Of a stretch of 64,000 nucleotides of DNA, positions 1 through 64,000 are shown piece after piece. The stretch comes from Erysipelotrichaceae bacterium (GTDB lineage: Bacteria; Bacillota_I; Bacilli_A; Erysipelotrichales; Erysipelotrichaceae): NCBI GenBank assembly GCA_030528645.1, contig JAUMYM010000002.1, positions 1 to 64,000 on the forward strand, in the 5' to 3' direction. The position numbers were made by a program, and so were the translations under genes. The first letter of the stretch is position 1. Each line of letters opens with the position of its first letter. The notes below the pieces were generated by a model. The model saw only the letters and a program-made list of their open reading frames with translations. It had not been told where the DNA came from and ran no database searches.

Positions 1-1117
1 CTACGACTAACCATACGATAAAACTTGCATATAGACTTAATGTATCTAATGGTTTTGCTAACTTCTTAAATGTTTCATTATTCGCATCTAATTTAATGAA
101 ATCTTCTTTAGGAATTGACTCTGTATATTCTTCTACAAATTCATCTACTTTTAATGGATCATTTAATAAAACAGTAATGCTTCCTTTTTTCGCAATTTCA
201 TCTAAACTTGGTTTATTATCCGGGTTTTGGTTGTAATCATTTGGTTCATGTTCCACTTCCCAATCCCACATTTTAATTGCCATATTGTAACGAGTTTCAT
301 AAATCGCTTTATCCGGTACAACAATTACGTTTTCTGGCGATTCATAACGAGACATCCAGTCAAAGTTCGGTAAGTTTGGACCAACTTCTTTTGTATTATC
401 AAAGATACCAACAATTTCAAAATTAATTGTTATATCTTCTTCTGTTACTCCTCTTTTACCATAGAAATCATCAATATCTGACTTACTTACAATGGTAATC
501 GAAATTGAATCCCCTATACGTAGATTATTGTGTTGTGCTAGAGTGTCTGTAATTAAAGCAACACGTTTTCCTTGTGCAATATCATCTGCCGTAAACATAT
601 TACCTTCTTTTAAATTGTAAATACCATCTACAAACTCGATCATTTGAGGGAAAGCATTTCCTTGTAATGTAATGTTTGGCTCTTCATACGTACGACAAAT
701 CTCTTGTCCGCTTTCATCAATATAACAACTCTTATCGTTACTTGAATTTTCATTTTCACGCTTGTTATTTAATGGAACCGATTCAAATCCGTTGGCATAC
801 ACAATATCTGCTGTAATCGCATTTAAGGTGCTAACACGCTTATCCGCAATAATCTTTTCAATTAATTCATTACTGATGTATGGATACTTGGCAGTATCAT
901 AATCAGTAACATCTTGAAACCAACGATCATAGTCTACTTCAAAATTAATAACAGCACGCATCTTTTGACGAGTTAAGACTTTTGCTTTGCTTGATGCATC
1001 ACTAACCCCCAGACCAATAACAACAAAGTTACCAATCACAAAGAATGTAAGCATTAAGATAATACTCTTACTTAATTTACGTGTCACATTATTAATCGCA
1101 CGATTAATATAATTCAT
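1..1117 (-). CDS. ABC transporter permease, FtsX/MacB type (3' end lost at window edge)
   Basis: The frame is open from an ATG at 1117 to the left edge, so about 372 N-terminal codons are visible and the C-terminal part is missing. The start is supported by AAAGGAG nine bases upstream. The protein begins with a short cytoplasmic segment (MNYINRAINNVTRKLSKS), then a hydrophobic helix at about residues 17-36, then a long extracellular domain of roughly 310 residues. That is the architecture of MacB/FtsX-family permeases. A second hydrophobic stretch (LSLYASFIVWLVV) starts just before the edge. It lies 20 bases downstream of the PASTA protein gene and is probably cotranscribed with it. The partner ATPase is not in the window. 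Substrate is unknown; lipoprotein release, peptide export or signalling are all possible. Confidence 0.8.
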   Translation of the reverse strand, partial: MNYINRAINNVTRKLSKSIILMLTFFVIGNFVVIGLGVSDASSKAKVLTRQKMRAVINFEVDYDRWFQDVTDYDTAKYPYISNELIEKIIADKRVSTLNAITADIVYANGFESVPLNNKRENENSSNDKSCYIDESGQEICRTYEEPNITLQGNAFPQMIEFVDGIYNLKEGNMFTADDIAQGKRVALITDTLAQHNNLRIGDSISITIVSKSDIDDFYGKRGVTEEDITINFEIVGIFDNTKEVGPNLPNFDWMSRYESPENVIVVPDKAIYETRYNMAIKMWDWEVEHEPNDYNQNPDNKPSLDEIAKKGSITVLLNDPLKVDEFVEEYTESIPKEDFIKLDANNETFKKLAKPLDTLSLYASFIVWLVV

Positions 1118-1137
1118 TTAACATCGCTCCTTTTCTA

Positions 1138-2676
1138 TTATGGATTTCTTTGAACATGAATCTTTAAATCACTACCCTTGATAAACGTACCAACCACATC
1201 CGCTGATTCTGCTTCTGTATGACTTGATATACGTAAACCATTTGGTAATTCCACCTCAAAACTTAAGGCAGGATCATGGTCACCTACATATAGGTATGTA
1301 CATTTTCCATCATTTTGTGTATTACAGAAATCTTGAATATTCTTTAAAGGATTACTTGCATCCCCAAATTTTAAATCTTTTTTCGTTAAATTAATTTCAA
1401 CCGGTGTAGGAACACTTGGTGCTACTTCATCCGCTTTTACACGCACTTCAATTTGTGTGTATAGATTTACATACGTTTTCTTTGTGTTTGCTTCACTTGG
1501 TGTAATCCATTCAATGATTGGATTATTAATATTACCACCAACAACCTTTAAATCCGGTAATACTTGTCCACCCTTACGGTTTTGTTCTTGAATCCAACGT
1601 TGTAAGTCTGCACCAGTGGTACCACCAAATGTTAATAAGTCAGGTCTCCATAAAGAAACTGTATAGTCTACTACGGAATTGGCATCCAATACCGTTCCCT
1701 TTTTAACCGATTGACTCATAACGATATTTTGTTCAACCGAATCACTCCATTGTTCCTTGGCATAGCACTTAATTGTATTCGTTGCACACCAATCCGCAAC
1801 TTTATCCTTACTCATACCTTTAAAATCAATCATAACAACGGCTTTTCCTTTTGACACTTTTACTACAACCGTTTCTCCTTGTTTGATTTGTTGGTCCTTC
1901 TTAATACTGATATAAACAATCTTACCGGCAGGAACTTTATCATCATACACTTCTGTTTTATCAATTACTAATTTATTTGTTTTTGCCCATGCTTCAAAGG
2001 TTTCAAAGGCTTCATTTTGATACTCAGCATTTACAGTAACCGTTCCTGCAGGTTGTTTACCTTTACTTACCGTAAATGTTACATTTGTTCCTCTTGTAAA
2101 ACTGTCACGATCAACACCCTTAAGGTCAAAAGAGATGACTTTTCCTTCTTCTATTGTTTCTGAATATGCCGTTGTAATTTTTACTTTTGATAATTTATTT
2201 TTCGTGATCCAATCATTTAAGTCACTCTTTGTTAACGACAATACATCACTTGGAAATTCTACTTTTTCATCCGGGTTTGCCCCTTTTGAAATGACAAAGG
2301 TAATAGCCGCATTTTTATGAATCTTAGTTCCCTCTTTAATTGATTGAGAAATTACTACGTTTTCATCCACTTCTAAGCTATATTCTTCATTTACCACAAT
2401 TTTTGCTGGTTCTATCCCTTGTTGTTTGATCCACGCTGAAATTTCTTTCTTTGGTTGTCCAACAAAATCTGGCATTTTAATCTTAGGAGCTAAGAATACA
2501 AAATAGCCCACTACGCTTAATAATGCTAATACAACAAGTCCACCAACAAGCACTTTAGGATCTATGCTTCTTGATGCTTTTTGATACCTTTCTACTTTTT
2601 CTTCCTGAAAACTTTCTATTTTCTTGCTACCGGCTTCTTTCGCAATTTCATTTAAAAAATCTTTACTATCACCCAT
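1138..2676 (-). CDS. Stand-alone PASTA-repeat membrane protein
   Basis: 512 residues. A charged cytoplasmic N-terminus (1-40) is followed by one transmembrane helix (about 41-62) and a large extracellular part. At about 66-132, 140-206, 213-280 and 282-345 there are four PASTA-like units, recognisable by the alternation of a W-containing helix (for example EISAWIKQQGI), a V-I-S-Q-S strand and a G-T-x-V/F-S-K-G end. The last ~160 residues are not clearly PASTA and contain a cysteine pair (FCNTQ..GKC). PASTA domains of PknB/PrkC kinases and of some PBPs bind muropeptides or lipid II, but no kinase or transpeptidase domain is present here. AGGAGG lies upstream of the ATG, and a TATAAT lies at 2707-2712. 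It is followed by an FtsX-type permease, suggesting an envelope-sensing or transport role (inference). Confidence 0.8.
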   Translation of the reverse strand: MGDSKDFLNEIAKEAGSKKIESFQEEKVERYQKASRSIDPKVLVGGLVVLALLSVVGYFVFLAPKIKMPDFVGQPKKEISAWIKQQGIEPAKIVVNEEYSLEVDENVVISQSIKEGTKIHKNAAITFVISKGANPDEKVEFPSDVLSLTKSDLNDWITKNKLSKVKITTAYSETIEEGKVISFDLKGVDRDSFTRGTNVTFTVSKGKQPAGTVTVNAEYQNEAFETFEAWAKTNKLVIDKTEVYDDKVPAGKIVYISIKKDQQIKQGETVVVKVSKGKAVVMIDFKGMSKDKVADWCATNTIKCYAKEQWSDSVEQNIVMSQSVKKGTVLDANSVVDYTVSLWRPDLLTFGGTTGADLQRWIQEQNRKGGQVLPDLKVVGGNINNPIIEWITPSEANTKKTYVNLYTQIEVRVKADEVAPSVPTPVEINLTKKDLKFGDASNPLKNIQDFCNTQNDGKCTYLYVGDHDPALSFEVELPNGLRISSHTEAESADVVGTFIKGSDLKIHVQRNP

Positions 2677-2749
2677 AAAAACCTCCTAGTATTGATTTAC
2701 TTATTCATTATATACTATTTAACATCAATCGTTGCTTACAATTATGTCA

Positions 2750-4723
2750 TTATCCAGCTTTTAATTCTAAAATAATATCTCTTAAAGAAGCAGCACGTTC
2801 AAAGTCTAATACTTTCGCAGCTTCCCTCATTTCTTTTTCAAGCGAAACAATCAATTCTTCCTTCGCCTTTTGACTTCCTTTTGACTTACGCATGATATAC
2901 TTGCTAGCCATTTCTTTGGTTTCCTTTCCATGAATAGCTTCATGGATTTCTTTTTTAATCGTAGTTGGCACAATGTTATGTTCTAAATTATATGCCATTT
3001 GAATTTGACGACGACGATTGGTTTCTTCAATTGCCTTTTGCATCGAATCAGTCATATGATCAGCATACATAATCACGCGACCTTCACTGTTTCTGGCAGC
3101 TCGCCCTATGGTTTGAATTAATGATCGCTCAGAACGTAAAAATCCTTCCTTATCGGCATCTAAGATACACACCAAAGCCACCTCCGGAATATCCAAACCT
3201 TCTCTTAATAAGTTAATGCCTACTAAAACATCAATTTTTCCTTTACGTAAATCTAAAATGGTTTCAATGCGCTCTAACGTTTTTGTTTCATGATGTAAAT
3301 AACTAACCTTTAAATCATGATTCTTTAAATACGCTGTTAAATCCTCTGCCATTTTAACCGTTAAAGCCGTTAATAACACACGCTGTCCCTTTTTAATACA
3401 ACTGCGTATTTCATCCAAAATATCATCAATCTGTCCCTTTGTTGGTCGTACTTCCACAATAGGATCTAATAGCCCTGTTGGACGTATGATTTGTTGTATT
3501 ACTTCATGATTTACCTTCTCTAACTCATAATTACCAGGAGTTGCGCTGATATAAATCACTTGATGAATAACATCTTCAAACTCATCAAAACGCATTGGAC
3601 GATTATTCAAAGCACTTGGCAAACGAAACCCATATTCCACTAATGTCTCTTTACGAGCACGATCACCATTGTACATCCCTTTAATTTGAGGAATCGATAC
3701 ATGCGACTCATCAATCACTAATAAAAAATCGTTTGGAAAATAATCAAAGAGATTATATGGACGCTGTCCTTCTTGACGACCATCAATATGAGCAGAATAA
3801 TTTTCAATTCCCGGACATACTCCAAACTCTCTTAAAGCTTCTAAATCATATCGACAACGTTGTTCTAAACGTTGTTTTTCAACCAATTTATCTTCTTGTT
3901 CAAAATACTTTAAACGTTCTTCTAACTCCTCTTCAATGGCTAAGGCAGCCCTTAAAATTTCATTTTGATTACGCGCATAACCTGTAGCCGGAAAAATGTT
4001 ATAAACCATATAACCATTTAATGTCTTAGAAGTAATCGGATCAATTTCAGTAATACGTTCAATTTCATCCCCAAACATTTCAATCTTCAACAAATAGCTA
4101 TCGGTATGCCCTAAAGAAACTTCAATCACATCGCCTCGTACTTTAAATGTTCCTCGTTTGCGTTCCACATCATTTCTTTGATATTGACGTAAGACAAACT
4201 TCTTTAATAACTCATTACGATCAATGACTTCTCCTACTTTAATCGTAAAAAACATTCCCTTATACTCCAAAGGATTACTGGAAGCATAAATACAAGCCAC
4301 AGAAGCAACAATAATGGTGTCTCGATGTTCCAACACGGAATTATAAGCAGACATCGCTAACATGGTTAACTCATCATTAATCATCGCATTTTTCTCAATG
4401 TATGTATCTGTCTTTGGCATATAAGCTTCCGGCTGATAATAATCGAAACTGGAAACATAGTATTCTACATGATTATTCGGAAATAATTCTTTAAATTCGG
4501 AATACAACTGTCCAGCCAAGGTTTTATTATGCGCAAAAATCAAAGTAGGTTTATTCACCTGTGCAATCACATTGGCAATAGTAAACGTTTTCCCGGTTCC
4601 TGTTGCCCCTAGTAAAACTTGTTCCTTCTTATGTTGCTTTAATCCTTCGACCAATTGTTTAATTGCCTTTGGTTGATCTCCCGTAGGTTTAAACTTACTA
4701 ATTAACTCAAACTTAGAATCCAT
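2750..4723 (-). CDS. uvrB: Excinuclease ABC subunit B
   Basis: 657 residues, the normal UvrB length. This is the DNA-damage verification helicase of nucleotide excision repair; it is loaded by UvrA and recruits UvrC. Visible: Walker A GATGTGKT at residues 39-46, the tyrosine-rich beta-hairpin region ([19 protein letters not shown]) that inserts between strands, Walker [10 protein letters not shown], the helicase motif GRAARN, and a C-terminal UVR motif ([15 protein letters not shown]) that contacts UvrC. The first 11 bases overlap the end of the upstream ctp protease gene, so the two are probably translationally coupled. uvrA does not follow; a PASTA protein gene occupies the downstream position. 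LexA control cannot be seen because the gene is internal to an operon. Confidence 0.97.
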
Positions 4724-6203
4724 CGATCAGTTCCATTGCTTTCATTAATTGTGCATCATTCTTTTTATCGGAATTAATATTTTTACGAACACTTGAAATG
4801 ATGGAATCTAATGTCTTACGATTTAAAATACCATCTGTTTCTAAATTATGTTCTAACTTATATTGATTTAAGGTATCTTTAAAATACGCATCAAAATATC
4901 CATCTTTACGTAACACCGGATAGCCCAAATAATCAAGTGCATACTGTGCGACCTTAGCATAATCACTGACAGAATCTACTTCATAACTACTACTTTCCTC
5001 CAAATTTGGCACTTTTAAGTAAAAGTAATCATGTAGTTTTACTGCTACATCTGGTTCAATTCCACCTAAATCATTTACCCAGATACCATTTGGACTTGTC
5101 CACTTGCTTGTTGTGTATTTTAAAGCAGAGCCATCTTCAAAGTATTCCGTTGTTTGAACCGTACCTTTTCCATAAGACTTTTCACCAACGAGAATCGTAT
5201 TTGGATATTGTTCTTTTAATGATAAAGCCAACACTTCTGCAGCACTTGCTGTTTGATGATTGATTAAAATAACAATACGATCCGCATAAACAATACGATT
5301 ACCTTTTGTATAACCATTTTCAACATGACCATTGCTGTAAACCTGTTTAATCACTAACGTATTTTCTTGTAAGAAATGACTTGCGACATCTACAAGAGTA
5401 TTTAAGTAACCTCCACCATTATCACGTAAATCAATAATTAAATTCTTCATACCCTTTTGGTTTAAATCTTTTAAATACACACCTGTTTCTTTTCCGGTTT
5501 CACTACCAAAACTATAAATTTCTAAATAGCCCGTATCTTCATCCAGCATATACCCATAAGCGGTATTATTCACTTCATCACGTGTAATATCAATGACAAT
5601 AGGATTCCCTTGGCGTAAGAATTCAATAGAAACAACCGTTCCCTTCATCCCTTTGACCATCTTACTGATTTCTTCGCTTGTTAAACCTTCCAAAGAAACC
5701 CCATCTACTTTTATAAAGACATCTCCAGCTAAGACACCGGATTTTTCAGCCGGTGAATCTTTAAAGACTTTTTGTACAACAAAGGAACCATTATCCTCAC
5801 TGTATTGAACTCCAATTCCTACAAAACCCATATCAATATGAGATGTAAAAAGCTCTACTTCTTCTTGTGACATATAAGAAGTATGTTTATCCTCTTCAAA
5901 GCTTGTCATACCGTAGTAAGCTTTATCCATAATTTTTTGATCCACTTCTTCAATCATGGATGAAAAATACCATTTATGATTCATGATATTTTGCATACGT
6001 TCTAACTTTGTTCGTTTATGACTAATCGTTTCTCCTTGCGTATTGCCTATCCCTTCCATACGACCAACAATAAACCCTAACGATCCTGCTACAAGCATCA
6101 AAGCTACAACCATCGCAATCAAACGATTTTGTCTTCTTCTATCTGCACGTTCATCTTCCCATAGATGACGCTTTAACTTTATTGTTACCTTCTTTTCTTC
6201 CAT
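4713..6203 (-). CDS. C-terminal processing serine protease (S41, Ctp) with PDZ and peptidoglycan-binding domains
   Basis: 496 residues. A basic cytoplasmic N-terminus precedes one membrane helix (about 27-47), so the protease is anchored facing outward. A PDZ domain follows ([16 protein letters not shown] ... [12 protein letters not shown]), then the S41 core with the nucleophile Ser in [13 protein letters not shown] and the general-base Lys in [11 protein letters not shown]. The last ~80 residues ([18 protein letters not shown] ... [15 protein letters not shown]) match a PG_binding_1 domain. This domain order is that of CtpA/CtpB of Firmicutes. In Bacillus subtilis ctpB follows ftsEX; here ftsEX lie a few genes upstream. 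Substrates may include wall hydrolases or envelope regulators (inference). It overlaps uvrB by 11 bases. Confidence 0.93.
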
Positions 6204-6278
6204 CTGTTAACTCCTAACATCTTTCACTAGCTTCATTATATGCAATTTATTATATCAAAAAAACAATGAAACAAAAAG

Positions 6279-6300
6279 AAAACACCAAGGTGCTTTCTAA
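6279..6300 (-). terminator. Intrinsic terminator after the M32 carboxypeptidase gene
   Basis: On the minus strand GAAAGCAC pairs with GTGTTTTC around a CTTG tetraloop and is followed by a T-rich tract. The stop codon lies in the 5' arm. It separates the carboxypeptidase from the ctp-uvrB pair. Confidence 0.75.
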
Positions 6301-7781
6301 TCTAACTGATAAATCTCCGTAAATTTATTGATTAAATATTCTACATAATACTTCGGATTAAATTTCTCATTTGTAACAAGCATTAATATTTCATCTGCTG
6401 TTTTAAATCCACCATATTGATGAATACGTTCCTTTAACCACTGTTTAATCACAGGAAATTGATTATTTTCCAGTAAATGATCAACATCTAAGTCCTTACG
6501 CATTTGATGATAGAACTGAGCAGCATAAGCACTGCCTAATGCATAGGTTGGAAAATATCCAAATTCACCGCTTGTCCAATGAATGTCCTGAAGAATACCA
6601 TGACTGGCTTTGTCGACCTGAACACCAAGATAATTCACCATCATTTCATTCCATACACGCTCTAAATCATGGGCATCAATACTACCATCACAAATTCCTT
6701 TTTCTATTTTATAACGAATTAAGATGTGAATCGGATAGGTAAGTTCATCCGCTAGGGTACGGATTAAAGATGGATAAGATCTATTAATCGCCAAGTAAAA
6801 GATTTCTAAAGACACATCCTTTAACGCCGGCATCTCTTGTTGCAGTAATGGATAATTATACTTCCAAAAAGCATAACTGCGGCCAATGTAATTTTCTAAT
6901 AAACGAGATTGTGATTCATGCATCCCCATTGTAATCATCGTATCCAGTGGATGTCCTTTATAATCTCTACTACTTTGATAATCATAAGTAGAATGTCCAA
7001 TTTCATGGATTACGGAAAATACGGAATTAAACGGATCTTTTGAATCAAAATGGGTCGTAATACGAGTGTCATTATTATTTATTTTTGTACTGAATGGGTG
7101 CATAGAAGTAGCGATATAGCCCCAATCTTTTCCATAATCTAAGTACTCAGCAATCCTATCGGCAACTTTTTTTTGCACTTCATCCGTCACTTCAAAATAC
7201 AACATATCATTTTTAATTTTATGATTGTGTTCATTTACTTTTTTAATAAAAGGAACTAACTTTTCTTCCAATAACGCAAAGAAGGCATCATATTTTTCAA
7301 TACTTACATCTTGTTCAAAATCATTTATCATAGCTTCATAAATGTTTTCAACATTACGATAAGCCATAAGTTTACGTTTCGCTTGTATGATTGCAAGTAA
7401 AGCAGGTTCAAACAATGTATAATCGTCTGTCTTTTTTGCTTCTTCCCACTTCATTTCCGCTTCGCTTGCTAAATTTCGAAACTGGATGTACTCTTCCTTA
7501 GGAACATTGATAATCTTATTTGTTTCTTTTAGATTATATTCAATTTCTTTACGTACATATTCATCTAATTCTTCGTTTAAAAGATTTTTTTGTAGTTCAA
7601 TAAACGTTGGATTCAATAATAATTCAAAGGCTTCTCCGCTTAACTGATTAAGCATTTGATAGTTATAAGCCTTCCCTGCACTTGGTGCAATGGTTGCTAA
7701 GTCATAATGCGCAATCGCTAAAATCGTATTATAACTATTTAATTTATGTTTATATTCAAAATATTGTTTCAGTAATTCCAT
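6297..7781 (-). CDS. Metallocarboxypeptidase, M32 (Taq) family
   Basis: 494 residues, the usual length for thermostable carboxypeptidase 1/Taq enzymes, which remove C-terminal residues from peptides in the cytoplasm. The zinc-binding HEIGH motif (VIHEIGHSTYDYQ) is intact, and the downstream M32 signatures MGMHESQSRLLENYIGRS (with the third ligand Glu) and IRTLADELTYPIHILIRY are both readable. No signal peptide is seen. The ATG lies 8 bases after the stop of the M23 hydrolase gene. The gene thus sits in the ftsEX run, although a peptide-catabolic enzyme there has no obvious role in division. Confidence 0.95.
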   Translation of the reverse strand: MELLKQYFEYKHKLNSYNTILAIAHYDLATIAPSAGKAYNYQMLNQLSGEAFELLLNPTFIELQKNLLNEELDEYVRKEIEYNLKETNKIINVPKEEYIQFRNLASEAEMKWEEAKKTDDYTLFEPALLAIIQAKRKLMAYRNVENIYEAMINDFEQDVSIEKYDAFFALLEEKLVPFIKKVNEHNHKIKNDMLYFEVTDEVQKKVADRIAEYLDYGKDWGYIATSMHPFSTKINNNDTRITTHFDSKDPFNSVFSVIHEIGHSTYDYQSSRDYKGHPLDTMITMGMHESQSRLLENYIGRSYAFWKYNYPLLQQEMPALKDVSLEIFYLAINRSYPSLIRTLADELTYPIHILIRYKIEKGICDGSIDAHDLERVWNEMMVNYLGVQVDKASHGILQDIHWTSGEFGYFPTYALGSAYAAQFYHQMRKDLDVDHLLENNQFPVIKQWLKERIHQYGGFKTADEILMLVTNEKFNPKYYVEYLINKFTEIYQLD

Positions 7782-7789
7782 ACATTCTC

Positions 7790-9178
7790 CTATTCAAACA
7801 CACTTTCCGGTTTCACGCGGCAAGGGGCACCAACTCCGTTTTCACAAAGACGTCGAAACGTTGCACTACCCCAACCGGTACCAAATGACATATCTCCATT
7901 CCAGCTTGCTACGTAATCTGCAATGGAATTGGTTCCAAGGTAAAAGACTTCAACATGCGTATGCGGTCCTGTCGAGTTTCCACTTGTACCGGTTTCAGCT
8001 ACTTTATCCCCCGCCATAACGGTTGTACCTCGAGCCACCGGAGTATTGATTAATAAGTGATAATATTTTACCGCATAGGTTTTACCATCCACACGCACAA
8101 TCATAGCCATTTGATTTCCACCCTTGGCATTCCCTCCACCGGTACCACCGCAAGTATTTCCTAAGTAACCATCTCCACAACCATCCACCGATAAGATAAT
8201 AACCCCATTGGCAGGTGCATACACCGGTGTACCCTTAGGCGCTGCATAGTCAATTCCTAAATGAATCCCACCACCAAAACTCTGTGGATAATACCATGTT
8301 CCAGCTGAAATACGAGCTCCTGGAACCGGACGGATAAAGCCACTGGAAGAAGGGATATTTCCAAGTTTATCTGCAATGCTGGCAATCATTTTCTTAATGC
8401 CATCTAAATCACCAACAATTTGTCCATAACTTGCTTCTAACTCCGCTTCTTTCTTTAAGTATTCTACTTTTACAAGCTCCGCTTCCTTACGCTTCACAAT
8501 CAATAAAAATTGCTTCTCTTCTAAACTCTTTTTATTTTCATCCAGCACTACTTTTTCCGCTTCTAACTCCGCCTTAGCAATCTCTAATTCGTGAATTAAA
8601 TTAATCAATGACTGACGTACTTTATTATCATACGTCGCAATTGAACTAATCCCATTACTACGACGAATTAAATCCTCAATACTTTGAGCACCCATTAAAA
8701 AATCGAGCAACTTATTAAAACGCATTGTAGATTGAGCCTCTACCATACGATTCTTTACCTTTTGTTTTAAGGCATTAATCTCTTCTTCTTTTTGTGTAAT
8801 TTCATTTTGTTTTGTTTCAATTTGTTGTTCTTTCTCTTCAATATTTTTATTTAATACACCAATCTCATTTCCTAAGATTTGAATTTCAACATTATAACCC
8901 CTAATTTTTTGCGCTGCTTTTTCAATATCTTTCGCAATCTCTTCACGTTGAGCTTCAATATTACGCAATTGTTCACGCAACGAAGAAGACTTTCCTGCTA
9001 AATGAGCCGCAAAAGCATCACACGTCTTCTTATCTTCTTCACTTAAACTATTACTTGAACACAATTGATAATAATATTGTGAATTACTGTCAAACTCACT
9101 TTCTTCTTCCGCATAGATTGGAAAGATACTTAAGATTAATAGCGCAACAACAATAACCAGCTTTCTTAACGTTTCCAT
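7790..9178 (-). CDS. FtsEX-linked murein hydrolase: coiled-coil plus M23/LytM domain
   Basis: 462 residues. A signal peptide (about 1-23, ending IYAEE) is followed by a Glu/Lys/Gln-rich coiled coil (about 45-270) and a C-terminal M23 domain. The M23 part has the metal-site pieces GGGIHLGIDYAAPKGTPVYAP and HTHVEVFYLG. This layout is shared by EnvC (Gram-negative), CwlO/PcsB-type proteins and mycobacterial RipC-like factors. In those systems the coiled coil is engaged by FtsX, and ATP hydrolysis by FtsE activates peptidoglycan cleavage. Here the gene overlaps the end of ftsX by 13 bases, which strongly supports the same partnership. Since the H and D of the first motif and the HxH of the second are present, it is probably an active endopeptidase rather than a degenerate activator. 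Confidence 0.93.
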   Translation of the reverse strand: METLRKLVIVVALLILSIFPIYAEEESEFDSNSQYYYQLCSSNSLSEEDKKTCDAFAAHLAGKSSSLREQLRNIEAQREEIAKDIEKAAQKIRGYNVEIQILGNEIGVLNKNIEEKEQQIETKQNEITQKEEEINALKQKVKNRMVEAQSTMRFNKLLDFLMGAQSIEDLIRRSNGISSIATYDNKVRQSLINLIHELEIAKAELEAEKVVLDENKKSLEEKQFLLIVKRKEAELVKVEYLKKEAELEASYGQIVGDLDGIKKMIASIADKLGNIPSSSGFIRPVPGARISAGTWYYPQSFGGGIHLGIDYAAPKGTPVYAPANGVIILSVDGCGDGYLGNTCGGTGGGNAKGGNQMAMIVRVDGKTYAVKYYHLLINTPVARGTTVMAGDKVAETGTSGNSTGPHTHVEVFYLGTNSIADYVASWNGDMSFGTGWGSATFRRLCENGVGAPCRVKPESVFE

Positions 9179-10068
9179 CTTAAATACTTCGTTACTGAAA
9201 AGAAACTACCTATAAAGCCAACCCCAATACCCACAGCCAATAAGATACATGAAATATACAATACGAATGGATGGGGAGGAATTAAAACAAAGATACCACT
9301 CAGTAACTTTCCTCCTAATTTATTATATAAATAGATATAAGCAAATATCGTTGTAAGAATCGGGATAATGGCACCAAGCATACCAATGATGATCCCCTCT
9401 ACTACAAATGGAGCACGAATATAACCATTTTTAGCTCCAACATTACGCATGATCCAAATCTCATTACTACGAGCAAAAATCGTTAGCTTAATGGTATTTT
9501 GAACCAAATAAATTGCTAATAACGACAAGGCAATAACTAAAATAAAGCCACCTTGACGAGTTGTAGCTAAGGCATTGACTAACATCGTAGAACTTTCTCC
9601 ACCATAATTTGTCTTTTCAACCCCTTCAATGGCACTAATCTTAGAAGCAATCTCCTGTAACATACTTCCTTCATTTACCTCTACATAAAAAGCATGATGC
9701 ATAGGATTTTCACTACGATAAGGCTCAAAAATCACACGCTCTTCTTCAGGAAACGAATTGATATAAAAGTCAAACTCCATTTCTTTATCACTAAAAGTTA
9801 CCAATTTAACACCGGCTATATTTTTAATCTGTGAATCAATACGATCTAAATCTTCTTGCGCTTCAAAATCATAAGAAACAATAACAGAAATCTTAACAGA
9901 ATTTTCAATCTTAGAAGTAATTTTTTCTAAATTACTGGTTACAACCAAGAAAATAGAAATCAACAATAAGGTAATCGTTACCGCACTTGCACTACTTACC
10001 GACATTGCAGAGTGACGACCAACGCCATAAAACCCTTCTTTAATATGTCTTAAAAAACGATTAATCAT
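9166..10068 (-). CDS. ftsX: Cell-division ABC transporter permease FtsX
   Basis: 300 residues. It opens with the FtsX signature (MINRFLRHIKEGFYGVGRHSAMSV). One membrane helix at about 28-46, an extracellular domain of ~120 residues, then three C-terminal helices give the four-helix topology of the family. With FtsE it forms a non-transporting ABC complex that transmits cytoplasmic ATP hydrolysis to a periplasmic or extracellular wall hydrolase. The start overlaps the 3' end of ftsE by 8 bases and the end overlaps the M23 hydrolase gene by 13 bases, so the three are translationally coupled. Confidence 0.96.
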   Translation of the reverse strand: MINRFLRHIKEGFYGVGRHSAMSVSSASAVTITLLLISIFLVVTSNLEKITSKIENSVKISVIVSYDFEAQEDLDRIDSQIKNIAGVKLVTFSDKEMEFDFYINSFPEEERVIFEPYRSENPMHHAFYVEVNEGSMLQEIASKISAIEGVEKTNYGGESSTMLVNALATTRQGGFILVIALSLLAIYLVQNTIKLTIFARSNEIWIMRNVGAKNGYIRAPFVVEGIIIGMLGAIIPILTTIFAYIYLYNKLGGKLLSGIFVLIPPHPFVLYISCILLAVGIGVGFIGSFFSVTKYLRWKR

Positions 10069-10750
10069 GTTTAAAATAGCCTCCTTGGAATGTATCGGCT
10101 ACAATGACACCAGCTTCTAATACAATGGTACGTTTTTGGTGTTTATTTACCAATGCTTCATCATGCGTAACCATTAAAATCGTCGTATTTTCTTCACGGT
10201 TAATTTTCTCTAATAACACCATGATTTCATCTGACTTTGTAGGATCAAGATTACCGGTAGGCTCATCGGCAATCAATACTTTTGGTTTATTCGCAATTGC
10301 TCGAGCAATCGCCACACGTTGTTGTTGACCACCACTTAATTCACTTGGAAAAGCATTACCTTTATCATCTAAACCAACTAAATTCATCACTTCACGCACA
10401 CGTCGACGTATGATATTTTTAGGTGCATCAATTACCTCTAAGGCATACGCAATGTTTTCAAACACAGTCTTACGCTCTAACAAACGATAATCCTGAAAAA
10501 CCACCCCAATGTTACGACGATAAATGGGAACTTTTGAATGTTTTAATTTTCCTACATTAATCCCGGCTACAATCACACTACCCTTGCTAGGAATTTCTTC
10601 ACCATCCAATAATTTAATTAACGTAGACTTCCCGGAACCTGTAGGACCAATGATATATACAAACTCACCTTGATGAATCGTTAAATTTACTCCATTTAAC
10701 GCCTTAACACCATTTTTATAAGCTTTCACCGCATCTTTTAACTCAATCAT
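10061..10750 (-). CDS. ftsE: Cell-division ATP-binding protein FtsE
   Basis: 229 residues, the standard FtsE length. Walker A GPTGSGKST, the Q-loop VFQDYRLL, the signature LSGGQQQRVAIARA, Walker B VLIADEPTGNLD and the H-loop MVTHD are all present. It powers the FtsX-linked hydrolase encoded just downstream. The ATG follows the YitT gene by 10 bases, so the run from YitT through ftsE-ftsX and the M23 hydrolase could be a single transcript. Confidence 0.97.
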   Translation of the reverse strand: MIELKDAVKAYKNGVKALNGVNLTIHQGEFVYIIGPTGSGKSTLIKLLDGEEIPSKGSVIVAGINVGKLKHSKVPIYRRNIGVVFQDYRLLERKTVFENIAYALEVIDAPKNIIRRRVREVMNLVGLDDKGNAFPSELSGGQQQRVAIARAIANKPKVLIADEPTGNLDPTKSDEIMVLLEKINREENTTILMVTHDEALVNKHQKRTIVLEAGVIVADTFQGGYFKHD

Positions 10751-10760
10751 AACTTACCTC

Positions 10761-11612
10761 TTATATTCTAAACCCATAAGAGAATCCCTCTCCTCTTACT
10801 TCATTGGTCTCACTTGCAATGACAAACGCGTTTCGATCAATTACATGTATCAAATCCAGTAATGTTTGATACTCATCATGACCTACTACCACCAGTATTA
10901 CTTTTTTATCTTCACCAGTAAAGCCACCTTTAGCATCACTAATGGTTGCCCCACGGTCTAACTCTTTAATAATCGCTTCATTAATACGTGTATACTCGTT
11001 AGAGATAATTTGTACCGCCAATACCTTACGAGCATTAAACGACATCACTTTATCTATCCCAAAGGATACCGCAAAAACCGAAAGCAATCCAATCAATACC
11101 GGCTGCATACCATAGATAAATAAACCAAAAATTACTGTTAAGGCATCGATTACAAAGACAACCTTACTTACCGGAATACGAAAATAATGATGAATGATTA
11201 AAGCTGGAATATCCATACCACCGGTACTAGCTCCATTACGCACTACAATACCAATCCCAATTCCAACCAACAAGCCACCATATAAACTAGCCAAAATAGG
11301 CATGAGTTCAAACTGCAAGTGTAAACGAGATAATACCGTTAAAAAAAGCGGAAATACAATGGTACTTACAATGGTCTTTAATGCAAAGGATTTTCCAAGT
11401 GTTAAAGAACCCAAAATAAATAAACCAATGACCAAACCATTAACTAACGTTGTTGTATCAAGCGGGATAAAAACCTTTAATAAAATCGCAACACCGGCAC
11501 TACCACCTGTTAATATATTAAAGGGAATAATAAAAATCCCTACACCAAGCGCTAAAATAAAATTACCAAGTAGGACAATCGCTATATCCTTGGCAAGTCT
11601 TCTAATCTTCAT
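10761..11612 (-). CDS. YitT-family membrane protein with DUF2179 domain (copy 1)
   Basis: 283 residues. Five or six hydrophobic helices (first at about 10-35) make up the YitT/DUF161 membrane part, including the family motif RNGASTGGMDIPALI. The C-terminal ~90 residues (KVLAVQIISNEYTRINEAII ... SETNEVRGEGFSY) form the soluble DUF2179 domain. Function is not established; related proteins are annotated as putative transporters. A paralogue lies at 44779-45633. The start is set by AGGTGA upstream of the ATG. A TATAAT at 11630-11635 could be its -10 box, divergent from the FemX-type gene. Confidence 0.88.
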   Translation of the reverse strand: MKIRRLAKDIAIVLLGNFILALGVGIFIIPFNILTGGSAGVAILLKVFIPLDTTTLVNGLVIGLFILGSLTLGKSFALKTIVSTIVFPLFLTVLSRLHLQFELMPILASLYGGLLVGIGIGIVVRNGASTGGMDIPALIIHHYFRIPVSKVVFVIDALTVIFGLFIYGMQPVLIGLLSVFAVSFGIDKVMSFNARKVLAVQIISNEYTRINEAIIKELDRGATISDAKGGFTGEDKKVILVVVGHDEYQTLLDLIHVIDRNAFVIASETNEVRGEGFSYGFRI

Positions 11613-11712
11613 CTAATCACCTAGTTTCTATTATACACTAATATCCCAGATAAACATCGGTTATTTATGTGAAAGTATTATCACATTACTTAAAAATACT
11701 CTTAATAATTTA

Positions 11713-11721
11713 TGTTATAAT
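11713..11721 (+). promoter_or_regulatory. Extended -10 promoter for the FemX-type gene
   Basis: TGTTATAAT fits the extended -10 consensus (TGnTATAAT) and lies 17 bases before the ATG at 11738. No good -35 box is seen, as is common with extended -10 promoters. Its position argues against translation from the GTG at 11669. Confidence 0.6.
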
Positions 11722-11737
11722 CATGTTGGTGAATACA

Positions 11738-12946
11738 ATGTTAAAATTTAAAATAAATATTTCAAAAGAAGAATACGATGCCTTTATGAATCAGCATCCT
11801 TTTAATAACTTACTGCAAAGCTATCGTTGGGGAATTGTAAAAAATCAAAGCTTTATCCCTTATTATTTAGGTCTATATAAAGATGAACAACTCATCGCAA
11901 CTGCATTATTATTAACTAAAAAAATCTTACGTTTCTTTACGATGTTTTACATTTGTAAAGGTCCTTTGTTCTTAAATTACGAAGAAGAAAGCTTTGCCTT
12001 TTTTCAAAAAGAATTAAAGCATTTCGCAAGAAAAAAACAAGCCATTTTAATTAAAATTGCCCCTGCAGAAATACTATGTACTTATAAACCCAATGAAGAA
12101 GAATGTAAGGAGCATCCTTATCAATTTTTAGATACCTTATACAAGAAACACCACTACATCACAAACCCGTTATCGAAAGATTTAAACGCAACCATTGAAC
12201 CACGCATTACCATGGTGACAGATTTAACAAAAGAACCTTTATTAAAAGGATTTCATTCTTCTGTGAAATCATCGATTAAACTATGCGAAAAACACTGTGT
12301 CGAAATCATGGAAAGTGATGATTTACATATTTTTTATGACTTAATGGTTCAAACCGGTAAACGTGATGCCTTTAACATTCGACCATATAGCTACTTTAGA
12401 CACCTAAAAGATAGTTTACAAGAACAATGCAAATTGTTTTATGCCCGTTTGAATATTCCCAAAGAATATCATCAACTACAAACGATGCTGAAACAATTTA
12501 AACAACGCCTATCCACAATCAACGACCCTAATCATCATGAATGTAAAGATTTAAACGATCAAATCATAAAAACGGAAAAACTCTTAGAACAAATACTCCC
12601 TTACTATGAAAAAAACATCGACTATCTTTATCTATCAAGTGCCTTAATGACCTATCAAGGAAACATTAGTTATTATCTATATGCCGCAAGCAACAATGAA
12701 GTACGAGGGATTAATGCTTCTAGTTACTTAGTTTATCAAACCATGTTAGATAGTCAAAAAAATGGCTATCACTACTATGACTTTGGTGGAGTAAGTGGAT
12801 ACCAAACAAAAGAAGAAGATCCACATCACTATGGCTTATATGAATTTAAGCGTAAGTTTAACACTCAATACTATTGTCGTTTCATGGAATATAACTACAG
12901 TAATCCCTTATTCTTAGCGATTTTAAAGGCAATGGGTAAGATTTAA
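11738..12946 (+). CDS. FemX/MurM-type tRNA-dependent aminoacyl ligase (peptidoglycan cross-bridge)
   Basis: 402 residues from the ATG at 11738. The family (FemABX, GNAT fold) transfers amino acids from aminoacyl-tRNA to the peptidoglycan stem peptide, usually on lipid II at the inner membrane face. Visible signs: the N-terminal LLQSYRWGIVKNQSFIPYYLG (QS-WG motif), the block IRPYSYFRHLKDSLQEQCKLFYA, a charged helical insert (about 245-290) matching the coiled-coil arm, and the closing YDFGGVSGYQTKEEDPHHYGLYEFKRKF with its G-x-x-x-F-K-x-x-F signature (read in pieces). A longer frame back to a GTG at 11669 would add 23 hydrophobic residues, but an extended -10 box lies inside that stretch and GGTGA precedes this ATG. 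Which amino acid is added cannot be told. Confidence 0.9.
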   Translation: MLKFKINISKEEYDAFMNQHPFNNLLQSYRWGIVKNQSFIPYYLGLYKDEQLIATALLLTKKILRFFTMFYICKGPLFLNYEEESFAFFQKELKHFARKKQAILIKIAPAEILCTYKPNEEECKEHPYQFLDTLYKKHHYITNPLSKDLNATIEPRITMVTDLTKEPLLKGFHSSVKSSIKLCEKHCVEIMESDDLHIFYDLMVQTGKRDAFNIRPYSYFRHLKDSLQEQCKLFYARLNIPKEYHQLQTMLKQFKQRLSTINDPNHHECKDLNDQIIKTEKLLEQILPYYEKNIDYLYLSSALMTYQGNISYYLYAASNNEVRGINASSYLVYQTMLDSQKNGYHYYDFGGVSGYQTKEEDPHHYGLYEFKRKFNTQYYCRFMEYNYSNPLFLAILKAMGKI

Positions 12947-12996
12947 TGAATCTTTATTTATGAAATATGATAAAATGTAAGTGAGGAGGATATATC

Positions 12997-13320
12997 ATGA
13001 AATTAGTTTTAGCAATCGTATCAAATGATGATAGTTCAAGTGTATCTTCAGCTTTAACAAAAGCCAATTATCAAGTCACAAAACTTGCGACAACAGGTGG
13101 ATTTTTAAAGGCAGGAAATACCACTATGATCGTAGGGATTGAAGATGACAAGGTTGAAGATGTCATCCGTATTATCGGTGAACAATCAAAACGTCGTACT
13201 GAAATTGTTCCATCAACCGCTTCTTATGATATTGGTAGATATGCCTCATTCCCTGTTGAAGTACAAGTAGGTGGTGCTACCATATTTGTTCTTGAAGTCT
13301 CACAATTTTTAAAACTATAA
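12997..13320 (+). CDS. darA: Cyclic-di-AMP receptor, DarA/PstA type (DUF970)
   Basis: 107 residues, the exact family size. DarA/PstA proteins are PII-like trimers that bind c-di-AMP; their downstream target is not settled. Recognisable features are the beta strand MKLVLAIVSNDD, the T-loop start TTGGFLKAGNTTMIVGI with its c-di-AMP-contacting Thr/Gly residues, and the C-terminal VGGATIFVLEV. AGGAGG sits 9 bases before the ATG. A strong terminator follows, so it may be monocistronic or cotranscribed with the FemX-type gene 50 bases upstream. In Bacillus and Staphylococcus the homologue sits near tmk/holB, unlike here. Confidence 0.93.
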   Translation: MKLVLAIVSNDDSSSVSSALTKANYQVTKLATTGGFLKAGNTTMIVGIEDDKVEDVIRIIGEQSKRRTEIVPSTASYDIGRYASFPVEVQVGGATIFVLEVSQFLKL

Positions 13321-13326
13321 TAAAAG

Positions 13327-13357
13327 TTAAGGTTGTAAATCTTTTTACAACTTTTTC
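13327..13357 (+). terminator. Intrinsic terminator after darA
   Basis: GTTGTAAA (13332-13339) pairs with TTTACAAC (13344-13351) around TCTT, followed by five T residues. It closes darA before the macro-domain gene. Confidence 0.8.
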
Positions 13358-13374
13358 TTTCTACAGGAGGATTT

Positions 13375-14325
13375 ATGCCCTTTACTATTATAAGAAATGA
13401 CTTAGTCAACATGAAGGTCGATGCCATTGTGAGTTCAAGCGATGAACAATTAAGCAAAAACGGGTGGCTCAACGCTAAAATACACGATGTTGCAGGTCAA
13501 GAATTACTGGAAGCTTGTAAACGTTTAAAACCATGTAAGATTGGGGAAGTCAAAGTTACTTCAGGCTACCACTTACCGGCACACTACATCTTTTTTACTG
13601 TTACGCCTTTTTATCATGCCGGTTTGACGTATGAAGAACAATTAAAACAATGTTATACCACATGTTTGAAAGAAGCACTTCATCGCAATCTTGCCTCGAT
13701 TGCCTTTCCTTTGCTGGCTACCGGTGCCAATCAATGCCCAAAAGAACTATCCTTAACCCTAGCGTTGCGTGTCTTTAGCGATTTTCTTATGAAACATGAA
13801 TTAGATATTTACTTAGTCGTCTACGATGAAGATGCCTTTCAAGTATCGAATAAACTTTTCCCTGTACAAGAATATATTGACGATCACTATCTGGAACAAG
13901 CAAAGACCTATCTTACTTCTCGTATTGAAAGACCTTATGTTTTCAATGAAGAGGCAAGCGTCCAACACTTTGTTAAGCAGCTTCTTCAAGATAGTTTCTC
14001 TTTAACCTTAATGCAACTTATCAAAGAAAAAAAGATGGAACCCAAAGAAGTCTATAAACGAGCAAACATCGATCGTAAACTCTTTTCCAAGATAAAAAAT
14101 GATGTTCACTATCGTCCTAGTAAACCAACCGTAGTAGCCTTTGCGATTGCCTTAAAACTTAACTTAGAAGAAACCAAACACCTTCTACAAAGTGCAGGCT
14201 ATGCCCTATCTTACAGTTATGTCTTTGATATTATTATTGAATATTACATTACACAGGAAATCTATGATATTTTTGAAATCAATGAGGCTCTCTTTTATTT
14301 TGATCAAACGTTATTAGGTTTTTAA
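13375..14325 (+). CDS. Divergent macro-domain protein with C-terminal HTH-like domain
   Basis: 316 residues. Residues 1-160 have the macro-domain plan: VRNDx-like start (IIRNDLVNMKVDAIV), GEVKVTSGYHLPAHYIFF, then SIAFPLLATGANQCP. Macro domains bind or remove ADP-ribose and related nucleotides. Key positions are altered: the usual NAAN after VDAIV reads SSSD (20-23), the Gly-rich GGGVDGAIH loop reads KNGWLNAKIH, so the catalytic Asp/Asn pair is not conserved. The C-terminal ~115 residues (LMQLIKEKKMEPKEVYKRANIDRKLF ... ALSYSYVFDIIIEYYI, read in pieces) match a tail domain I recognise from other Firmicutes proteins; it resembles an XRE-type helix-turn-helix but has no settled function. AGGAGG precedes the ATG. 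A VWA gene follows after a terminator. Likely an ADP-ribose or nucleotide reader rather than a hydrolase (inference). Confidence 0.75.
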   Translation: MPFTIIRNDLVNMKVDAIVSSSDEQLSKNGWLNAKIHDVAGQELLEACKRLKPCKIGEVKVTSGYHLPAHYIFFTVTPFYHAGLTYEEQLKQCYTTCLKEALHRNLASIAFPLLATGANQCPKELSLTLALRVFSDFLMKHELDIYLVVYDEDAFQVSNKLFPVQEYIDDHYLEQAKTYLTSRIERPYVFNEEASVQHFVKQLLQDSFSLTLMQLIKEKKMEPKEVYKRANIDRKLFSKIKNDVHYRPSKPTVVAFAIALKLNLEETKHLLQSAGYALSYSYVFDIIIEYYITQEIYDIFEINEALFYFDQTLLGF

Positions 14326-14352
14326 AAGGTCGCTTAGCAAACGACCTTTTTT
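14324..14352 (+). terminator. Intrinsic terminator after the macro-domain gene
   Basis: AAAGGTCG (14325-14332) pairs with CGACCTTT (14342-14349) around a 9-base loop and is followed by further T residues. It implies the VWA gene downstream has its own promoter. Confidence 0.8.
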
Positions 14353-14394
14353 CTTTTTCATAGCGCTATACTATAAATACTAGGAGGTATGAAT

Positions 14395-15039
14395 ATGAAA
14401 CAAAAACACATGGAACTCATCTTTATCTTAGATTGTAGCGGATCAATGGACGGACTACAAGAACAAACGATCAAGGGGTTCAACGATATGATACTAAAGC
14501 AAAAAGAATGTGAAGGAGACGTATATGTTACAACCGTACTGTTTAACGATAAAGTCAAAAAACTCCATAACGCCATTCCTTTAAAGGAACTACAACCACT
14601 AACAGAAAAAGACTATCAGGTATCCGGATACACTGCATTATTAGATGCGGTAGGACAAACGATCTTAAGCATGATCCAGCGTCAAAAACATGCACAACCG
14701 GATAAACGTGCCGATAAAGTCATGTTTATTATCACAACCGATGGTATGGAAAATGCCAGTCGTGAATTTACGTATGCAAGTTTAAAACGACTTATTAACG
14801 CTCAAAAAACAAACTATCAATGGGAATTTATCTTTCTAGGTGCAAACATTGATGCAGAAGAAACTGCGATGAAATTTGGTATCAACAAAAATCGTACAAG
14901 TAATTTTATCAGTGATAGTAAAGGGACAACCTTAAATTATCGTGTATTAAACGAAACAATAAAACACTATCGTAAAACTTGTCAAGTAAAAGAAAACTGG
15001 AACGAAGAAATCAAAGAAGATTATAACAATCGTTCTTAA
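14395..15039 (+). CDS. VWA-domain protein (TerY-like)
   Basis: 214 residues, essentially one von Willebrand A domain. The metal-ion-dependent adhesion site is complete: DCSGSM near the N-terminus, the Thr in SGYTALLDAVG, and the Asp in TTDGMENAS. There is no signal peptide, so it is cytoplasmic. Such small intracellular VWA proteins (TerY-like) assemble complexes in stress, phage-defence or tellurite-type loci, often beside a PP2C phosphatase and a kinase; neither is present here. The ATG at 14395 is chosen because AGGAGG at 14382-14387 lies 7 bases before it, whereas the ATG at 14389 is only 1 base from that site. It follows the macro-domain gene; a functional link is plausible but unproven. 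Confidence 0.82.
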   Translation: MKQKHMELIFILDCSGSMDGLQEQTIKGFNDMILKQKECEGDVYVTTVLFNDKVKKLHNAIPLKELQPLTEKDYQVSGYTALLDAVGQTILSMIQRQKHAQPDKRADKVMFIITTDGMENASREFTYASLKRLINAQKTNYQWEFIFLGANIDAEETAMKFGINKNRTSNFISDSKGTTLNYRVLNETIKHYRKTCQVKENWNEEIKEDYNNRS

Positions 15040-15055
15040 TGTTAAAAAGAAACTT

Positions 15056-15079
15056 TATTTCTATACTATAATAGAAATA
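15056..15079 (+). promoter_or_regulatory. TATAAT within a 9-bp inverted repeat upstream of the AlaX-type gene
   Basis: TATTTCTAT (15056-15064) and ATAGAAATA (15071-15079) form a perfect inverted repeat with a 6-base spacer. A TATAAT -10 box (15067-15072) lies inside it, and the start codon is 12 bases downstream. It could be an operator overlapping the promoter or a weak hairpin at the mRNA 5' end. Confidence 0.45.
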
Positions 15080-15090
15080 GAGGTGAGAAG

Positions 15091-16209
15091 ATGACAAGAC
15101 AATATGATGATTTCTTAAAGTTACAATGTAATACTACAATTAAAGAGGAACAAGATGGCTACTATGCCTTTGAAGAAACCATCTTTTATGGTGAAAAAGG
15201 TGGTGCATTAAGTGATGAAGGATGGATTAATCAACAACCTGTTGTTGATTTAAAATGGATCAACGATACCCTTTACCATAAGGTAGATAACACCTTAGAA
15301 AATCCCATTCACATGGAAGTCAATCAAGATGTTCGTTATATCAATACTGCCGTGCAAAGTGCTTTACATATTATGGATGGATACTATGAAAAAAGAGGTT
15401 TACGTATTTTAGCCATTGGAGTACATCCAAATAATCAATGGTATGAAGTAGATAGCAAAGAGATCGATGAAACACATTTACAAGAAGTACAAGCGTTTAT
15501 GAATACAATCATTCGTAATCCAATTAAAACGGAATTTCAGTATATCAAAGGAAATGAATATCCCGATGAGCGTTATCAAAAGTTTGATGAAGTTCGTCTT
15601 GTAAAGTTTGCAGATGTAAACTGTCAACCATGTGGTACTCTTCACTTAAAAGATACAGCTCAAATTGAAAGTTTTGTAGTCTTAGATTATGAAAAAACAT
15701 CACGTGGTACACGTATCTTTATTACATGTAATGTGGTTACAAACCAACGCTTAAAAGACTATCATCAATTACTTAAACGTATCAGTCAAACATTAAGTGT
15801 ACCTAAAGAAGAAATAGAAACCAATATAGGACATATCTTATCAACAAGTAAAACCCTTAAAAAAGAAGTAGATACTTTGAAAAAAGAACTGCTGACTTAT
15901 AAAGCAAAAGAACTATTGAACAATCAAGAAGCCTTGTTATACTATGACACCAAAGATCCAAACGAACTACGTTCCATCGCTTCTACGATTCTGAATCAAA
16001 TTCATCAAGATACCATTCTTTATACTATCATACAAAACGAACTTCACTTTGCCTTATTATCCATCCATGATCAAGCTCGATTGTATTTGGAAGAACTTAA
16101 AAAAGTAGCGGAAACAACAGGTGGAGGTTCTTTAAAAATTGTTACAGGAAAAACACAACTATCAAAAGAAGCTTTTGTAAGCATTCTTACTGACTATATG
16201 AAAAAATAA
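15091..16209 (+). CDS. AlaX-type alanyl-tRNA editing protein with a substituted zinc ligand
   Basis: 372 residues, the size of the long Firmicutes AlaX-like proteins. The start of the AlaRS second-additional/editing fold is clear (ETIFYGEKGGALSDEGWI resembles the T-x-F-Y-P-x-x-G-G-Q-x-x-D-x-G motif). The family hydrolyses Ser- or Gly-mischarged tRNA-Ala using a zinc site HxxxH...CxxxH. Here the first pair reads QSALH, with Gln replacing the first His, while the second pair, CGTLH, is intact. A coiled segment (about 240-270) and a DHHA1-like end (TGGGSLKIVTGK) follow. The loss of one ligand may change or weaken activity. GAGGTGA precedes the ATG. Confidence 0.8.
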   Translation: MTRQYDDFLKLQCNTTIKEEQDGYYAFEETIFYGEKGGALSDEGWINQQPVVDLKWINDTLYHKVDNTLENPIHMEVNQDVRYINTAVQSALHIMDGYYEKRGLRILAIGVHPNNQWYEVDSKEIDETHLQEVQAFMNTIIRNPIKTEFQYIKGNEYPDERYQKFDEVRLVKFADVNCQPCGTLHLKDTAQIESFVVLDYEKTSRGTRIFITCNVVTNQRLKDYHQLLKRISQTLSVPKEEIETNIGHILSTSKTLKKEVDTLKKELLTYKAKELLNNQEALLYYDTKDPNELRSIASTILNQIHQDTILYTIIQNELHFALLSIHDQARLYLEELKKVAETTGGGSLKIVTGKTQLSKEAFVSILTDYMKK

Positions 16210-16232
16210 CAGAGACATCTCTGTTATTTTTT
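16203..16232. terminator. Bidirectional terminator between convergent genes
   Basis: AAAATAACAGAG (16203-16214) pairs with CTCTGTTATTTT (16219-16230) around ACAT. Both arms end in A/T runs, so it can end the AlaX-type gene (plus) and the SseB-like gene (minus). Confidence 0.88.
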
Positions 16233-16949
16233 ATAAAACAATTCACTTTGTTTTGCTAATAATAAAGCTTGTGGACCATAATAATTTAATAAAACATAAG
16301 GCTTGCCATGTAACAAAGGCTCTACAACACGTTGAATACGTTTAAATAATAAATCTTCTTTAATATTAGAAAACTCTACAATAATATTATAACCATGACC
16401 CGTATTTTGAAGATAGGCTTTCTTTACAAAACTACTACGCTTAAATAACGTTATTAAAGCTTCTTTTATTTTTCCATCTTGATTTTCTTCTACATAATCA
16501 ACAGAGGCATCATCTAAATCATCTTCTTTTAATCTTTGCAAAGCATTACGAGTAATAATCATATTCTCATTACGTGGATTGATCACTAAACCCTTGACTT
16601 CTTCTTTGTTCTGTAAAATAAGTGTTATATACATCTTCCATGTTGTAACAATCGGAAATGGCTTTTTCATAGCGTGAAACCATTCTTCAAACTGTTGATA
16701 ATCGGTAAAAACAGGTAAATAAATATCTTCTTGATTGTTTCTTAAAATTGAGAAATTTACTTTAGTCTGTTCATCAATGACATAATTACCATGACTATCT
16801 TTCATGGGTTCTTCTTCAAACACAACCGGTGTGATGAAATGGGCTTCTTTGATTGCTTCAAACAATAGATCCTCTGACTCTAATGTCATTTCTTCTCTTA
16901 AACGCTGTATCGCTTCAATTAAATGTTGATTCCTGATGGGTAAATTCAT
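16224..16949 (-). CDS. SseB-like protein
   Basis: 241 residues. The middle block FSILRNNQEDIYLPVFTDYQ followed by FEEWFHAMKKPFPIV matches the N-terminal SseB domain (a short enzyme-like fold with a conserved P-V-F-T-D), and KGLVINPRNENMIITRNAL matches its end. The last ~90 residues (IKEALITLFKRSSFVKKAYL) fit the SseB C-terminal domain. SseB was named for enhanced serine sensitivity in Escherichia coli; its molecular role is unknown. No signal peptide or membrane helix is visible. It lies alone between a convergent terminator and the tagO terminator, so it is likely transcribed separately. Confidence 0.75.
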   Translation of the reverse strand: MNLPIRNQHLIEAIQRLREEMTLESEDLLFEAIKEAHFITPVVFEEEPMKDSHGNYVIDEQTKVNFSILRNNQEDIYLPVFTDYQQFEEWFHAMKKPFPIVTTWKMYITLILQNKEEVKGLVINPRNENMIITRNALQRLKEDDLDDASVDYVEENQDGKIKEALITLFKRSSFVKKAYLQNTGHGYNIIVEFSNIKEDLLFKRIQRVVEPLLHGKPYVLLNYYGPQALLLAKQSELFYKK

Positions 16950-16967
16950 AATGTTCTCCTTATCAAA

Positions 16968-16992
16968 TAAAAATGATGCCTAGGCATCATCA
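16968..16992 (-). terminator. Intrinsic terminator after tagO-like gene
   Basis: The near-perfect palindrome ATGATGCCTAGGCATCAT spans 16973-16990 and is followed on the minus strand by TTTT-rich sequence. The stop codon of the glycosyltransferase lies in its centre. Confidence 0.75.
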
Positions 16993-18092
16993 TGTATACG
17001 ATTTGCCTCAAAAAAAGCATGTTTACTTTTTCGGGGCCATTTTATTGTACGACGCAACAATCCAATCACTGGATGAAAGCGAGGATTAATCATACCGGTT
17101 AACTCAATAAAAATCCAAGCGATGAAACTAAATAACACCAGTAAGACAACACCATAAAATTCATTGAAATAACTTACAATAGCCCCAATACCAAATACTA
17201 TTGTAACAGCATATAGGACTAACACGCTTCTTTTATGCCCAAGACCAATCTTAAACATTAAGACATGATGAACATGCGACTTATCCGCATCACTAATCTT
17301 TTGACCGTTGAGCTTACGACGTATAATCGCCAATACGGTATCTGATAATGGTACAAATAAGATGATAATAGGAAACCCTAAAGTAATAAATGTACTTGTC
17401 TTAAACCCTAACAACGATAAACAAGCAATCATAAACCCTAAAAACAAAGCTCCGGAATCTCCAACAAAGATAGAAGCCGGATGAAAATTATAAGGCAGAA
17501 ATCCTGCAATCGCTCCTGCCAGCATTAATGAAATTAACACTACATCACGACGACCCATAAAAAACCCTAGTAAGCCAATGACACAGACAACAATTAAACT
17601 AATTCCACTGCTTAATCCATCTAATCCATCAATGAGATTAATCGCATTGGTTACACCTAAAATCCAAATAAATGAAACGAGATACGATAAAGCTTGTAAA
17701 TCAATCTTTAAAAATGGTAATGATATGGTTGTCAGTGTTACATTCCCTATGACAATGGCACATAAAGCACCAATCGATTGAAAGATAACCTTCATCAACG
17801 GAGATAAATTAAACATATCATCCAATAAACCACAAAGGAAAATAATGATACCACCAACAAGGATTCCATTGATGGTTTGATCGGCATTGATATACACTGC
17901 CATACTAATAAGAAATGCTAAAAAAATCGCCAAGCCACCAATTCGAACAATTTTACCTTGATGAACTGTGCGATTATTTTCCATGGCATAAGCTTCTACA
18001 CGATAGCCAATATATTTAGCAACCGGAACCAACAATAACGATAAGATAAATGGTAAGCTAAAAAACTTTAAGGCACCCATGACTAAATTCAT
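16980..18092 (-). CDS. tagO: Undecaprenyl-phosphate N-acetylglucosaminyl-1-phosphate transferase (TagO/WecA type)
   Basis: 370 residues with about ten hydrophobic helices. This membrane enzyme transfers GlcNAc-1-phosphate from UDP-GlcNAc to undecaprenyl phosphate, the first step of wall teichoic acid or related glycopolymer synthesis. Family motifs are all readable: GLLDDMFNLSPLMKVIFQ (metal-binding DD), NAINLIDGLDGLSSG, GDSGALFLGFM, and HVHH in the last cytoplasmic loop (absent from MraY, typical of TagO/WecA). It starts 16 bases after mbl, so wall-polymer initiation is physically linked to a cell-shape gene. No other tag genes are present. Confidence 0.93.
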   Translation of the reverse strand: MNLVMGALKFFSLPFILSLLLVPVAKYIGYRVEAYAMENNRTVHQGKIVRIGGLAIFLAFLISMAVYINADQTINGILVGGIIIFLCGLLDDMFNLSPLMKVIFQSIGALCAIVIGNVTLTTISLPFLKIDLQALSYLVSFIWILGVTNAINLIDGLDGLSSGISLIVVCVIGLLGFFMGRRDVVLISLMLAGAIAGFLPYNFHPASIFVGDSGALFLGFMIACLSLLGFKTSTFITLGFPIIILFVPLSDTVLAIIRRKLNGQKISDADKSHVHHVLMFKIGLGHKRSVLVLYAVTIVFGIGAIVSYFNEFYGVVLLVLFSFIAWIFIELTGMINPRFHPVIGLLRRTIKWPRKSKHAFFEANRIHDDA

Positions 18093-18108
18093 ACCATGAT
18101 CCTCTTAT

Positions 18109-19098
18109 TTATTTCACTAAAGAGATATTTTCAAGCATAATACCGGTTCCTTCTGCTACACAACTCAATGCATTTTCAGCAACATAAACCGGAATATTTA
18201 ATTCATTGATTAACAATTGATCAAGACCCTTAAGCAAAGCTCCTCCCCCTGTTAATACAATCCCTCTTGAGAAAATATCTGCCGATAACTCCGGAGGTGT
18301 TTGTTCTAAAACAGCACGACAAGCACGCACAATATCTTGAAGAGAATCACGCATCGCAAGCTCTGTTTCTTCTGAATTTACTGTAATGGTATGTGGTAAA
18401 CCTGTAACTAAGTCACGTCCACTTACTTCCATTGATAACTTCTCACTTAATTTCCATGCTGTACCGATACGAGACTTAATCTCTTCCGCAGTACGTTCCC
18501 CAATTAATAATTTATAAGACTCTTTCACATACTTAACAATATCACGATCCAATTTATCACCTGCAACCTTTAAAGAAGCACTTGTTACAATTTCACCAAG
18601 TGATAAAATCGCTACATCGGTTGTTCCACCACCAATATCTAAAACCATTGACCCTGTAGGCTTAGAAATATCCAATCCGGCACCAATCGCTGCAACCTTA
18701 GGTTCTTCTTCAATAAATACTCGTTTTGCTCCACAACGATACGCTGCATCACGAATCGCATTACGCTCTACTGAAGTAATGTTACTCGGACAACAAATTA
18801 AAATCGTTGGACGAGATAAAATGCCCTTTAACTTTAACATACGAACAAAATGACTCAACATCATTTCTGTTACTTCAAAATCTGCAATCACACCATCTTT
18901 TAAAGGACGAATCGCTAAAACACGCCCCGGTGTTCTTCCTAACATTTCTTTCGCTTCTTTACCAACCGCCAATACTTTTTTAGAATGCGCATCTATTGAT
19001 ACAACAGAAGGCTCATTTAACACTATTCCTTCTCCACGAACATAAATTAATGTATTTGCAGTACCTAAATCGATACCAACTTCTTTAGAAAACATCAT
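18109..19098 (-). CDS. mbl: Rod-shape actin homologue MreB/Mbl
   Basis: 329 residues. The bacterial actin fold is clear: phosphate-1 loop GIDLGTANTLIYVRGEG, phosphate-2 loop VLDIGGGTTDVAIL, adenosine motif IVLTGGGALLKGLD. MreB-family filaments guide lateral wall synthesis. The name Mbl is favoured because the gene follows the ATP synthase and a YwzB-like gene, as mbl does in Bacillus; MreB itself usually sits with mreC and mreD, which are missing here. AGGAAG lies about 8 bases before the ATG. tagO follows immediately. Confidence 0.94.
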   Translation of the reverse strand: MMFSKEVGIDLGTANTLIYVRGEGIVLNEPSVVSIDAHSKKVLAVGKEAKEMLGRTPGRVLAIRPLKDGVIADFEVTEMMLSHFVRMLKLKGILSRPTILICCPSNITSVERNAIRDAAYRCGAKRVFIEEEPKVAAIGAGLDISKPTGSMVLDIGGGTTDVAILSLGEIVTSASLKVAGDKLDRDIVKYVKESYKLLIGERTAEEIKSRIGTAWKLSEKLSMEVSGRDLVTGLPHTITVNSEETELAMRDSLQDIVRACRAVLEQTPPELSADIFSRGIVLTGGGALLKGLDQLLINELNIPVYVAENALSCVAEGTGIMLENISLVK

Positions 19099-19144
19099 AC
19101 TTACTACTTCCTTTCAAACAATCAGCAAAGTTATTATAACACAT

Positions 19145-19345
19145 TCAATTTATTTTATATATGATATTTAAAAGGAAGTTGCTTGCTAAATAACTCAGTG
19201 ACATTGCCAATAAAATGACTAAAAGTTGTATCTTATAAGGGTGAATTCCCTTTGTTATTTTACGAAAATCAATAATACTTAATGCATACATACTAATCGT
19301 AAACATTGACATATACAACAAAAACTTAAATACATACTCTGCCAT
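19145..19345 (-). CDS. Small membrane protein, DUF1146 (YwzB family)
   Basis: 66 residues with two hydrophobic helices (about 7-24 and 40-62) joined by the conserved-looking DFRKITKG segment. The family is typically 65-80 residues and is found downstream of atpC in many Firmicutes, exactly as here. Function unknown. It follows the atp operon terminator and precedes mbl by 46 bases. Confidence 0.82.
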   Translation of the reverse strand: MAEYVFKFLLYMSMFTISMYALSIIDFRKITKGIHPYKIQLLVILLAMSLSYLASNFLLNIIYKIN

Positions 19346-19360
19346 ACACTCCTCTTTCTA

Positions 19361-19382
19361 ACAAAAATAGATGCCTAAGCAT

Positions 19383-19390
<8 letters not shown>
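19361..19390 (-). terminator. Intrinsic terminator of the ATP synthase operon
   Basis: AAATAGATGC and GCATCTATTT (19365-19374 and 19379-19388) form a 10-bp stem with a 4-base loop, followed on the minus strand by a T run. It overlaps the end of atpC. Confidence 0.85.
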
Positions 19391-22017
<2,627 letters not shown>

Positions 22018-22019
22018 AC

Positions 22020-23537
22020 TTAAGCTCCAATTAATTTAAACTCTTCCATAAAGGCACCAATTGCCTCTTTAAACTCTTCAATTAAGATCTCATTAAAACT
22101 CTCTTGACTCTCTAATTGACTTAATAATCCTTGTTTATGGTTATGGAAGTAACGATGCAATTGTTCTTCAAATAAACTAATCTTTTCAAGCGGAACTTCC
22201 TTTAAAAACCCATACTTCGCCGCAAATAAACTTAACACTTGATAAGACATTGAAAGAGGCGTGTATTGATTTTGCTTCAATAACTCTGTTAATTTAGCCC
22301 CATGATCAATGGTAGCCTTTGTAATTGGATCTAAATCACTACCAAACTGTGTAAAGGCTAATAATTCACGATATTGGGCTAACTCTAATTTTAAAGAAGC
22401 CGCCACCATCTTCATCGCCTTACTTTGCGCTGCACTACCAACACGTGATACCGATAAACCAGAATCAACTGCAGGACGTATTCCTGCATTAAATAACTCA
22501 CTTTGCAAGAAGATTTGTCCATCGGTAATCGAAATGACATTCGTTGGAATATATGCAGAAATATCACCTGCCTGTGTCTCAATGATTGGTAAAGCTGTTA
22601 GTGAGCCTCCACCATAAGCATCATTTAACTTCGCAGCACGCTCTAATAAACGAGAATGTAAGTAAAAGACATCCCCCGGATAAGCTTCACGTCCCGGTGG
22701 TCTTCGTAATAGTAATGACATGGTACGATAAGCAACAGCATGTTTGCTTAAATCATCATAAACAATCAAGACATCCTTGCCTTGAGACATCCAATACTCC
22801 CCAATTGTACACCCTGCATAAGGAGCAATGTATTGAAGAGGAGCCAATTCACTCGCAACACTTGCGACAATGGTCGTATATTCTAACGCCTGAAAACTAC
22901 GTAACTTTTCAACAATATGAGCAACGGTACTTGCTTTTTGACCAATGGCAACATAGATACAGTGAACACCCTTGCCCTTTTGATTGATAATCGCATCAAT
23001 CGCAATCGCTGTTTTCCCTGTTTGACGATCTCCAATGATTAACTCACGTTGCCCTTTACCAATTGGAATCATAGAGTCAATAATCTTTAAACCCGTCATT
23101 AATGGTTGATGAACACTCTTACGAGTCATAACCCCGGGAGCCACTTTTTCAATCGGCATCGCTAATTTTGTATTTAACGGACCTTTTCCATCAATCGGTT
23201 GTCCTAAAGCATTTACAACACGCCCTAACAGTTCATCTCCAACACCAACTTCAACAATACGCTTAGTACGCTTTACTTGATCACCCTCTTTAATTAAAGC
23301 ATCGTTTCCAAGTAATACCGCCCCAACATGGTCTTGTTCCAAGTTTAAAATCATCCCATAGACATCATTTGGAAATAAAATAAGTTCACTTGCCATAGCA
23401 TGATCAAGCCCTTGTATTAAAGCAATCCCATCTCCAACTTTAATAACCGTACCGACATCATTGGTTTCTAATTCATCTTGATAATTCTTTATTTGTTCTT
23501 TAATAAAAGCACTAATTTCAATTGGTCTATGCTCCAT
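22020..23537 (-). CDS. atpA: ATP synthase alpha subunit
   Basis: 505 residues from the ATG at 23537. Walker [14 protein letters not shown] and the regulatory nucleotide site are present, with the alpha-type [13 protein letters not shown] and the catalytic-interface Arg in [10 protein letters not shown]. The start is chosen because its A overlaps the stop of atpH (TAATG), GGGTGA lies just before it, and [16 protein letters not shown] aligns with the family start. An ATG twelve bases upstream (23549) lacks a good site. Confidence 0.97.
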
Positions 23538-24076
23538 TATTTCACCCATCTTTCATTAAGAAGTTTTACCTTCAAGTTATCAATGGATTTACGCATCGAA
23601 GCATCATATACAACATGATCCAACTCTACTTTAATCCCACTGATTAACTTCTTATCCACCACATTTTCAAGCTCTACTTTATGATGATATTTTAATGCCA
23701 ATGCTTCTTCAATTTCTTTTATTTGATCCTCATCCAACGCAAAGGCAGAATATACAATTCCTTCTTTAATCTTATAATGTTGATTTGCTAATGTATTGAA
23801 TGCCTTTAATATCTCATCCATCATTTCAAAACGCTTATAGTCTAACAACACATACATAAAATTCAATAAATAAGAATGCACATGTGTATCAAATGCCTTC
23901 CTTAACACTTCTTTTTTATCTTTTAAATCAATCCTATGACACTTGAAAAAACGATCCATAGAAGCATCTAACGAAGTACGAATCGTCTTTGCATCACGAT
24001 AAAAAGTATCAAGTTGCTCAAGTTCCATTCCTAACTGAAACAAAGCCTCAGCATACGCCTTAACTACCTGTTTCAT
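23537..24076 (-). CDS. atpH: ATP synthase delta subunit
   Basis: 179 residues, the usual length. This is the peripheral-stalk connector between b and the top of alpha. [12 protein letters not shown] at the N-terminus and [22 protein letters not shown] at the C-terminus (family end G-x-x-x-x-x-D-x-x-x-D-x-S-x-x-x-x-L) identify it. It overlaps atpF by 17 bases and the atpA start by one. Confidence 0.94.
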
Positions 24077-24578
24077 GTTGAATATCCTTTATAAATTGTT
24101 GAATTGCCTCTTGATCTTTTTCTACATCAATTTTTTCTTTTAATAACTTCTCTGTTGCATACATCGCAACTTGAACAATTTCATCCGCAATCTCTTGCTT
24201 CATAGAAGCCTTTTCCATTTCCATCTCTTGGTAAGCACGCTTTTTCATATCCATGCTTTCTACTTTCGCTTGATTTAAAATCTCCTCTTTCATCACACTT
24301 GCTTCTTTATTGGCAGAAGCAATAATCGTCTGTGATTTATGATAAGCATTGCTTACCTCTTCATTGGCTTGCTTTAACAACTGATGAGCAGCAATCTTAT
24401 CCTCTTTCGCTTGTTCTAAATCCCTTTGCATTGCATCCATACGCTTAGCCATAAACTCTTTTGCCGGCTTCCACAAATACTTAAACAAAAAGTACAACAA
24501 AATACTAGTTGAAATTAACTGTATAACTATCGTAAGTGGATTTGGAAACAATTGCTCAGCAACATTAATATCTAACAT
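24060..24578 (-). CDS. atpF: ATP synthase b subunit
   Basis: 172 residues. One N-terminal membrane helix (about 15-35, IVIQLISTSILLYFLFKYLW) precedes a long charged helix that forms the peripheral stalk dimer. The motif LWKPAKEFMAKR after the helix is typical. It lies between atpE and atpH in the canonical order. Confidence 0.95.
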   Translation of the reverse strand: MLDINVAEQLFPNPLTIVIQLISTSILLYFLFKYLWKPAKEFMAKRMDAMQRDLEQAKEDKIAAHQLLKQANEEVSNAYHKSQTIIASANKEASVMKEEILNQAKVESMDMKKRAYQEMEMEKASMKQEIADEIVQVAMYATEKLLKEKIDVEKDQEAIQQFIKDIQHETGS

Positions 24579-24603
24579 CCCTTACCTCCTTTCAACCTGT
24601 ACT

Positions 24604-24834
24604 TTAGAATGCAAAAATTAATAAGAAGGCAATTAACATCCCATAGATTGCACATGTTTCTGCAAGCGCACAACCTAAAATTAACATGGAACGAATCTTA
24701 TTTTCCGCATCCGGATTTTTACCAACGGCTTCTACTGCCTTACTTGCAGCTAACCCTTGACCAAGACCCGTCATCATACCAGTCATAATAGCTAAACCAG
24801 CCCCAATTGCAATTAAACCTTTTGCGATATCCAT
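24604..24834 (-). CDS. atpE: ATP synthase c subunit with Na+-type ion-binding residues
   Basis: 76 residues, two membrane helices joined by the polar loop GKNPDAE. The rotor ring subunit carries the ion on a conserved carboxylate: Glu59 in ALAETCAIYG. Gln26 in GLGQG, Thr60 next to Glu59 and Tyr64 correspond to the Gln32, Ser66 and Tyr70 that ligate or stabilise Na+ in the Ilyobacter tartaricus c-ring. Proton-type c subunits of Bacillus have Asn and Ala at the first two positions. Na+ coupling is therefore predicted, although this pattern does not exclude H+ use at low Na+. Confidence 0.96.
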   Translation of the reverse strand: MDIAKGLIAIGAGLAIMTGMMTGLGQGLAASKAVEAVGKNPDAENKIRSMLILGCALAETCAIYGMLIAFLLIFAF

Positions 24835-24858
24835 CTTTTATTCCTCCTTGAAATCGAC

Positions 24859-25554
24859 TTATTCATTTGGTAATTCATTTGAAATAAATACCATTGTTAA
24901 TGTAATAAAAATAATTGTTTGTATAAACCCTGAAAATAAATCAAAATAACCATGTAAGACAGGTGTAATCAATGGACCAATAAAGTTAAACATCTCCAGA
25001 TGAAAAACACCCAATAGTAACGAAGAGATATAACTTGTAAAGCTATACACTAACGTTAAAATAATCGTACCACTTAAAATATTTCCAAACAAACGCAATG
25101 ACATTGAAATTAAGGGAGCCAAACGCCCAAAAATATTTGGAATCAATAAGAAAGCAAACGGCTCAATAAAACCATGCAGATAACTCTTAAGACCATTTTC
25201 CTTAATGGATACCACTTGAACCATAATCCATGTAATAAATGCCAGTGTTAATGTGACACTATAATTCGCTGTTGGTGCATGAAATCCAAATAAACCGGAA
25301 ATGTTACTCACCAACAAATAAGCAGCTAAACTTGCCACGTAAGGACCTAATCGCTTCGCATACTTTTTATTGATAATGGTTTCTACATTGCTTTCCATTT
25401 TACTAACAAAACTAACACCTAAAAAGACAATCCCCTTAGGCTTTTCCAAAGGATTACTCTTTTTAATTTGATTACCAATTATGACACATAGAATACATAA
25501 CATACCGGTAATCAATACAATCGACACTACTTCTTTTTGTAACGTTAACGTCAT
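24859..25554 (-). CDS. atpB: ATP synthase a subunit
   Basis: 231 residues with five or six membrane helices. It supplies the ion half-channels. The essential Arg is in MSLRLFGNILSGTI, and the C-terminal FDLFSGFIQTIIFITLTMVFIS matches the family. It overlaps atpI by 4 bases and lies 24 bases before atpE. Confidence 0.95.
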   Translation of the reverse strand: MTLTLQKEVVSIVLITGMLCILCVIIGNQIKKSNPLEKPKGIVFLGVSFVSKMESNVETIINKKYAKRLGPYVASLAAYLLVSNISGLFGFHAPTANYSVTLTLAFITWIMVQVVSIKENGLKSYLHGFIEPFAFLLIPNIFGRLAPLISMSLRLFGNILSGTIILTLVYSFTSYISSLLLGVFHLEMFNFIGPLITPVLHGYFDLFSGFIQTIIFITLTMVFISNELPNE

Positions 25555-25895
25555 GATTTACTCCTTATACCATCGATATAAAAGAATAGTTTATTTAACA
25601 TTAAGCCAATAAAACATCCTATATAATTAAAATACTGTGGAAAGAGGGTTGCAAAGATAAAAGGAATGATTAATATCCATACATTGATAATAAAACGCAG
25701 ATAAGAATGCCTACGCTGTTTTAATATGACATCGACATCCTTCTCCAATTTATATAAATGCACACTCGCAAACACTAAACCCAATAAAATAGAAGCACTA
25801 TAGCGGACATCCTTAAATAACAATCCTATACTTAAAAGTCCACCAAGCAGATACGCCTTCTTTAAAGACCTAGCAAATACACTCTTCATTTCCAC
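25551..25895 (-). CDS. atpI: ATP synthase subunit I (AtpI)
   Basis: 114 residues with about four hydrophobic helices. It occupies the atpI position before atpB. AtpI proteins help assemble the c-ring and are poorly conserved, so identification rests on size, topology and location. It overlaps atpZ by 10 bases and atpB by 4. Confidence 0.75.
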   Translation of the reverse strand: MEMKSVFARSLKKAYLLGGLLSIGLLFKDVRYSASILLGLVFASVHLYKLEKDVDVILKQRRHSYLRFIINVWILIIPFIFATLFPQYFNYIGCFIGLMLNKLFFYIDGIRSKS

Positions 25896-26068
25896 ACCAT
25901 CTTAAATAAATACAACAAAGCACTAAGAAAACCCATAAAAATACCAATGATTAAGCATATGGGCTTTACTTGAAACACTTGATCTAGATACAAACCCAAA
26001 TAAGTACCCAGACCAATACAGGCAACCATAGTAAAACCTAAGTTTATTGCCTTAGCAAAATCTTTCAT
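25886..26068 (-). CDS. atpZ: AtpZ-like small membrane protein
   Basis: 60 residues, two helices (about 8-28 and 35-56) with the family-type GLYLDQVFQVKP turn. AtpZ/AtpI proteins have been proposed to form a cation channel with AtpI or aid c-ring assembly. Its ATG overlaps the upp stop by one base (TAATG), tying the ATP synthase operon to upp. Confidence 0.75.
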   Translation of the reverse strand: MKDFAKAINLGFTMVACIGLGTYLGLYLDQVFQVKPICLIIGIFMGFLSALLYLFKMVWK

Positions 26069-26688
26069 TATTTTGTTCCAAAAATACGATCTCCGGCATC
26101 CCCTAAACCTGGAACAATATAGCCCTTTTCATTTAGGTGACTATCTAACGCTGCAATATAAATATCAACATCCGGATGAGCATCTTCTACCACTTTTACC
26201 CCTTCCGGAGCTGCCACTAAGCATACCAGTTTAATATTAGTCGCACCCTTTTTCTTTATGATGTCAATTGCTGCCACTGCACTTCCCCCGGTAGCAAGCA
26301 TTGGATCTAACACCAGATTTACAGCCTTATCTAAATTGCTTGGAAACTTTGCAAAATATTCATGTGGTTCCAATGTTTCTTCATTACGATATAAACCTAC
26401 AAAACCAACCTTCGCAGTTGGAATTAAATCATTAATACCATTCACCAAACCTAATCCTGCACGTAAAATAGGGATTAAAACAATTTCATTTGATAATTCA
26501 AATGTTTTACAAGCTGCCACAGGCGTTTCAACGGTAACGGGTTTTACAGGTAAATCACGACAAACTTCATACGCCATTAATCCAGCAATCTCATCTAGAT
26601 TCTGTTTAAAGTCCTTCGTTCCTGTTTCCTTACGACGCATTTGTGTTAATTTATGAGTAATTAACGGATGATTCAGTACATGTAACAT
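26068..26688 (-). CDS. upp: Uracil phosphoribosyltransferase
   Basis: 206 residues from the ATG at 26688. The enzyme makes UMP from uracil and PRPP (pyrimidine salvage, cytoplasmic). The PRPP-binding motif [17 protein letters not shown] and the uracil site [16 protein letters not shown] are complete. AGGTGG lies about 8 bases before this ATG; a GTG at 26700 is in frame but overlaps that site. It is the first gene of the operon leading into atpZ-atpI-atpBEFHAGDC, as in Bacillus, where upp precedes atp. A promoter with a palindrome lies just upstream. Confidence 0.96.
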
Positions 26689-26713
26689 TTTATTTACCAC
26701 CTTTCATCTAAAT

Positions 26714-26741
26714 ATTATAACAAAACTACATGTAGTTTCAA
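26714..26741 (-). promoter_or_regulatory. Promoter of the upp-atp operon with a 16-bp palindrome in the spacer
   Basis: On the minus strand TTGAAA (26736-26741) and TATAAT (26714-26719) are separated by 16 bases. The perfect palindrome AAACTACATGTAGTTT (26723-26738) fills the spacer and overlaps the -35 box, an arrangement typical of a repressor operator. The start codon is only about 25 bases from the -10 box, leaving no room for an attenuator. Confidence 0.7.
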
Positions 26742-26743
26742 AG

Positions 26744-26768
26744 AAAAAAAGAAGTCACGACTTCTTAT
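26744..26768 (-). terminator. Intrinsic terminator after the orphan lipoprotein gene
   Basis: AAGAAGTC and GACTTCTT (around 26750-26767) form a stem with a two-base centre, followed on the minus strand by seven T residues. It ends the lipoprotein gene just before the upp promoter. Confidence 0.8.
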
Positions 26769-27421
26769 TTCACGACCTCTTCTATCTTCTTCCAAGTATT
26801 TGTCACATCATCATAAACACGTCCATCTTGGTATTTCATCATACCCTCTTTTCCACTTACGATGCTGTAATATTGATCAATTTTATTGTTGTTAAAGTAG
26901 ATTAAATACGTTTCACCCACTTCAATCTTATTATCATTTGGTAAATATTCTTGTACATAGTTCTTTTGAGGATCAAAAGTTTCATTTAACTCTTTTTTAT
27001 AATTACTCATACTACCCTTAATGTATTCTTCCATGGTAATAATTGCCCCATCTTTTGCATAAGGGATACGTTGGTCCACTTCAAAAGAACCCTTAAGCGG
27101 CTCAATGACTTTAATGATTCCATAGGTATAAGGAAACACATAACGCTTATTGGCATAGTCATAGTTAGAACCTCCATCAATCGATAAAACCTTACCAATG
27201 ATAATATGCTCACTATCTTGTTGTACCTCTTTTAAAGAAACACTATATACAAACCCATGTTCTTCTTGACGATATTCAACTTTCGTTACTTCACTTTCAT
27301 CAATAGCGATGTATGCATCATAAACCAAATCAGCCATTTCTACTTCTTCCACTGTCGTCTTTGATTTATTACACCCTACAAGAAAGAAAATAGACAGAAC
27401 AACAACTATGTAATATTTCAT
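26765..27421 (-). CDS. Uncharacterised lipoprotein
   Basis: 218 residues from the ATG at 27421 (TGAGG lies 5 bases before it; an in-frame GTG two codons earlier overlaps the site). A lipoprotein signal ends in the lipobox LVGC, giving Cys about residue 17. The mature part is acidic and mostly beta-like, with repeated references to transport-like or secreted folds not recognisable by eye; I do not recognise a family. It contains YDAYIAIDESEVTKVEYR and IPYAKDGAIITMEEYI. It is flanked by two terminators and so is monocistronic. Surface-exposed, function unknown. Confidence 0.75.
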   Translation of the reverse strand: MKYYIVVVLSIFFLVGCNKSKTTVEEVEMADLVYDAYIAIDESEVTKVEYRQEEHGFVYSVSLKEVQQDSEHIIIGKVLSIDGGSNYDYANKRYVFPYTYGIIKVIEPLKGSFEVDQRIPYAKDGAIITMEEYIKGSMSNYKKELNETFDPQKNYVQEYLPNDNKIEVGETYLIYFNNNKIDQYYSIVSGKEGMMKYQDGRVYDDVTNTWKKIEEVVK

Positions 27422-27504
27422 ATGCACCTCAGATATTTATGATTAAATTTTATCACTTTATATTGTATTTTAAATAAAAATGACTAAATTGTTAGGAAAG
27501 ATGT

Positions 27505-27535
27505 AAAAAGCGAAAGACCATGCTTTCGCCTTTTA
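27505..27535 (-). terminator. Intrinsic terminator after ppaC
   Basis: GCGAAAG (27510-27516) pairs with CTTTCGC (27523-27529) around a 6-base loop; the minus strand continues into TTTTTAC. Confidence 0.8.
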
Positions 27536-27560
27536 CGCAAGAGGACAGAAGGGAGTATGC

Positions 27561-29177
27561 CTATTTGCTTAACAATTCTACAATAACAGGTAATACCTGT
27601 TTTTTTCTTGAAATCAATGTGTGAGCGAATTCATCTTCCATAAATTCTTTAAAACCTTCATCAATAACCCACGCTTTTTTACCGGTATATAAGAAGTAAG
27701 AACCACTACCCATTGGATCGGTAAACATGATTAAGATTAAATCATAATGATTCGCTTTCACCGTATCTTCTAAATACGCTTTAAAACTCTCTTTAATCGC
27801 ATCATATTCTTCTTTACTTTTACATTGTGATTGACCAATGGCAATCTTATATTCACTGATACGAAACTCTTTAAAATCATCATAAAGTAATTGTAACGGT
27901 GTTTTATTTACAATCGAATCCGAATTATAAATCATTTGTTGACTAATTTCATCCATCGATTCCCCAACAATACCTTCTAACATTTTTCCCATCTTACGAT
28001 CGGTATCTGTTGTTGTAGGAGACTTTAAATTCAAGGTATCACTAATAATCGCACAAAGCATTAAGCCTGCAATTCCATAAGGAATCGGTATATTATGCAA
28101 TAAATACAACTCTGCAATGATGGAACAAGTACAGCCAACAATCTTACTTGTAATATTAATCGGATTGCTTGTTTCAATTCCACCTAAACGATGATGATCG
28201 ACAATCTCAATTACTTCACCAAACTCTAAGTCATTTACACTTTGGGATGCTTCATTATGATCCACTAAGATAAAACGTTTCTTTTCATAATTAAATAAAT
28301 GATAACGGCTAATTGCCCCAACAACACGATGCTCATCATCCACAACAGGATAGGTACGATAACGTGTCTTAGCCATTTTATGACTAACTGCCTCTGTTGT
28401 TTCATTGACATTAAAACGAATAACATCATGAGTCATGATGTGCTCAATCGAAGGCGATTGATAGATCAATTGTGAACAATTTAAAGCACTAAGTGGTGTA
28501 TGTAAAATACATACATTATTTTCTTTTGCTTTCTCCAGCGTTACATTATCTACCCAATTTTCACCACAAATAATAATCATCGATGCCTTTGCATCAATGA
28601 CAAAACGTTGCACTTCAATATTATTTCCAACAATCACAATCCCTTTTGGAAGCATCTTTAAATTATTCGCTAAGGAAGGCATTAAATATACCTGCCCACT
28701 ACAAGTAAAGTCCACTACTTCATTTAAAACAGTCGCATTTAATGTTTTAACTATATTCGCTAAGGTTACTTTACTCATTAACGCAACTAATTCTTGTTCA
28801 TTGGCAGTTAGAATACTGGTTAAGTTAGAAACCGATACAATCCCATCTAACTTACCCTCATCATTTACCACAAAAATACCTTTATTTTTACGCTGTAAAA
28901 TAAAGTCTAATGCTTCTTTCATGGTTAAAGATTTATCTACAATAAAGCCTTCATCAATTTCAATTTCTTTTAGTGTACACTTAGCCGTATTGATTAACTC
29001 CGGTTCCTGAAACCCAAATTTATCCAACACAAATCTTGTTTCACTATTAATTCCAGACAAACGACCAGCTACTGCATGAATCTGTAGTTGTTGTTTTAAA
29101 TATGCATAGCTAATTGCGCTACAAATAGAATCGCAATCGGCATTTTTATGCCCTATAACATAAATTGGTTTTTTCAT
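27561..29177 (-). CDS. ppaC: Family II (Mn-dependent) inorganic pyrophosphatase with CBS-DRTGG regulatory insert
   Basis: 538 residues, far longer than the ~310 of simple family II enzymes. The DHH-type catalytic motifs are GHKNADCDSI at the N-terminus, LVDHNEASQSV and EIVDHHRLGG in the middle, and the DHHA2 part at the end (TDPMGSGSYFLYTG, then SRKKQVLPVI). Between them (about 65-300) lies an insert with a CBS motif (DKSLTMKEALDFIL), a DRTGG-like domain and a second CBS motif (MTHDVIRFNVNETTEAV). In characterised relatives AMP/ADP inhibit and ATP or diadenosine polyphosphates activate through this insert. It hydrolyses PPi in the cytoplasm. The gene has its own promoter and terminator. Confidence 0.95.
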   Translation of the reverse strand: MKKPIYVIGHKNADCDSICSAISYAYLKQQLQIHAVAGRLSGINSETRFVLDKFGFQEPELINTAKCTLKEIEIDEGFIVDKSLTMKEALDFILQRKNKGIFVVNDEGKLDGIVSVSNLTSILTANEQELVALMSKVTLANIVKTLNATVLNEVVDFTCSGQVYLMPSLANNLKMLPKGIVIVGNNIEVQRFVIDAKASMIIICGENWVDNVTLEKAKENNVCILHTPLSALNCSQLIYQSPSIEHIMTHDVIRFNVNETTEAVSHKMAKTRYRTYPVVDDEHRVVGAISRYHLFNYEKKRFILVDHNEASQSVNDLEFGEVIEIVDHHRLGGIETSNPINITSKIVGCTCSIIAELYLLHNIPIPYGIAGLMLCAIISDTLNLKSPTTTDTDRKMGKMLEGIVGESMDEISQQMIYNSDSIVNKTPLQLLYDDFKEFRISEYKIAIGQSQCKSKEEYDAIKESFKAYLEDTVKANHYDLILIMFTDPMGSGSYFLYTGKKAWVIDEGFKEFMEDEFAHTLISRKKQVLPVIVELLSK

Positions 29178-29195
29178 AGCTACACCTCTAATTCC

Positions 29196-29224
29196 ATAAT
29201 AAAAGATATTTCTTTTAACTTCAA
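29196..29224 (-). promoter_or_regulatory. Promoter of ppaC
   Basis: On the minus strand TTGAAG (29219-29224) and TATTAT (29196-29201) are spaced by 17 bases, just upstream of a GAGGTG ribosome site and the ppaC ATG. Confidence 0.6.
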
Positions 29225-29285
29225 TTTACTTCTTAAAATTGAATTAAAAGTACAATGAAAAAGGAATCAATTGTCCATAAAAGTT

Positions 29286-29314
29286 AAAAAAACTAAAGTT
29301 TTCACTTTAGTCTT
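29286..29314 (-). terminator. Intrinsic terminator after glyA
   Basis: ACTAAAGT (29292-29299) and ACTTTAGT (29304-29311) form an 8-bp stem with a 4-base loop; the minus strand continues with seven T residues. It closes the dtd-to-glyA operon. Confidence 0.85.
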
Positions 29315-29316
29315 CT

Positions 29317-30531
29317 TTACTTCATAAATTGTTTTGTTAATGCATGTACTTCACTACGAATTTGCTTTAACACATCTTCTTGTTCATGATTCTTTAAAGC
29401 TTGTATAATCCACTTTGCCACTTGTTTGAACTCTTTTTCTTTAAATCCCTTTGTCGTCATTGCAGCAGTTCCTAAACGAATACCGCTTGTTAAGAAAGGC
29501 GAATACGTGTCAAAAGGAATGGTATTTTTATTACATGTAATAGAAACCTGATCTAAGATTTCAGCAGCTTGTTTACCATTTAAACCAAGAGGTGTAACAT
29601 CAATTAACAATAAATGATTATCACTACCACCACTTACCAAACGCAAGCCAGCTTCTTTTAGTTCTTGAGCTAGTACCTTACAGTTTTTAATGATTTGTTG
29701 TGCATACTCCTTAAAAGTGACTTCACTTGCTTCTTTAAAACACACTGCCTTAGCCGCAATGATATGCATCAAAGGACCCCCTTGAATACCAGGGAAAATC
29801 GCTTTATCTACCGCTTGTGCATACTCTTTCTTACATAGGATAATGCCTCCACGAGGACCTCTTAGGGTCTTATGCGTTGTACTTGTTACAAAGTCGGCAT
29901 ATTCAACCGGACTAGGATGTACACCTGCTGCTACTAATCCGGCAATATGTGCCATATCCACCATTAAGTATGCCCCTACTTCATCGGCAATTTTACGAAA
30001 TTGCTTAAAGTCAATGATACGTGGATAAGAACTCGCCCCTGCCACAATCATTTTAGGCTTATGTGCCAGTGCCAGTTGACGCACTTCTTCATAATCAATT
30101 TCTTCGGTTTCTTTGTTAACGCCATAACCAATAAAGTTGTATTGTTTCCCGGAAAATGACAATGGGTGTCCATGTGTTAAATGTCCTCCACTGGCTAAAT
30201 CCATTCCTAAGATAGTATCCTGTGGCTGTAATACAGACATGTAGACTGCCATATTGGCACTTGATCCACTATGTGCTTGTACATTGGCATGTTCCGCCTT
30301 AAATAAATCCTTTAAACGTTGAATGGCTAAGTCCTCGATAACATCGACCTTTTCACACCCACCATAATAACGCTTCCCCGGATAGCCTTCTGCATACTTG
30401 TTTGTTAAGATGGATCCTGCAGCTTCCAATACATCTGGTGAAACAAAATTTTCAGAAGCAATTAATTCAATATTATAATCTTGTCTTATCTTTTCTTGCT
30501 CGATGGCTGCTTTGATTTCTAAATCCTTCAT
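29317..30531 (-). CDS. glyA: Serine hydroxymethyltransferase
   Basis: 404 residues. This PLP enzyme interconverts serine and glycine with tetrahydrofolate, feeding one-carbon metabolism. The PLP lysine motif [14 protein letters not shown] and the N-terminal [16 protein letters not shown] are intact. GGAGA precedes the ATG. folD, three genes upstream in the same operon, uses the methylene-THF product, so the two belong to one pathway. Confidence 0.97.
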
Positions 30532-30541
30532 GTCTTCTCCT

Positions 30542-30994
30542 TTATTTCAACTCTAATTTTTCAATATGTGTAATTTTATGAATCCGATTGATATGACGTT
30601 CTTCATTTGAAAACGGTGTTTCCAACCAAAGATCTACAATCTCCAACATAAACTCCTTAGAAATCACACGACCACCTAAAGCTAAAGCATTGGTATCGTT
30701 ATGCTCTCTTGTCGCCTTGGCAGTAAATAAATCCGATACTAAGGCACAACGAATTCCTTCTACTTTATTGGCTGTAATACTTACTCCAACACCGGTACCA
30801 CAGATTAAAATAGCACAATCGTTCTCTTTATTCACAACACTTTTTACACATGGATATACCACATCCGGATAATCCACCGCATCTTCCGTATAGCTTCCAA
30901 AATCTTCTACACTATATCCTTTTTCCATTAAGTATTTCTTTAAAAACTCTTTATGTTGGTATCCGCCATGATCGGCTGCTAATGCGATTTTCAT
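30542..30994 (-). CDS. rpiB: Ribose-5-phosphate isomerase B
   Basis: 150 residues from the ATG at 30994, which has AGGAGG seven bases upstream; a longer frame to 31012 overlaps tsaC and lacks a site. The RpiB/LacAB signature is clear: [17 protein letters not shown], the active-site Cys in [14 protein letters not shown], and [16 protein letters not shown]. It interconverts ribose-5-P and ribulose-5-P. RpiB next to tsaC/sua5 and glyA is a common Firmicutes order (ywlF-glyA). Confidence 0.95.
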
Positions 30995-31602
30995 ACTTCC
31001 TCCTTTAAACAATGTAAAATCATTTCCTTTGTAATTGGTCCTTGACGAAGAATGTTGTATCCATCGGTTAAATCCACAATGGTACTAGCCATTTGTAAAC
31101 CGGAAATTCCCTTAACAATGCCATCTACTCCATCACCAAGTTGTTCTATCACCTCTTGATGAGTCAATGCAGCGGGCTTGCCCGATTGATTTGCACTTGA
31201 AACAAGTAATGGTACATTGACCTTGGCAATCAAACCTAATACAAAGGGATCATTCGGAATACGTATTCCAATTGTATCAAGACCATTGGTAATATAAGGC
31301 AATACTTCAGGTCTTTTTTGTGCAACAATGGTTAATGCCCCCGGCATTAATTGTTGAATGATCTTTAAATCTTGCTTCTTAATCATCGCAACCTTCAAAA
31401 TATCCTCTAGACTACTACACATAAAAGGAATCGGCTTTGATTCTTCTCGTCCTTTCACACGTTTTAATTTTTCTAATGCCTCGATACAATCATAACGACA
31501 CGCTAAGCCATAAACCGTATCGGTAGGAAAGGCAACTATTCCTCCCTTATTTAATAGTTCAACCAACTCCATCAGTTGGGATGTATCATATAACTTACTC
31601 AT
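30991..31602 (-). CDS. tsaC: Threonylcarbamoyl-AMP synthase (Sua5/YrdC/TsaC)
   Basis: 203 residues, the single-domain TsaC form without the longer Sua5 C-terminal domain. It makes threonylcarbamoyl-AMP for the t6A37 modification of ANN-decoding tRNAs. Motifs: GGIVAFPTDTVYGLACRYD, KRVKGREESKPIPFM, LVSSANQSGKPA. AAGAAGG lies 6 bases before the second of two adjacent ATGs. It overlaps the end of the DUF951 gene and the start of rpiB. Confidence 0.94.
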   Translation of the reverse strand: MSKLYDTSQLMELVELLNKGGIVAFPTDTVYGLACRYDCIEALEKLKRVKGREESKPIPFMCSSLEDILKVAMIKKQDLKIIQQLMPGALTIVAQKRPEVLPYITNGLDTIGIRIPNDPFVLGLIAKVNVPLLVSSANQSGKPAALTHQEVIEQLGDGVDGIVKGISGLQMASTIVDLTDGYNILRQGPITKEMILHCLKEEV

Positions 31603-31795
31603 CATCCGCCTTCTTTACAATGCGTTTGCATTTACGCTCAAATTCAGGACGTTCAAACATAATCGATGCATTACATCCTAAGCACTTAATCTTTATATCA
31701 GCACCCATACGTATAATCTTCCAATGCAAGGACTTACGACATGGATGTTGTTTTTTCATTTCAACAATATCATGCAATCCATAGTCTTGTATCAT
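31595..31795 (-). CDS. DUF951 family protein
   Basis: 66 residues. DIVEMKKQHPCRKSLHWKIIR followed by KCLGCNASIMFER (read in pieces) is the DUF951 pattern, with a C...CxxC set that could bind zinc. The family is restricted mainly to Firmicutes and its role is unknown. AAAGGAGG precedes the ATG. It overlaps folD upstream and tsaC downstream, so it is firmly within the operon. Confidence 0.85.
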   Translation of the reverse strand: MIQDYGLHDIVEMKKQHPCRKSLHWKIIRMGADIKIKCLGCNASIMFERPEFERKCKRIVKKADDE

Positions 31796-32649
31796 TCTAT
31801 TCCTCCTTTTGCTAAGTAATAACTATCCAACGTATTTTGAAGCAACATCGCAATCGTCATAGGACCTACTCCCTTTGGTACAGGAGTAATGTAACTACAA
31901 ACCTTGCTTACCTCTTCAAAACAAACATCACCTACTAAATGATCATCTATTTTATTAATACCCACATCAATAACAATGGCACCTTCCTTAACAAAACTTG
32001 CATCAACATACTGTGCTTTTCCAATCGCAACTACTAAAATATCTGCTGTTTTACAAATCTCTTTGATATTCTTTGTAGCACTATGACAAATCGTAACCGT
32101 ACAATTTAAATCCTGTAGTAACTTTGAGAGTGGATTACCCACTAAATAACTACGGCCAACCACTACTGCCTTTAAGCCGGTAAAATCCACATGAATACTC
32201 TTTAACAACTCAATAATTCCAAGCGGTGTACAAGGTTTAAATCCCTTTAACCCAAGATATAACTTCCCTACATTAATGGGATGCAATCCATCCACATCTT
32301 TATTAGGATTAATTAAACTAATCATACGCAAAGGTTCTAAATGCTTAGGAAGTGGCATCTGTAACAAAATACCATCTACCTCATCATCATTATTTAAATT
32401 AATAATGACTTCACTTAAATTCTCTTCACAAATATCTTGTGCCAAATGAATCATACGAGAATGAAACCCAACTTCCTTACAAGCCTTATCTTTCCCTTTT
32501 ACATAAGAAACACTTGCCGGATGATTTCCAACTAAAATAACCGCCAAGGTTGGTCTTGGTTTTCCTTGTTGTTGTAGTTGCTGGACTTTATAAGCAATCT
32601 TCTCTTTAAACTGTAACGCTAATGCACTTCCTGAAATTACCTCTGCCAT
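31792..32649 (-). CDS. folD: Methylenetetrahydrofolate dehydrogenase/cyclohydrolase
   Basis: 285 residues. FolD converts methylene-THF to formyl-THF in two steps. Catalytic-site region SVSYVKGKDKACKEVGF (Tyr and Lys), substrate motif GILLQMPLPKHL, dinucleotide region VVGRSYLVGNPLSKLL, and the end PVPKGVGPMTIAMLLQNT are all present. AAGGAGT precedes the ATG. Same operon as glyA. Confidence 0.97.
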   Translation of the reverse strand: MAEVISGSALALQFKEKIAYKVQQLQQQGKPRPTLAVILVGNHPASVSYVKGKDKACKEVGFHSRMIHLAQDICEENLSEVIINLNNDDEVDGILLQMPLPKHLEPLRMISLINPNKDVDGLHPINVGKLYLGLKGFKPCTPLGIIELLKSIHVDFTGLKAVVVGRSYLVGNPLSKLLQDLNCTVTICHSATKNIKEICKTADILVVAIGKAQYVDASFVKEGAIVIDVGINKIDDHLVGDVCFEEVSKVCSYITPVPKGVGPMTIAMLLQNTLDSYYLAKGGIE

Positions 32650-32651
32650 AC

Positions 32652-32861
32652 TTACTCCTTATGCTGAAATATTCTATAAATGGTATATGCACACAACATC
32701 GTGCCACATACCAAAACATTCACAACACCTAACACTAACACCACAATGCGATAAGAAGGATGTTGCAAATTAAAATATACAAGACCACACACCAACGCTG
32801 TAATGGTTGTTAGTAGAAACATAATCATTACATATTGACGTACATACTTATTCTTTAACAT
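32652..32861 (-). CDS. Small two-helix membrane protein
   Basis: 69 residues with two hydrophobic helices (about 10-30 and 38-61) and basic termini. It overlaps the dtd stop by 7 bases, has no clear ribosome-binding site of its own and ends just 2 bases before folD, so translation is probably coupled to dtd. I do not recognise a family. The dense packing favours a real gene over chance. Confidence 0.6.
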   Translation of the reverse strand: MLKNKYVRQYVMIMFLLTTITALVCGLVYFNLQHPSYRIVVLVLGVVNVLVCGTMLCAYTIYRIFQHKE

Positions 32862-33304
32862 ATTTCTTTTGAATCAAGCACAATGGTAACCGGACCATCA
32901 TTCACTAATGAAATATACATCTGTGCCTGAAACACTCCTTCTTCCACATGAATTCCTCTATTTACAATACATTGATTAAAATATTGATACAATTCATTGG
33001 CAAACTCCGGCTTAGCTGCCTGTTCAAATCCCGGACGACGCCCTTTGCGACAATCCGCATACAAAGTAAATTGTGAAATCGATAAAACCTTACCGCCTAC
33101 ATCTTCAATCGAGCGATTCATCTTACCGGCTTCATCATCAAAAATACGTAAATCCATTGCCTTCTTTGCCATTTTCTCAACAATTTCTTTCGTATCTTCA
33201 CTACTAATTCCCACTAAAATGACATACCCATGTTGAATTTCTCCAACAATTTTATCATCCACGGTACAATTAGCTTGATTCACTCTTTGCATTACAAGTT
33301 TCAT
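32855..33304 (-). CDS. dtd: D-aminoacyl-tRNA deacylase
   Basis: 149 residues from the ATG at 33304 (AGGTGA 6 bases upstream). Dtd hydrolyses D-amino acids, and glycine mischarged on tRNA-Ala, from tRNA. The SQFTLYADCRKGRRPGF motif and the Gly-cisPro loop (NDGPVTIVLDS) that form its chiral-proofreading pocket are intact. It is first in the operon running to glyA. A TATAAT at 33323-33328 is a candidate -10 box. Confidence 0.96.
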   Translation of the reverse strand: MKLVMQRVNQANCTVDDKIVGEIQHGYVILVGISSEDTKEIVEKMAKKAMDLRIFDDEAGKMNRSIEDVGGKVLSISQFTLYADCRKGRRPGFEQAAKPEFANELYQYFNQCIVNRGIHVEEGVFQAQMYISLVNDGPVTIVLDSKEIC

Positions 33305-33402
33305 TCTTATCACCTAATTAAAATTATACATGAACATTCCATAAATAACTATTTATAAACATAAATTATATTTTTAACTTAATGATTGTATCACTCTTAC
33401 GT

Positions 33403-33408
33403 TATAAT
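33403..33408 (+). promoter_or_regulatory. Candidate -10 box of rarA
   Basis: TATAAT lies 18 bases before the rarA ATG, with AGAGG as ribosome site between them. No convincing -35 box is seen. Confidence 0.4.
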
Positions 33409-33426
33409 AAATAAAAGAGGTATTTT

Positions 33427-34698
33427 ATGAAACAACCCTTAGCTTTTAAACTACGACCAAAAAATCTGGATGAAATCATCGGACAACAACACTTAGTTGG
33501 ACCTAATAGAATTCTACGAAAGTGTGTGGAAAAGAACCAACTGTTCTCTATGATTTTCTATGGACCAAGTGGTACAGGAAAAACAACGTTAGCGATTGCC
33601 TTAGCACAACAACTAAACATTCCTCATCGCTTTTTTAATGCCGCCATAAACAACAAAAAAGACTTAGAAGCCATCTTTTTTGAAACAAAACTATCAAAAC
33701 CCTTAATCGTTATTATTGATGAAATTCATCGCTTAAACAAAGATAAACAAGACTTACTCCTTCCTTATTTAGAAGATGGAAGTATTCTTTTACTTGGTGC
33801 AACCACTGCCAATCCCTTTCATAGTATCAATCCGGCCCTACGCTCTCGTGCAATCTTACTGGAAGTAAAACCCTTAAGTAAGGAAGATGTTATTCAAGCT
33901 ATCAAACGTGCCTTAAAGATCGGCTTAGATCATCCATATCAAATAGAACCTCAAGCCATTCAACAAATCGCAAACTATAGCAATGGAGATATTCGCTATG
34001 CCTTAAATATACTGGATGTATTAACCGTAGCATGTCAAAACCAAACCATAACTAGCAAAGATGTTGAAACTTATATGCCAAAGATAAACGTATCCTTTGA
34101 TGCAAGTGAGGATGGTTATTACAATGCCTTAAGTGCCTTTCAAAAAAGTATACGTGGCAGTGATGTAGATGCTGCATTATTTTATCTAGCCTATTTAGCC
34201 TTAGCCAATGACTTAGAAAGCATTGAACGACGACTCTTAGTAACTGCTTATGAAGATATTGGATTAGCCAATCCAGCCTGTGTAGCTCGTACCATCAACG
34301 CCATTGATACTGCCAAACGAGTAGGCTTTCCGGAAGCCTTAATTCCCCTAGGGTTACAAGTTATTGACTTAACCCTATCACCAAAATCCAGAAGTGCTCA
34401 TGATGCCATAAAAAAAGCCTATGCCACAGTGGAATCCACAAGTTTTCACATTCCGGAATACTTAAAACTAACTCCTGTTGGTTTAAAAGAAAATGAAACA
34501 TATGACTATAGCCGTAGCGACCTATGGCATCACATCCAATATCTACCAAAGAATCTTAAAGATAAAACATTCTATCAACCTTTACCAAGTTCCAACTACG
34601 AAAAACAACTGTTAAACAACTACCAACAACTACAAAAGTACTATCGTAGTAATCAACTTTCAAAACTCTATCAAGAACATAAAAGTCCTAGAAAATAA
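33427..34698 (+). CDS. rarA: Replication-associated recombination protein A (RarA/MgsA)
   Basis: 423 residues. This AAA+ clamp-loader-like ATPase acts at stalled replication forks. Walker A YGPSGTGKTTLA, Walker B VIIDEIHRL, sensor 1 LLGATTANPF and arginine finger PALRSRAILLE are visible, and the C-terminal MgsA part (AYEDIGLANPACVARTINAI) is intact. A shared terminator follows at its stop codon. Confidence 0.96.
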   Translation: MKQPLAFKLRPKNLDEIIGQQHLVGPNRILRKCVEKNQLFSMIFYGPSGTGKTTLAIALAQQLNIPHRFFNAAINNKKDLEAIFFETKLSKPLIVIIDEIHRLNKDKQDLLLPYLEDGSILLLGATTANPFHSINPALRSRAILLEVKPLSKEDVIQAIKRALKIGLDHPYQIEPQAIQQIANYSNGDIRYALNILDVLTVACQNQTITSKDVETYMPKINVSFDASEDGYYNALSAFQKSIRGSDVDAALFYLAYLALANDLESIERRLLVTAYEDIGLANPACVARTINAIDTAKRVGFPEALIPLGLQVIDLTLSPKSRSAHDAIKKAYATVESTSFHIPEYLKLTPVGLKENETYDYSRSDLWHHIQYLPKNLKDKTFYQPLPSSNYEKQLLNNYQQLQKYYRSNQLSKLYQEHKSPRK

Positions 34699-34713
34699 TC
34701 TAGGACTTTTTTT
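34681..34713. terminator. Bidirectional terminator between rarA and the flavoprotein gene
   Basis: AAAAGTCCTAGA (34681-34692) pairs perfectly with TCTAGGACTTTT (34699-34710) around a 6-base loop that contains the rarA stop codon. T runs follow on both strands. Confidence 0.9.
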
Positions 34714-35944
34714 GACTTGCCCAATATCCTGCAACATAGCCACTGGCAAAAGCTGCCGTAATGTTATACCCACCGGTATAACCATGAATATCCATCACTT
34801 CTCCGGCAAAATACAATCCCTTTACAAGTTTTGACTCTAATGTCTTAGCATGTATTTCTTTTAAAGAAACCCCACCCATCGTCACAAAGGCTTGTTGGAG
34901 TGGTAAACTATCACATACTTCAAAACGAAATGCTTTCAACATGGAAAAAAGTTGTTGACTTTGTTTCTTAGATACATTGGCAATTTGTTGTTTCTCTGAA
35001 ATAGAGAGTTGATGCAAAAGAAAGCTTGCAAACCTTGAAGGTACATAATCCTTTAACCATTGTTTTACCATCATTGTTTGTACTTCTTTTTGATACCAAG
35101 AATCCTTTAGGGTCTCATAAGAAACATCCGGTAAAACATCCAACTGCAAAGTTACTGTTTTTTGATGTTGCAATGCCTGAACTACAAAACTTGAACAACG
35201 CAAAACACTTGGACCGGAAACTCCAAAATGCGTAAATAGAAAATCCAGACGATGACTTACCACTTTTTTGTGTTGATTCATTACACTTAAGCAGACATCT
35301 TTAAGCGATAAACCCATTAACGTTTTATCCAAAATAAATGATTCTTTACTAACTAAAGCCACTTCACTTGGCAAAAGCGGTGTAATATGATGTCCAACTT
35401 GACGTATCAAGTCATAACCCGAGCCATTACTACCCGTTTGAGGAAAACTTTTTCCACCTGTTGCCATAATCACACTATCGCAAGATAACACTTCCTGATT
35501 GGTAGAAAGTCCAATGACTTGTTGATTTTCTACCACAATCGCTTCCGCAACCCTTTGATATTGAAATACAACCCCTAAACTCTGTGCTTTATTAATCAAA
35601 GCCTCTAAAATAGTTTTGGATTTATTACTAACAGGAAATACGCGACCATGATCTTCTACTTTTAAATCAACATCTAACTCTTTGAAAAACGCTATAATAT
35701 CTTGATTATTAAACTGTTGAAATACACTATATAAAAACTTACCATTTCCTACAATATGCTTGATGATTTCTTGCATACTACAAACATTGGTTACATTGCA
35801 TCTACCATTTCCTGTCAATAATAACTTCTTACCCGCTGTTTGATTTTGCTCAACAACAACTACCTTAGCCCCACAACTTGCAGCTGAAATCGCAGCCATA
35901 AGACCGCTAGTACCAGCACCCACTACCACTACATCATACTTCAT
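34700..35944 (-). CDS. HI0933/BaiN-family flavoprotein
   Basis: 414 residues. The FAD-binding Rossmann motif VVVGAGTSGLMAAISAA is at the N-terminus, followed by GKKLLLTGNGRCNVTN and the C-terminal GEVMDIHGYTGGYNITAAF, all hallmarks of the HI0933-like NAD(P)/FAD-dependent oxidoreductases. One relative (BaiN) reduces bile-acid intermediates in gut clostridia, but most members have no assigned substrate and sequence alone does not justify a bile-acid role here. Monocistronic or paired with nothing on this strand. Confidence 0.88.
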   Translation of the reverse strand: MKYDVVVVGAGTSGLMAAISAASCGAKVVVVEQNQTAGKKLLLTGNGRCNVTNVCSMQEIIKHIVGNGKFLYSVFQQFNNQDIIAFFKELDVDLKVEDHGRVFPVSNKSKTILEALINKAQSLGVVFQYQRVAEAIVVENQQVIGLSTNQEVLSCDSVIMATGGKSFPQTGSNGSGYDLIRQVGHHITPLLPSEVALVSKESFILDKTLMGLSLKDVCLSVMNQHKKVVSHRLDFLFTHFGVSGPSVLRCSSFVVQALQHQKTVTLQLDVLPDVSYETLKDSWYQKEVQTMMVKQWLKDYVPSRFASFLLHQLSISEKQQIANVSKKQSQQLFSMLKAFRFEVCDSLPLQQAFVTMGGVSLKEIHAKTLESKLVKGLYFAGEVMDIHGYTGGYNITAAFASGYVAGYWASQKKS

Positions 35945-35984
35945 ACATACCTCTTACTTTTTTATTATACAATGATTCAGACAT

Positions 35985-36011
35985 GAAAAAATAGAGCACT
36001 CGCTCTATTTT
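35985..36011 (-). terminator. Intrinsic terminator after the SpaA-repeat gene
   Basis: AAAATAGAGC and GCTCTATTTT flank a 4-base loop at about 35987-36010, with a T run on the minus strand. The TAG stop is in the stem. Confidence 0.82.
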
Positions 36012-39000
36012 AACGCTTCATGTTTTTTAATCGCATGCAAAGCCATCACACTTACCAAAAAGCCAATCATATAATACAATGCACTTGCATCATCTCTTGT
36101 CTTAGCTATTTTAACCTTCGTCTTTTCCTCTGTTTTTTCCTCTACAACTGGATCCACTACTTTAGGTGTAGGTTGAGGCAATGGATTTGGCTGAGGCTTT
36201 GGATGAGGAAGTGGATTTGGTTGTGGTTGTGGTTGTGGTGCATTTGTATAGGTATTGATAACCGTAAATCCCTGAATATTTGTTTGATACTCTTGTAACA
36301 CCAACACTTGTCCTGACGGATCAACCTGTTTGATACTATATTGTATTTCTTGATTTCTTTCATCATATTGTGGTAATAATTGCCACTCTACAAAGGAACT
36401 GCCTGGCATAAGTTTTAAAATCGGTTGAGGCACTTCACTTTCCGGTTGATTATTGGTTGTACTATAAAGCTTAAACCATACATCCGGATGATTCGCCGGA
36501 GCATTTTGCCATACAACATCAACACGAATGGACTTACGCTTTAATGCGTTGGTAACATTTACTTCTTTTACCACCCCATCACCAACATGAATTACTTGCA
36601 TAGCGGAATTGACTTGATAGCGAAGTGGTGTATCTACTTGACGAACTTCCCAATCACCATAAATCAATGATGTAAATTCTACTCTACCAGAAGCATCGGT
36701 TGTACCTTGTTTTTCAATGCCGTTGGATATGATACTAAAAGTCGCATCCGCAATCCCCTTACTTGGATCTTCTTGATCGACTAAAACAATGGCAATATGT
36801 CCATCATGAACAACACCCAATTTACGATTGGTAATCGTTTGTAAATCTTTATCTGGATTTGCACTTGTTAACGCAACCGGAATCGCTTGTGTTGTTATTT
36901 CATATCCATCCGGTGCTTTTGTTTCTTTTACGGTATAATTCTTTAACTCTAAGTTATCAAATACGACAACTCCATCCTCTAATGTAGTAACTGTTTTTAC
37001 TACACCTTGTTCATCTTCTAAAGCAAAGGTTGCACCCTTCAATGTTTTCGTTGGTTCTTGTTCATCTACTTTTACAAAACGAATGCTTCCTTTTTGAATC
37101 ACTTGTTTTTGATTCTTAAAGTCATTCACTATAACTTTAGGTTTATTTGCTTCAATACTTACTGTTTGAGTACTTAATTGATAATGAAGCGGTGCCTTTG
37201 TTTCTTTTAAGATATATGTACCATATACAACTTGTGGAAACAACACTTCTCCTAAGGCATTACTCTTAGCTGTATATTTAAGTTCATCATTTTGAAATAA
37301 TCCAAATTCTGCATCGGCAAGTGGTATCGTTGAATCATCAAAGTCTACCTTTTTAAAGGAAACTTCTGCAAACTGTACAGTTGGTTTCTTAACGTTTTCT
37401 ATATAATTTAAGTCAATTTCTAATTGATCTACTCTAACCCCAATCTCTTTTGGTATATTATCTAATACATAACCATTAGGTGCAATGGTTTCTTTTAGCT
37501 TATATTGTCCAAGTTTTACATTTTCAAAACTTACATAGCCTTGTTCATCCGATACTGCCGTATATACTGCAACATCGTTTTGTTCTAAGATGAACGTTGC
37601 ATGTTGTAATTTGATATTGTGATTATCACGATCCACCTTATAGAAATAGATATGTCCTGTTTTCTGCTTATTTTGAATGATCATTTCTTGATTCTCTTCA
37701 TTAATTTCTACCGAATGAGGCATAGGATCTAATACATATTTATCTAGTGTTTTTACTTCTACAAGTTCATAGTTACCATAGTCTAATTGTTCAAACATCA
37801 CTAACCCCAAATGATTGGTAACACCTTGTTTTACAACATGTCCATCTTTCTTTAATTCAAACTCTACCCCTTGTAATAGGCTTGTCGGATCACTAGCATC
37901 CACCTTTAACACTCGTAACGTTCCTTTTAAAGGCACTATTACTTCTTTTTCATTTACAAATGGATCTATAGATACATTCGGTTGTGTTGAGGTAAGAATA
38001 ACTTCTCTTGTTTCCTTACTTAATTGATAGCCACTTGGCGCAACTTCTTCTTGAAGTGTATAAGTACCAAGTTCCACTTGGTTAAAGAGTACCTCTCCAC
38101 TAGCAGTAGAAGTAGCACGATATTTTATTTGATTATTTTGTTTTAAAACAAAGGTTGCATTTGCCAGTTTCATCATCACATCTTCTTTATCAACCTTTTC
38201 AAATGCAATGCTCCCTTTTATTTTTTCTAAATCAATACTTACATTATTTTCAATGGCATTGGTAACATTGACATTCAAGGATTTTGTCCACGGTAAATAT
38301 CCATCATAATCTCCATCTAATGAAATAGTATAAAGACCAAAAGTTAAATTCGAAAAGACAACTCTACCATCCGGACCTGTTTCCTTTGTTTCAAACGCAC
38401 TATTTTGTGATAATTTAACACGAACATTTGGAAGTCGTTGATGCGTTTCATTGTCATATACGGTAACTAAAATAGAACCCTTATCATTTAATACTTTTCG
38501 ATTCGTCACAGAATTACCATAAGAACCAGATGAGGCAATGGTAACACTACGAATTTCATCACTTACCAAATACCCACTTTGTGTTGTTGTTTGTGATAAA
38601 TCATACGTTCCATAAGGAACATCTTTAAAACGCACCAATCCAATGAGATTACTTGTCGCTTGAGCGATGATTTCATTGCCTTTTTTAAGAACAAACGTCG
38701 CATCACGTAAACCAAGGGTTTGCTCATCGGCATCTACCACTTTAAAAGAATATGCTCCTTTTAAAACAGGTGCTTCCGGTTCAATCTTATATGGCGCTAA
38801 ATCGTTTTGCTGATTAGCCACTACTTCTATATCACGTACTTCTATATTTAATAGATAACTATCCGGTGCACTCTTCATCTTTAATTGATATGACCCTGGT
38901 AAAACACCCGGAAAACTAACCGTACCATCATTTTTAGACTCAGCAATATAACGCTCTTCTCCATGTTTTACTAAGACAAACTTACTACCTACTACAGGAG

Positions 39001-40210
39001 CACCTGTATCTTTATGTAAACTCTTAAATGTAATTGAACCAAGTTGAGTAGTCGCTAGTTTTTGATTAAAGAAATAATCGGTATCTACCATTGTTGTTGG
39101 TTCAATTTCTACCGTTACCTGCTCATTGCTTTTTTGATAGCCAATAGGAGCTTCTATTTCAACAACTTGATACACTCCAACCGGAACATTCTTAAATACC
39201 GCCAGTCCATCTGCTGAAGTAACTTGTTGTTGGATAATCTTTCCATTCGAAGATAATCCCAACTTAGCACCCTTCAAATAAATATCACGGTTATCTTTAT
39301 CCACTTTAAAAATACGCACATGCCCTGTTGTAGCCGTATTTTTAACATCACCTAAATCACGATCACTTGTAAAATACGTTGAAAAAATAACACCATCAGG
39401 AAACTCATTGAGATACCCTTCAGGAGGTGTCATCTCTACTACTTCATAATAGTTTGGTACAACATCACGAAAAACCAATCGACCATCTTGTCCTGAAGTA
39501 GCAGTATATAAAAATGGTTGATCACTTGCTGTACGTAACCCAAACTTTGCTCCACCTAATTTCTTTTCAGGCTCATTGCTATCCACCTTAGTAAAGCTAA
39601 TCGTAATCTTTTTTAAACGATTTATTACATTAACTGTATACGGACTATTTGTTTCATTTAATTCTACATCCACATCTGGATTTTCATTTAATAAATACTT
39701 TTCAGGCGTAAAACGCTGTTTAATGCGATAACTACCTACTTCTAAAGAAGTAAAACTCAACAATCCATATTCATTGGTATCAAGTCCTTCAATAAAATCA
39801 TAACGACCTTCTGCATTTCTTTTATGCAACTCAAAGGTAGCCTCTTCAATAGGATGCCCTTCTTCATCCTTTAATTCCACCTGAATAATCCCATAAGCAA
39901 AAAACTTCTCATTGCTTACAGTAAGGATCGCTTCCTTCCCCACTAACTCTTCTTCATTTGCAGCACTATGATCTACAGTACTATCTTCATTGACGTTTTC
40001 TTCTACCAACGTTTCCGCTGTAGTGGCTTCTACAAACTCCTCTTCGGTTTCCTTTAAAGCAGTCTCTTTCGGTTCTACTATTTCACCAGCAACCTCTTCC
40101 ACTGTTTCTTCACTTGAAGTTTCTTCGTTTAAAGCCGACACATACCTGTTGTAAAGTGCACCAACAAATAGTAGTTGCAAGCACAAAAAGATCGATAGTA
40201 TTTTTTTCAT
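36005..40210 (-). CDS. Giant SpaA/Cna-B repeat wall-surface protein with atypical sorting signal
   Basis: 1401 residues, the largest protein here. A signal peptide (about 1-27) is followed by a Glu/Thr-rich stretch to ~100. From ~103 to ~1225 I count about twelve SpaA-like (prealbumin-type) units of roughly 90 residues, then one longer Cna-B-like domain (~1228-1322), a Pro-rich linker (~1325-1350) and a C-terminal hydrophobic helix (~1376-1394) with tail KKHEALK. Several units keep a Lys in F-x-K-V-D, a Glu in K-E-T-x-A-P-x-G-Y and an Asn near the end, the set that forms spontaneous Lys-Asn isopeptide bonds. The expected LPxTG reads IAKTR (1368-1372), then DDAS. It resembles pilus backbone or adhesin proteins, but no sortase is nearby. 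AAGGA precedes the ATG. Confidence 0.88.
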   Translation of the reverse strand: MKKILSIFLCLQLLFVGALYNRYVSALNEETSSEETVEEVAGEIVEPKETALKETEEEFVEATTAETLVEENVNEDSTVDHSAANEEELVGKEAILTVSNEKFFAYGIIQVELKDEEGHPIEEATFELHKRNAEGRYDFIEGLDTNEYGLLSFTSLEVGSYRIKQRFTPEKYLLNENPDVDVELNETNSPYTVNVINRLKKITISFTKVDSNEPEKKLGGAKFGLRTASDQPFLYTATSGQDGRLVFRDVVPNYYEVVEMTPPEGYLNEFPDGVIFSTYFTSDRDLGDVKNTATTGHVRIFKVDKDNRDIYLKGAKLGLSSNGKIIQQQVTSADGLAVFKNVPVGVYQVVEIEAPIGYQKSNEQVTVEIEPTTMVDTDYFFNQKLATTQLGSITFKSLHKDTGAPVVGSKFVLVKHGEERYIAESKNDGTVSFPGVLPGSYQLKMKSAPDSYLLNIEVRDIEVVANQQNDLAPYKIEPEAPVLKGAYSFKVVDADEQTLGLRDATFVLKKGNEIIAQATSNLIGLVRFKDVPYGTYDLSQTTTQSGYLVSDEIRSVTIASSGSYGNSVTNRKVLNDKGSILVTVYDNETHQRLPNVRVKLSQNSAFETKETGPDGRVVFSNLTFGLYTISLDGDYDGYLPWTKSLNVNVTNAIENNVSIDLEKIKGSIAFEKVDKEDVMMKLANATFVLKQNNQIKYRATSTASGEVLFNQVELGTYTLQEEVAPSGYQLSKETREVILTSTQPNVSIDPFVNEKEVIVPLKGTLRVLKVDASDPTSLLQGVEFELKKDGHVVKQGVTNHLGLVMFEQLDYGNYELVEVKTLDKYVLDPMPHSVEINEENQEMIIQNKQKTGHIYFYKVDRDNHNIKLQHATFILEQNDVAVYTAVSDEQGYVSFENVKLGQYKLKETIAPNGYVLDNIPKEIGVRVDQLEIDLNYIENVKKPTVQFAEVSFKKVDFDDSTIPLADAEFGLFQNDELKYTAKSNALGEVLFPQVVYGTYILKETKAPLHYQLSTQTVSIEANKPKVIVNDFKNQKQVIQKGSIRFVKVDEQEPTKTLKGATFALEDEQGVVKTVTTLEDGVVVFDNLELKNYTVKETKAPDGYEITTQAIPVALTSANPDKDLQTITNRKLGVVHDGHIAIVLVDQEDPSKGIADATFSIISNGIEKQGTTDASGRVEFTSLIYGDWEVRQVDTPLRYQVNSAMQVIHVGDGVVKEVNVTNALKRKSIRVDVVWQNAPANHPDVWFKLYSTTNNQPESEVPQPILKLMPGSSFVEWQLLPQYDERNQEIQYSIKQVDPSGQVLVLQEYQTNIQGFTVINTYTNAPQPQPQPNPLPHPKPQPNPLPQPTPKVVDPVVEEKTEEKTKVKIAKTRDDASALYYMIGFLVSVMALHAIKKHEALK

Positions 40211-40258
40211 AACTTTTTCCTTACCTTATCATTATCTATTTCATATACCATTTACTAA

Positions 40259-40287
40259 ATTATAACGCAGAATTATATGAAAACCAA
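40259..40287 (-). promoter_or_regulatory. Promoter of the SpaA-repeat gene
   Basis: On the minus strand TTGGTT (40282-40287) and a consensus TATAAT (40259-40264) are spaced by exactly 17 bases, about 50 bases before the start codon. Confidence 0.55.
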
Positions 40288-40328
40288 GTTATTTTCCTTT
40301 TCAATCAAAGCTAGTGAAAGTCATAAAT

Positions 40329-40374
40329 TAGACAATTAAAAAGAATTGTAGTACTATTAATCATGTGTGATTAA
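40329..40374 (+). promoter_or_regulatory. Promoter of the CAP-domain gene with an overlapping inverted repeat
   Basis: TAGACA (40329-40334) and TACTAT (40352-40357) are spaced by 17 bases. Immediately after, TTAATCA-TGTG-TGATTAA (40357-40374) is a perfect 7-bp inverted repeat covering the expected transcription start. It may be a repressor operator or a 5' mRNA hairpin. A strong AAGGAGG follows at 40378-40384. Confidence 0.55.
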
Positions 40375-40391
40375 AAGAAGGAGGATCAGAA

Positions 40392-41444
40392 ATGAAATTA
40401 AAATGTTTAAATTCAGTTCTAATTTTATCTTTACTTTTAGCAATTTCTCCTATTAAAGTACATGCAGAAGATGCTAAAAGTGATGCAAATCTAAATCCAA
40501 CTTCGATTCTTGTGATTCAAAAAGTAGAAGTTCCTATTAATGAGCCTGCTGCCGATGAAATTATTAAAAAAGCAATTATTGAAGAAACAGTAAAAAGTAA
40601 ACTATACGACATCGAAGCCATTGATATTGAAAAATCATCTATTGTCTTAAGTGCTATTGATCTATCTAAAGTAAAAGAACATAAAGTAAATGCTTTAATT
40701 AACTTAGAACTAAAACCATCTGCCAGCTTACAATTTGTTGACAAAACATTTCAAAGTGAAGTCTTAATCAATGTTGTTGACAATGAAGCTCCGGTCATTG
40801 ATATGAAATACAATTACTATAACTTAGAATATAACGAAGAATATAAACCGTTAGACTATATCGAATCCATCTTCGACAATTCCTTTGAACAAGAATTTGA
40901 TATTTCTGTCGAAGGTGCAGAAAACATCTCTTCAGAAAATCCTGGTGTTCACTACGTTACGTATCACGTAAAAGATTCAAGTGGTAATGAAGCAACACTT
41001 GATTTTAAAATGATTGTTGATGGTAAACCAAAAACAAAAACAAAAAAGAGTAAAAATGTTGCGATTAACTATAGTGGTGACTATAGTGTACAAGAAATGT
41101 TAGATGCGATTAATGCGGTGAGAAGTGAATATGGCTTATACGCGTTAACACTTGGTTCTGACTCTGCTCAAGCTGCCTCAGCCGTACGTGCCAGTGAAGC
41201 TGCCGGTTATGTTTCACACACCAGACCAGATGGTACTTCTTATAAGACAGCGTTTAATGATTATGGGGTAAGTTACTCTTATGCCGTAGAAATTTTAACG
41301 TATGCAGGATCAACGGTCCAAGATAAACTAAATTGGTGGATGAATTCTCCAACCCATCGCAAACATGTCTTAACATCAACTGCTCGTAAAATCTCAATTG
41401 GTTACAGTGGTAAGATGTGGCAAGCAATTGTTTATAACGATTAG
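40392..41444 (+). CDS. Secreted CAP-superfamily (SCP-like) protein with Ig-like domain
   Basis: 350 residues. A signal peptide ends near VHAEDA (about 26). The N-terminal third is unassigned. Residues ~130-210 contain the DNEAPVIDMKYNYYNLEYNEE and VTYHVKDSSGNEATLDFKM blocks of a bacterial Ig-like (DUF5011/HYR-like) domain. The C-terminal ~115 residues (MLDAINAVRSEYGL ... WWMNSPTHRKHVLTS) are a CAP domain with the conserved His, Glu and His positions visible. Bacterial CAP proteins are secreted and may act on the wall or host; no enzymatic role is settled. It is divergent from the SpaA-repeat gene across a 181-base spacer. Confidence 0.88.
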   Translation: MKLKCLNSVLILSLLLAISPIKVHAEDAKSDANLNPTSILVIQKVEVPINEPAADEIIKKAIIEETVKSKLYDIEAIDIEKSSIVLSAIDLSKVKEHKVNALINLELKPSASLQFVDKTFQSEVLINVVDNEAPVIDMKYNYYNLEYNEEYKPLDYIESIFDNSFEQEFDISVEGAENISSENPGVHYVTYHVKDSSGNEATLDFKMIVDGKPKTKTKKSKNVAINYSGDYSVQEMLDAINAVRSEYGLYALTLGSDSAQAASAVRASEAAGYVSHTRPDGTSYKTAFNDYGVSYSYAVEILTYAGSTVQDKLNWWMNSPTHRKHVLTSTARKISIGYSGKMWQAIVYND

Positions 41445-41464
41445 GTGCATTTGCACCTTTTTTC
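41443..41464 (+). terminator. Intrinsic terminator after the CAP-domain gene
   Basis: AGGTGC and GCACCT (41443-41458) form a 6-bp stem with an ATTT loop, followed by six T residues immediately after the stop codon. Confidence 0.85.
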
Positions 41465-41560
41465 TTTTCCATAATTTAACATCACAAACACATAATATTA
41501 GTTGATTAAATCCTTATTTTTACATACAATTCAAGTAAGAAAGCAAATGAGGTGAACCCT

Positions 41561-42307
41561 ATGAAACGTATTTTTTTAACTATCGTAAGCTTAACGCTTT
41601 TACTTTCTTCTTGCAGCAAAGATCAAAAACTAACATCAGAGCAATTAAAAGCCATTGTATTAAAAGATGCGAACATCAATGAAAAAGATATTATTTCATC
41701 TAAAATTGAAAAAGATAACAATAACCAAGTGGTCGTAGAAATATCTACTCAGCAAATAGACTATAAATATAAGGTAGATGGTAATACCGGTAAGATTATT
41801 GAAAACATCTCTAATCAACCAACGTCAGTACCAACACAAGCACCTGCTCCTTCTAATGCCCAACAGCAAGGCATTACCCTTGAACAGGCAAAAGACATTG
41901 CGTTTAAGGACGCTAACGTAAACGGAGCTGATGTAACTATTATTCAAGCCTATTTAAACAATGAGAATGAATATGATATTGAATTTGTTATAAACAATCA
42001 AGAATATGACTATGAAATTGATGCAACAACGGGTGCAATTAAAGAAAAAGACTTAGACATTGAAAACTATGTTATTCCATCAGCTTCACAGCCATCCAAT
42101 CAAAATGCTTCCGGTATCACGCAAGAGCAAGCATTGGACGTGGTCTTAGCGGATTTAGGTCTTAAAAAAGATCAGGTATATGTTGCAGAACTTAAATTTG
42201 ATCGTAGTGATAATGAATATGACATTAAACTTTACTATAACAATGTAGAGTATGAATATGAAATCAACGCTAGTAATGGCTCTATCCACTCAAAAGACAT
42301 CGACTAA
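41561..42307 (+). CDS. Lipoprotein with three PepSY-like domains
   Basis: 248 residues from the ATG at 41561 (GAGGTGA 5 bases before; an in-frame GTG at 41552 overlaps the site). A lipoprotein signal ends at lipobox LSSC. Three PepSY-like units follow at about 25-85, 105-165 and 183-245. Each starts with I/L-T-x-E-Q-A/L-x-x and ends with a Y-x-Y-E/K-I/V-D/N-x-x-x-G-x-I strand pair. A Pro/Gln/Ser linker separates units 1 and 2. PepSY domains are thought to inhibit or chaperone proteases or bind peptides at the surface. Many Asp/Glu residues would allow cation binding. It ends at a bidirectional terminator. Confidence 0.85.
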   Translation: MKRIFLTIVSLTLLLSSCSKDQKLTSEQLKAIVLKDANINEKDIISSKIEKDNNNQVVVEISTQQIDYKYKVDGNTGKIIENISNQPTSVPTQAPAPSNAQQQGITLEQAKDIAFKDANVNGADVTIIQAYLNNENEYDIEFVINNQEYDYEIDATTGAIKEKDLDIENYVIPSASQPSNQNASGITQEQALDVVLADLGLKKDQVYVAELKFDRSDNEYDIKLYYNNVEYEYEINASNGSIHSKDID

Positions 42308-42330
42308 AAAAGCCCTTATTGGGCTTTTCT
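42306..42330. terminator. Bidirectional terminator between the PepSY lipoprotein and yaaA
   Basis: AAAAGCCC (42308-42315) pairs with GGGCTTTT (42321-42328) around TTATT, with A/T runs on both sides. It lies over both stop codons. Confidence 0.88.
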
Positions 42331-43026
42331 TATGAAGTAATAATTGTTATCATCCGATAACGCTTCACTATACTGATACTGTAAGTCTTGAAACTTCTTT
42401 AACTCTTCTACATTTGTAATTTGATGCTTTGCCATATAACGAACCATGCTTCCTCGAGCCATCTTTGCCAAGGTGGCTTTTGTTATATAGTTTCCATTTA
42501 CTTCACTTACAAAATGAATATGAATCATCCTACATCCCTCAAAAAGCAAACTATATTCTTTACTAGCCAGATTAATAATGACTTCATCCTTAAAGTCAAG
42601 TGCAAGGTCTTTCCAATACTCATACAATGGATACTCTATACAATTCTCTAAATCCAAGCGATAAAAACCGATGCCATCGCTAGGTCTTACATATCCATAC
42701 ATTCCACTTAGGATTAACAAATGTTTATGAATATATGCCATTTCCTGCTCATCAAATAAATCCGGCTTCATATATTGAAACACTAAGCCATCAAAAGAAG
42801 TTAATGCCATACTTACTTGATGATGAAAGTCATTGCGATACATTTGATATGTTTTCTTAGCAATGGATGCATTGCACTTTAATTGTTCTTGCAACTCTTC
42901 TACACTTAACCCTTGCATATACTCATATAACTTCTTTGCTTTATCAAGATATTTAGGCGTTGTTAAAGGACCAAAATCATCATGGTTATATTTCATCTTT
43001 TTTGTTGGTGAAAGAATGATTTTCAT
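42316..43026 (-). CDS. yaaA: YaaA family peroxide-stress protein
   Basis: 236 residues, a little shorter than the Escherichia coli form. Motifs ILSPTKKM near the start, GLVFQYMKPDLFDEQEMAYI, LLILSGMYGYVRPSDGIGFYRLDLE and NLASKEYS identify the UPF0246/YaaA family. YaaA limits intracellular iron and oxidative DNA damage in E. coli and binds DNA. The start overlaps the PfkB kinase stop by about 40 bases. Confidence 0.9.
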   Translation of the reverse strand: MKIILSPTKKMKYNHDDFGPLTTPKYLDKAKKLYEYMQGLSVEELQEQLKCNASIAKKTYQMYRNDFHHQVSMALTSFDGLVFQYMKPDLFDEQEMAYIHKHLLILSGMYGYVRPSDGIGFYRLDLENCIEYPLYEYWKDLALDFKDEVIINLASKEYSLLFEGCRMIHIHFVSEVNGNYITKATLAKMARGSMVRYMAKHQITNVEELKKFQDLQYQYSEALSDDNNYYFIRKAQ

Positions 43027-43924
43027 TGCTTAACTCCTTATATAATTTTGCATATTCTTCTTTGGATAAGGTCGAAGCCGAAATGGAAACCACCTTACCG
43101 GCAATGCGATTGGCTAACGATAAAGCCTTTGTATCCTCATATCCTAATGACTTCCCTACTAAATAGCCACCAACATGACTATCCCCTGCCCCAATGGTAT
43201 CTACTACCTCTACCTTTGATGTTTCAATGTGTTGGATATGATTACCATCATATAGATAAACACCTTGTTTGCCTACCGTAACAATCACTTTATTTTGTGT
43301 AAGTGCGTATAACTTACGCATTGCTTGTAAAAGATCTTCTTCCTGCATCATTTGCTCAATCTCTAAATCATTTAAATGCATAATGGGTTTATATCCATAT
43401 AAAATATCCAAACGTTCTTGTTGTATATGCATCCCTCTTGGTCCCGGCGCAAAGATAATTTGTCCTTGAAATGAAGCAAGGGCATTTACAAGCTTCATGC
43501 CATCAACATCTTCCACCTCTAAACCACAAACATACGCATAAGCATAGTCATTTACATCTAACTTCCTTAACCAAGCGGGATCAAAGGTATATTCCGCTCC
43601 ATGATAAGACATAAAACTACGCTCTCCACTATCTTCCACCATGCAGTAACAACATCCATTTTCCTGTTGCACCGCTATTTCACTATGCATGCCTTGCTTT
43701 TGCAAATGTTGTTTTACAAAGTCTCCATACATACCACTACCTACCGGAGAAATTAAAGTATAAGGCACTTTTAAATGATGTAGCACATGTGCCACATTAA
43801 ATGCACAACCCCCAAGTGAAACCACTTGTTTTTTTGGATGGATGTCTTGTTGCGTGGTAGGAAGCTTATCCACATACAAAATGACATCACATACGGTAGA
43901 TCCAATAATTAAACATTTCTTCAT
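42986..43924 (-). CDS. PfkB-family carbohydrate kinase
   Basis: 312 residues from the ATG at 43924, one base after the lysozyme stop; AAGGA precedes it. A longer frame to 43981 runs into the lysozyme gene. Ribokinase-fold signs: LGGCAFNVAHVLHHLKVP near the N-terminus and the catalytic GAGDSHVGGYLVG with the base Asp, plus VTVGKQGVYLYDG. The sugar or nucleoside substrate cannot be assigned. Neighbouring genes give no pathway hint. Confidence 0.88.
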   Translation of the reverse strand: MKKCLIIGSTVCDVILYVDKLPTTQQDIHPKKQVVSLGGCAFNVAHVLHHLKVPYTLISPVGSGMYGDFVKQHLQKQGMHSEIAVQQENGCCYCMVEDSGERSFMSYHGAEYTFDPAWLRKLDVNDYAYAYVCGLEVEDVDGMKLVNALASFQGQIIFAPGPRGMHIQQERLDILYGYKPIMHLNDLEIEQMMQEEDLLQAMRKLYALTQNKVIVTVGKQGVYLYDGNHIQHIETSKVEVVDTIGAGDSHVGGYLVGKSLGYEDTKALSLANRIAGKVVSISASTLSKEEYAKLYKELSNENHSFTNKKDEI

Positions 43925-43925
43925 A

Positions 43926-44777
43926 TTAGTTTTCCTTATCAAAATAGATATTCGCATCGACAGGTCCTTCAATTCCGTCAATGGTTAAAGAATCCGTATA
44001 TTGCCACATTTTTAATTGATATTCAAAATTTAACTTATCACTATAATGTGCAATCCAAAATGGATAATTTGCTAAACGATCTAACTGAAAATAACCATTT
44101 AACCAATGATAATTTCCATAAATCATACACTTATGATCTTCTGCCATCACTCTTTGACAAAAACCAATCGCAAAATCGGTACGTTGTTGATTACTTAAAG
44201 CATCAATACGAGCTGTTTTTCCATGTATATTTTCCATATCAAAGACAATTTCAAAATCAAGATTATAATGCTTAATGTGTTTTAAAACAAACTCCGCTTC
44301 TTCTATCGCTTCTTCTAAAGTAATCGCCTGCGAAAAGAAATACACCCCTACTTGAATGCCCTGCTTCATGGCTTCCTTTAGATTATACTTAAACGTAGGA
44401 TCTAACGAAATAGCTCCACTTTCATACCCACGATGACCCAAACGAATCATCGCAAATTCAACACCACTATCTTTGACTTTCTTCCAATCAATGTGTTTTT
44501 GATGCTTACTAACATCAATTCCAAATTTACTATAACTTTCATCTTCATACACATAATAACGCTTCCCATCTATTTCAATCAAGCGTTCCCAATGATATTG
44601 ATGTTTTGCAATATCCAAAGCTACTACTTCCTCCGGTTTTACCTTTGATCGAAACATCTTTTTGACGTAATCTTCATACCCTTTTATCATAACAAAAACT
44701 CCTACAATCAATATTGTAAGAAGCACTGCTAAACGAACATACTTAATCGATCTTTTCTTTCTTCTACGTCTTTTCAT
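43926..44777 (-). CDS. Membrane-anchored GH25 lysozyme
   Basis: 283 residues. A very basic N-terminus (KRRRRKKR) precedes one membrane helix (about 15-33), so this is anchored rather than released. From ~85 the GH25 fold is clear: FGIDVSKHQKHIDWKKVK, GVYFFSQAITLEEAIEEA, catalytic D-x-E in IVFDMENIHG, and MWQYTDSLTIDGIEGPVDAN at the end. It cleaves the glycan between MurNAc and GlcNAc. A basic insert before the domain may bind wall polymers (inference). It lies 1 base from the YitT gene upstream and 1 base from the kinase downstream. Confidence 0.94.
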   Translation of the reverse strand: MKRRRRKKRSIKYVRLAVLLTILIVGVFVMIKGYEDYVKKMFRSKVKPEEVVALDIAKHQYHWERLIEIDGKRYYVYEDESYSKFGIDVSKHQKHIDWKKVKDSGVEFAMIRLGHRGYESGAISLDPTFKYNLKEAMKQGIQVGVYFFSQAITLEEAIEEAEFVLKHIKHYNLDFEIVFDMENIHGKTARIDALSNQQRTDFAIGFCQRVMAEDHKCMIYGNYHWLNGYFQLDRLANYPFWIAHYSDKLNFEYQLKMWQYTDSLTIDGIEGPVDANIYFDKEN

Positions 44778-44778
44778 C

Positions 44779-45633
44779 TTATGTATTTTTTAATTCTTGG
44801 AAACCATGACCATAGACCTCATTTGACTCACAAATAATCATAATGGAACTATCATCAATACTTTCAACTACTGACTTTATAACATAAACTTGATTCCTTG
44901 AGCAAGCACAAAAGATAACATTCCCTTCTTTTTTAGAGTAACTACCTGTGGCATGTAAAAAAGTAGACCCACGTTGTACCACCTGATTAATCGCCTCTGC
45001 AATTTCTTCTGACTTACTTGAAACAATGAAGACAATCTTGCCACTATTGGCACCATACATAATCTTATCCACCACAATAGAACCTACTGCAACAGCAATT
45101 AAACCATATAATACTGCCTCAATATTTTTAAAGACAAACATCCCTAATAAAATAACCACCGCATCACTTACCTGTGTAATAAATCCAATGGAATGATGAG
45201 GAAATAATTTCTTAACCGACATAATAAAGAAATCAGAACCACCTGTCGAAGATCCTTGCATATAAATTAACGCATAACCAATACCACCAATAAAACCCGT
45301 GAAGATGGATGCCAATAATTGATTTCCATGATAAACAGGAATTAACGGTACAACATAGTCCATCATAAACGCAAAAATAGCCATTGTTTTTAATGACTTA
45401 AACAAAAAATTCTTACCTAAATATTTATAACTAAAAATAATAATCGGAATATTTAAAATTAAAGTAACAAGCCCAATACGAAAACCAAACAAATGCTGAC
45501 TAATCAACGCTAAACCATTTACGCCCCCGGGAGCAAAATCGGCTGAACTTGCAAAGACATGCACACTAATACCAATTAAAAATCCACCGATTACATCAAA
45601 CCATAATTCTTTTCCAAACTTACTTAATTCCAT
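44779..45633 (-). CDS. YitT-family membrane protein with DUF2179 domain (copy 2)
   Basis: 284 residues, the same layout as the copy at 10761-11612: several helices with GSSTGGSDFFIMSVKKLF at the family G-x-x-T-G-G-x-D position, then a soluble DUF2179 part ending ICESNEVYGHGF. The two copies differ in most positions, so they are old paralogues. Function unknown. It leads the run into the lysozyme and kinase genes. Confidence 0.88.
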   Translation of the reverse strand: MELSKFGKELWFDVIGGFLIGISVHVFASSADFAPGGVNGLALISQHLFGFRIGLVTLILNIPIIIFSYKYLGKNFLFKSLKTMAIFAFMMDYVVPLIPVYHGNQLLASIFTGFIGGIGYALIYMQGSSTGGSDFFIMSVKKLFPHHSIGFITQVSDAVVILLGMFVFKNIEAVLYGLIAVAVGSIVVDKIMYGANSGKIVFIVSSKSEEIAEAINQVVQRGSTFLHATGSYSKKEGNVIFCACSRNQVYVIKSVVESIDDSSIMIICESNEVYGHGFQELKNT

Positions 45634-45713
45634 TGTTGCCTCCTAGAGAATATACAATTGATTATATAGTATTTACCCTTAGGATTCCACAATTTTCATA
45701 CGAAATCATACAA

Positions 45714-47450
<1,737 letters not shown>

Positions 47451-47452
47451 TT

Positions 47453-47896
47453 CTATTTGCTACAAACGTAGCCATGTGATTCATGAGCCTGAATCGTCTT
47501 TTTTAGATTAACGGTGTTATCTTCATCAATATACACGATATCCGTCTGTTTGAACGTTTCAACTGTATCTTTGTTGATTGGCATGGAAACTACAATCGTA
47601 AAATATTCTTCACTCTTTGTATGTGTGATATATGATTCTCCATATATAGATCCAAATGCTGAAATAAGCGATTCAAAGAACAACGACTTTTCTTCTACAT
47701 CCGTATTTTCTATTCCATAAGCTTCAAACGACAATGAAAGAGAATATTCCACTTCGCTTATACGATTATCATTGTAACCATAAACCACCTTATGTACATT
47801 TTCCGGTAGCTCTAAGGTACAAGTAATCTTTTTAGACTTAGTGTTACAACCACTCAAGCCCAATCCAAACAACACAATCACAATTAACGTTTTCAT
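47453..47896 (-). CDS. Tandem lipoprotein 1, DUF1307/YehR-like
   Basis: 147 residues. Lipoprotein signal with lipobox LSGC (Cys about 17). The mature part follows the DUF1307 (YehR) plan: C-T-x-E strand, a middle helix (ENTDVEEKSLFFESLISAFGS-like, read in pieces), SMPINKDTVETF, then L-x-x-x-I/V-x-x-x-E/H-x-x-G-Y-V-C at the end. It keeps two extra cysteines, one near the N-terminus (ITCTLEL) and one at the end (GYVCSK). This is the most divergent of the three shorter copies. It is followed by the lysS T-box leader. Confidence 0.82.
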   Translation of the reverse strand: MKTLIVIVLFGLGLSGCNTKSKKITCTLELPENVHKVVYGYNDNRISEVEYSLSLSFEAYGIENTDVEEKSLFFESLISAFGSIYGESYITHTKSEEYFTIVVSMPINKDTVETFKQTDIVYIDEDNTVNLKKTIQAHESHGYVCSK

Positions 47897-47936
47897 TTGT
47901 TTTCCTTATTCTATTAAATCCATTTATCAAGATGAC

Positions 47937-48368
47937 TTATTTGTGACAAACATAACCGGCATTTTCAAGATGTTGGATGGATTGTTCTAAACTGATATAA
48001 GCCGCATTCCCTGCATCAACAACACCTGTTTTTTGTAACTCTTCAATCGTTTTTTTATTATAAACAACAGAAAGTACAACCGTAAATGTATCTTTCCCTT
48101 CCTTATACGATGTATTGGAAGTTCCATATAAAGAATCATACGTTTCTTTTACTTGTTTTTGAAATTCTTTTTTACCTTCTTCTGTAATACCAAGGTCTGC
48201 ATAAGTAAACACTAATGTTTCCTTCGTACTTTTAATCACATCACCTGAATGTTTATGTACTAACTTAGACGTTATACCCGACTGTTCATAGGTACATACC
48301 TGTTGTTTCCCACCATCACAAGCACTTAAACCTAAAGCTAATAACACTATCAATACTAATTTCTTCAT
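47937..48368 (-). CDS. Tandem lipoprotein 2, DUF1307/YehR-like
   Basis: 143 residues with lipobox LSAC. It is closely related to the next upstream copy: both have SKLVH-HSGDV-KS-KET near residue 35-50, a Y-x-S/P-L-Y-G-x-T/S-N turn and VVYNKKTIEELQKTGVV-like helix. Mature cysteines: VCTYEQ and GYVCHK. Family function is unknown. No membrane helix other than the signal. The intergenic spacers (about 34-41 bases) suggest one transcript for the array. Confidence 0.85.
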   Translation of the reverse strand: MKKLVLIVLLALGLSACDGGKQQVCTYEQSGITSKLVHKHSGDVIKSTKETLVFTYADLGITEEGKKEFQKQVKETYDSLYGTSNTSYKEGKDTFTVVLSVVYNKKTIEELQKTGVVDAGNAAYISLEQSIQHLENAGYVCHK

Positions 48369-48402
48369 TTTTACCCTCTTTTACCAGCAATAGTTACTAT
48401 TG

Positions 48403-48843
48403 TTATTTACCACAATTGTAACCACTCGCCTCTAATTCTTTAATCGATTCTTTAAGGCTGATATGTGATATATTGCCCGCTGTTACCACACCACTTTCTT
48501 GTAGTTTCTTAATTGTTTCTTTGTCATAGACAATCGAAACAGTAACCGTAAGTGTATCTTTTTCATCTTTATATGTTACATTTGTTTCTCCATAAAGTGG
48601 ATTAAACGTTTCCTTGATTTGTTGTTGAAACGCTTCTTTATGTTCTTCTGAAATGCCATATTGTTCATAAGGAAACACGATTGTTTCTTTAAAACTTTTT
48701 ACAACATCTCCTGAATGTGTATGTACTAATTTTGATTTTAAACCTCTACTTTGATCTTCAAACGTACATACATGTTCTTTACTACCGGCACTACAAGCAG
48801 TTAAACTTAACGCTAATGCTACAATCGCAACAAGTTTCTTCAT
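48403..48843 (-). CDS. Tandem lipoprotein 3, DUF1307/YehR-like
   Basis: 146 residues with lipobox LTAC. It shares more than half of its residues with copy 2 by eye (SKLVHTHSGDVVKSFKET, YGISEEHKEAFQQQIKET), so this pair reflects a recent duplication. Mature cysteines: VCTFED and GYNCGK. A Ser/Lys-rich SAGSKE linker follows the lipid anchor. Confidence 0.85.
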   Translation of the reverse strand: MKKLVAIVALALSLTACSAGSKEHVCTFEDQSRGLKSKLVHTHSGDVVKSFKETIVFPYEQYGISEEHKEAFQQQIKETFNPLYGETNVTYKDEKDTLTVTVSIVYDKETIKKLQESGVVTAGNISHISLKESIKELEASGYNCGK

Positions 48844-48857
48844 TCTATCACCAAAGA

Positions 48858-49289
48858 CTATTTACAAGTAAATCCAGAAGCTTCTAGTTCATTCTTAATC
48901 GTATTGATATCTAATTGATCATCTGTAAGACTGATACCTGTAAAGCCTCCTAAATCACCTAATTTGTCAATTTGTTCTTGATCATTTAAATCGATTGAAA
49001 ATTCAATCACAATCTTATTTCCTTGTTGTTCTACTTTAGAGTTCTTGATACCTTCAAAGTAACTCTTTAGCATACCAACTGCAAAGGCAACACTTTCTTT
49101 TTCACCTTCAGGAATATCAATAGAACCCTTAAAGCTAATCTTTGTAGCCTTATTATCCTTATGGTTAACAACCACATTTACTGATGATCCTTCTTCTTTT
49201 AATGTACAAGCTAGTTTTTGTCCACCAGCACCAGCACATCCTGCAAGCATTGTAAGAGATAAAACTAAAACGATAAGTAATTTTTTCAT
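48858..49289 (-). CDS. Tandem lipoprotein 4, divergent DUF1307-like
   Basis: 143 residues from the ATG at 49289, which has AAAGGAAA upstream; a longer frame to 49343 has none. Lipobox LAGC. It keeps the frame of the array (CTLKEEG start, Lys/Asp-rich strands, final GFTCK) but the middle differs (GSIDIPEGEKESVAFAVGML). It is first in transcription order, just downstream of dusB, with a TATAAT-like box before it. Mature cysteines are again one near the anchor and one at the end. Confidence 0.8.
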   Translation of the reverse strand: MKKLLIVLVLSLTMLAGCAGAGGQKLACTLKEEGSSVNVVVNHKDNKATKISFKGSIDIPEGEKESVAFAVGMLKSYFEGIKNSKVEQQGNKIVIEFSIDLNDQEQIDKLGDLGGFTGISLTDDQLDINTIKNELEASGFTCK

Positions 49290-49375
49290 ATTGGTTTCCT
49301 TTCCTAAATTACTGTAAGTGAATACTTTCAACTTATTATACATTTATTGTAACAAATATTTATAATTTTACTATC

Positions 49376-50368
49376 TTATTTGTTATATTTTTCATATTTT
49401 TCATTTAAAAACAATTCATATTCATCCAATATCAATTTTAAGTCATCCAAAGAATTGATTTTAGTTAATAAATTTTTTACTTTTGTACTATAAGGTAGTC
49501 CTTGAATATACCAAGGTGCTAATCCACGCATTTGCTTCATTGCGATACGTTCTCCCTTTAACGCACATAATCTTTCAGCATGATCCATACACATCGCAAG
49601 ACGTTCTTTATCTCTAGGCATTTCTACACTATCTTTTTCAAAGATACTGCTTAACTCTTTGATCAAAAAGGGATTACCAATAGCACCTCGACCAATCATA
49701 ATACCATCGCACCCTGTTTCTTTTAAACGCATGATGGCTTCCTGAGCACTTTTTACATCCCCATTACCAATGACCGGAATAGATACATTTTCTTTTAGCT
49801 TCTTAACCATATCCCAATTAGCTTTACCTTGATATAACTGACTACGAGTACGCCCATGTAACGCAATGGCTTTTACTCCTACCGCTTCTAAACGTTTACC
49901 AAGTTCAATACAGTTGATAGAATCTTCACTCCACCCTAAACGCATCTTAACCGTCACAGGCTTTTTTACACTATCTACAACTGCCTTAACTAAATTTACG
50001 GTAGAATCCATATCTTTTAATAAATAACTACCCGCTTTTCCTTTTACAATCTTGGTTACCGGACAACCCAAGTTAATATCAATAATATCGCAATCACTAT
50101 GGGTATCCAAATACTTGGCAGCTTGAACCATCGTATCTACATCACCACCAAACAACTGCATGGCAATGGGATGTTCTACCTGAGAGGTGTAAGTCATTTC
50201 CAAAGACTTTTCATTTTCATACACAATTGCCTTATCACTTACCATTTCGGCATAGACAAGCCCTGCTCCAAACTTATAACAAATCTCACGAAAAGCATTG
50301 TTACTAATACCTGCCATGGGTGCAATAACAATGGGATTTTTAATCTCAATATCACCTATTTTAAACAT
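49376..50368 (-). CDS. dusB: tRNA-dihydrouridine synthase B
   Basis: 330 residues. This FMN enzyme reduces uridine in the tRNA D-loop. The catalytic Cys is in DINLGCPVTKIVKGKAGSYL, and GRTRSQLYQGKANW and PVIGNGDVKSAQEA are the substrate and FMN-binding signatures. It overlaps the hslO end by 13 bases. In related genomes lysS follows directly; here four lipoprotein genes intervene. Confidence 0.95.
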   Translation of the reverse strand: MFKIGDIEIKNPIVIAPMAGISNNAFREICYKFGAGLVYAEMVSDKAIVYENEKSLEMTYTSQVEHPIAMQLFGGDVDTMVQAAKYLDTHSDCDIIDINLGCPVTKIVKGKAGSYLLKDMDSTVNLVKAVVDSVKKPVTVKMRLGWSEDSINCIELGKRLEAVGVKAIALHGRTRSQLYQGKANWDMVKKLKENVSIPVIGNGDVKSAQEAIMRLKETGCDGIMIGRGAIGNPFLIKELSSIFEKDSVEMPRDKERLAMCMDHAERLCALKGERIAMKQMRGLAPWYIQGLPYSTKVKNLLTKINSLDDLKLILDEYELFLNEKYEKYNK

Positions 50369-51243
50369 GAACGCTTAAATCCTAAAATAAATTTTAATTC
50401 TTCTTCACTGATGATATATTTGGTATTGCAATATTCACATTTTACTTCCGCTTGATGATCTTCCTCAATCATTTGGATTAAATCTTCTTCTTTTAACGTA
50501 GATAAAGCCCCTTTGAAACGATCTTTACTACAATCACAATGCCATCCCACTTGTTTGCTTTCTAATATTTTTGCATCGTTAAACAATGAAGTAACAATAT
50601 CTTCTAACGACTTTCCTTCTTCAATTAAACTACTAATGGGCTGTAGATGTTTTACAACTTCTTCCACCGCCACTATATCTTCCTCTAATGCATTTGGCAT
50701 TAATTGAATCAATAAACCGCCACTTGCTTTACAAGAATAATCCGTATCCACTAAGACACCTAAAGATACTACCGAAGGCGTTTGTTCACTTACCGCAAAA
50801 TAATAAGCAAAATCATCTCCGATTTCACCGGTCTGTAAAGCAACCTGTCCGGTAAATTTATCTTTCATCTTCATATCTTTGGTAACTTGAAGATAACCTT
50901 GATTCCCAACCGCTAAACCAACAGCCAGTTTATTCGATTCATTGTACTTTAAATAGATTTCATTATCTCCAACAAATCCCTTTACTTGTCCATTTCCATA
51001 CGCTTGTACCATACAAGTACCAATAGGACCACCACCATTGAGTTGTACAATAATACTGTGATCTTCTTCCTTAAGCATTGATGCCATCATAACCGTAACA
51101 CTTAATAAGCGCCCCATAGCCGCCAGTGAGGTTGGCCATAAATCATGCTGTAAACGAGCTTTCTCTACTAAATTTGTACTTCTTAAAGCATAAATACGCA
51201 CATTTCCATTACGTGCAACTGCCTTGATTAATTTATCTTGCAT
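50356..51243 (-). CDS. hslO: Redox-regulated chaperone Hsp33
   Basis: 295 residues. Hsp33 is activated by oxidation and prevents protein aggregation. The four zinc/redox cysteines are present as WHCDCSKDRF (C-x-C) and VKCEYCNTKY (C-x-x-C). The N-terminal domain (LWPTSLAAMGRLLSVTVMMA, GGGPIGTCMVQAYGNGQVKGF) is intact. AAGGTGA precedes the ATG. Confidence 0.96.
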   Translation of the reverse strand: MQDKLIKAVARNGNVRIYALRSTNLVEKARLQHDLWPTSLAAMGRLLSVTVMMASMLKEEDHSIIVQLNGGGPIGTCMVQAYGNGQVKGFVGDNEIYLKYNESNKLAVGLAVGNQGYLQVTKDMKMKDKFTGQVALQTGEIGDDFAYYFAVSEQTPSVVSLGVLVDTDYSCKASGGLLIQLMPNALEEDIVAVEEVVKHLQPISSLIEEGKSLEDIVTSLFNDAKILESKQVGWHCDCSKDRFKGALSTLKEEDLIQMIEEDHQAEVKCEYCNTKYIISEEELKFILGFKRSCLK

Positions 51244-51256
51244 ACTTCACCTTTAT

Positions 51257-51283
51257 AAAACACTAGACCTTAGCCTAGTGTTT
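51257..51283 (-). terminator. Weak hairpin at the end of ftsH
   Basis: AAACACTAG and CTAGTGTTT form a 9-bp stem around a 7-8 base loop holding the ftsH stop, but only four T residues follow, so readthrough into hslO is likely. It may attenuate rather than end transcription. Confidence 0.5.
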
Positions 51284-53135
51284 CATCCTTTTCCTTTACT
51301 TCTACATCAATTACATCCCCATCCACTGTTTTACCAGCCAATAGGTTTTCAATTTGTTCCGATGTAATTGTTTCATTTTCAATTAACGCATTAGCAATCA
51401 ATTCTATCTCTTTACTATGACTTAAAATTAACTCTTTTGCTTTATTGTAACACTCATCAATAATCTTACGAACTTCTTTATCAATTTCATAGGCAACATT
51501 ACCAGATACATTACTTGGACTATTATAATCACGACCTAAGAATACCGAATGATTCGCCTGATCATATTGAATAGGACCTAAATCACTCATCCCATAGATG
51601 GTAACCATATCACGTGCAATCTTTGTCGCGCTTTCGATATCACCATAAGCACCTGTTGTAATATCATCAAAATAGATTTCCTCAGCTACACGACCACCCA
51701 TATATGAAGTAATCGAAGCCATTAAGTCTTTGCGCGTACGCATAAATTTCTCTTCTTTTGGTGTCATTAAGTTATACCCACCTGCACTACCACGTGGAAT
51801 AATGGTAACTTTTTGCACCATAATCGCATTGTCTAAAAACAAACCAATAATCGCATGTCCCGCTTCATGATAAGCAACCATCTTCTTACTTGCTTCATCA
51901 TGTGTACGACTCTTTTTCGCAGGACCCATCATCGTACGGTCAATCGCTTCATCCAAGTGAGGCATTTTAATCACTTCACTATGTTCACGAACCGCCAAAA
52001 TAGCAGCTTCATTCAAGACATTTTCTAAATCAGCACCAGAAAACCCCGGTGTACGTTTTGCTAAAGCCCCTAAATCAATTTCATCTGCCAACTTCTTATT
52101 ACGTGCATGAACCTTTAAGATAGCTTCACGTCCTTTACGATCCGGTAAAGACACCGTAATTTGACGATCAAATCTTCCAGGACGAAGAAGTGCAGGATCT
52201 AAGACATCCGGACGGTTAGTACAAGCGATAATGACAACCCCGCTATTATCATTAATACCATCCATTTCAACTAGGATTTGATTTAATGTTTGCTCACGCT
52301 CATCGTGACCGCCACCCATACCGGCACCACGTTGACGCCCTACCGCATCAATTTCATCGATAAAAATAATACAAGGCATCGTTTGTTTAGCACGTTTGAA
52401 CATATCACGAACACGACTTGCCCCAACTCCGACAAACATTTCTACAAAGTCCGAACCGGAAATGGAATAAAACGGTGCATTGGCTTCTCCCGCTACCGCT
52501 TTTGCCAATAACGTTTTCCCTGTTCCCGGAGGACCAACTAATAAAATCCCTTTTGGAATACGAGCACCCATTTTCGCAAACTTACGTGGCGAACGTAAAT
52601 ACTCAATAATTTCCGCCATCTCTTCTTTTTCTTCTTCACAACCAGCTACATCATTAAAACGAATCTTAATATCCGACTCTAAACGAGCACGTGATTTTGA
52701 AAACTCAAAAGCTTTATTTTGTCCACCGCTATTCAAACGTGTCAAAATAAACACTGCAAACGCCCCAAAGATAATAAATGGAACAATGTTACCAATCATC
52801 TCCATCCAAATATTACGAGCCTGTGCATCCACAATCGACACTTTACTCTTTTCAAGCATCGAAATTAACGCATCACTTTGTCCTTCTGTATTTGGAATTG
52901 TGGATTTAAAATAAACATTACGATTATTATCCTTATAGCTTCCCTTTACATCAATAACGTTACTACCAACAGTAACCGTTACTTCTTCTACCTCAACCGT
53001 CTTTAATAAACTTCTTAATTCATTATAATTTAATACTTTACTTGTCCCATTTGGATTCAATAAAAATAATGCCATTAAAGAAGATAGAACGATTAAAAAA
53101 GGTAAATAATTAAAAATTTTGTTACGATTATTCAT
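51270..53135 (-). CDS. ftsH: Membrane-bound ATP-dependent metalloprotease FtsH
   Basis: 621 residues. Two membrane helices (about 9-26 and 111-131) bracket a small extracellular domain. The AAA+ part has Walker A GPPGTGKT, Walker [16 protein letters not shown] and the second region of homology (RPGRFDRQI). The zinc protease motif HEAGHAIIG and the third ligand Asp ([12 protein letters not shown]) are intact. It degrades misfolded membrane and regulatory proteins. AAGGAG precedes the ATG. Confidence 0.97.
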
Positions 53136-53146
53136 TCATGAACTCC

Positions 53147-53686
53147 TTATTTATAACACTCATCTTTTAAAACGCCAATATAAGGTAAATTGCGATATTT
53201 TTGATTGTAGTCTAACCCAAAACCTACAACAAAGGCATCCGGTATTTCAAAGCCGATATACTCCGCATGAATATCTTCTACCACACGTCTTGACGGCTTA
53301 TCCAATAATGCTACCACCCTAACACTCGCTGCTCCCTTATTAAAAAGCATTTCTTTTACATTTTTTAACGTACGACCGGTATCAACGATATCTTCTACCA
53401 ACAAAATATCAACACCTTTAATCGAACGATCTAAATCTTTATTAATACGAATATCACCAATCGATTCTGTTCCCTCATAGCTTGAAACATCCATAAAGTC
53501 AAACTCCACATCCATCTTGATATGTTTAATCAACTCAGATAAAAATGGAACCGATCCTTTTAATAATGCCACAAGTAATGGCGGTTGGCTACTTTGATAC
53601 TCTTGATCAATTTTTTGCCCTAATTCCTTGCATTTCTCTACAATTTCATTTTCTGATATTAAAATTTCTTTAATCATTGGATGCAT
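53147..53686 (-). CDS. hpt: Hypoxanthine phosphoribosyltransferase
   Basis: 179 residues from the ATG at 53686; GGAGG eight bases upstream fits it, and an in-frame ATG at 53701 would place that site inside the coding region. The PRPP motif ILLVEDIVDTGRTLKNV and the purine-site end KPSRRVVEDIHAEYIGFEIP are present. It salvages hypoxanthine and guanine. hpt between tilS and ftsH is the canonical Firmicutes order. Confidence 0.96.
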   Translation of the reverse strand: MHPMIKEILISENEIVEKCKELGQKIDQEYQSSQPPLLVALLKGSVPFLSELIKHIKMDVEFDFMDVSSYEGTESIGDIRINKDLDRSIKGVDILLVEDIVDTGRTLKNVKEMLFNKGAASVRVVALLDKPSRRVVEDIHAEYIGFEIPDAFVVGFGLDYNQKYRNLPYIGVLKDECYK

Positions 53687-53706
53687 ACACAAAACCTCCA
53701 TAATAT

Positions 53707-54894
53707 CTACAATTCTAACACAAATAAATTCATATTGTTAGAACTATGCGTTTTTTTACAGGCAATTTTAGGCACTAATAGAATTTCATTCTTACAATTT
53801 AAAACAATTGGCCACTTTTTACGCTTATCCATCGGAATTTTTGCATCAATAAACAAACGAGATACCTTTTTATGACCAAACGATAATTCAATCTTATCAC
53901 TTGGTAAAGGAATACGTATGGTGAGTGGAAAATCTTCAGGATACACCATCACCCCACACTTTTTTGGTCCTGTTAAACTAAGCTTAAACTGTGGAAAGCT
54001 CATTTCTTTTAATTCTAAAATCTGATAAGAAAATTCTTCTTTACTACTTATATAAAAGTACCCTTGATGTACCATCAGATAAAAGGTATCAAATTCTAAA
54101 CATAAGCGTGGACACTGTAAGATTTGTTTGATTAACTCTTGATAATATGCACTGCTCTTAGTAACCTTCAACAAAGAACGTAAACATAATTCTTGATAAG
54201 GAAACTCCTTAAACTCATGAATCGCATACTTATCCCCTTGTGATAAAAAACAATGAACTTCCTTATGCATAGCCTCAAGATCAACATTCGCCTGTTGTAT
54301 CTCCTTTAAAAGATGCATCTTCCCTTCATAAGACATGCGCTTAAGAATTTGATTACGAATTTTATTACGCAAATACGTATCACTTTGATTAGAAACATCT
54401 AAACTATAAGGAATTTCATTTTTTATTACAAAATCCAATAACTCTTGTTTTGTATACGACAACAAAGGACGAATCACTTTATAACGTCCGTGATATACAC
54501 ATTCTTTTAGTCCATAGACCGATGGTATAATCTTACGCTTACGTTGTAATAAATACGTCTCCAATAAATCATCTAAATGATGCCCCACCAAGATCCCATC
54601 ACATTGATATTGATCACATAACCTTTTAAAAAACGTATAACGGACATCACGCGCCCACTGTTCAAAATTACCTTGTTGATTATAGTAAGCATGATGCACA
54701 TCATAAGGAATATGGTACTTTTTACAAAATCCGATGACCATCTGCATTTCTGCATCACTTTCTTTGCGAGTATGATAATTCACCATCGCAACAATAATAT
54801 TCATTTTTAGATAGGCACTCATTGCCAAAAGAGCCATAGAATCCGGTCCGGCAGAACATGCTAAAACATAATTACCTTTATATTTTTTCATCAT
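53707..54894 (-). CDS. tilS: tRNA(Ile)-lysidine synthetase
   Basis: 395 residues. TilS converts C34 of the minor tRNA-Ile(CAU) to lysidine. The PP-loop is CSAGPDSMALL instead of the usual S-G-G-x-D-S, with Ala at the second Gly; the rest of the ATPase domain (GHHLDDLLETYLLQRKR, LRNKIRNQILKR) is typical. A C-terminal TilS-specific region follows. The gene sits between ychF and hpt and is probably the first of the block. Confidence 0.92.
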   Translation of the reverse strand: MMKKYKGNYVLACSAGPDSMALLAMSAYLKMNIIVAMVNYHTRKESDAEMQMVIGFCKKYHIPYDVHHAYYNQQGNFEQWARDVRYTFFKRLCDQYQCDGILVGHHLDDLLETYLLQRKRKIIPSVYGLKECVYHGRYKVIRPLLSYTKQELLDFVIKNEIPYSLDVSNQSDTYLRNKIRNQILKRMSYEGKMHLLKEIQQANVDLEAMHKEVHCFLSQGDKYAIHEFKEFPYQELCLRSLLKVTKSSAYYQELIKQILQCPRLCLEFDTFYLMVHQGYFYISSKEEFSYQILELKEMSFPQFKLSLTGPKKCGVMVYPEDFPLTIRIPLPSDKIELSFGHKKVSRLFIDAKIPMDKRKKWPIVLNCKNEILLVPKIACKKTHSSNNMNLFVLEL

Positions 54895-54915
54895 ACGAAA
54901 AATTCCTAATGATTT

Positions 54916-56016
54916 CTAAACATTAAAACGAAACTCTATGACATCGCCATCTTTTACAATATACTCTTTTCCTTCACTGCGTAATTTACCCGCTTCTTTT
55001 AAAGCCGCTACGGATTTATACGTCATTAAATCTTCATAACTATACGTTTCCGCACGAATAAAACCACGTTGGAAATCACTGTGAATAATCCCTGCACACT
55101 CCGGAGCTTTCATTCCTTTACGAAATGTCCAAGCACGAACTTCACTTACACCGGCAGTAAAATAGGTTTGTAAATCTAACATATGATAGGCAGCCTTAAT
55201 CACTTGATCTAACCCGGATTCCTTCATACCTAACTCTTCTAAAAACAACGCTTTTTCTTCATCCTCTAACATCGATAATTCTTCTTCAATCTTAGCGGAA
55301 ATCGCAACCACATCATTATGTTGTTGTGCTGCATATTCTTTTAAAGCAACATAGTGAGGATTGCTTTCTGGATGACTAATTTCTTCTTCTGCGATATTGG
55401 CAATATAAATCATCGGCTTACTTGTAAGTAATTGATACCCTTTTACAATACTCTCTTCTTCCTTACTCAATGAAACACTACGAGCCGGTTGTCCTTGTTT
55501 TAATACTTCATGTAATTTATTCAGCACGTCCACTTCCACCATCGCATCGGCATCCTTGGCTTGTGCCTTACGAGCGACTTTACTTAAACGATTTTCAACC
55601 GTATTATAATCTGCAATCGCTAACTCCAAGTTAATGATTTCCGCATCACGAATGGGATCTACATTTCCTTCCACATGCGTAATATCACCATTTTCAAAAC
55701 AACGCACCACATGACAAATCGCATCTGTTTGTCGAATATGACTTAAAAATTGATTTCCTAACCCTTCTCCTTTACTTGCCCCTTTTACAAGACCAGCAAT
55801 ATCCGTAAATTCAAACGTAGTATATACAACCTTCTTTGGCACAATATATTGACATATATGTGGAATACGCTCATCCGGCACTTCTACAACCCCTACATTT
55901 GGATTGATCGTCGCAAACGGATAATTTGCAGCCTCCACATTTGACTTAGTAATCGCATTAAATAACGTTGATTTCCCTACATTTGGTAACCCAACAATTC
56001 CAGCAGTTAATGACAT
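54916..56016 (-). CDS. ychF: Ribosome-binding ATPase YchF (Obg-like)
   Basis: 366 residues. G1 motif GLPNVGKSTLF, G3-region FTDIAGLVKGASKGEGLGNQFL, the coiled-coil arm (~125-185) and the C-terminal TGS domain (YFTAGVSEVRAWTFRKGMKAPECAG, then GKEYIVKDGDVIEFRFNV, read in pieces) are all typical. YchF prefers ATP and binds ribosomes; its deletion affects stress responses in several bacteria. It lies 22 bases before tilS. Confidence 0.96.
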   Translation of the reverse strand: MSLTAGIVGLPNVGKSTLFNAITKSNVEAANYPFATINPNVGVVEVPDERIPHICQYIVPKKVVYTTFEFTDIAGLVKGASKGEGLGNQFLSHIRQTDAICHVVRCFENGDITHVEGNVDPIRDAEIINLELAIADYNTVENRLSKVARKAQAKDADAMVEVDVLNKLHEVLKQGQPARSVSLSKEEESIVKGYQLLTSKPMIYIANIAEEEISHPESNPHYVALKEYAAQQHNDVVAISAKIEEELSMLEDEEKALFLEELGMKESGLDQVIKAAYHMLDLQTYFTAGVSEVRAWTFRKGMKAPECAGIIHSDFQRGFIRAETYSYEDLMTYKSVAALKEAGKLRSEGKEYIVKDGDVIEFRFNV

Positions 56017-56134
56017 AAACTTCTCCTTTGACTCTTTTTTACAAATAACAATAGTATACCATTAATTATTATAATACGTAAGTAATACAAGTAAAAGCTT
56101 GAATTGTGTTAAAATAAACGAAAAGGAAGAAACT

Positions 56135-58426
56135 ATGAAAAACTATACCGGCTTAAGTAATCAAGAAGTAAAACAACGCATCGAAAAGCAACAAACCAAT
56201 CACTTTTACGATCAAACACATACCACTAACAAAGACATCATCCTACGTCATGTGTTTACACTGTTTAATTTTTTAAATGTCATTCTAGCATTATTTGTCT
56301 TATTCACTAAACAATATCAAAATATGTTGTTTATGCAAGTAGTCATCATCAATACCGTAATTGTCATCGTGCAAGAACTACGCAGTAAACATAAACTCGA
56401 TAAACTTAAAGTCCTACATCAAAGTAAAGTACACGTCCTTCGTCAAGGACAAGAAATAATTCTGCAAAAAGAAGAAGTTGTTTTAGATGATATTCTTCTA
56501 TTAAAACTTGGAGATGAAGTCGTTGCGGATTGTAAGATACTAGAAGGTCATCTTGAAGTCAATGAATCCATGCTTACAGGGGAGTCCAATTCTATCCATA
56601 AAAGCATTGAGGAAGAAGTCTTATCCGGAAGTAGTGTTTTAAGTGGTAATGCTTATTGTAAAGTCATCCGTGTAGGAAAAGATACTTATATCAACGGTGT
56701 CTTATCTCACTTAAAACAAAGTAAAAAACAAAAAACCATTTTAAAAGATACCATTTCCAACATCATTAAAGTCATTACTTACATCATAGTACCTTTATCT
56801 TTATTCTTATTCTTAAAACAATTCTACCTAACACAACTGCCATTAAGTGAAAGCATCTTAAAAATGGTAGCCTCTAGTGTAGGTATGATTCCGGAAGGAC
56901 TTATTCTATTGATTTCCATTTCGTTAGCCATTGGATCCATTTATCTTGCTAATCACGATACTCTAATTCAAGAAATCCATGCGATTGATACCCTAGCACG
57001 TATTGATGATTTATGCGTTGATAAAACAGGAACCCTAACCACAGGGAACATGGAAGTAAAAGAAATCATTTCAATAGACCCTTGTTTTGATGCCAGTAAC
57101 ATTCTTGCCAATCTAATCAATTACCTGCAAGATCAAAACCCAACCAGTGATGCCATAAGCAAATACTGCTTGATACAACAAGCTCTACCCATTATGGATG
57201 GCATTCACTTTAACTCTACCAATAAATATTCACTCATCTCTACACAAAAAGATACCTATACATTAGGTGCCTATAACTTTATACAAGCAAAGATAGAAGA
57301 ATCCCTAGAAAAAAACATCACAAGTTATACCTCTCAGGGTTATCGTATCTTAGCCTTGGCACATGCTGAAAACCAACAAGAAGGCTTACCAAGTGAAAAT
57401 ACCATCATTGCCCTTATCGTATTAACAGATGAATTAAAGCAAGAAGCCAAAGGTGTCCTACAACACTTTAAAGAACAGGAAGTAACCGTACGTATTTTAA
57501 GTGGAGATGACTACCATACTGTAAAAGCCATTGCCAAAACATTGGATTTAGACTTATCGATGATGGATTGCAGTAATGTATTAGATGAAGAACTCATAAA
57601 AGCTTGTAACGATTATCAAATTTTTACACGTGTAAAACCACTTCAAAAGAAACTTATTTTACAAACCTTAAAACAACAAGGTCGTATTACCGCCATGGTA
57701 GGAGATGGCATTAACGATGCCTTTGCCTTAAAAGAAGCAGACATCAGTATTGCTATGGCAAATGGTTATGATGCCATTAAAAGTATCAGTCATATTATCT
57801 TACTGGATAATAACTTTAATCACTTAGTGGAAATCTTAAATCAAGGTCGTAGAGTCATCAACAACATCACTTTATCTTCGACTCTCTTTTTAACCAAAAC
57901 AACCTTCTCTATACTATTAACGCTATTTACCATTTTATTTCTTCCAGCTTATCCTTTTATTCCCATTCAGTTAACTTTACTATCTTCTTTATTCATCGGT
58001 ATTCCATCCTTCATCTTAACCATGGAATCCAACTTTAAGCCCATTAGTAAACAATTTATGAAACTCATATTATCAAAAGCCATCCCTTGTGGCATCAGTG
58101 TTGTCTTTTCAGTCCTCTTACTTCATGGTTTGCATCATTTAAATCCTATGAATCACGCTTTAACAACCATGATCTTCTACGTAACCGCAGCGATTATGTA
58201 TTATATTCTAGTAGAGACAGGCTATCCCTTTACACCTATGCGCAAGTATTTACTCATCGGAATCTTTCTTGCCTTTTTCATCAGTGTTTCTTTCTTCGCT
58301 ACTTTCTTTGAAATTACCACATTAACTACGCATCAATGGATCATCGTAGCCATCGTCAGTATCTTATCCATCTTACTGTTAAACCTCATACGTAACATCT
58401 TCTTTAAACAAACAAAAACACTGTAA
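56135..58426 (+). CDS. P-type cation-transporting ATPase (CtpE-like)
   Basis: 763 residues from the ATG at 56135 (AAAGGAAG upstream). Actuator motif TGES, phosphorylation motif DKTGTLT, hinge VGDGINDAFALKEADISIAM are intact. The M4 helix reads VGMIPEGLILL, a P-E-G-L type found in Ca2+/cation (P2) and CtpE-like pumps, not the C-P-C of heavy-metal or D-K-T-G-T of P1 pumps with metal-binding N-termini; no N-terminal metal-binding domain is present. Seven to ten helices are seen, more at the C-terminus. The ion is probably Ca2+ or another divalent cation (inference). It converges on the YjjG-like gene with a shared terminator. Confidence 0.9.
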   Translation: MKNYTGLSNQEVKQRIEKQQTNHFYDQTHTTNKDIILRHVFTLFNFLNVILALFVLFTKQYQNMLFMQVVIINTVIVIVQELRSKHKLDKLKVLHQSKVHVLRQGQEIILQKEEVVLDDILLLKLGDEVVADCKILEGHLEVNESMLTGESNSIHKSIEEEVLSGSSVLSGNAYCKVIRVGKDTYINGVLSHLKQSKKQKTILKDTISNIIKVITYIIVPLSLFLFLKQFYLTQLPLSESILKMVASSVGMIPEGLILLISISLAIGSIYLANHDTLIQEIHAIDTLARIDDLCVDKTGTLTTGNMEVKEIISIDPCFDASNILANLINYLQDQNPTSDAISKYCLIQQALPIMDGIHFNSTNKYSLISTQKDTYTLGAYNFIQAKIEESLEKNITSYTSQGYRILALAHAENQQEGLPSENTIIALIVLTDELKQEAKGVLQHFKEQEVTVRILSGDDYHTVKAIAKTLDLDLSMMDCSNVLDEELIKACNDYQIFTRVKPLQKKLILQTLKQQGRITAMVGDGINDAFALKEADISIAMANGYDAIKSISHIILLDNNFNHLVEILNQGRRVINNITLSSTLFLTKTTFSILLTLFTILFLPAYPFIPIQLTLLSSLFIGIPSFILTMESNFKPISKQFMKLILSKAIPCGISVVFSVLLLHGLHHLNPMNHALTTMIFYVTAAIMYYILVETGYPFTPMRKYLLIGIFLAFFISVSFFATFFEITTLTTHQWIIVAIVSILSILLLNLIRNIFFKQTKTL

Positions 58427-58438
58427 CCAGTGTTTTTT
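58415..58438. terminator. Bidirectional terminator between the P-type ATPase and the YjjG-like gene
   Basis: AAAACACTG (58415-58423) pairs with CAGTGTTTT (58428-58436) around TAAC, which contains the ATPase stop codon. A/T runs flank both sides. Confidence 0.88.
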
Positions 58439-59117
58439 AATGTGCTAATAAATCTAATAACTCTACTAAACCATTAATGGTATACGTACTTTTAATCGCA
58501 CTATCATTGATACGATTATTTGCCATCCAACAAGAATCCATACCATAATCATTCGCCCCTTTAATATCATTATGCAACGAATCTCCAATCACAAGTGCCT
58601 CCTTAGGATTAAACCCGTCAATGTTTTGACTTACATAATCAAAAAATTCTTTATGCGGTTTTGGATAACCAATATCTTTTGATGTAAAGATAGCTTTAAA
58701 ATAAGGAGTTAATCTGCATAAATTCAAACGATTTCGTTGTGTTTCACTTACCCCATTGGTCACTACATACAAATCATAATGTTTACTTAATGTTTCAATC
58801 ACCTCAAAGGCATGATCCATCAACTGACCACCTTGACTTAAATATTGACGATACTCTTGATCAAACGCATAACCATCTACTGCATAATCAAACTTACGTA
58901 ACACAATTTCAAAACGTTTAGATACGACTTCTTCAATCTTTAACTGACCTAATTCGTATTGACTCCATAAATCATGATTTACTTCTAAATAATATTTAAT
59001 CACTTCATTGATATTATCAATTTTATGATTTTTAAATAACTTACGTAAACTAACCAATTCATTTGTTTTAAAATCTAAGATGGTATCATCCAAATCAAAC
59101 AATAAATACTTATACAT
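58437..59117 (-). CDS. HAD-family nucleotidase, YjjG/YfnB type
   Basis: 226 residues. HAD motif I FDLDDTILDF, motif II VVTNGVSETQ, motif III KPHKEFFDYV and motif IV VIGDSLHNDIKGAND are present, and the helical cap between motifs I and II is the class of YjjG. YjjG-type enzymes hydrolyse non-canonical pyrimidine nucleoside monophosphates (house-cleaning). It overlaps the unknown upstream gene by 8 bases. Confidence 0.88.
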   Translation of the reverse strand: MYKYLLFDLDDTILDFKTNELVSLRKLFKNHKIDNINEVIKYYLEVNHDLWSQYELGQLKIEEVVSKRFEIVLRKFDYAVDGYAFDQEYRQYLSQGGQLMDHAFEVIETLSKHYDLYVVTNGVSETQRNRLNLCRLTPYFKAIFTSKDIGYPKPHKEFFDYVSQNIDGFNPKEALVIGDSLHNDIKGANDYGMDSCWMANNRINDSAIKSTYTINGLVELLDLLAH

Positions 59118-59568
59118 CTGCCTTCATCCTTAATGCATCTTCATAATGATGTTTATCAACATCCTTAAAAATGTCAAACATCGTATAACGTGAATCACTT
59201 ACAAAGGTACTGTTTGATAAATTTGAAAACATATACTCAGCACAAGTCTTTTCATCTAAATGATATGGTAGTTCACTTGTTTCATCATAAATTTGAAAAC
59301 TACTATACAATGCACCTAATACATAACTTAAGGCTTCTAAGATAACTTCATGTTCAAACTCAATTAAAGAATCTACCAAATCAATCTTAAAACTATTACT
59401 AACAATGACATCTTTTAGTTTTACTTTTTGATCTTCTAACAATAAATGAGCTTCTAACTTTTTATCCTTCATTTGATACATTAATTTAAATTCATTTAAC
59501 AACTTCACAAATACCGTATTGATATCCTCATTACGATATTCTTCAATAATACTTACCGGATTTTTCAT
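59110..59568 (-). CDS. Unknown cytoplasmic protein, 152 residues
   Basis: No signal peptide or membrane helix; acidic with several helix-rich stretches (EEYRNEDINTVFVKLLNEFKL, then FEHEVILEALSYVLGALYSSF, read in pieces). I do not recognise a family. It is tightly packed between prmC and the YjjG-like nucleotidase (2-base gap and 8-base overlap), so translation with its neighbours is expected. It may be an Erysipelotrichia-specific member of the tdk-prfA-prmC operon. Confidence 0.65.
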   Translation of the reverse strand: MKNPVSIIEEYRNEDINTVFVKLLNEFKLMYQMKDKKLEAHLLLEDQKVKLKDVIVSNSFKIDLVDSLIEFEHEVILEALSYVLGALYSSFQIYDETSELPYHLDEKTCAEYMFSNLSNSTFVSDSRYTMFDIFKDVDKHHYEDALRMKADV

Positions 59569-59569
59569 A

Positions 59570-60424
59570 CTAACCTCCCAGTTTTACAATCAACATACGA
59601 TCTTTACCATTAATATCTTTTAATACTTCAAATGTGCTTTGTGGAAATGTTACCTCTACAAGCTTTGATAAAGCCTCTTTTTGATCCCAACCAATTTCAA
59701 AAGCTAAAAAGGCTTTGTCTTTAAGAATGAGATGTGCTTTTTCAAAGACTTCACGATAATACTTTAACCCATCACTTCCACCAAATAAAGCAACATGTGG
59801 TTCAAACTCTTTTACAGATGTTTCTAAGACTTCATCTTGTTTAATATAAGGTGGATTGCAAATTAAAACATCTACTTTACAACCATTTTCAATCAGTGGA
59901 TCCAACATATTTCCTAGGTAATATTTTAACTCAACATGGTTTAAGGTTGCATTTTGCTTTGTCACTTCTAAAGCCTCAGCACTAATATCACTTGCTAACA
60001 TTTTAACCTTCGGCTCTTCAGCCGCGACACTAATCGCAATGGCTCCTGAACCACATCCAATATCACAAGCTACTATTTCGTTATAATCCTTAAACATATC
60101 ATCCATGGTCATTAAGATATTAGCAACCAATTCTTCGGTTTCATAACGAGGAATTAACACATCGCGATTCACTTTAAATTGATAGCCATAAAACCAAGCA
60201 TAGCCTAAAACATAATTCATTGGCTCATGGTTTAAAATACGTTTGATCCCTTTTCGGAAAGCATCAAGAATTTCTTGAGGCACTTCTTTGTCTATGTTGA
60301 GATATAAATCATATTGACGTTCATTACAAAGCTCTAAGAGAAATAATTTACACGTTTCCATTGGAATATCACTATCTCTTAGTTTTTGTTTATACTCTTT
60401 GAGTAAATGATTAAAGGTAAGCAT
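59570..60424 (-). CDS. prmC: Release-factor glutamine methyltransferase
   Basis: 284 residues. Methylates the GGQ glutamine of RF1/RF2. N-terminal helical domain, SAM motif VACDIGCGSGAIAISVA and catalytic NPPYIKQDEV are intact. Its start overlaps the prfA stop by one base (TAATG), so enzyme and substrate are translationally coupled. Confidence 0.96.
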   Translation of the reverse strand: MLTFNHLLKEYKQKLRDSDIPMETCKLFLLELCNERQYDLYLNIDKEVPQEILDAFRKGIKRILNHEPMNYVLGYAWFYGYQFKVNRDVLIPRYETEELVANILMTMDDMFKDYNEIVACDIGCGSGAIAISVAAEEPKVKMLASDISAEALEVTKQNATLNHVELKYYLGNMLDPLIENGCKVDVLICNPPYIKQDEVLETSVKEFEPHVALFGGSDGLKYYREVFEKAHLILKDKAFLAFEIGWDQKEALSKLVEVTFPQSTFEVLKDINGKDRMLIVKLGG

Positions 60425-61497
60425 TATTGCTCACCTAATAAAATCTCTTTCTGTTCATTTTGTAGTAAAGCTTCAATCACATCATCCAGTTTTCCTTCTA
60501 CAATACGATCTAACTGATTAAGTGTTAACCCAATGCGATGATCGGTTACACGGTTTTGTGGATAGTTATAGGTTCTAATCTTTTCAGAACGATCTCCGGT
60601 ACCCATCTTTTCACGACGAGCTTTACCTTCCGCTTCCGCTTTTTGACGTTGATATTCTTCATATACACGAGCCTTGATTAACTTTAACGCTGTTTCACGG
60701 TTAGCAATTTGAGAACGACCATCTTGACAGTTTACCGTAATCCCCGTTGGAACATGGACAATACGTACCGCACTATCTGTCTTATTGATGTGTTGCCCTC
60801 CGGCACCGGAAGCACGATGCGTTTCAATGGTTAACTCAGATTCTGGAATTTCAATATCCGTTTCTTCAACATCCGGAAGAACAAAAACAACAGCCGTTGA
60901 TGTATGTACACGTCCTTGTGTTTCCGTCTTTGGTACACGTTGCACACGATGAGCTCCACTTTCAAATTTAAAGTTACGATAAGCATCTTCACCCTTTACA
61001 ATAAAACTAATTAAGGTATATCCTCCAGCTTCTGCTTCACTGGATTCCAACACTTGAACTTTAAACCCTTTATTTTCTGCATAATAACTATACATACGGA
61101 ATAAATCACCCGCAAAGATATTTCCTTCATCACCACCGGCAGCCCCTCGAATTTCCACAATGGCATCGTGGTCATCCACCGGATCTCTTGGAATTAATAA
61201 CACTTCAAGTTTTTCCATCAGCACTTCTTTTTGTGGAAGCAATTCATCCAACTCCATTTGTGCCATTTCTTTTAATTCTACATCTTGTTCCTGCAACATC
61301 GCTTCTGCTTGTTGAATATGACTATCTAATGCCTTTAGTTGTTGAAAAGCTTCATATACTTTGCGAAGAGAAGCCTGTTCCTTGGCAAGTTTTGCCATAA
61401 GTTTTGGTTGACTAATCACTTCATCACTAATTAATTGATCATTAATTTCTAAATATCGATCTTCTACTTTCTGTAAACGAACATGTATTGCGTCCAT
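60424..61497 (-). CDS. prfA: Peptide chain release factor 1
   Basis: 357 residues. Reads UAA and UAG. The hydrolysis motif is in ASGAGGQHINKTDSAVR, and the anticodon-like P-x-T motif region (TETQGRVHTS) is present. AGGAGG precedes the ATG. It is flanked by tdk and prmC, the usual Firmicutes order. Confidence 0.97.
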   Translation of the reverse strand: MDAIHVRLQKVEDRYLEINDQLISDEVISQPKLMAKLAKEQASLRKVYEAFQQLKALDSHIQQAEAMLQEQDVELKEMAQMELDELLPQKEVLMEKLEVLLIPRDPVDDHDAIVEIRGAAGGDEGNIFAGDLFRMYSYYAENKGFKVQVLESSEAEAGGYTLISFIVKGEDAYRNFKFESGAHRVQRVPKTETQGRVHTSTAVVFVLPDVEETDIEIPESELTIETHRASGAGGQHINKTDSAVRIVHVPTGITVNCQDGRSQIANRETALKLIKARVYEEYQRQKAEAEGKARREKMGTGDRSEKIRTYNYPQNRVTDHRIGLTLNQLDRIVEGKLDDVIEALLQNEQKEILLGEQ

Positions 61498-61506
61498 ATA
61501 CTCCTC

Positions 61507-62103
61507 CTATTTCTGAAATAAACTAGGTTTATTTGGTACTTTATGACAATGGCGACAACTAGCTTCATACGATTCACTGGCGCCCACTAAAATAATAGGC
61601 TCATCAAAACTAGCCGGTAAGCCATTTACAATTCTTTGACTTCTTGTAGCCGGTGCTCCACATGTATTACATACCGCAGTAAGCTTTGTTACAAATTCCG
61701 CTTGAGTCATTAACAAAGGCATAATACCAAATGGCTCCCCACGAAAATCCTGATCAAGACCTGCAGCCATTACACGAATCCCTTTGCGTGCCAAGTAGTC
61801 GCATACTTCGACAATTCCTTCATCAAAAAACTGCACTTCATCAATCGCCACTACATCTAAATCTTCATCAATGTAATCTAAAATTTTTATAGAATTTTCT
61901 ACTACTATACTTTCTACACTACTACCTGCATGACTTACAACCAAGGTGTTACTATAACGATTGTCAGTCAAAGGTTTAAACACTTTAATACGTTTTTTTG
62001 CAAATTCTAATACTTTTATACGTCGAATCAACTCTTCTGTCTTACCGGCAAACATACATCCGGTTATGACTTCAACCCATCCTTGTCGATATGTTTGATA
62101 CAT
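61507..62103 (-). CDS. tdk: Thymidine kinase
   Basis: 198 residues from the ATG at 62103 (AGGGGTGA upstream); an in-frame ATG at 62157 would add 18 residues through the ribosome site. Type II TK: P-loop [21 protein letters not shown], lasso region [21 protein letters not shown] with zinc cysteines CNTCGAP and CRHCH. It phosphorylates thymidine in salvage. Confidence 0.96.
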
Positions 62104-62163
62104 GATTTCACCCCTATTTTTCCTATTTATTCTATCAATTTTCAGTTGTTTTAACAATAACCT

Positions 62164-62973
62164 TTATAAATCAAGCAATTCCTTAATGGCATAACTAATA
62201 CCTTCTTCATCATTAGATCTTGTAACGATATTGGCAACTTGCTTAACTTCTTCTTTCGCATTTGCCATTGCTACTCCAACACCGGCATATTCAATCATCG
62301 TCAAATCATTATAACCATCACCAAAGGCAATCACATCTTCTTGTTTTAACCCTAAGGTTTTAATCAAGCAATCCAAAGAGCTCGCCTTATCAACATGTAG
62401 CGGCATCACTTCAATAAAAAATGCCTCCGAACGATAAATACTTAAAACTTTATGAAATTGCATCTGCAACTCTTTTTCCACCACCGCAGCTTTTTCAGGT
62501 GGTGCAGTCAATAATAATTTATTTATTGGCTGATGATCTAAATACGATGGAAAATCCTCTACAACACGTAACTCCATAAAATTTAAACGTTGTTCCAGCT
62601 CAATATACTCATCAATACGACGACCGCTTACAATGGTTTGATCCATGTAACTGATAATACCCACATCATTCTTTTGACAATAATCATAAATATCTTGGAT
62701 GTATGCACTTGGAAATAGGGTTTGATTAACCACTTCATCGGTTTTACAATTTACTACCTTAGCTCCATTAAAAGCTAAAAGATAACCACCTATTTCATCA
62801 AACTTCAATTCTTTTGCAAAAGCTTGTAATCCATTTACCGTACGACCACTAGCCAAAGCTAAATAATGCCCTTTTTTGGCTAAAGACATCAAAACTTCTT
62901 TTGTTTTTTGCGTAATTTGTTTTTGACTTGTTGTCAATGTTCCATCTATATCGAATACAAATAATTTCTTCAT
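62164..62973 (-). CDS. Cof-type HAD phosphatase
   Basis: 269 residues. HAD motif I FDIDGTLTTSQKQI at the N-terminus, Cof signature (GYLLAFNGAKVV), and motif IV AFGDGYNDLTMIEYAGVGVAMANA are intact. The large C2B cap lies in the middle. Substrates of the family are sugar phosphates, pyridoxal phosphate or flavins and cannot be assigned here. It lies between tdk and rpmE2. Confidence 0.9.
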   Translation of the reverse strand: MKKLFVFDIDGTLTTSQKQITQKTKEVLMSLAKKGHYLALASGRTVNGLQAFAKELKFDEIGGYLLAFNGAKVVNCKTDEVVNQTLFPSAYIQDIYDYCQKNDVGIISYMDQTIVSGRRIDEYIELEQRLNFMELRVVEDFPSYLDHQPINKLLLTAPPEKAAVVEKELQMQFHKVLSIYRSEAFFIEVMPLHVDKASSLDCLIKTLGLKQEDVIAFGDGYNDLTMIEYAGVGVAMANAKEEVKQVANIVTRSNDEEGISYAIKELLDL

Positions 62974-62989
62974 ACATTCTCCTTAAAAT

Positions 62990-63016
62990 AAAAAATAAGA
63001 GTAGAACTCTTATTTC
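62990..63016 (-). terminator. Intrinsic terminator after rpmE2
   Basis: AAATAAGAG (62993-63001) pairs with CTCTTATTT (63007-63015) around a 5-base loop, with a T run on the minus strand. It overlaps the end of the L31 gene. Confidence 0.85.
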
Positions 63017-63258
63017 TTTAAGCCAAATTTCTTATTGAATTTCTCAATTCTACCAGCTGCAGCAGCGAAACGTTGTTTACCTGTATAGAATGGATGTGTA
63101 TCAGAACTAATTTCCACTTTGATTAATGGATATGTATTTCCATCTTCCCATTCCACTGTTTCTTTTGATGCTTTTGTAGATCCAGATAAAAATTTATAAC
63201 CACTTGTGATATCCATAAATACCACTTTTCTATATTCTGGATGAATTCCTTTTTTCAT
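63010..63258 (-). CDS. rpmE2: Ribosomal protein L31, type B (zinc-free)
   Basis: 82 residues. [16 protein letters not shown], then [23 protein letters not shown] identify L31 type B. The CxxC zinc motif of the A form is absent, so this is the zinc-independent paralogue that replaces L31A under zinc limitation in organisms that have both. Whether an A form exists elsewhere is unknown. AGGGAG precedes the ATG. Confidence 0.95.
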
Positions 63259-63342
63259 ACTGATCTCCCTTCTGCCTTAATCACTCTGCGTGTTTAAAGT
63301 AAGTGCCTATATAATATAGCACATTCCAACTACTTTGACAAG

Positions 63343-64000
63343 CTAGATTTCATCAATTTGTTTGCGATATATCACTGCACCCAATGCCTTTAATTTTTCA
63401 TCTAAGCCATCATAACCACGGTCAATATGATATACTTCACGAATCGTTGTAGTTCCTTGTGCCATTAAACCTGCAATTACCAAAGCTGCTCCACAACGTA
63501 AATCTGTTGCCGTTACAAGCTCTCCGTATAAAGGCGTTGGTCCTGTAATGGTACAAGAAGCATTATATACATCTGCCTTTGCACCCATTTTCTGTAATTC
63601 AAAACAATTCTTAAAACGCTCCGGATAAATGGTTTCACGAACACTGCTTGTTCCATTTGCTTTGGTCATTAATGCGGTTAACGGTTGTTGCAAATCTGTT
63701 GCAAATCCCGGATAAGGTAGTGTTTGTACATCCACTGCCTTAATCTCTTTTGTTTCTTCAATCGTAATGCTATCAACATCAATGCTCATTTGAATCCCCA
63801 TTTCCTCTAACTTAGAAATTAAAGACTCTAAATGCTGAGGAATAATATTATTAATTGTCATCTTTTCTGCACAAGCCGCTGCCATAATAATAAATGTTCC
63901 CGCTTCAATACGATCCGGAATAATTTCATGGAAACAACCGGATAAGGATTCCACACCATCAATGGTAATAAACCCTGTACCTGCACCACGAATTTTTGCC
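63343..64000 (-). CDS. murA: UDP-N-acetylglucosamine 1-carboxyvinyltransferase (MurA), C-terminal half
   Basis: The frame enters from the right edge (first complete codon at 63999) and ends at 63343, about 219 codons, roughly half of a MurA. It starts in the middle of the enzyme: AKIRGAGTGFITIDGVESLSG, then CFHEIIPDRIEAGTFIIMAAA (read in pieces) and MTKANGTSSVRETIYPERF, then DLRCGAALVIAGLMAQGTT, all typical. It commits UDP-GlcNAc to peptidoglycan using PEP. The active-site Cys loop lies outside the window. It is either MurAA or MurAB/MurZ; the neighbourhood (rpmE, tdk, prfA) resembles the Bacillus murAB/murZ locus. Confidence 0.94.
   Translation of the reverse strand, partial: AKIRGAGTGFITIDGVESLSGCFHEIIPDRIEAGTFIIMAAACAEKMTINNIIPQHLESLISKLEEMGIQMSIDVDSITIEETKEIKAVDVQTLPYPGFATDLQQPLTALMTKANGTSSVRETIYPERFKNCFELQKMGAKADVYNASCTITGPTPLYGELVTATDLRCGAALVIAGLMAQGTTTIREVYHIDRGYDGLDEKLKALGAVIYRKQIDEI

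Follow-up and report, generated by a model that had tools for sequence, protein, structure and literature searches.

Does a surface protein whose C-terminal pentapeptide reads IAKTR in place of LPxTG still carry a sorting signal that a sortase can use? The question is raised by a gene in the window, the whole 64,000-nt stretch of DNA that we analysed; its source bacterium is a relative of dog-mouth species. The first-pass annotation proposed either that the signal had decayed, leaving the protein membrane-anchored, or that a sortase of different specificity reads it, and named as checks a genome-wide search for sortases and similar C-termini and a comparison of orthologues.

The gene (36005-40210, minus strand, as are all features below) is an intact open reading frame with an ATG start. 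Translation gave a SpaA-repeat surface protein of 1401 amino acids, with Pfam SpaA matches and an orthologue of about 90% identity in a sister species (Erysipelotrichaceae bacterium OH741_COT-311, G001; the focus genome is G000). By eye, a probable signal peptide spans residues 1-27 (40130-40210), with MKK, a hydrophobic core and an end near VSA, and this region showed zero amino-acid differences from the sister. The translation continues with a low-complexity acidic stretch (residues 28-107; 39890-40129), after which Pfam and a unit alignment placed 12 SpaA-type units (residues 106-1223; 36542-39895) and a Cna_B-like unit 13 without the triad Lys and Glu (residues 1224-1323; 36242-36541). A Pro-rich linker with a Glu/Lys stretch follows (residues 1324-1367; 36110-36241), seen in the translation and the sister comparison, the sister version being longer by about 20 residues. 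The sorting signal core IAKTR-DDAS (residues 1368-1376; 36083-36109; codons ATA GCT AAG ACA AGA GAT GAT GCA AGT) was delimited by profile match, alignment and sister identity. Behind it lie the hydrophobic helix (residues 1377-1394; 36029-36082), which aligned with other signals, and the basic tail (residues 1395-1401; 36008-36028), both read from the translation. The C-terminus reads ...PKVVDPVVEEKTEEKTKVK-IAKTR-DDAS-ALYYMIGFLVSVMALHAI-KKHEALK, which bears out the order of linker, helix and basic tail first described for it.

The stalk was earlier taken to be a rigid rod of about twelve isopeptide-type units plus one Cna-B unit. Pfam SpaA matched 12 stretches (E 1.3e-155), indicating that the protein is built of SpaA fold units. 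We delimited 13 repeat units and predicted isopeptide bonds solely from the triad residues. The unit alignment showed a complete Lys/Glu/Asn triad in seven of them (units 2, 3, 7, 8, 9, 10 and 11) and no full triad in the other six, so that twelve units stand as SpaA stretches but are too many as isopeptide units, and the rigid-rod claim is weakened. The Cna_B-like match is present, but under the Pfam cut-off (17.6 against 22.3 bits; E 0.0053).

We then compared the signal with others of its own genome, where 13 intact signals were found. Their pattern is [I/V]-P-K-T-x-D, x being G, M, Q, S or R and mostly other than Gly. All 13 of the 13 have K-T and an Asp directly behind the pentapeptide; position one was Ile in ten and Val in three, with Leu in none; position five was G in 4, Q in 4, M in 3, S in 1 and R in 1. 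Pro stood at position two in 11 of the 13, Ala in the focus signal and Val in one other, the VVKTQD protein on contig C24. Lys, Thr and the post-pentapeptide Asp were likewise invariant in an alignment of 14 signals (A3). The focus tail has the K-T-x-D core, hydrophobic helix and basic tail of the genus type, but Ala in place of its Pro, and judged against these local signals the Pro-to-Ala change is its one unusual feature. The codons ATA, GCT and AGA were first remarked to be each one base from Leu, Pro and Gly of an LPKTG; however, Ile is the usual first residue here, and no change of Leu is involved. When eight further C-termini of the genus, without the focus protein, were made into a 50-position profile, this recovered the focus tail at E 2.7e-4 and 21.5 bits, indicating that the signal is more than a chance match. 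The genome's six top-scoring signals reached 78-84 bits, five of the six having been used to build the profile.

The class A models gave a different picture. The focus protein has no LPxTG pentapeptide and its tail matched neither TIGR01167 nor PF00746: no NCBIfam anchor family matched it at E 10, and it was not among the genome's 10 PF00746 matches at E 10. Two sister IPKTG tails reached 32 and 29 bits with an NCBIfam anchor model (cut-off 15.9), and the IPKTM and VVKTQ tails tried gave nothing. We found no literature pairing LPXTG with IAKTR. The puzzle arises mostly from the wrong yardstick, IAKTR having been judged by a class A LPxTG that is unused in this genome.

Profile searches for sortases found two in the focus genome, both of class B type. 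One lies on contig C22 and adjoins fmt; the other, intact, lies at G000:C9:3893-4582. A PF04203 search recovered one sortase; the C9 enzyme was reached through the sister's sortase regions and confirmed with a class B profile. The two share 24% identity. Neighbours of the C9 gene, named by eye, resemble sugar-metabolism genes, and no substrate lies alongside. The closest solved relatives of the C22 enzyme were SrtB of B. anthracis and of L. monocytogenes (1rz2, 5jcv); the Listeria SrtB is Lmo2181. No class A sortase was found in the focus genome, where a gap is possible, PF04203 having missed one sortase and the assembly being 97.5% complete. No counterpart of the sister's third sortase was found there either. 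The general sortase model TIGR01076 gave nothing above cut-off in G000, G001, G013, G040 or G043, but its silence on other sortase classes is weak evidence because known sortases are present in all five genomes. With the class E model NF033747 (cut-off 160), the C22 enzyme scored 27 bits and the sister's three sortases 26.2 bits or no match; a class E (LAXTG) reading was rejected, no such enzyme being found in G000 or the sister. Because both sortases are of class B type and the other signals read [IV]PKTxD, the different-specificity half of the original alternative fits better than decay, although LPxTG was the wrong standard of comparison.

The sister species carries both sortases and the IAKTR protein, as does the focus species, and its orthologue keeps an identical IAKTRDDAS, not LPxTG. 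Over the 39 codons of the tail the two differed by four synonymous changes and one non-synonymous change (Fisher p 0.006), indicating from codon comparison that the tail is under purifying selection. Whole-gene dN/dS was 0.16 with no stops. The IAKTRDDAS stretch itself held one synonymous change and no amino-acid change, which says little about selection. The 1401 intact codons had been offered as an argument against decay; the frame is indeed intact but has little bearing on the signal, for which the sister's conserved tail is the better argument. Among the matches listed, 12 of the sister's signals (n = 13, one cut by a contig end) had P at position two and the remaining one had A; the set had G in 5, M in 3, Q in 2 and K, I and R in one each at position five, the basic K belonging to an intact IPKTK signal. 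Beyond the sister, the matches listed for 60 genomes held no orthologue of the focus protein, others being partial and at most 43% identical, so that the IAKTR protein is known from two species in that set. The C24 VVKTQ protein had 0 matches in the sister and, in five relatives searched, one short weak match (G010).

Outside the genus we compiled 81 C-termini among the matches listed in 37 genomes, of which G036-G049 belong to another family of the order. Of the best-match loci, L127, L129 and L130, with no signal seen, and L123, the same place as L168, were left out. The motif was taken as the last T-x-D in range, so a few may be misplaced; two C-termini had no readable motif and another five lacked T-x-D, so that 74 remained. 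At position two these had V in 30, P in 27, T in 7, A in 4, I in 3 and G, L and K in one each. The sequences were chosen by likeness to a T-x-D profile, which in part accounts for the invariance of T and D. Pfam and class B profile searches found one class B sortase each, above cut-off, in G013, G040 and G043, and 7 of the 17 signals read among their listed matches lacked Pro (V in 4; A in 2, VAETGD and VAQTGD; G in 1).

We consider it fairly probable, from these comparisons, that IAKTR-D functions as a class B sorting signal, one of the loosest in the range that the genus uses. The signal peptide would direct the protein out of the cell and the C-terminal helix would retain it. The Lys-Thr-x-Asp core would be read, with Ala tolerated for Pro, by a class B sortase, the C22 enzyme beside fmt being the likeliest and the C9 enzyme the alternative. 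The predicted cut lies between Thr1371 and Arg1372, after which Thr would be joined to peptidoglycan and the SpaA stalk displayed on the wall. Class B sortases are known to differ in this respect, as the NAKTN motif of the Listeria SrtB substrate Lmo2185 shows; they reportedly have no absolute proline requirement, and the published class B pattern permits A, P or V at position two (PMC11987632, excerpt). The same paper reports that full activity of B. anthracis SrtB depends on the Asp after the pentapeptide. In that enzyme L106, F121 and Y138 lie near the P3 Pro, and Y39 and K143 are modelled as used for the Asp; by our reading of the alignment the C22 enzyme retains equivalents of the first three, but has G and Q at the other two. 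Those two replacements count against a working signal, as do the lack of NCBIfam and PF00746 matches to the focus tail at E 10 and the occurrence of the protein in two species among the matches listed. A wider and tentative proposal is that the class B sortase of the genus may have given up both classic anchor points of a sorting signal and read a bare K-T-x-D core, with Ala or Val tolerated in place of Pro and cleavage ahead of Gly, Ser, Met, Gln, Ile, Lys or Arg. If so, the enzyme would rank as a highly permissive natural transpeptidase, and standard LPXTG annotation would miss part of its substrates.

The main rival, which we judge unlikely, is that recognition was lost with the Pro and Gly, the helix now anchoring the protein in the membrane, from which it may be displayed or shed by proteases. 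Several of the sortases that have been assayed do not process a substrate whose Pro has given way to Ala or another residue: streptococcal SrtB requires the Pro of the AbpA signal LPKTS (PMC4974636), C. difficile SrtB left NVQTG uncleaved (PMC4155245, excerpt), and a sortase E study states that P3-to-Ala disrupts class A and class B processing (PMC5148588). Also against a working signal, the Listeria SrtB peptide KNAKTNDS had zero activity in vitro (PMC11987632, excerpt). A Filifactor alocis sortase study, which concerns class A, was set aside (PMC13257024, excerpt). A membrane anchor role would also explain purifying selection on the helix, and the focus score is far under those of the six best signals. 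Against such a loss, the signal retains its Lys, Thr and Asp where other positions have changed, and further signals with an Ala or Val second residue occur in the same genome and in the one-sortase relatives; the unchanged IAKTRDDAS in the sister points the same way, weakly, with its single synonymous change.

An improbable variant would have the C9 sortase dedicated to the off-pattern IAKTR and VVKTQ signals and the C22 enzyme handling [IV]PKTx. Its distance from the C22 enzyme, and the presence of both sortases with the IAKTR protein in both species, are in keeping with this; its setting, with no adjoining substrate and no link to the focus gene, argues against it, as do the non-Pro signals of relatives in which a single class B sortase was found. 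A mutation of this strain, a sequencing or assembly error, or a gene on its way out, for which we found nothing beyond the general oddity of the pentapeptide, can be dismissed because the separately assembled sister has the identical signal, with the low dN/dS and lack of stops given above.

If the signal works, LPxTG-based genome scans overlook real wall proteins, and the genus would supply naturally occurring substrates in which position two is Ala or Val and the residue at the cut is Lys, Arg, Met or Gln; these would help to test what class B sortases read and be useful for sortase ligation. If it fails, the focus protein is an ordinary paralogue retained in the membrane.

Several known systems share parts of this arrangement. 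SpaA or pilin prealbumin-like repeat proteins (PF17802) resemble the focus protein with its 12 SpaA stretches and seven full triads, but no pilin sortase was found in the focus genome and the NCBIfam SpaH/EbpB model (NF033902) stayed sub-threshold (76 against 95 bits); a pilin of a pilus operon was rejected on these grounds. Class E substrates (LAXTG) likewise have Ala for Pro, but their enzymes are actinobacterial (PMC5148588). AbpA of oral streptococci (LPKTS-AVK) shares a sortase B, an LPKT core, a variable fifth residue and a T/S cut (PMC4974636), and differs in having no hydrophobic helix and in its need for Pro. C. difficile has SrtB as its sole sortase, of class B, for several (S/P)PXTG surface proteins, and the peptide used has Asp after the pentapeptide, as here (PMC4155245, excerpt); it differs in keeping Gly and in leaving NVQTG uncleaved, and the focus genome has two class B type sortases. 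The Listeria SrtB substrate Lmo2185 (SvpA), a haem/iron-uptake protein (PMC4010754, excerpt), has the sorting motif NAKTN (PMC3208642, excerpt), and thus, like the focus protein, Ala at position two, Lys-Thr, a non-Gly fifth residue and Asp next (PMC11987632, PMC3208642, excerpts). It differs in Asn for Ile at position one, in Asn for Arg at the cut and in not being a SpaA stalk, and Listeria has an additional class A sortase for other proteins. Lmo2185 is anchored by a class B sortase, the type of both sortases in the focus genome, and anchoring of the focus protein is predicted.

The gene for the giant SpaA-repeat protein (36005-40210, minus strand; 1401 residues) lies in a genome of 1.38 Mb (97.5% complete), whose nearest relative among the genomes compared was Erysipelotrichaceae bacterium OH741_COT-311, hereafter the sister; we take COT numbers to denote canine oral taxa. 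The protein comprises, from the N-terminus, a probable signal peptide, an acidic stretch, twelve SpaA units, a weak Cna_B-like unit and a Pro-rich linker, followed by KIAKTR-DDAS, a hydrophobic helix and KKHEALK, with no obvious separate binding domain. The first-pass annotation's count of about twelve isopeptide-type units plus one Cna-B unit was too high, a full Lys-Glu-Asn triad being present in only 7 of the 13. The linker (36110-36241) was longer in the sister by about 20 residues of PQPNP-type repeats, and a secreted CAP-domain protein (40392-41444) was divergently transcribed from the gene in both species. Synonymous divergence from the comparison locus L042 was 0.18-0.19 before codon 101, about 0.5-1.3 over codons 101-650, about 0.04-0.4 over codons 651-1000 and 0-0.11 over codons 1001-1300; between the species it was 0.05 for the CAP-domain gene and 0.26-0.31 for the rarA, flavoprotein and srtB genes. 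Compared across the two species, then, the gene forms a mosaic, and its uneven divergence suggests that the mid-stalk was swapped through recombination.

We searched the genome with a profile of eight C-termini from other surface proteins of both species, and again with a 14-row profile including the SpaA-repeat protein. The second search returned 13 intact signals and one short remnant, all at E 4.7e-8 or better, cleanly separated from the next match in either species (E 0.06). The signals were IPKTG (three), VPKTG (one), IPKTM (two), VPKTM (one), IPKTS (one), IPKTQ (three), VVKTQ (one) and IAKTR (the SpaA-repeat protein alone), and Asp directly followed the pentapeptide in 13/13. Position one was never Leu and position five was Gly in only four, indicating that LPxTG is not in use in this genome. 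IAKTR-DDAS is present with linker, helix and KKHEALK, but most of its oddity comes from measuring it against LPxTG: Ile and Arg, previously counted as departures, fall within the local range, and only Ala for Pro is rare. Position five also varied between orthologues paired by neighbourhood and similarity (S/M, M/I, Q/G), and the sister carries an intact IPKTK signal. From sequence, the genus would appear to read K-T-x-D with the fifth residue free. The remnant (contig C26, L142 about 4988-5053) was all that the inspected stretch retained of a surface protein that the sister carries intact (955 aa; IPKTKDTTQ plus helix). Two adjoining giant surface proteins on contig C22 (L045:910-10582; 1551 and 1584 aa) are identical over their C-terminal 90 positions, the outcome of a tandem duplication or a conversion in the recent past.

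The proposed genome-wide check revealed two sortases. The C22 enzyme passed the NCBIfam class B model (158.7 bits; cut-off 153.75), retained the expected His, Cys and Arg, and had SrtB of B. anthracis and of L. monocytogenes as closest solved relatives. The second, class B-like (contig C9, L246:3893-4579), was found by comparison with the sister's sortase regions; its sister orthologue scored 111 bits, under the class B cut-off. Pfam PF04203 missed it in two runs, though it detected that orthologue, so sortase counts from PF04203 are lower bounds. Searches of this genome turned up no sortase of class A, C, D or E, although the general sortase model TIGR01076 stayed below its cut-off even for known sortases. 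The sister also encodes a 775-aa surface protein (contig C19, L141:4790-7801) that by eye resembles a thioester-domain protein, matches no NCBIfam family and has a helix-less C-terminus (YPIVPKMGV); its own class B-like sortase directly follows. This arrangement recalls AbpA, whose LPKTS-AVK signal is likewise helix-less. No counterpart of the pair was found in the window's genome.

Outside the genus, we tabulated 74 C-termini from the matches listed for 37 genomes (G036-G049 belonging to another family of the order), chosen by similarity to a T-x-D profile, so that constancy of T and D is partly built in. Position two was V in 30, P in 27, T in 7, A in 4 and others in 6; a non-Pro residue ahead of K-T-G-D is common across the order. 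Three relatives in which one sortase was found (class B, over cut-off; Pfam and class B profile searches agreed) contributed 17 of them, with Pro at position two in 10, Val in 4, Ala in 2 and Gly in 1, including VAETGD and VAQTGD, with Ala placed as in IAKTR. Another relative, G020 (L163-L166; listed as 98% complete), has DTGDTSN and DTADTT-type signals; PF04203 found no sortase there, which may be a search failure, since it also missed the C9 enzyme.

We consider IAKTR-D probably a functional, permissive class B signal, the likeliest reading. The main rival, a sorting-dead protein held in the membrane, seems unlikely; conservation alone would suit a plain membrane anchor as well as a sorting signal. 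The orthologue comparison that had been suggested returned IAKTRDDAS in the sister, not LPxTG, with 38 of the last 39 residues matching. The 39 tail codons differed by four synonymous changes in 24.5 sites and one non-synonymous change in 92.5 (Fisher test, p 0.006), the nine-codon signal core by one synonymous change (too few for testing), and dN/dS over the whole gene was 0.16; this conservation ruled out a sequencing error or a dead gene.

Published work bears on both the permissive signal and its rival. Ala in place of Pro disrupts class A and B processing according to a class E study (PMC5148588), and for LPKTS, which streptococcal SrtB cleaves between T and S, Pro is essential and S the most variable residue (PMC4974636). 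A 2025 B. anthracis SrtB study summarises class B preference as [E/N/P/Q/S/V]-[A/P/V]-[K/Q/S]-[S/T]-[G/N/S] and reports that full activity requires Asp after the pentapeptide (PMC11987632); the NXXTX motif is treated in PMC4010754. SrtB, the sole sortase of C. difficile, does not cut NVQTG (PMC4155245). These papers allow both readings, and Listeria offers a close working precedent.
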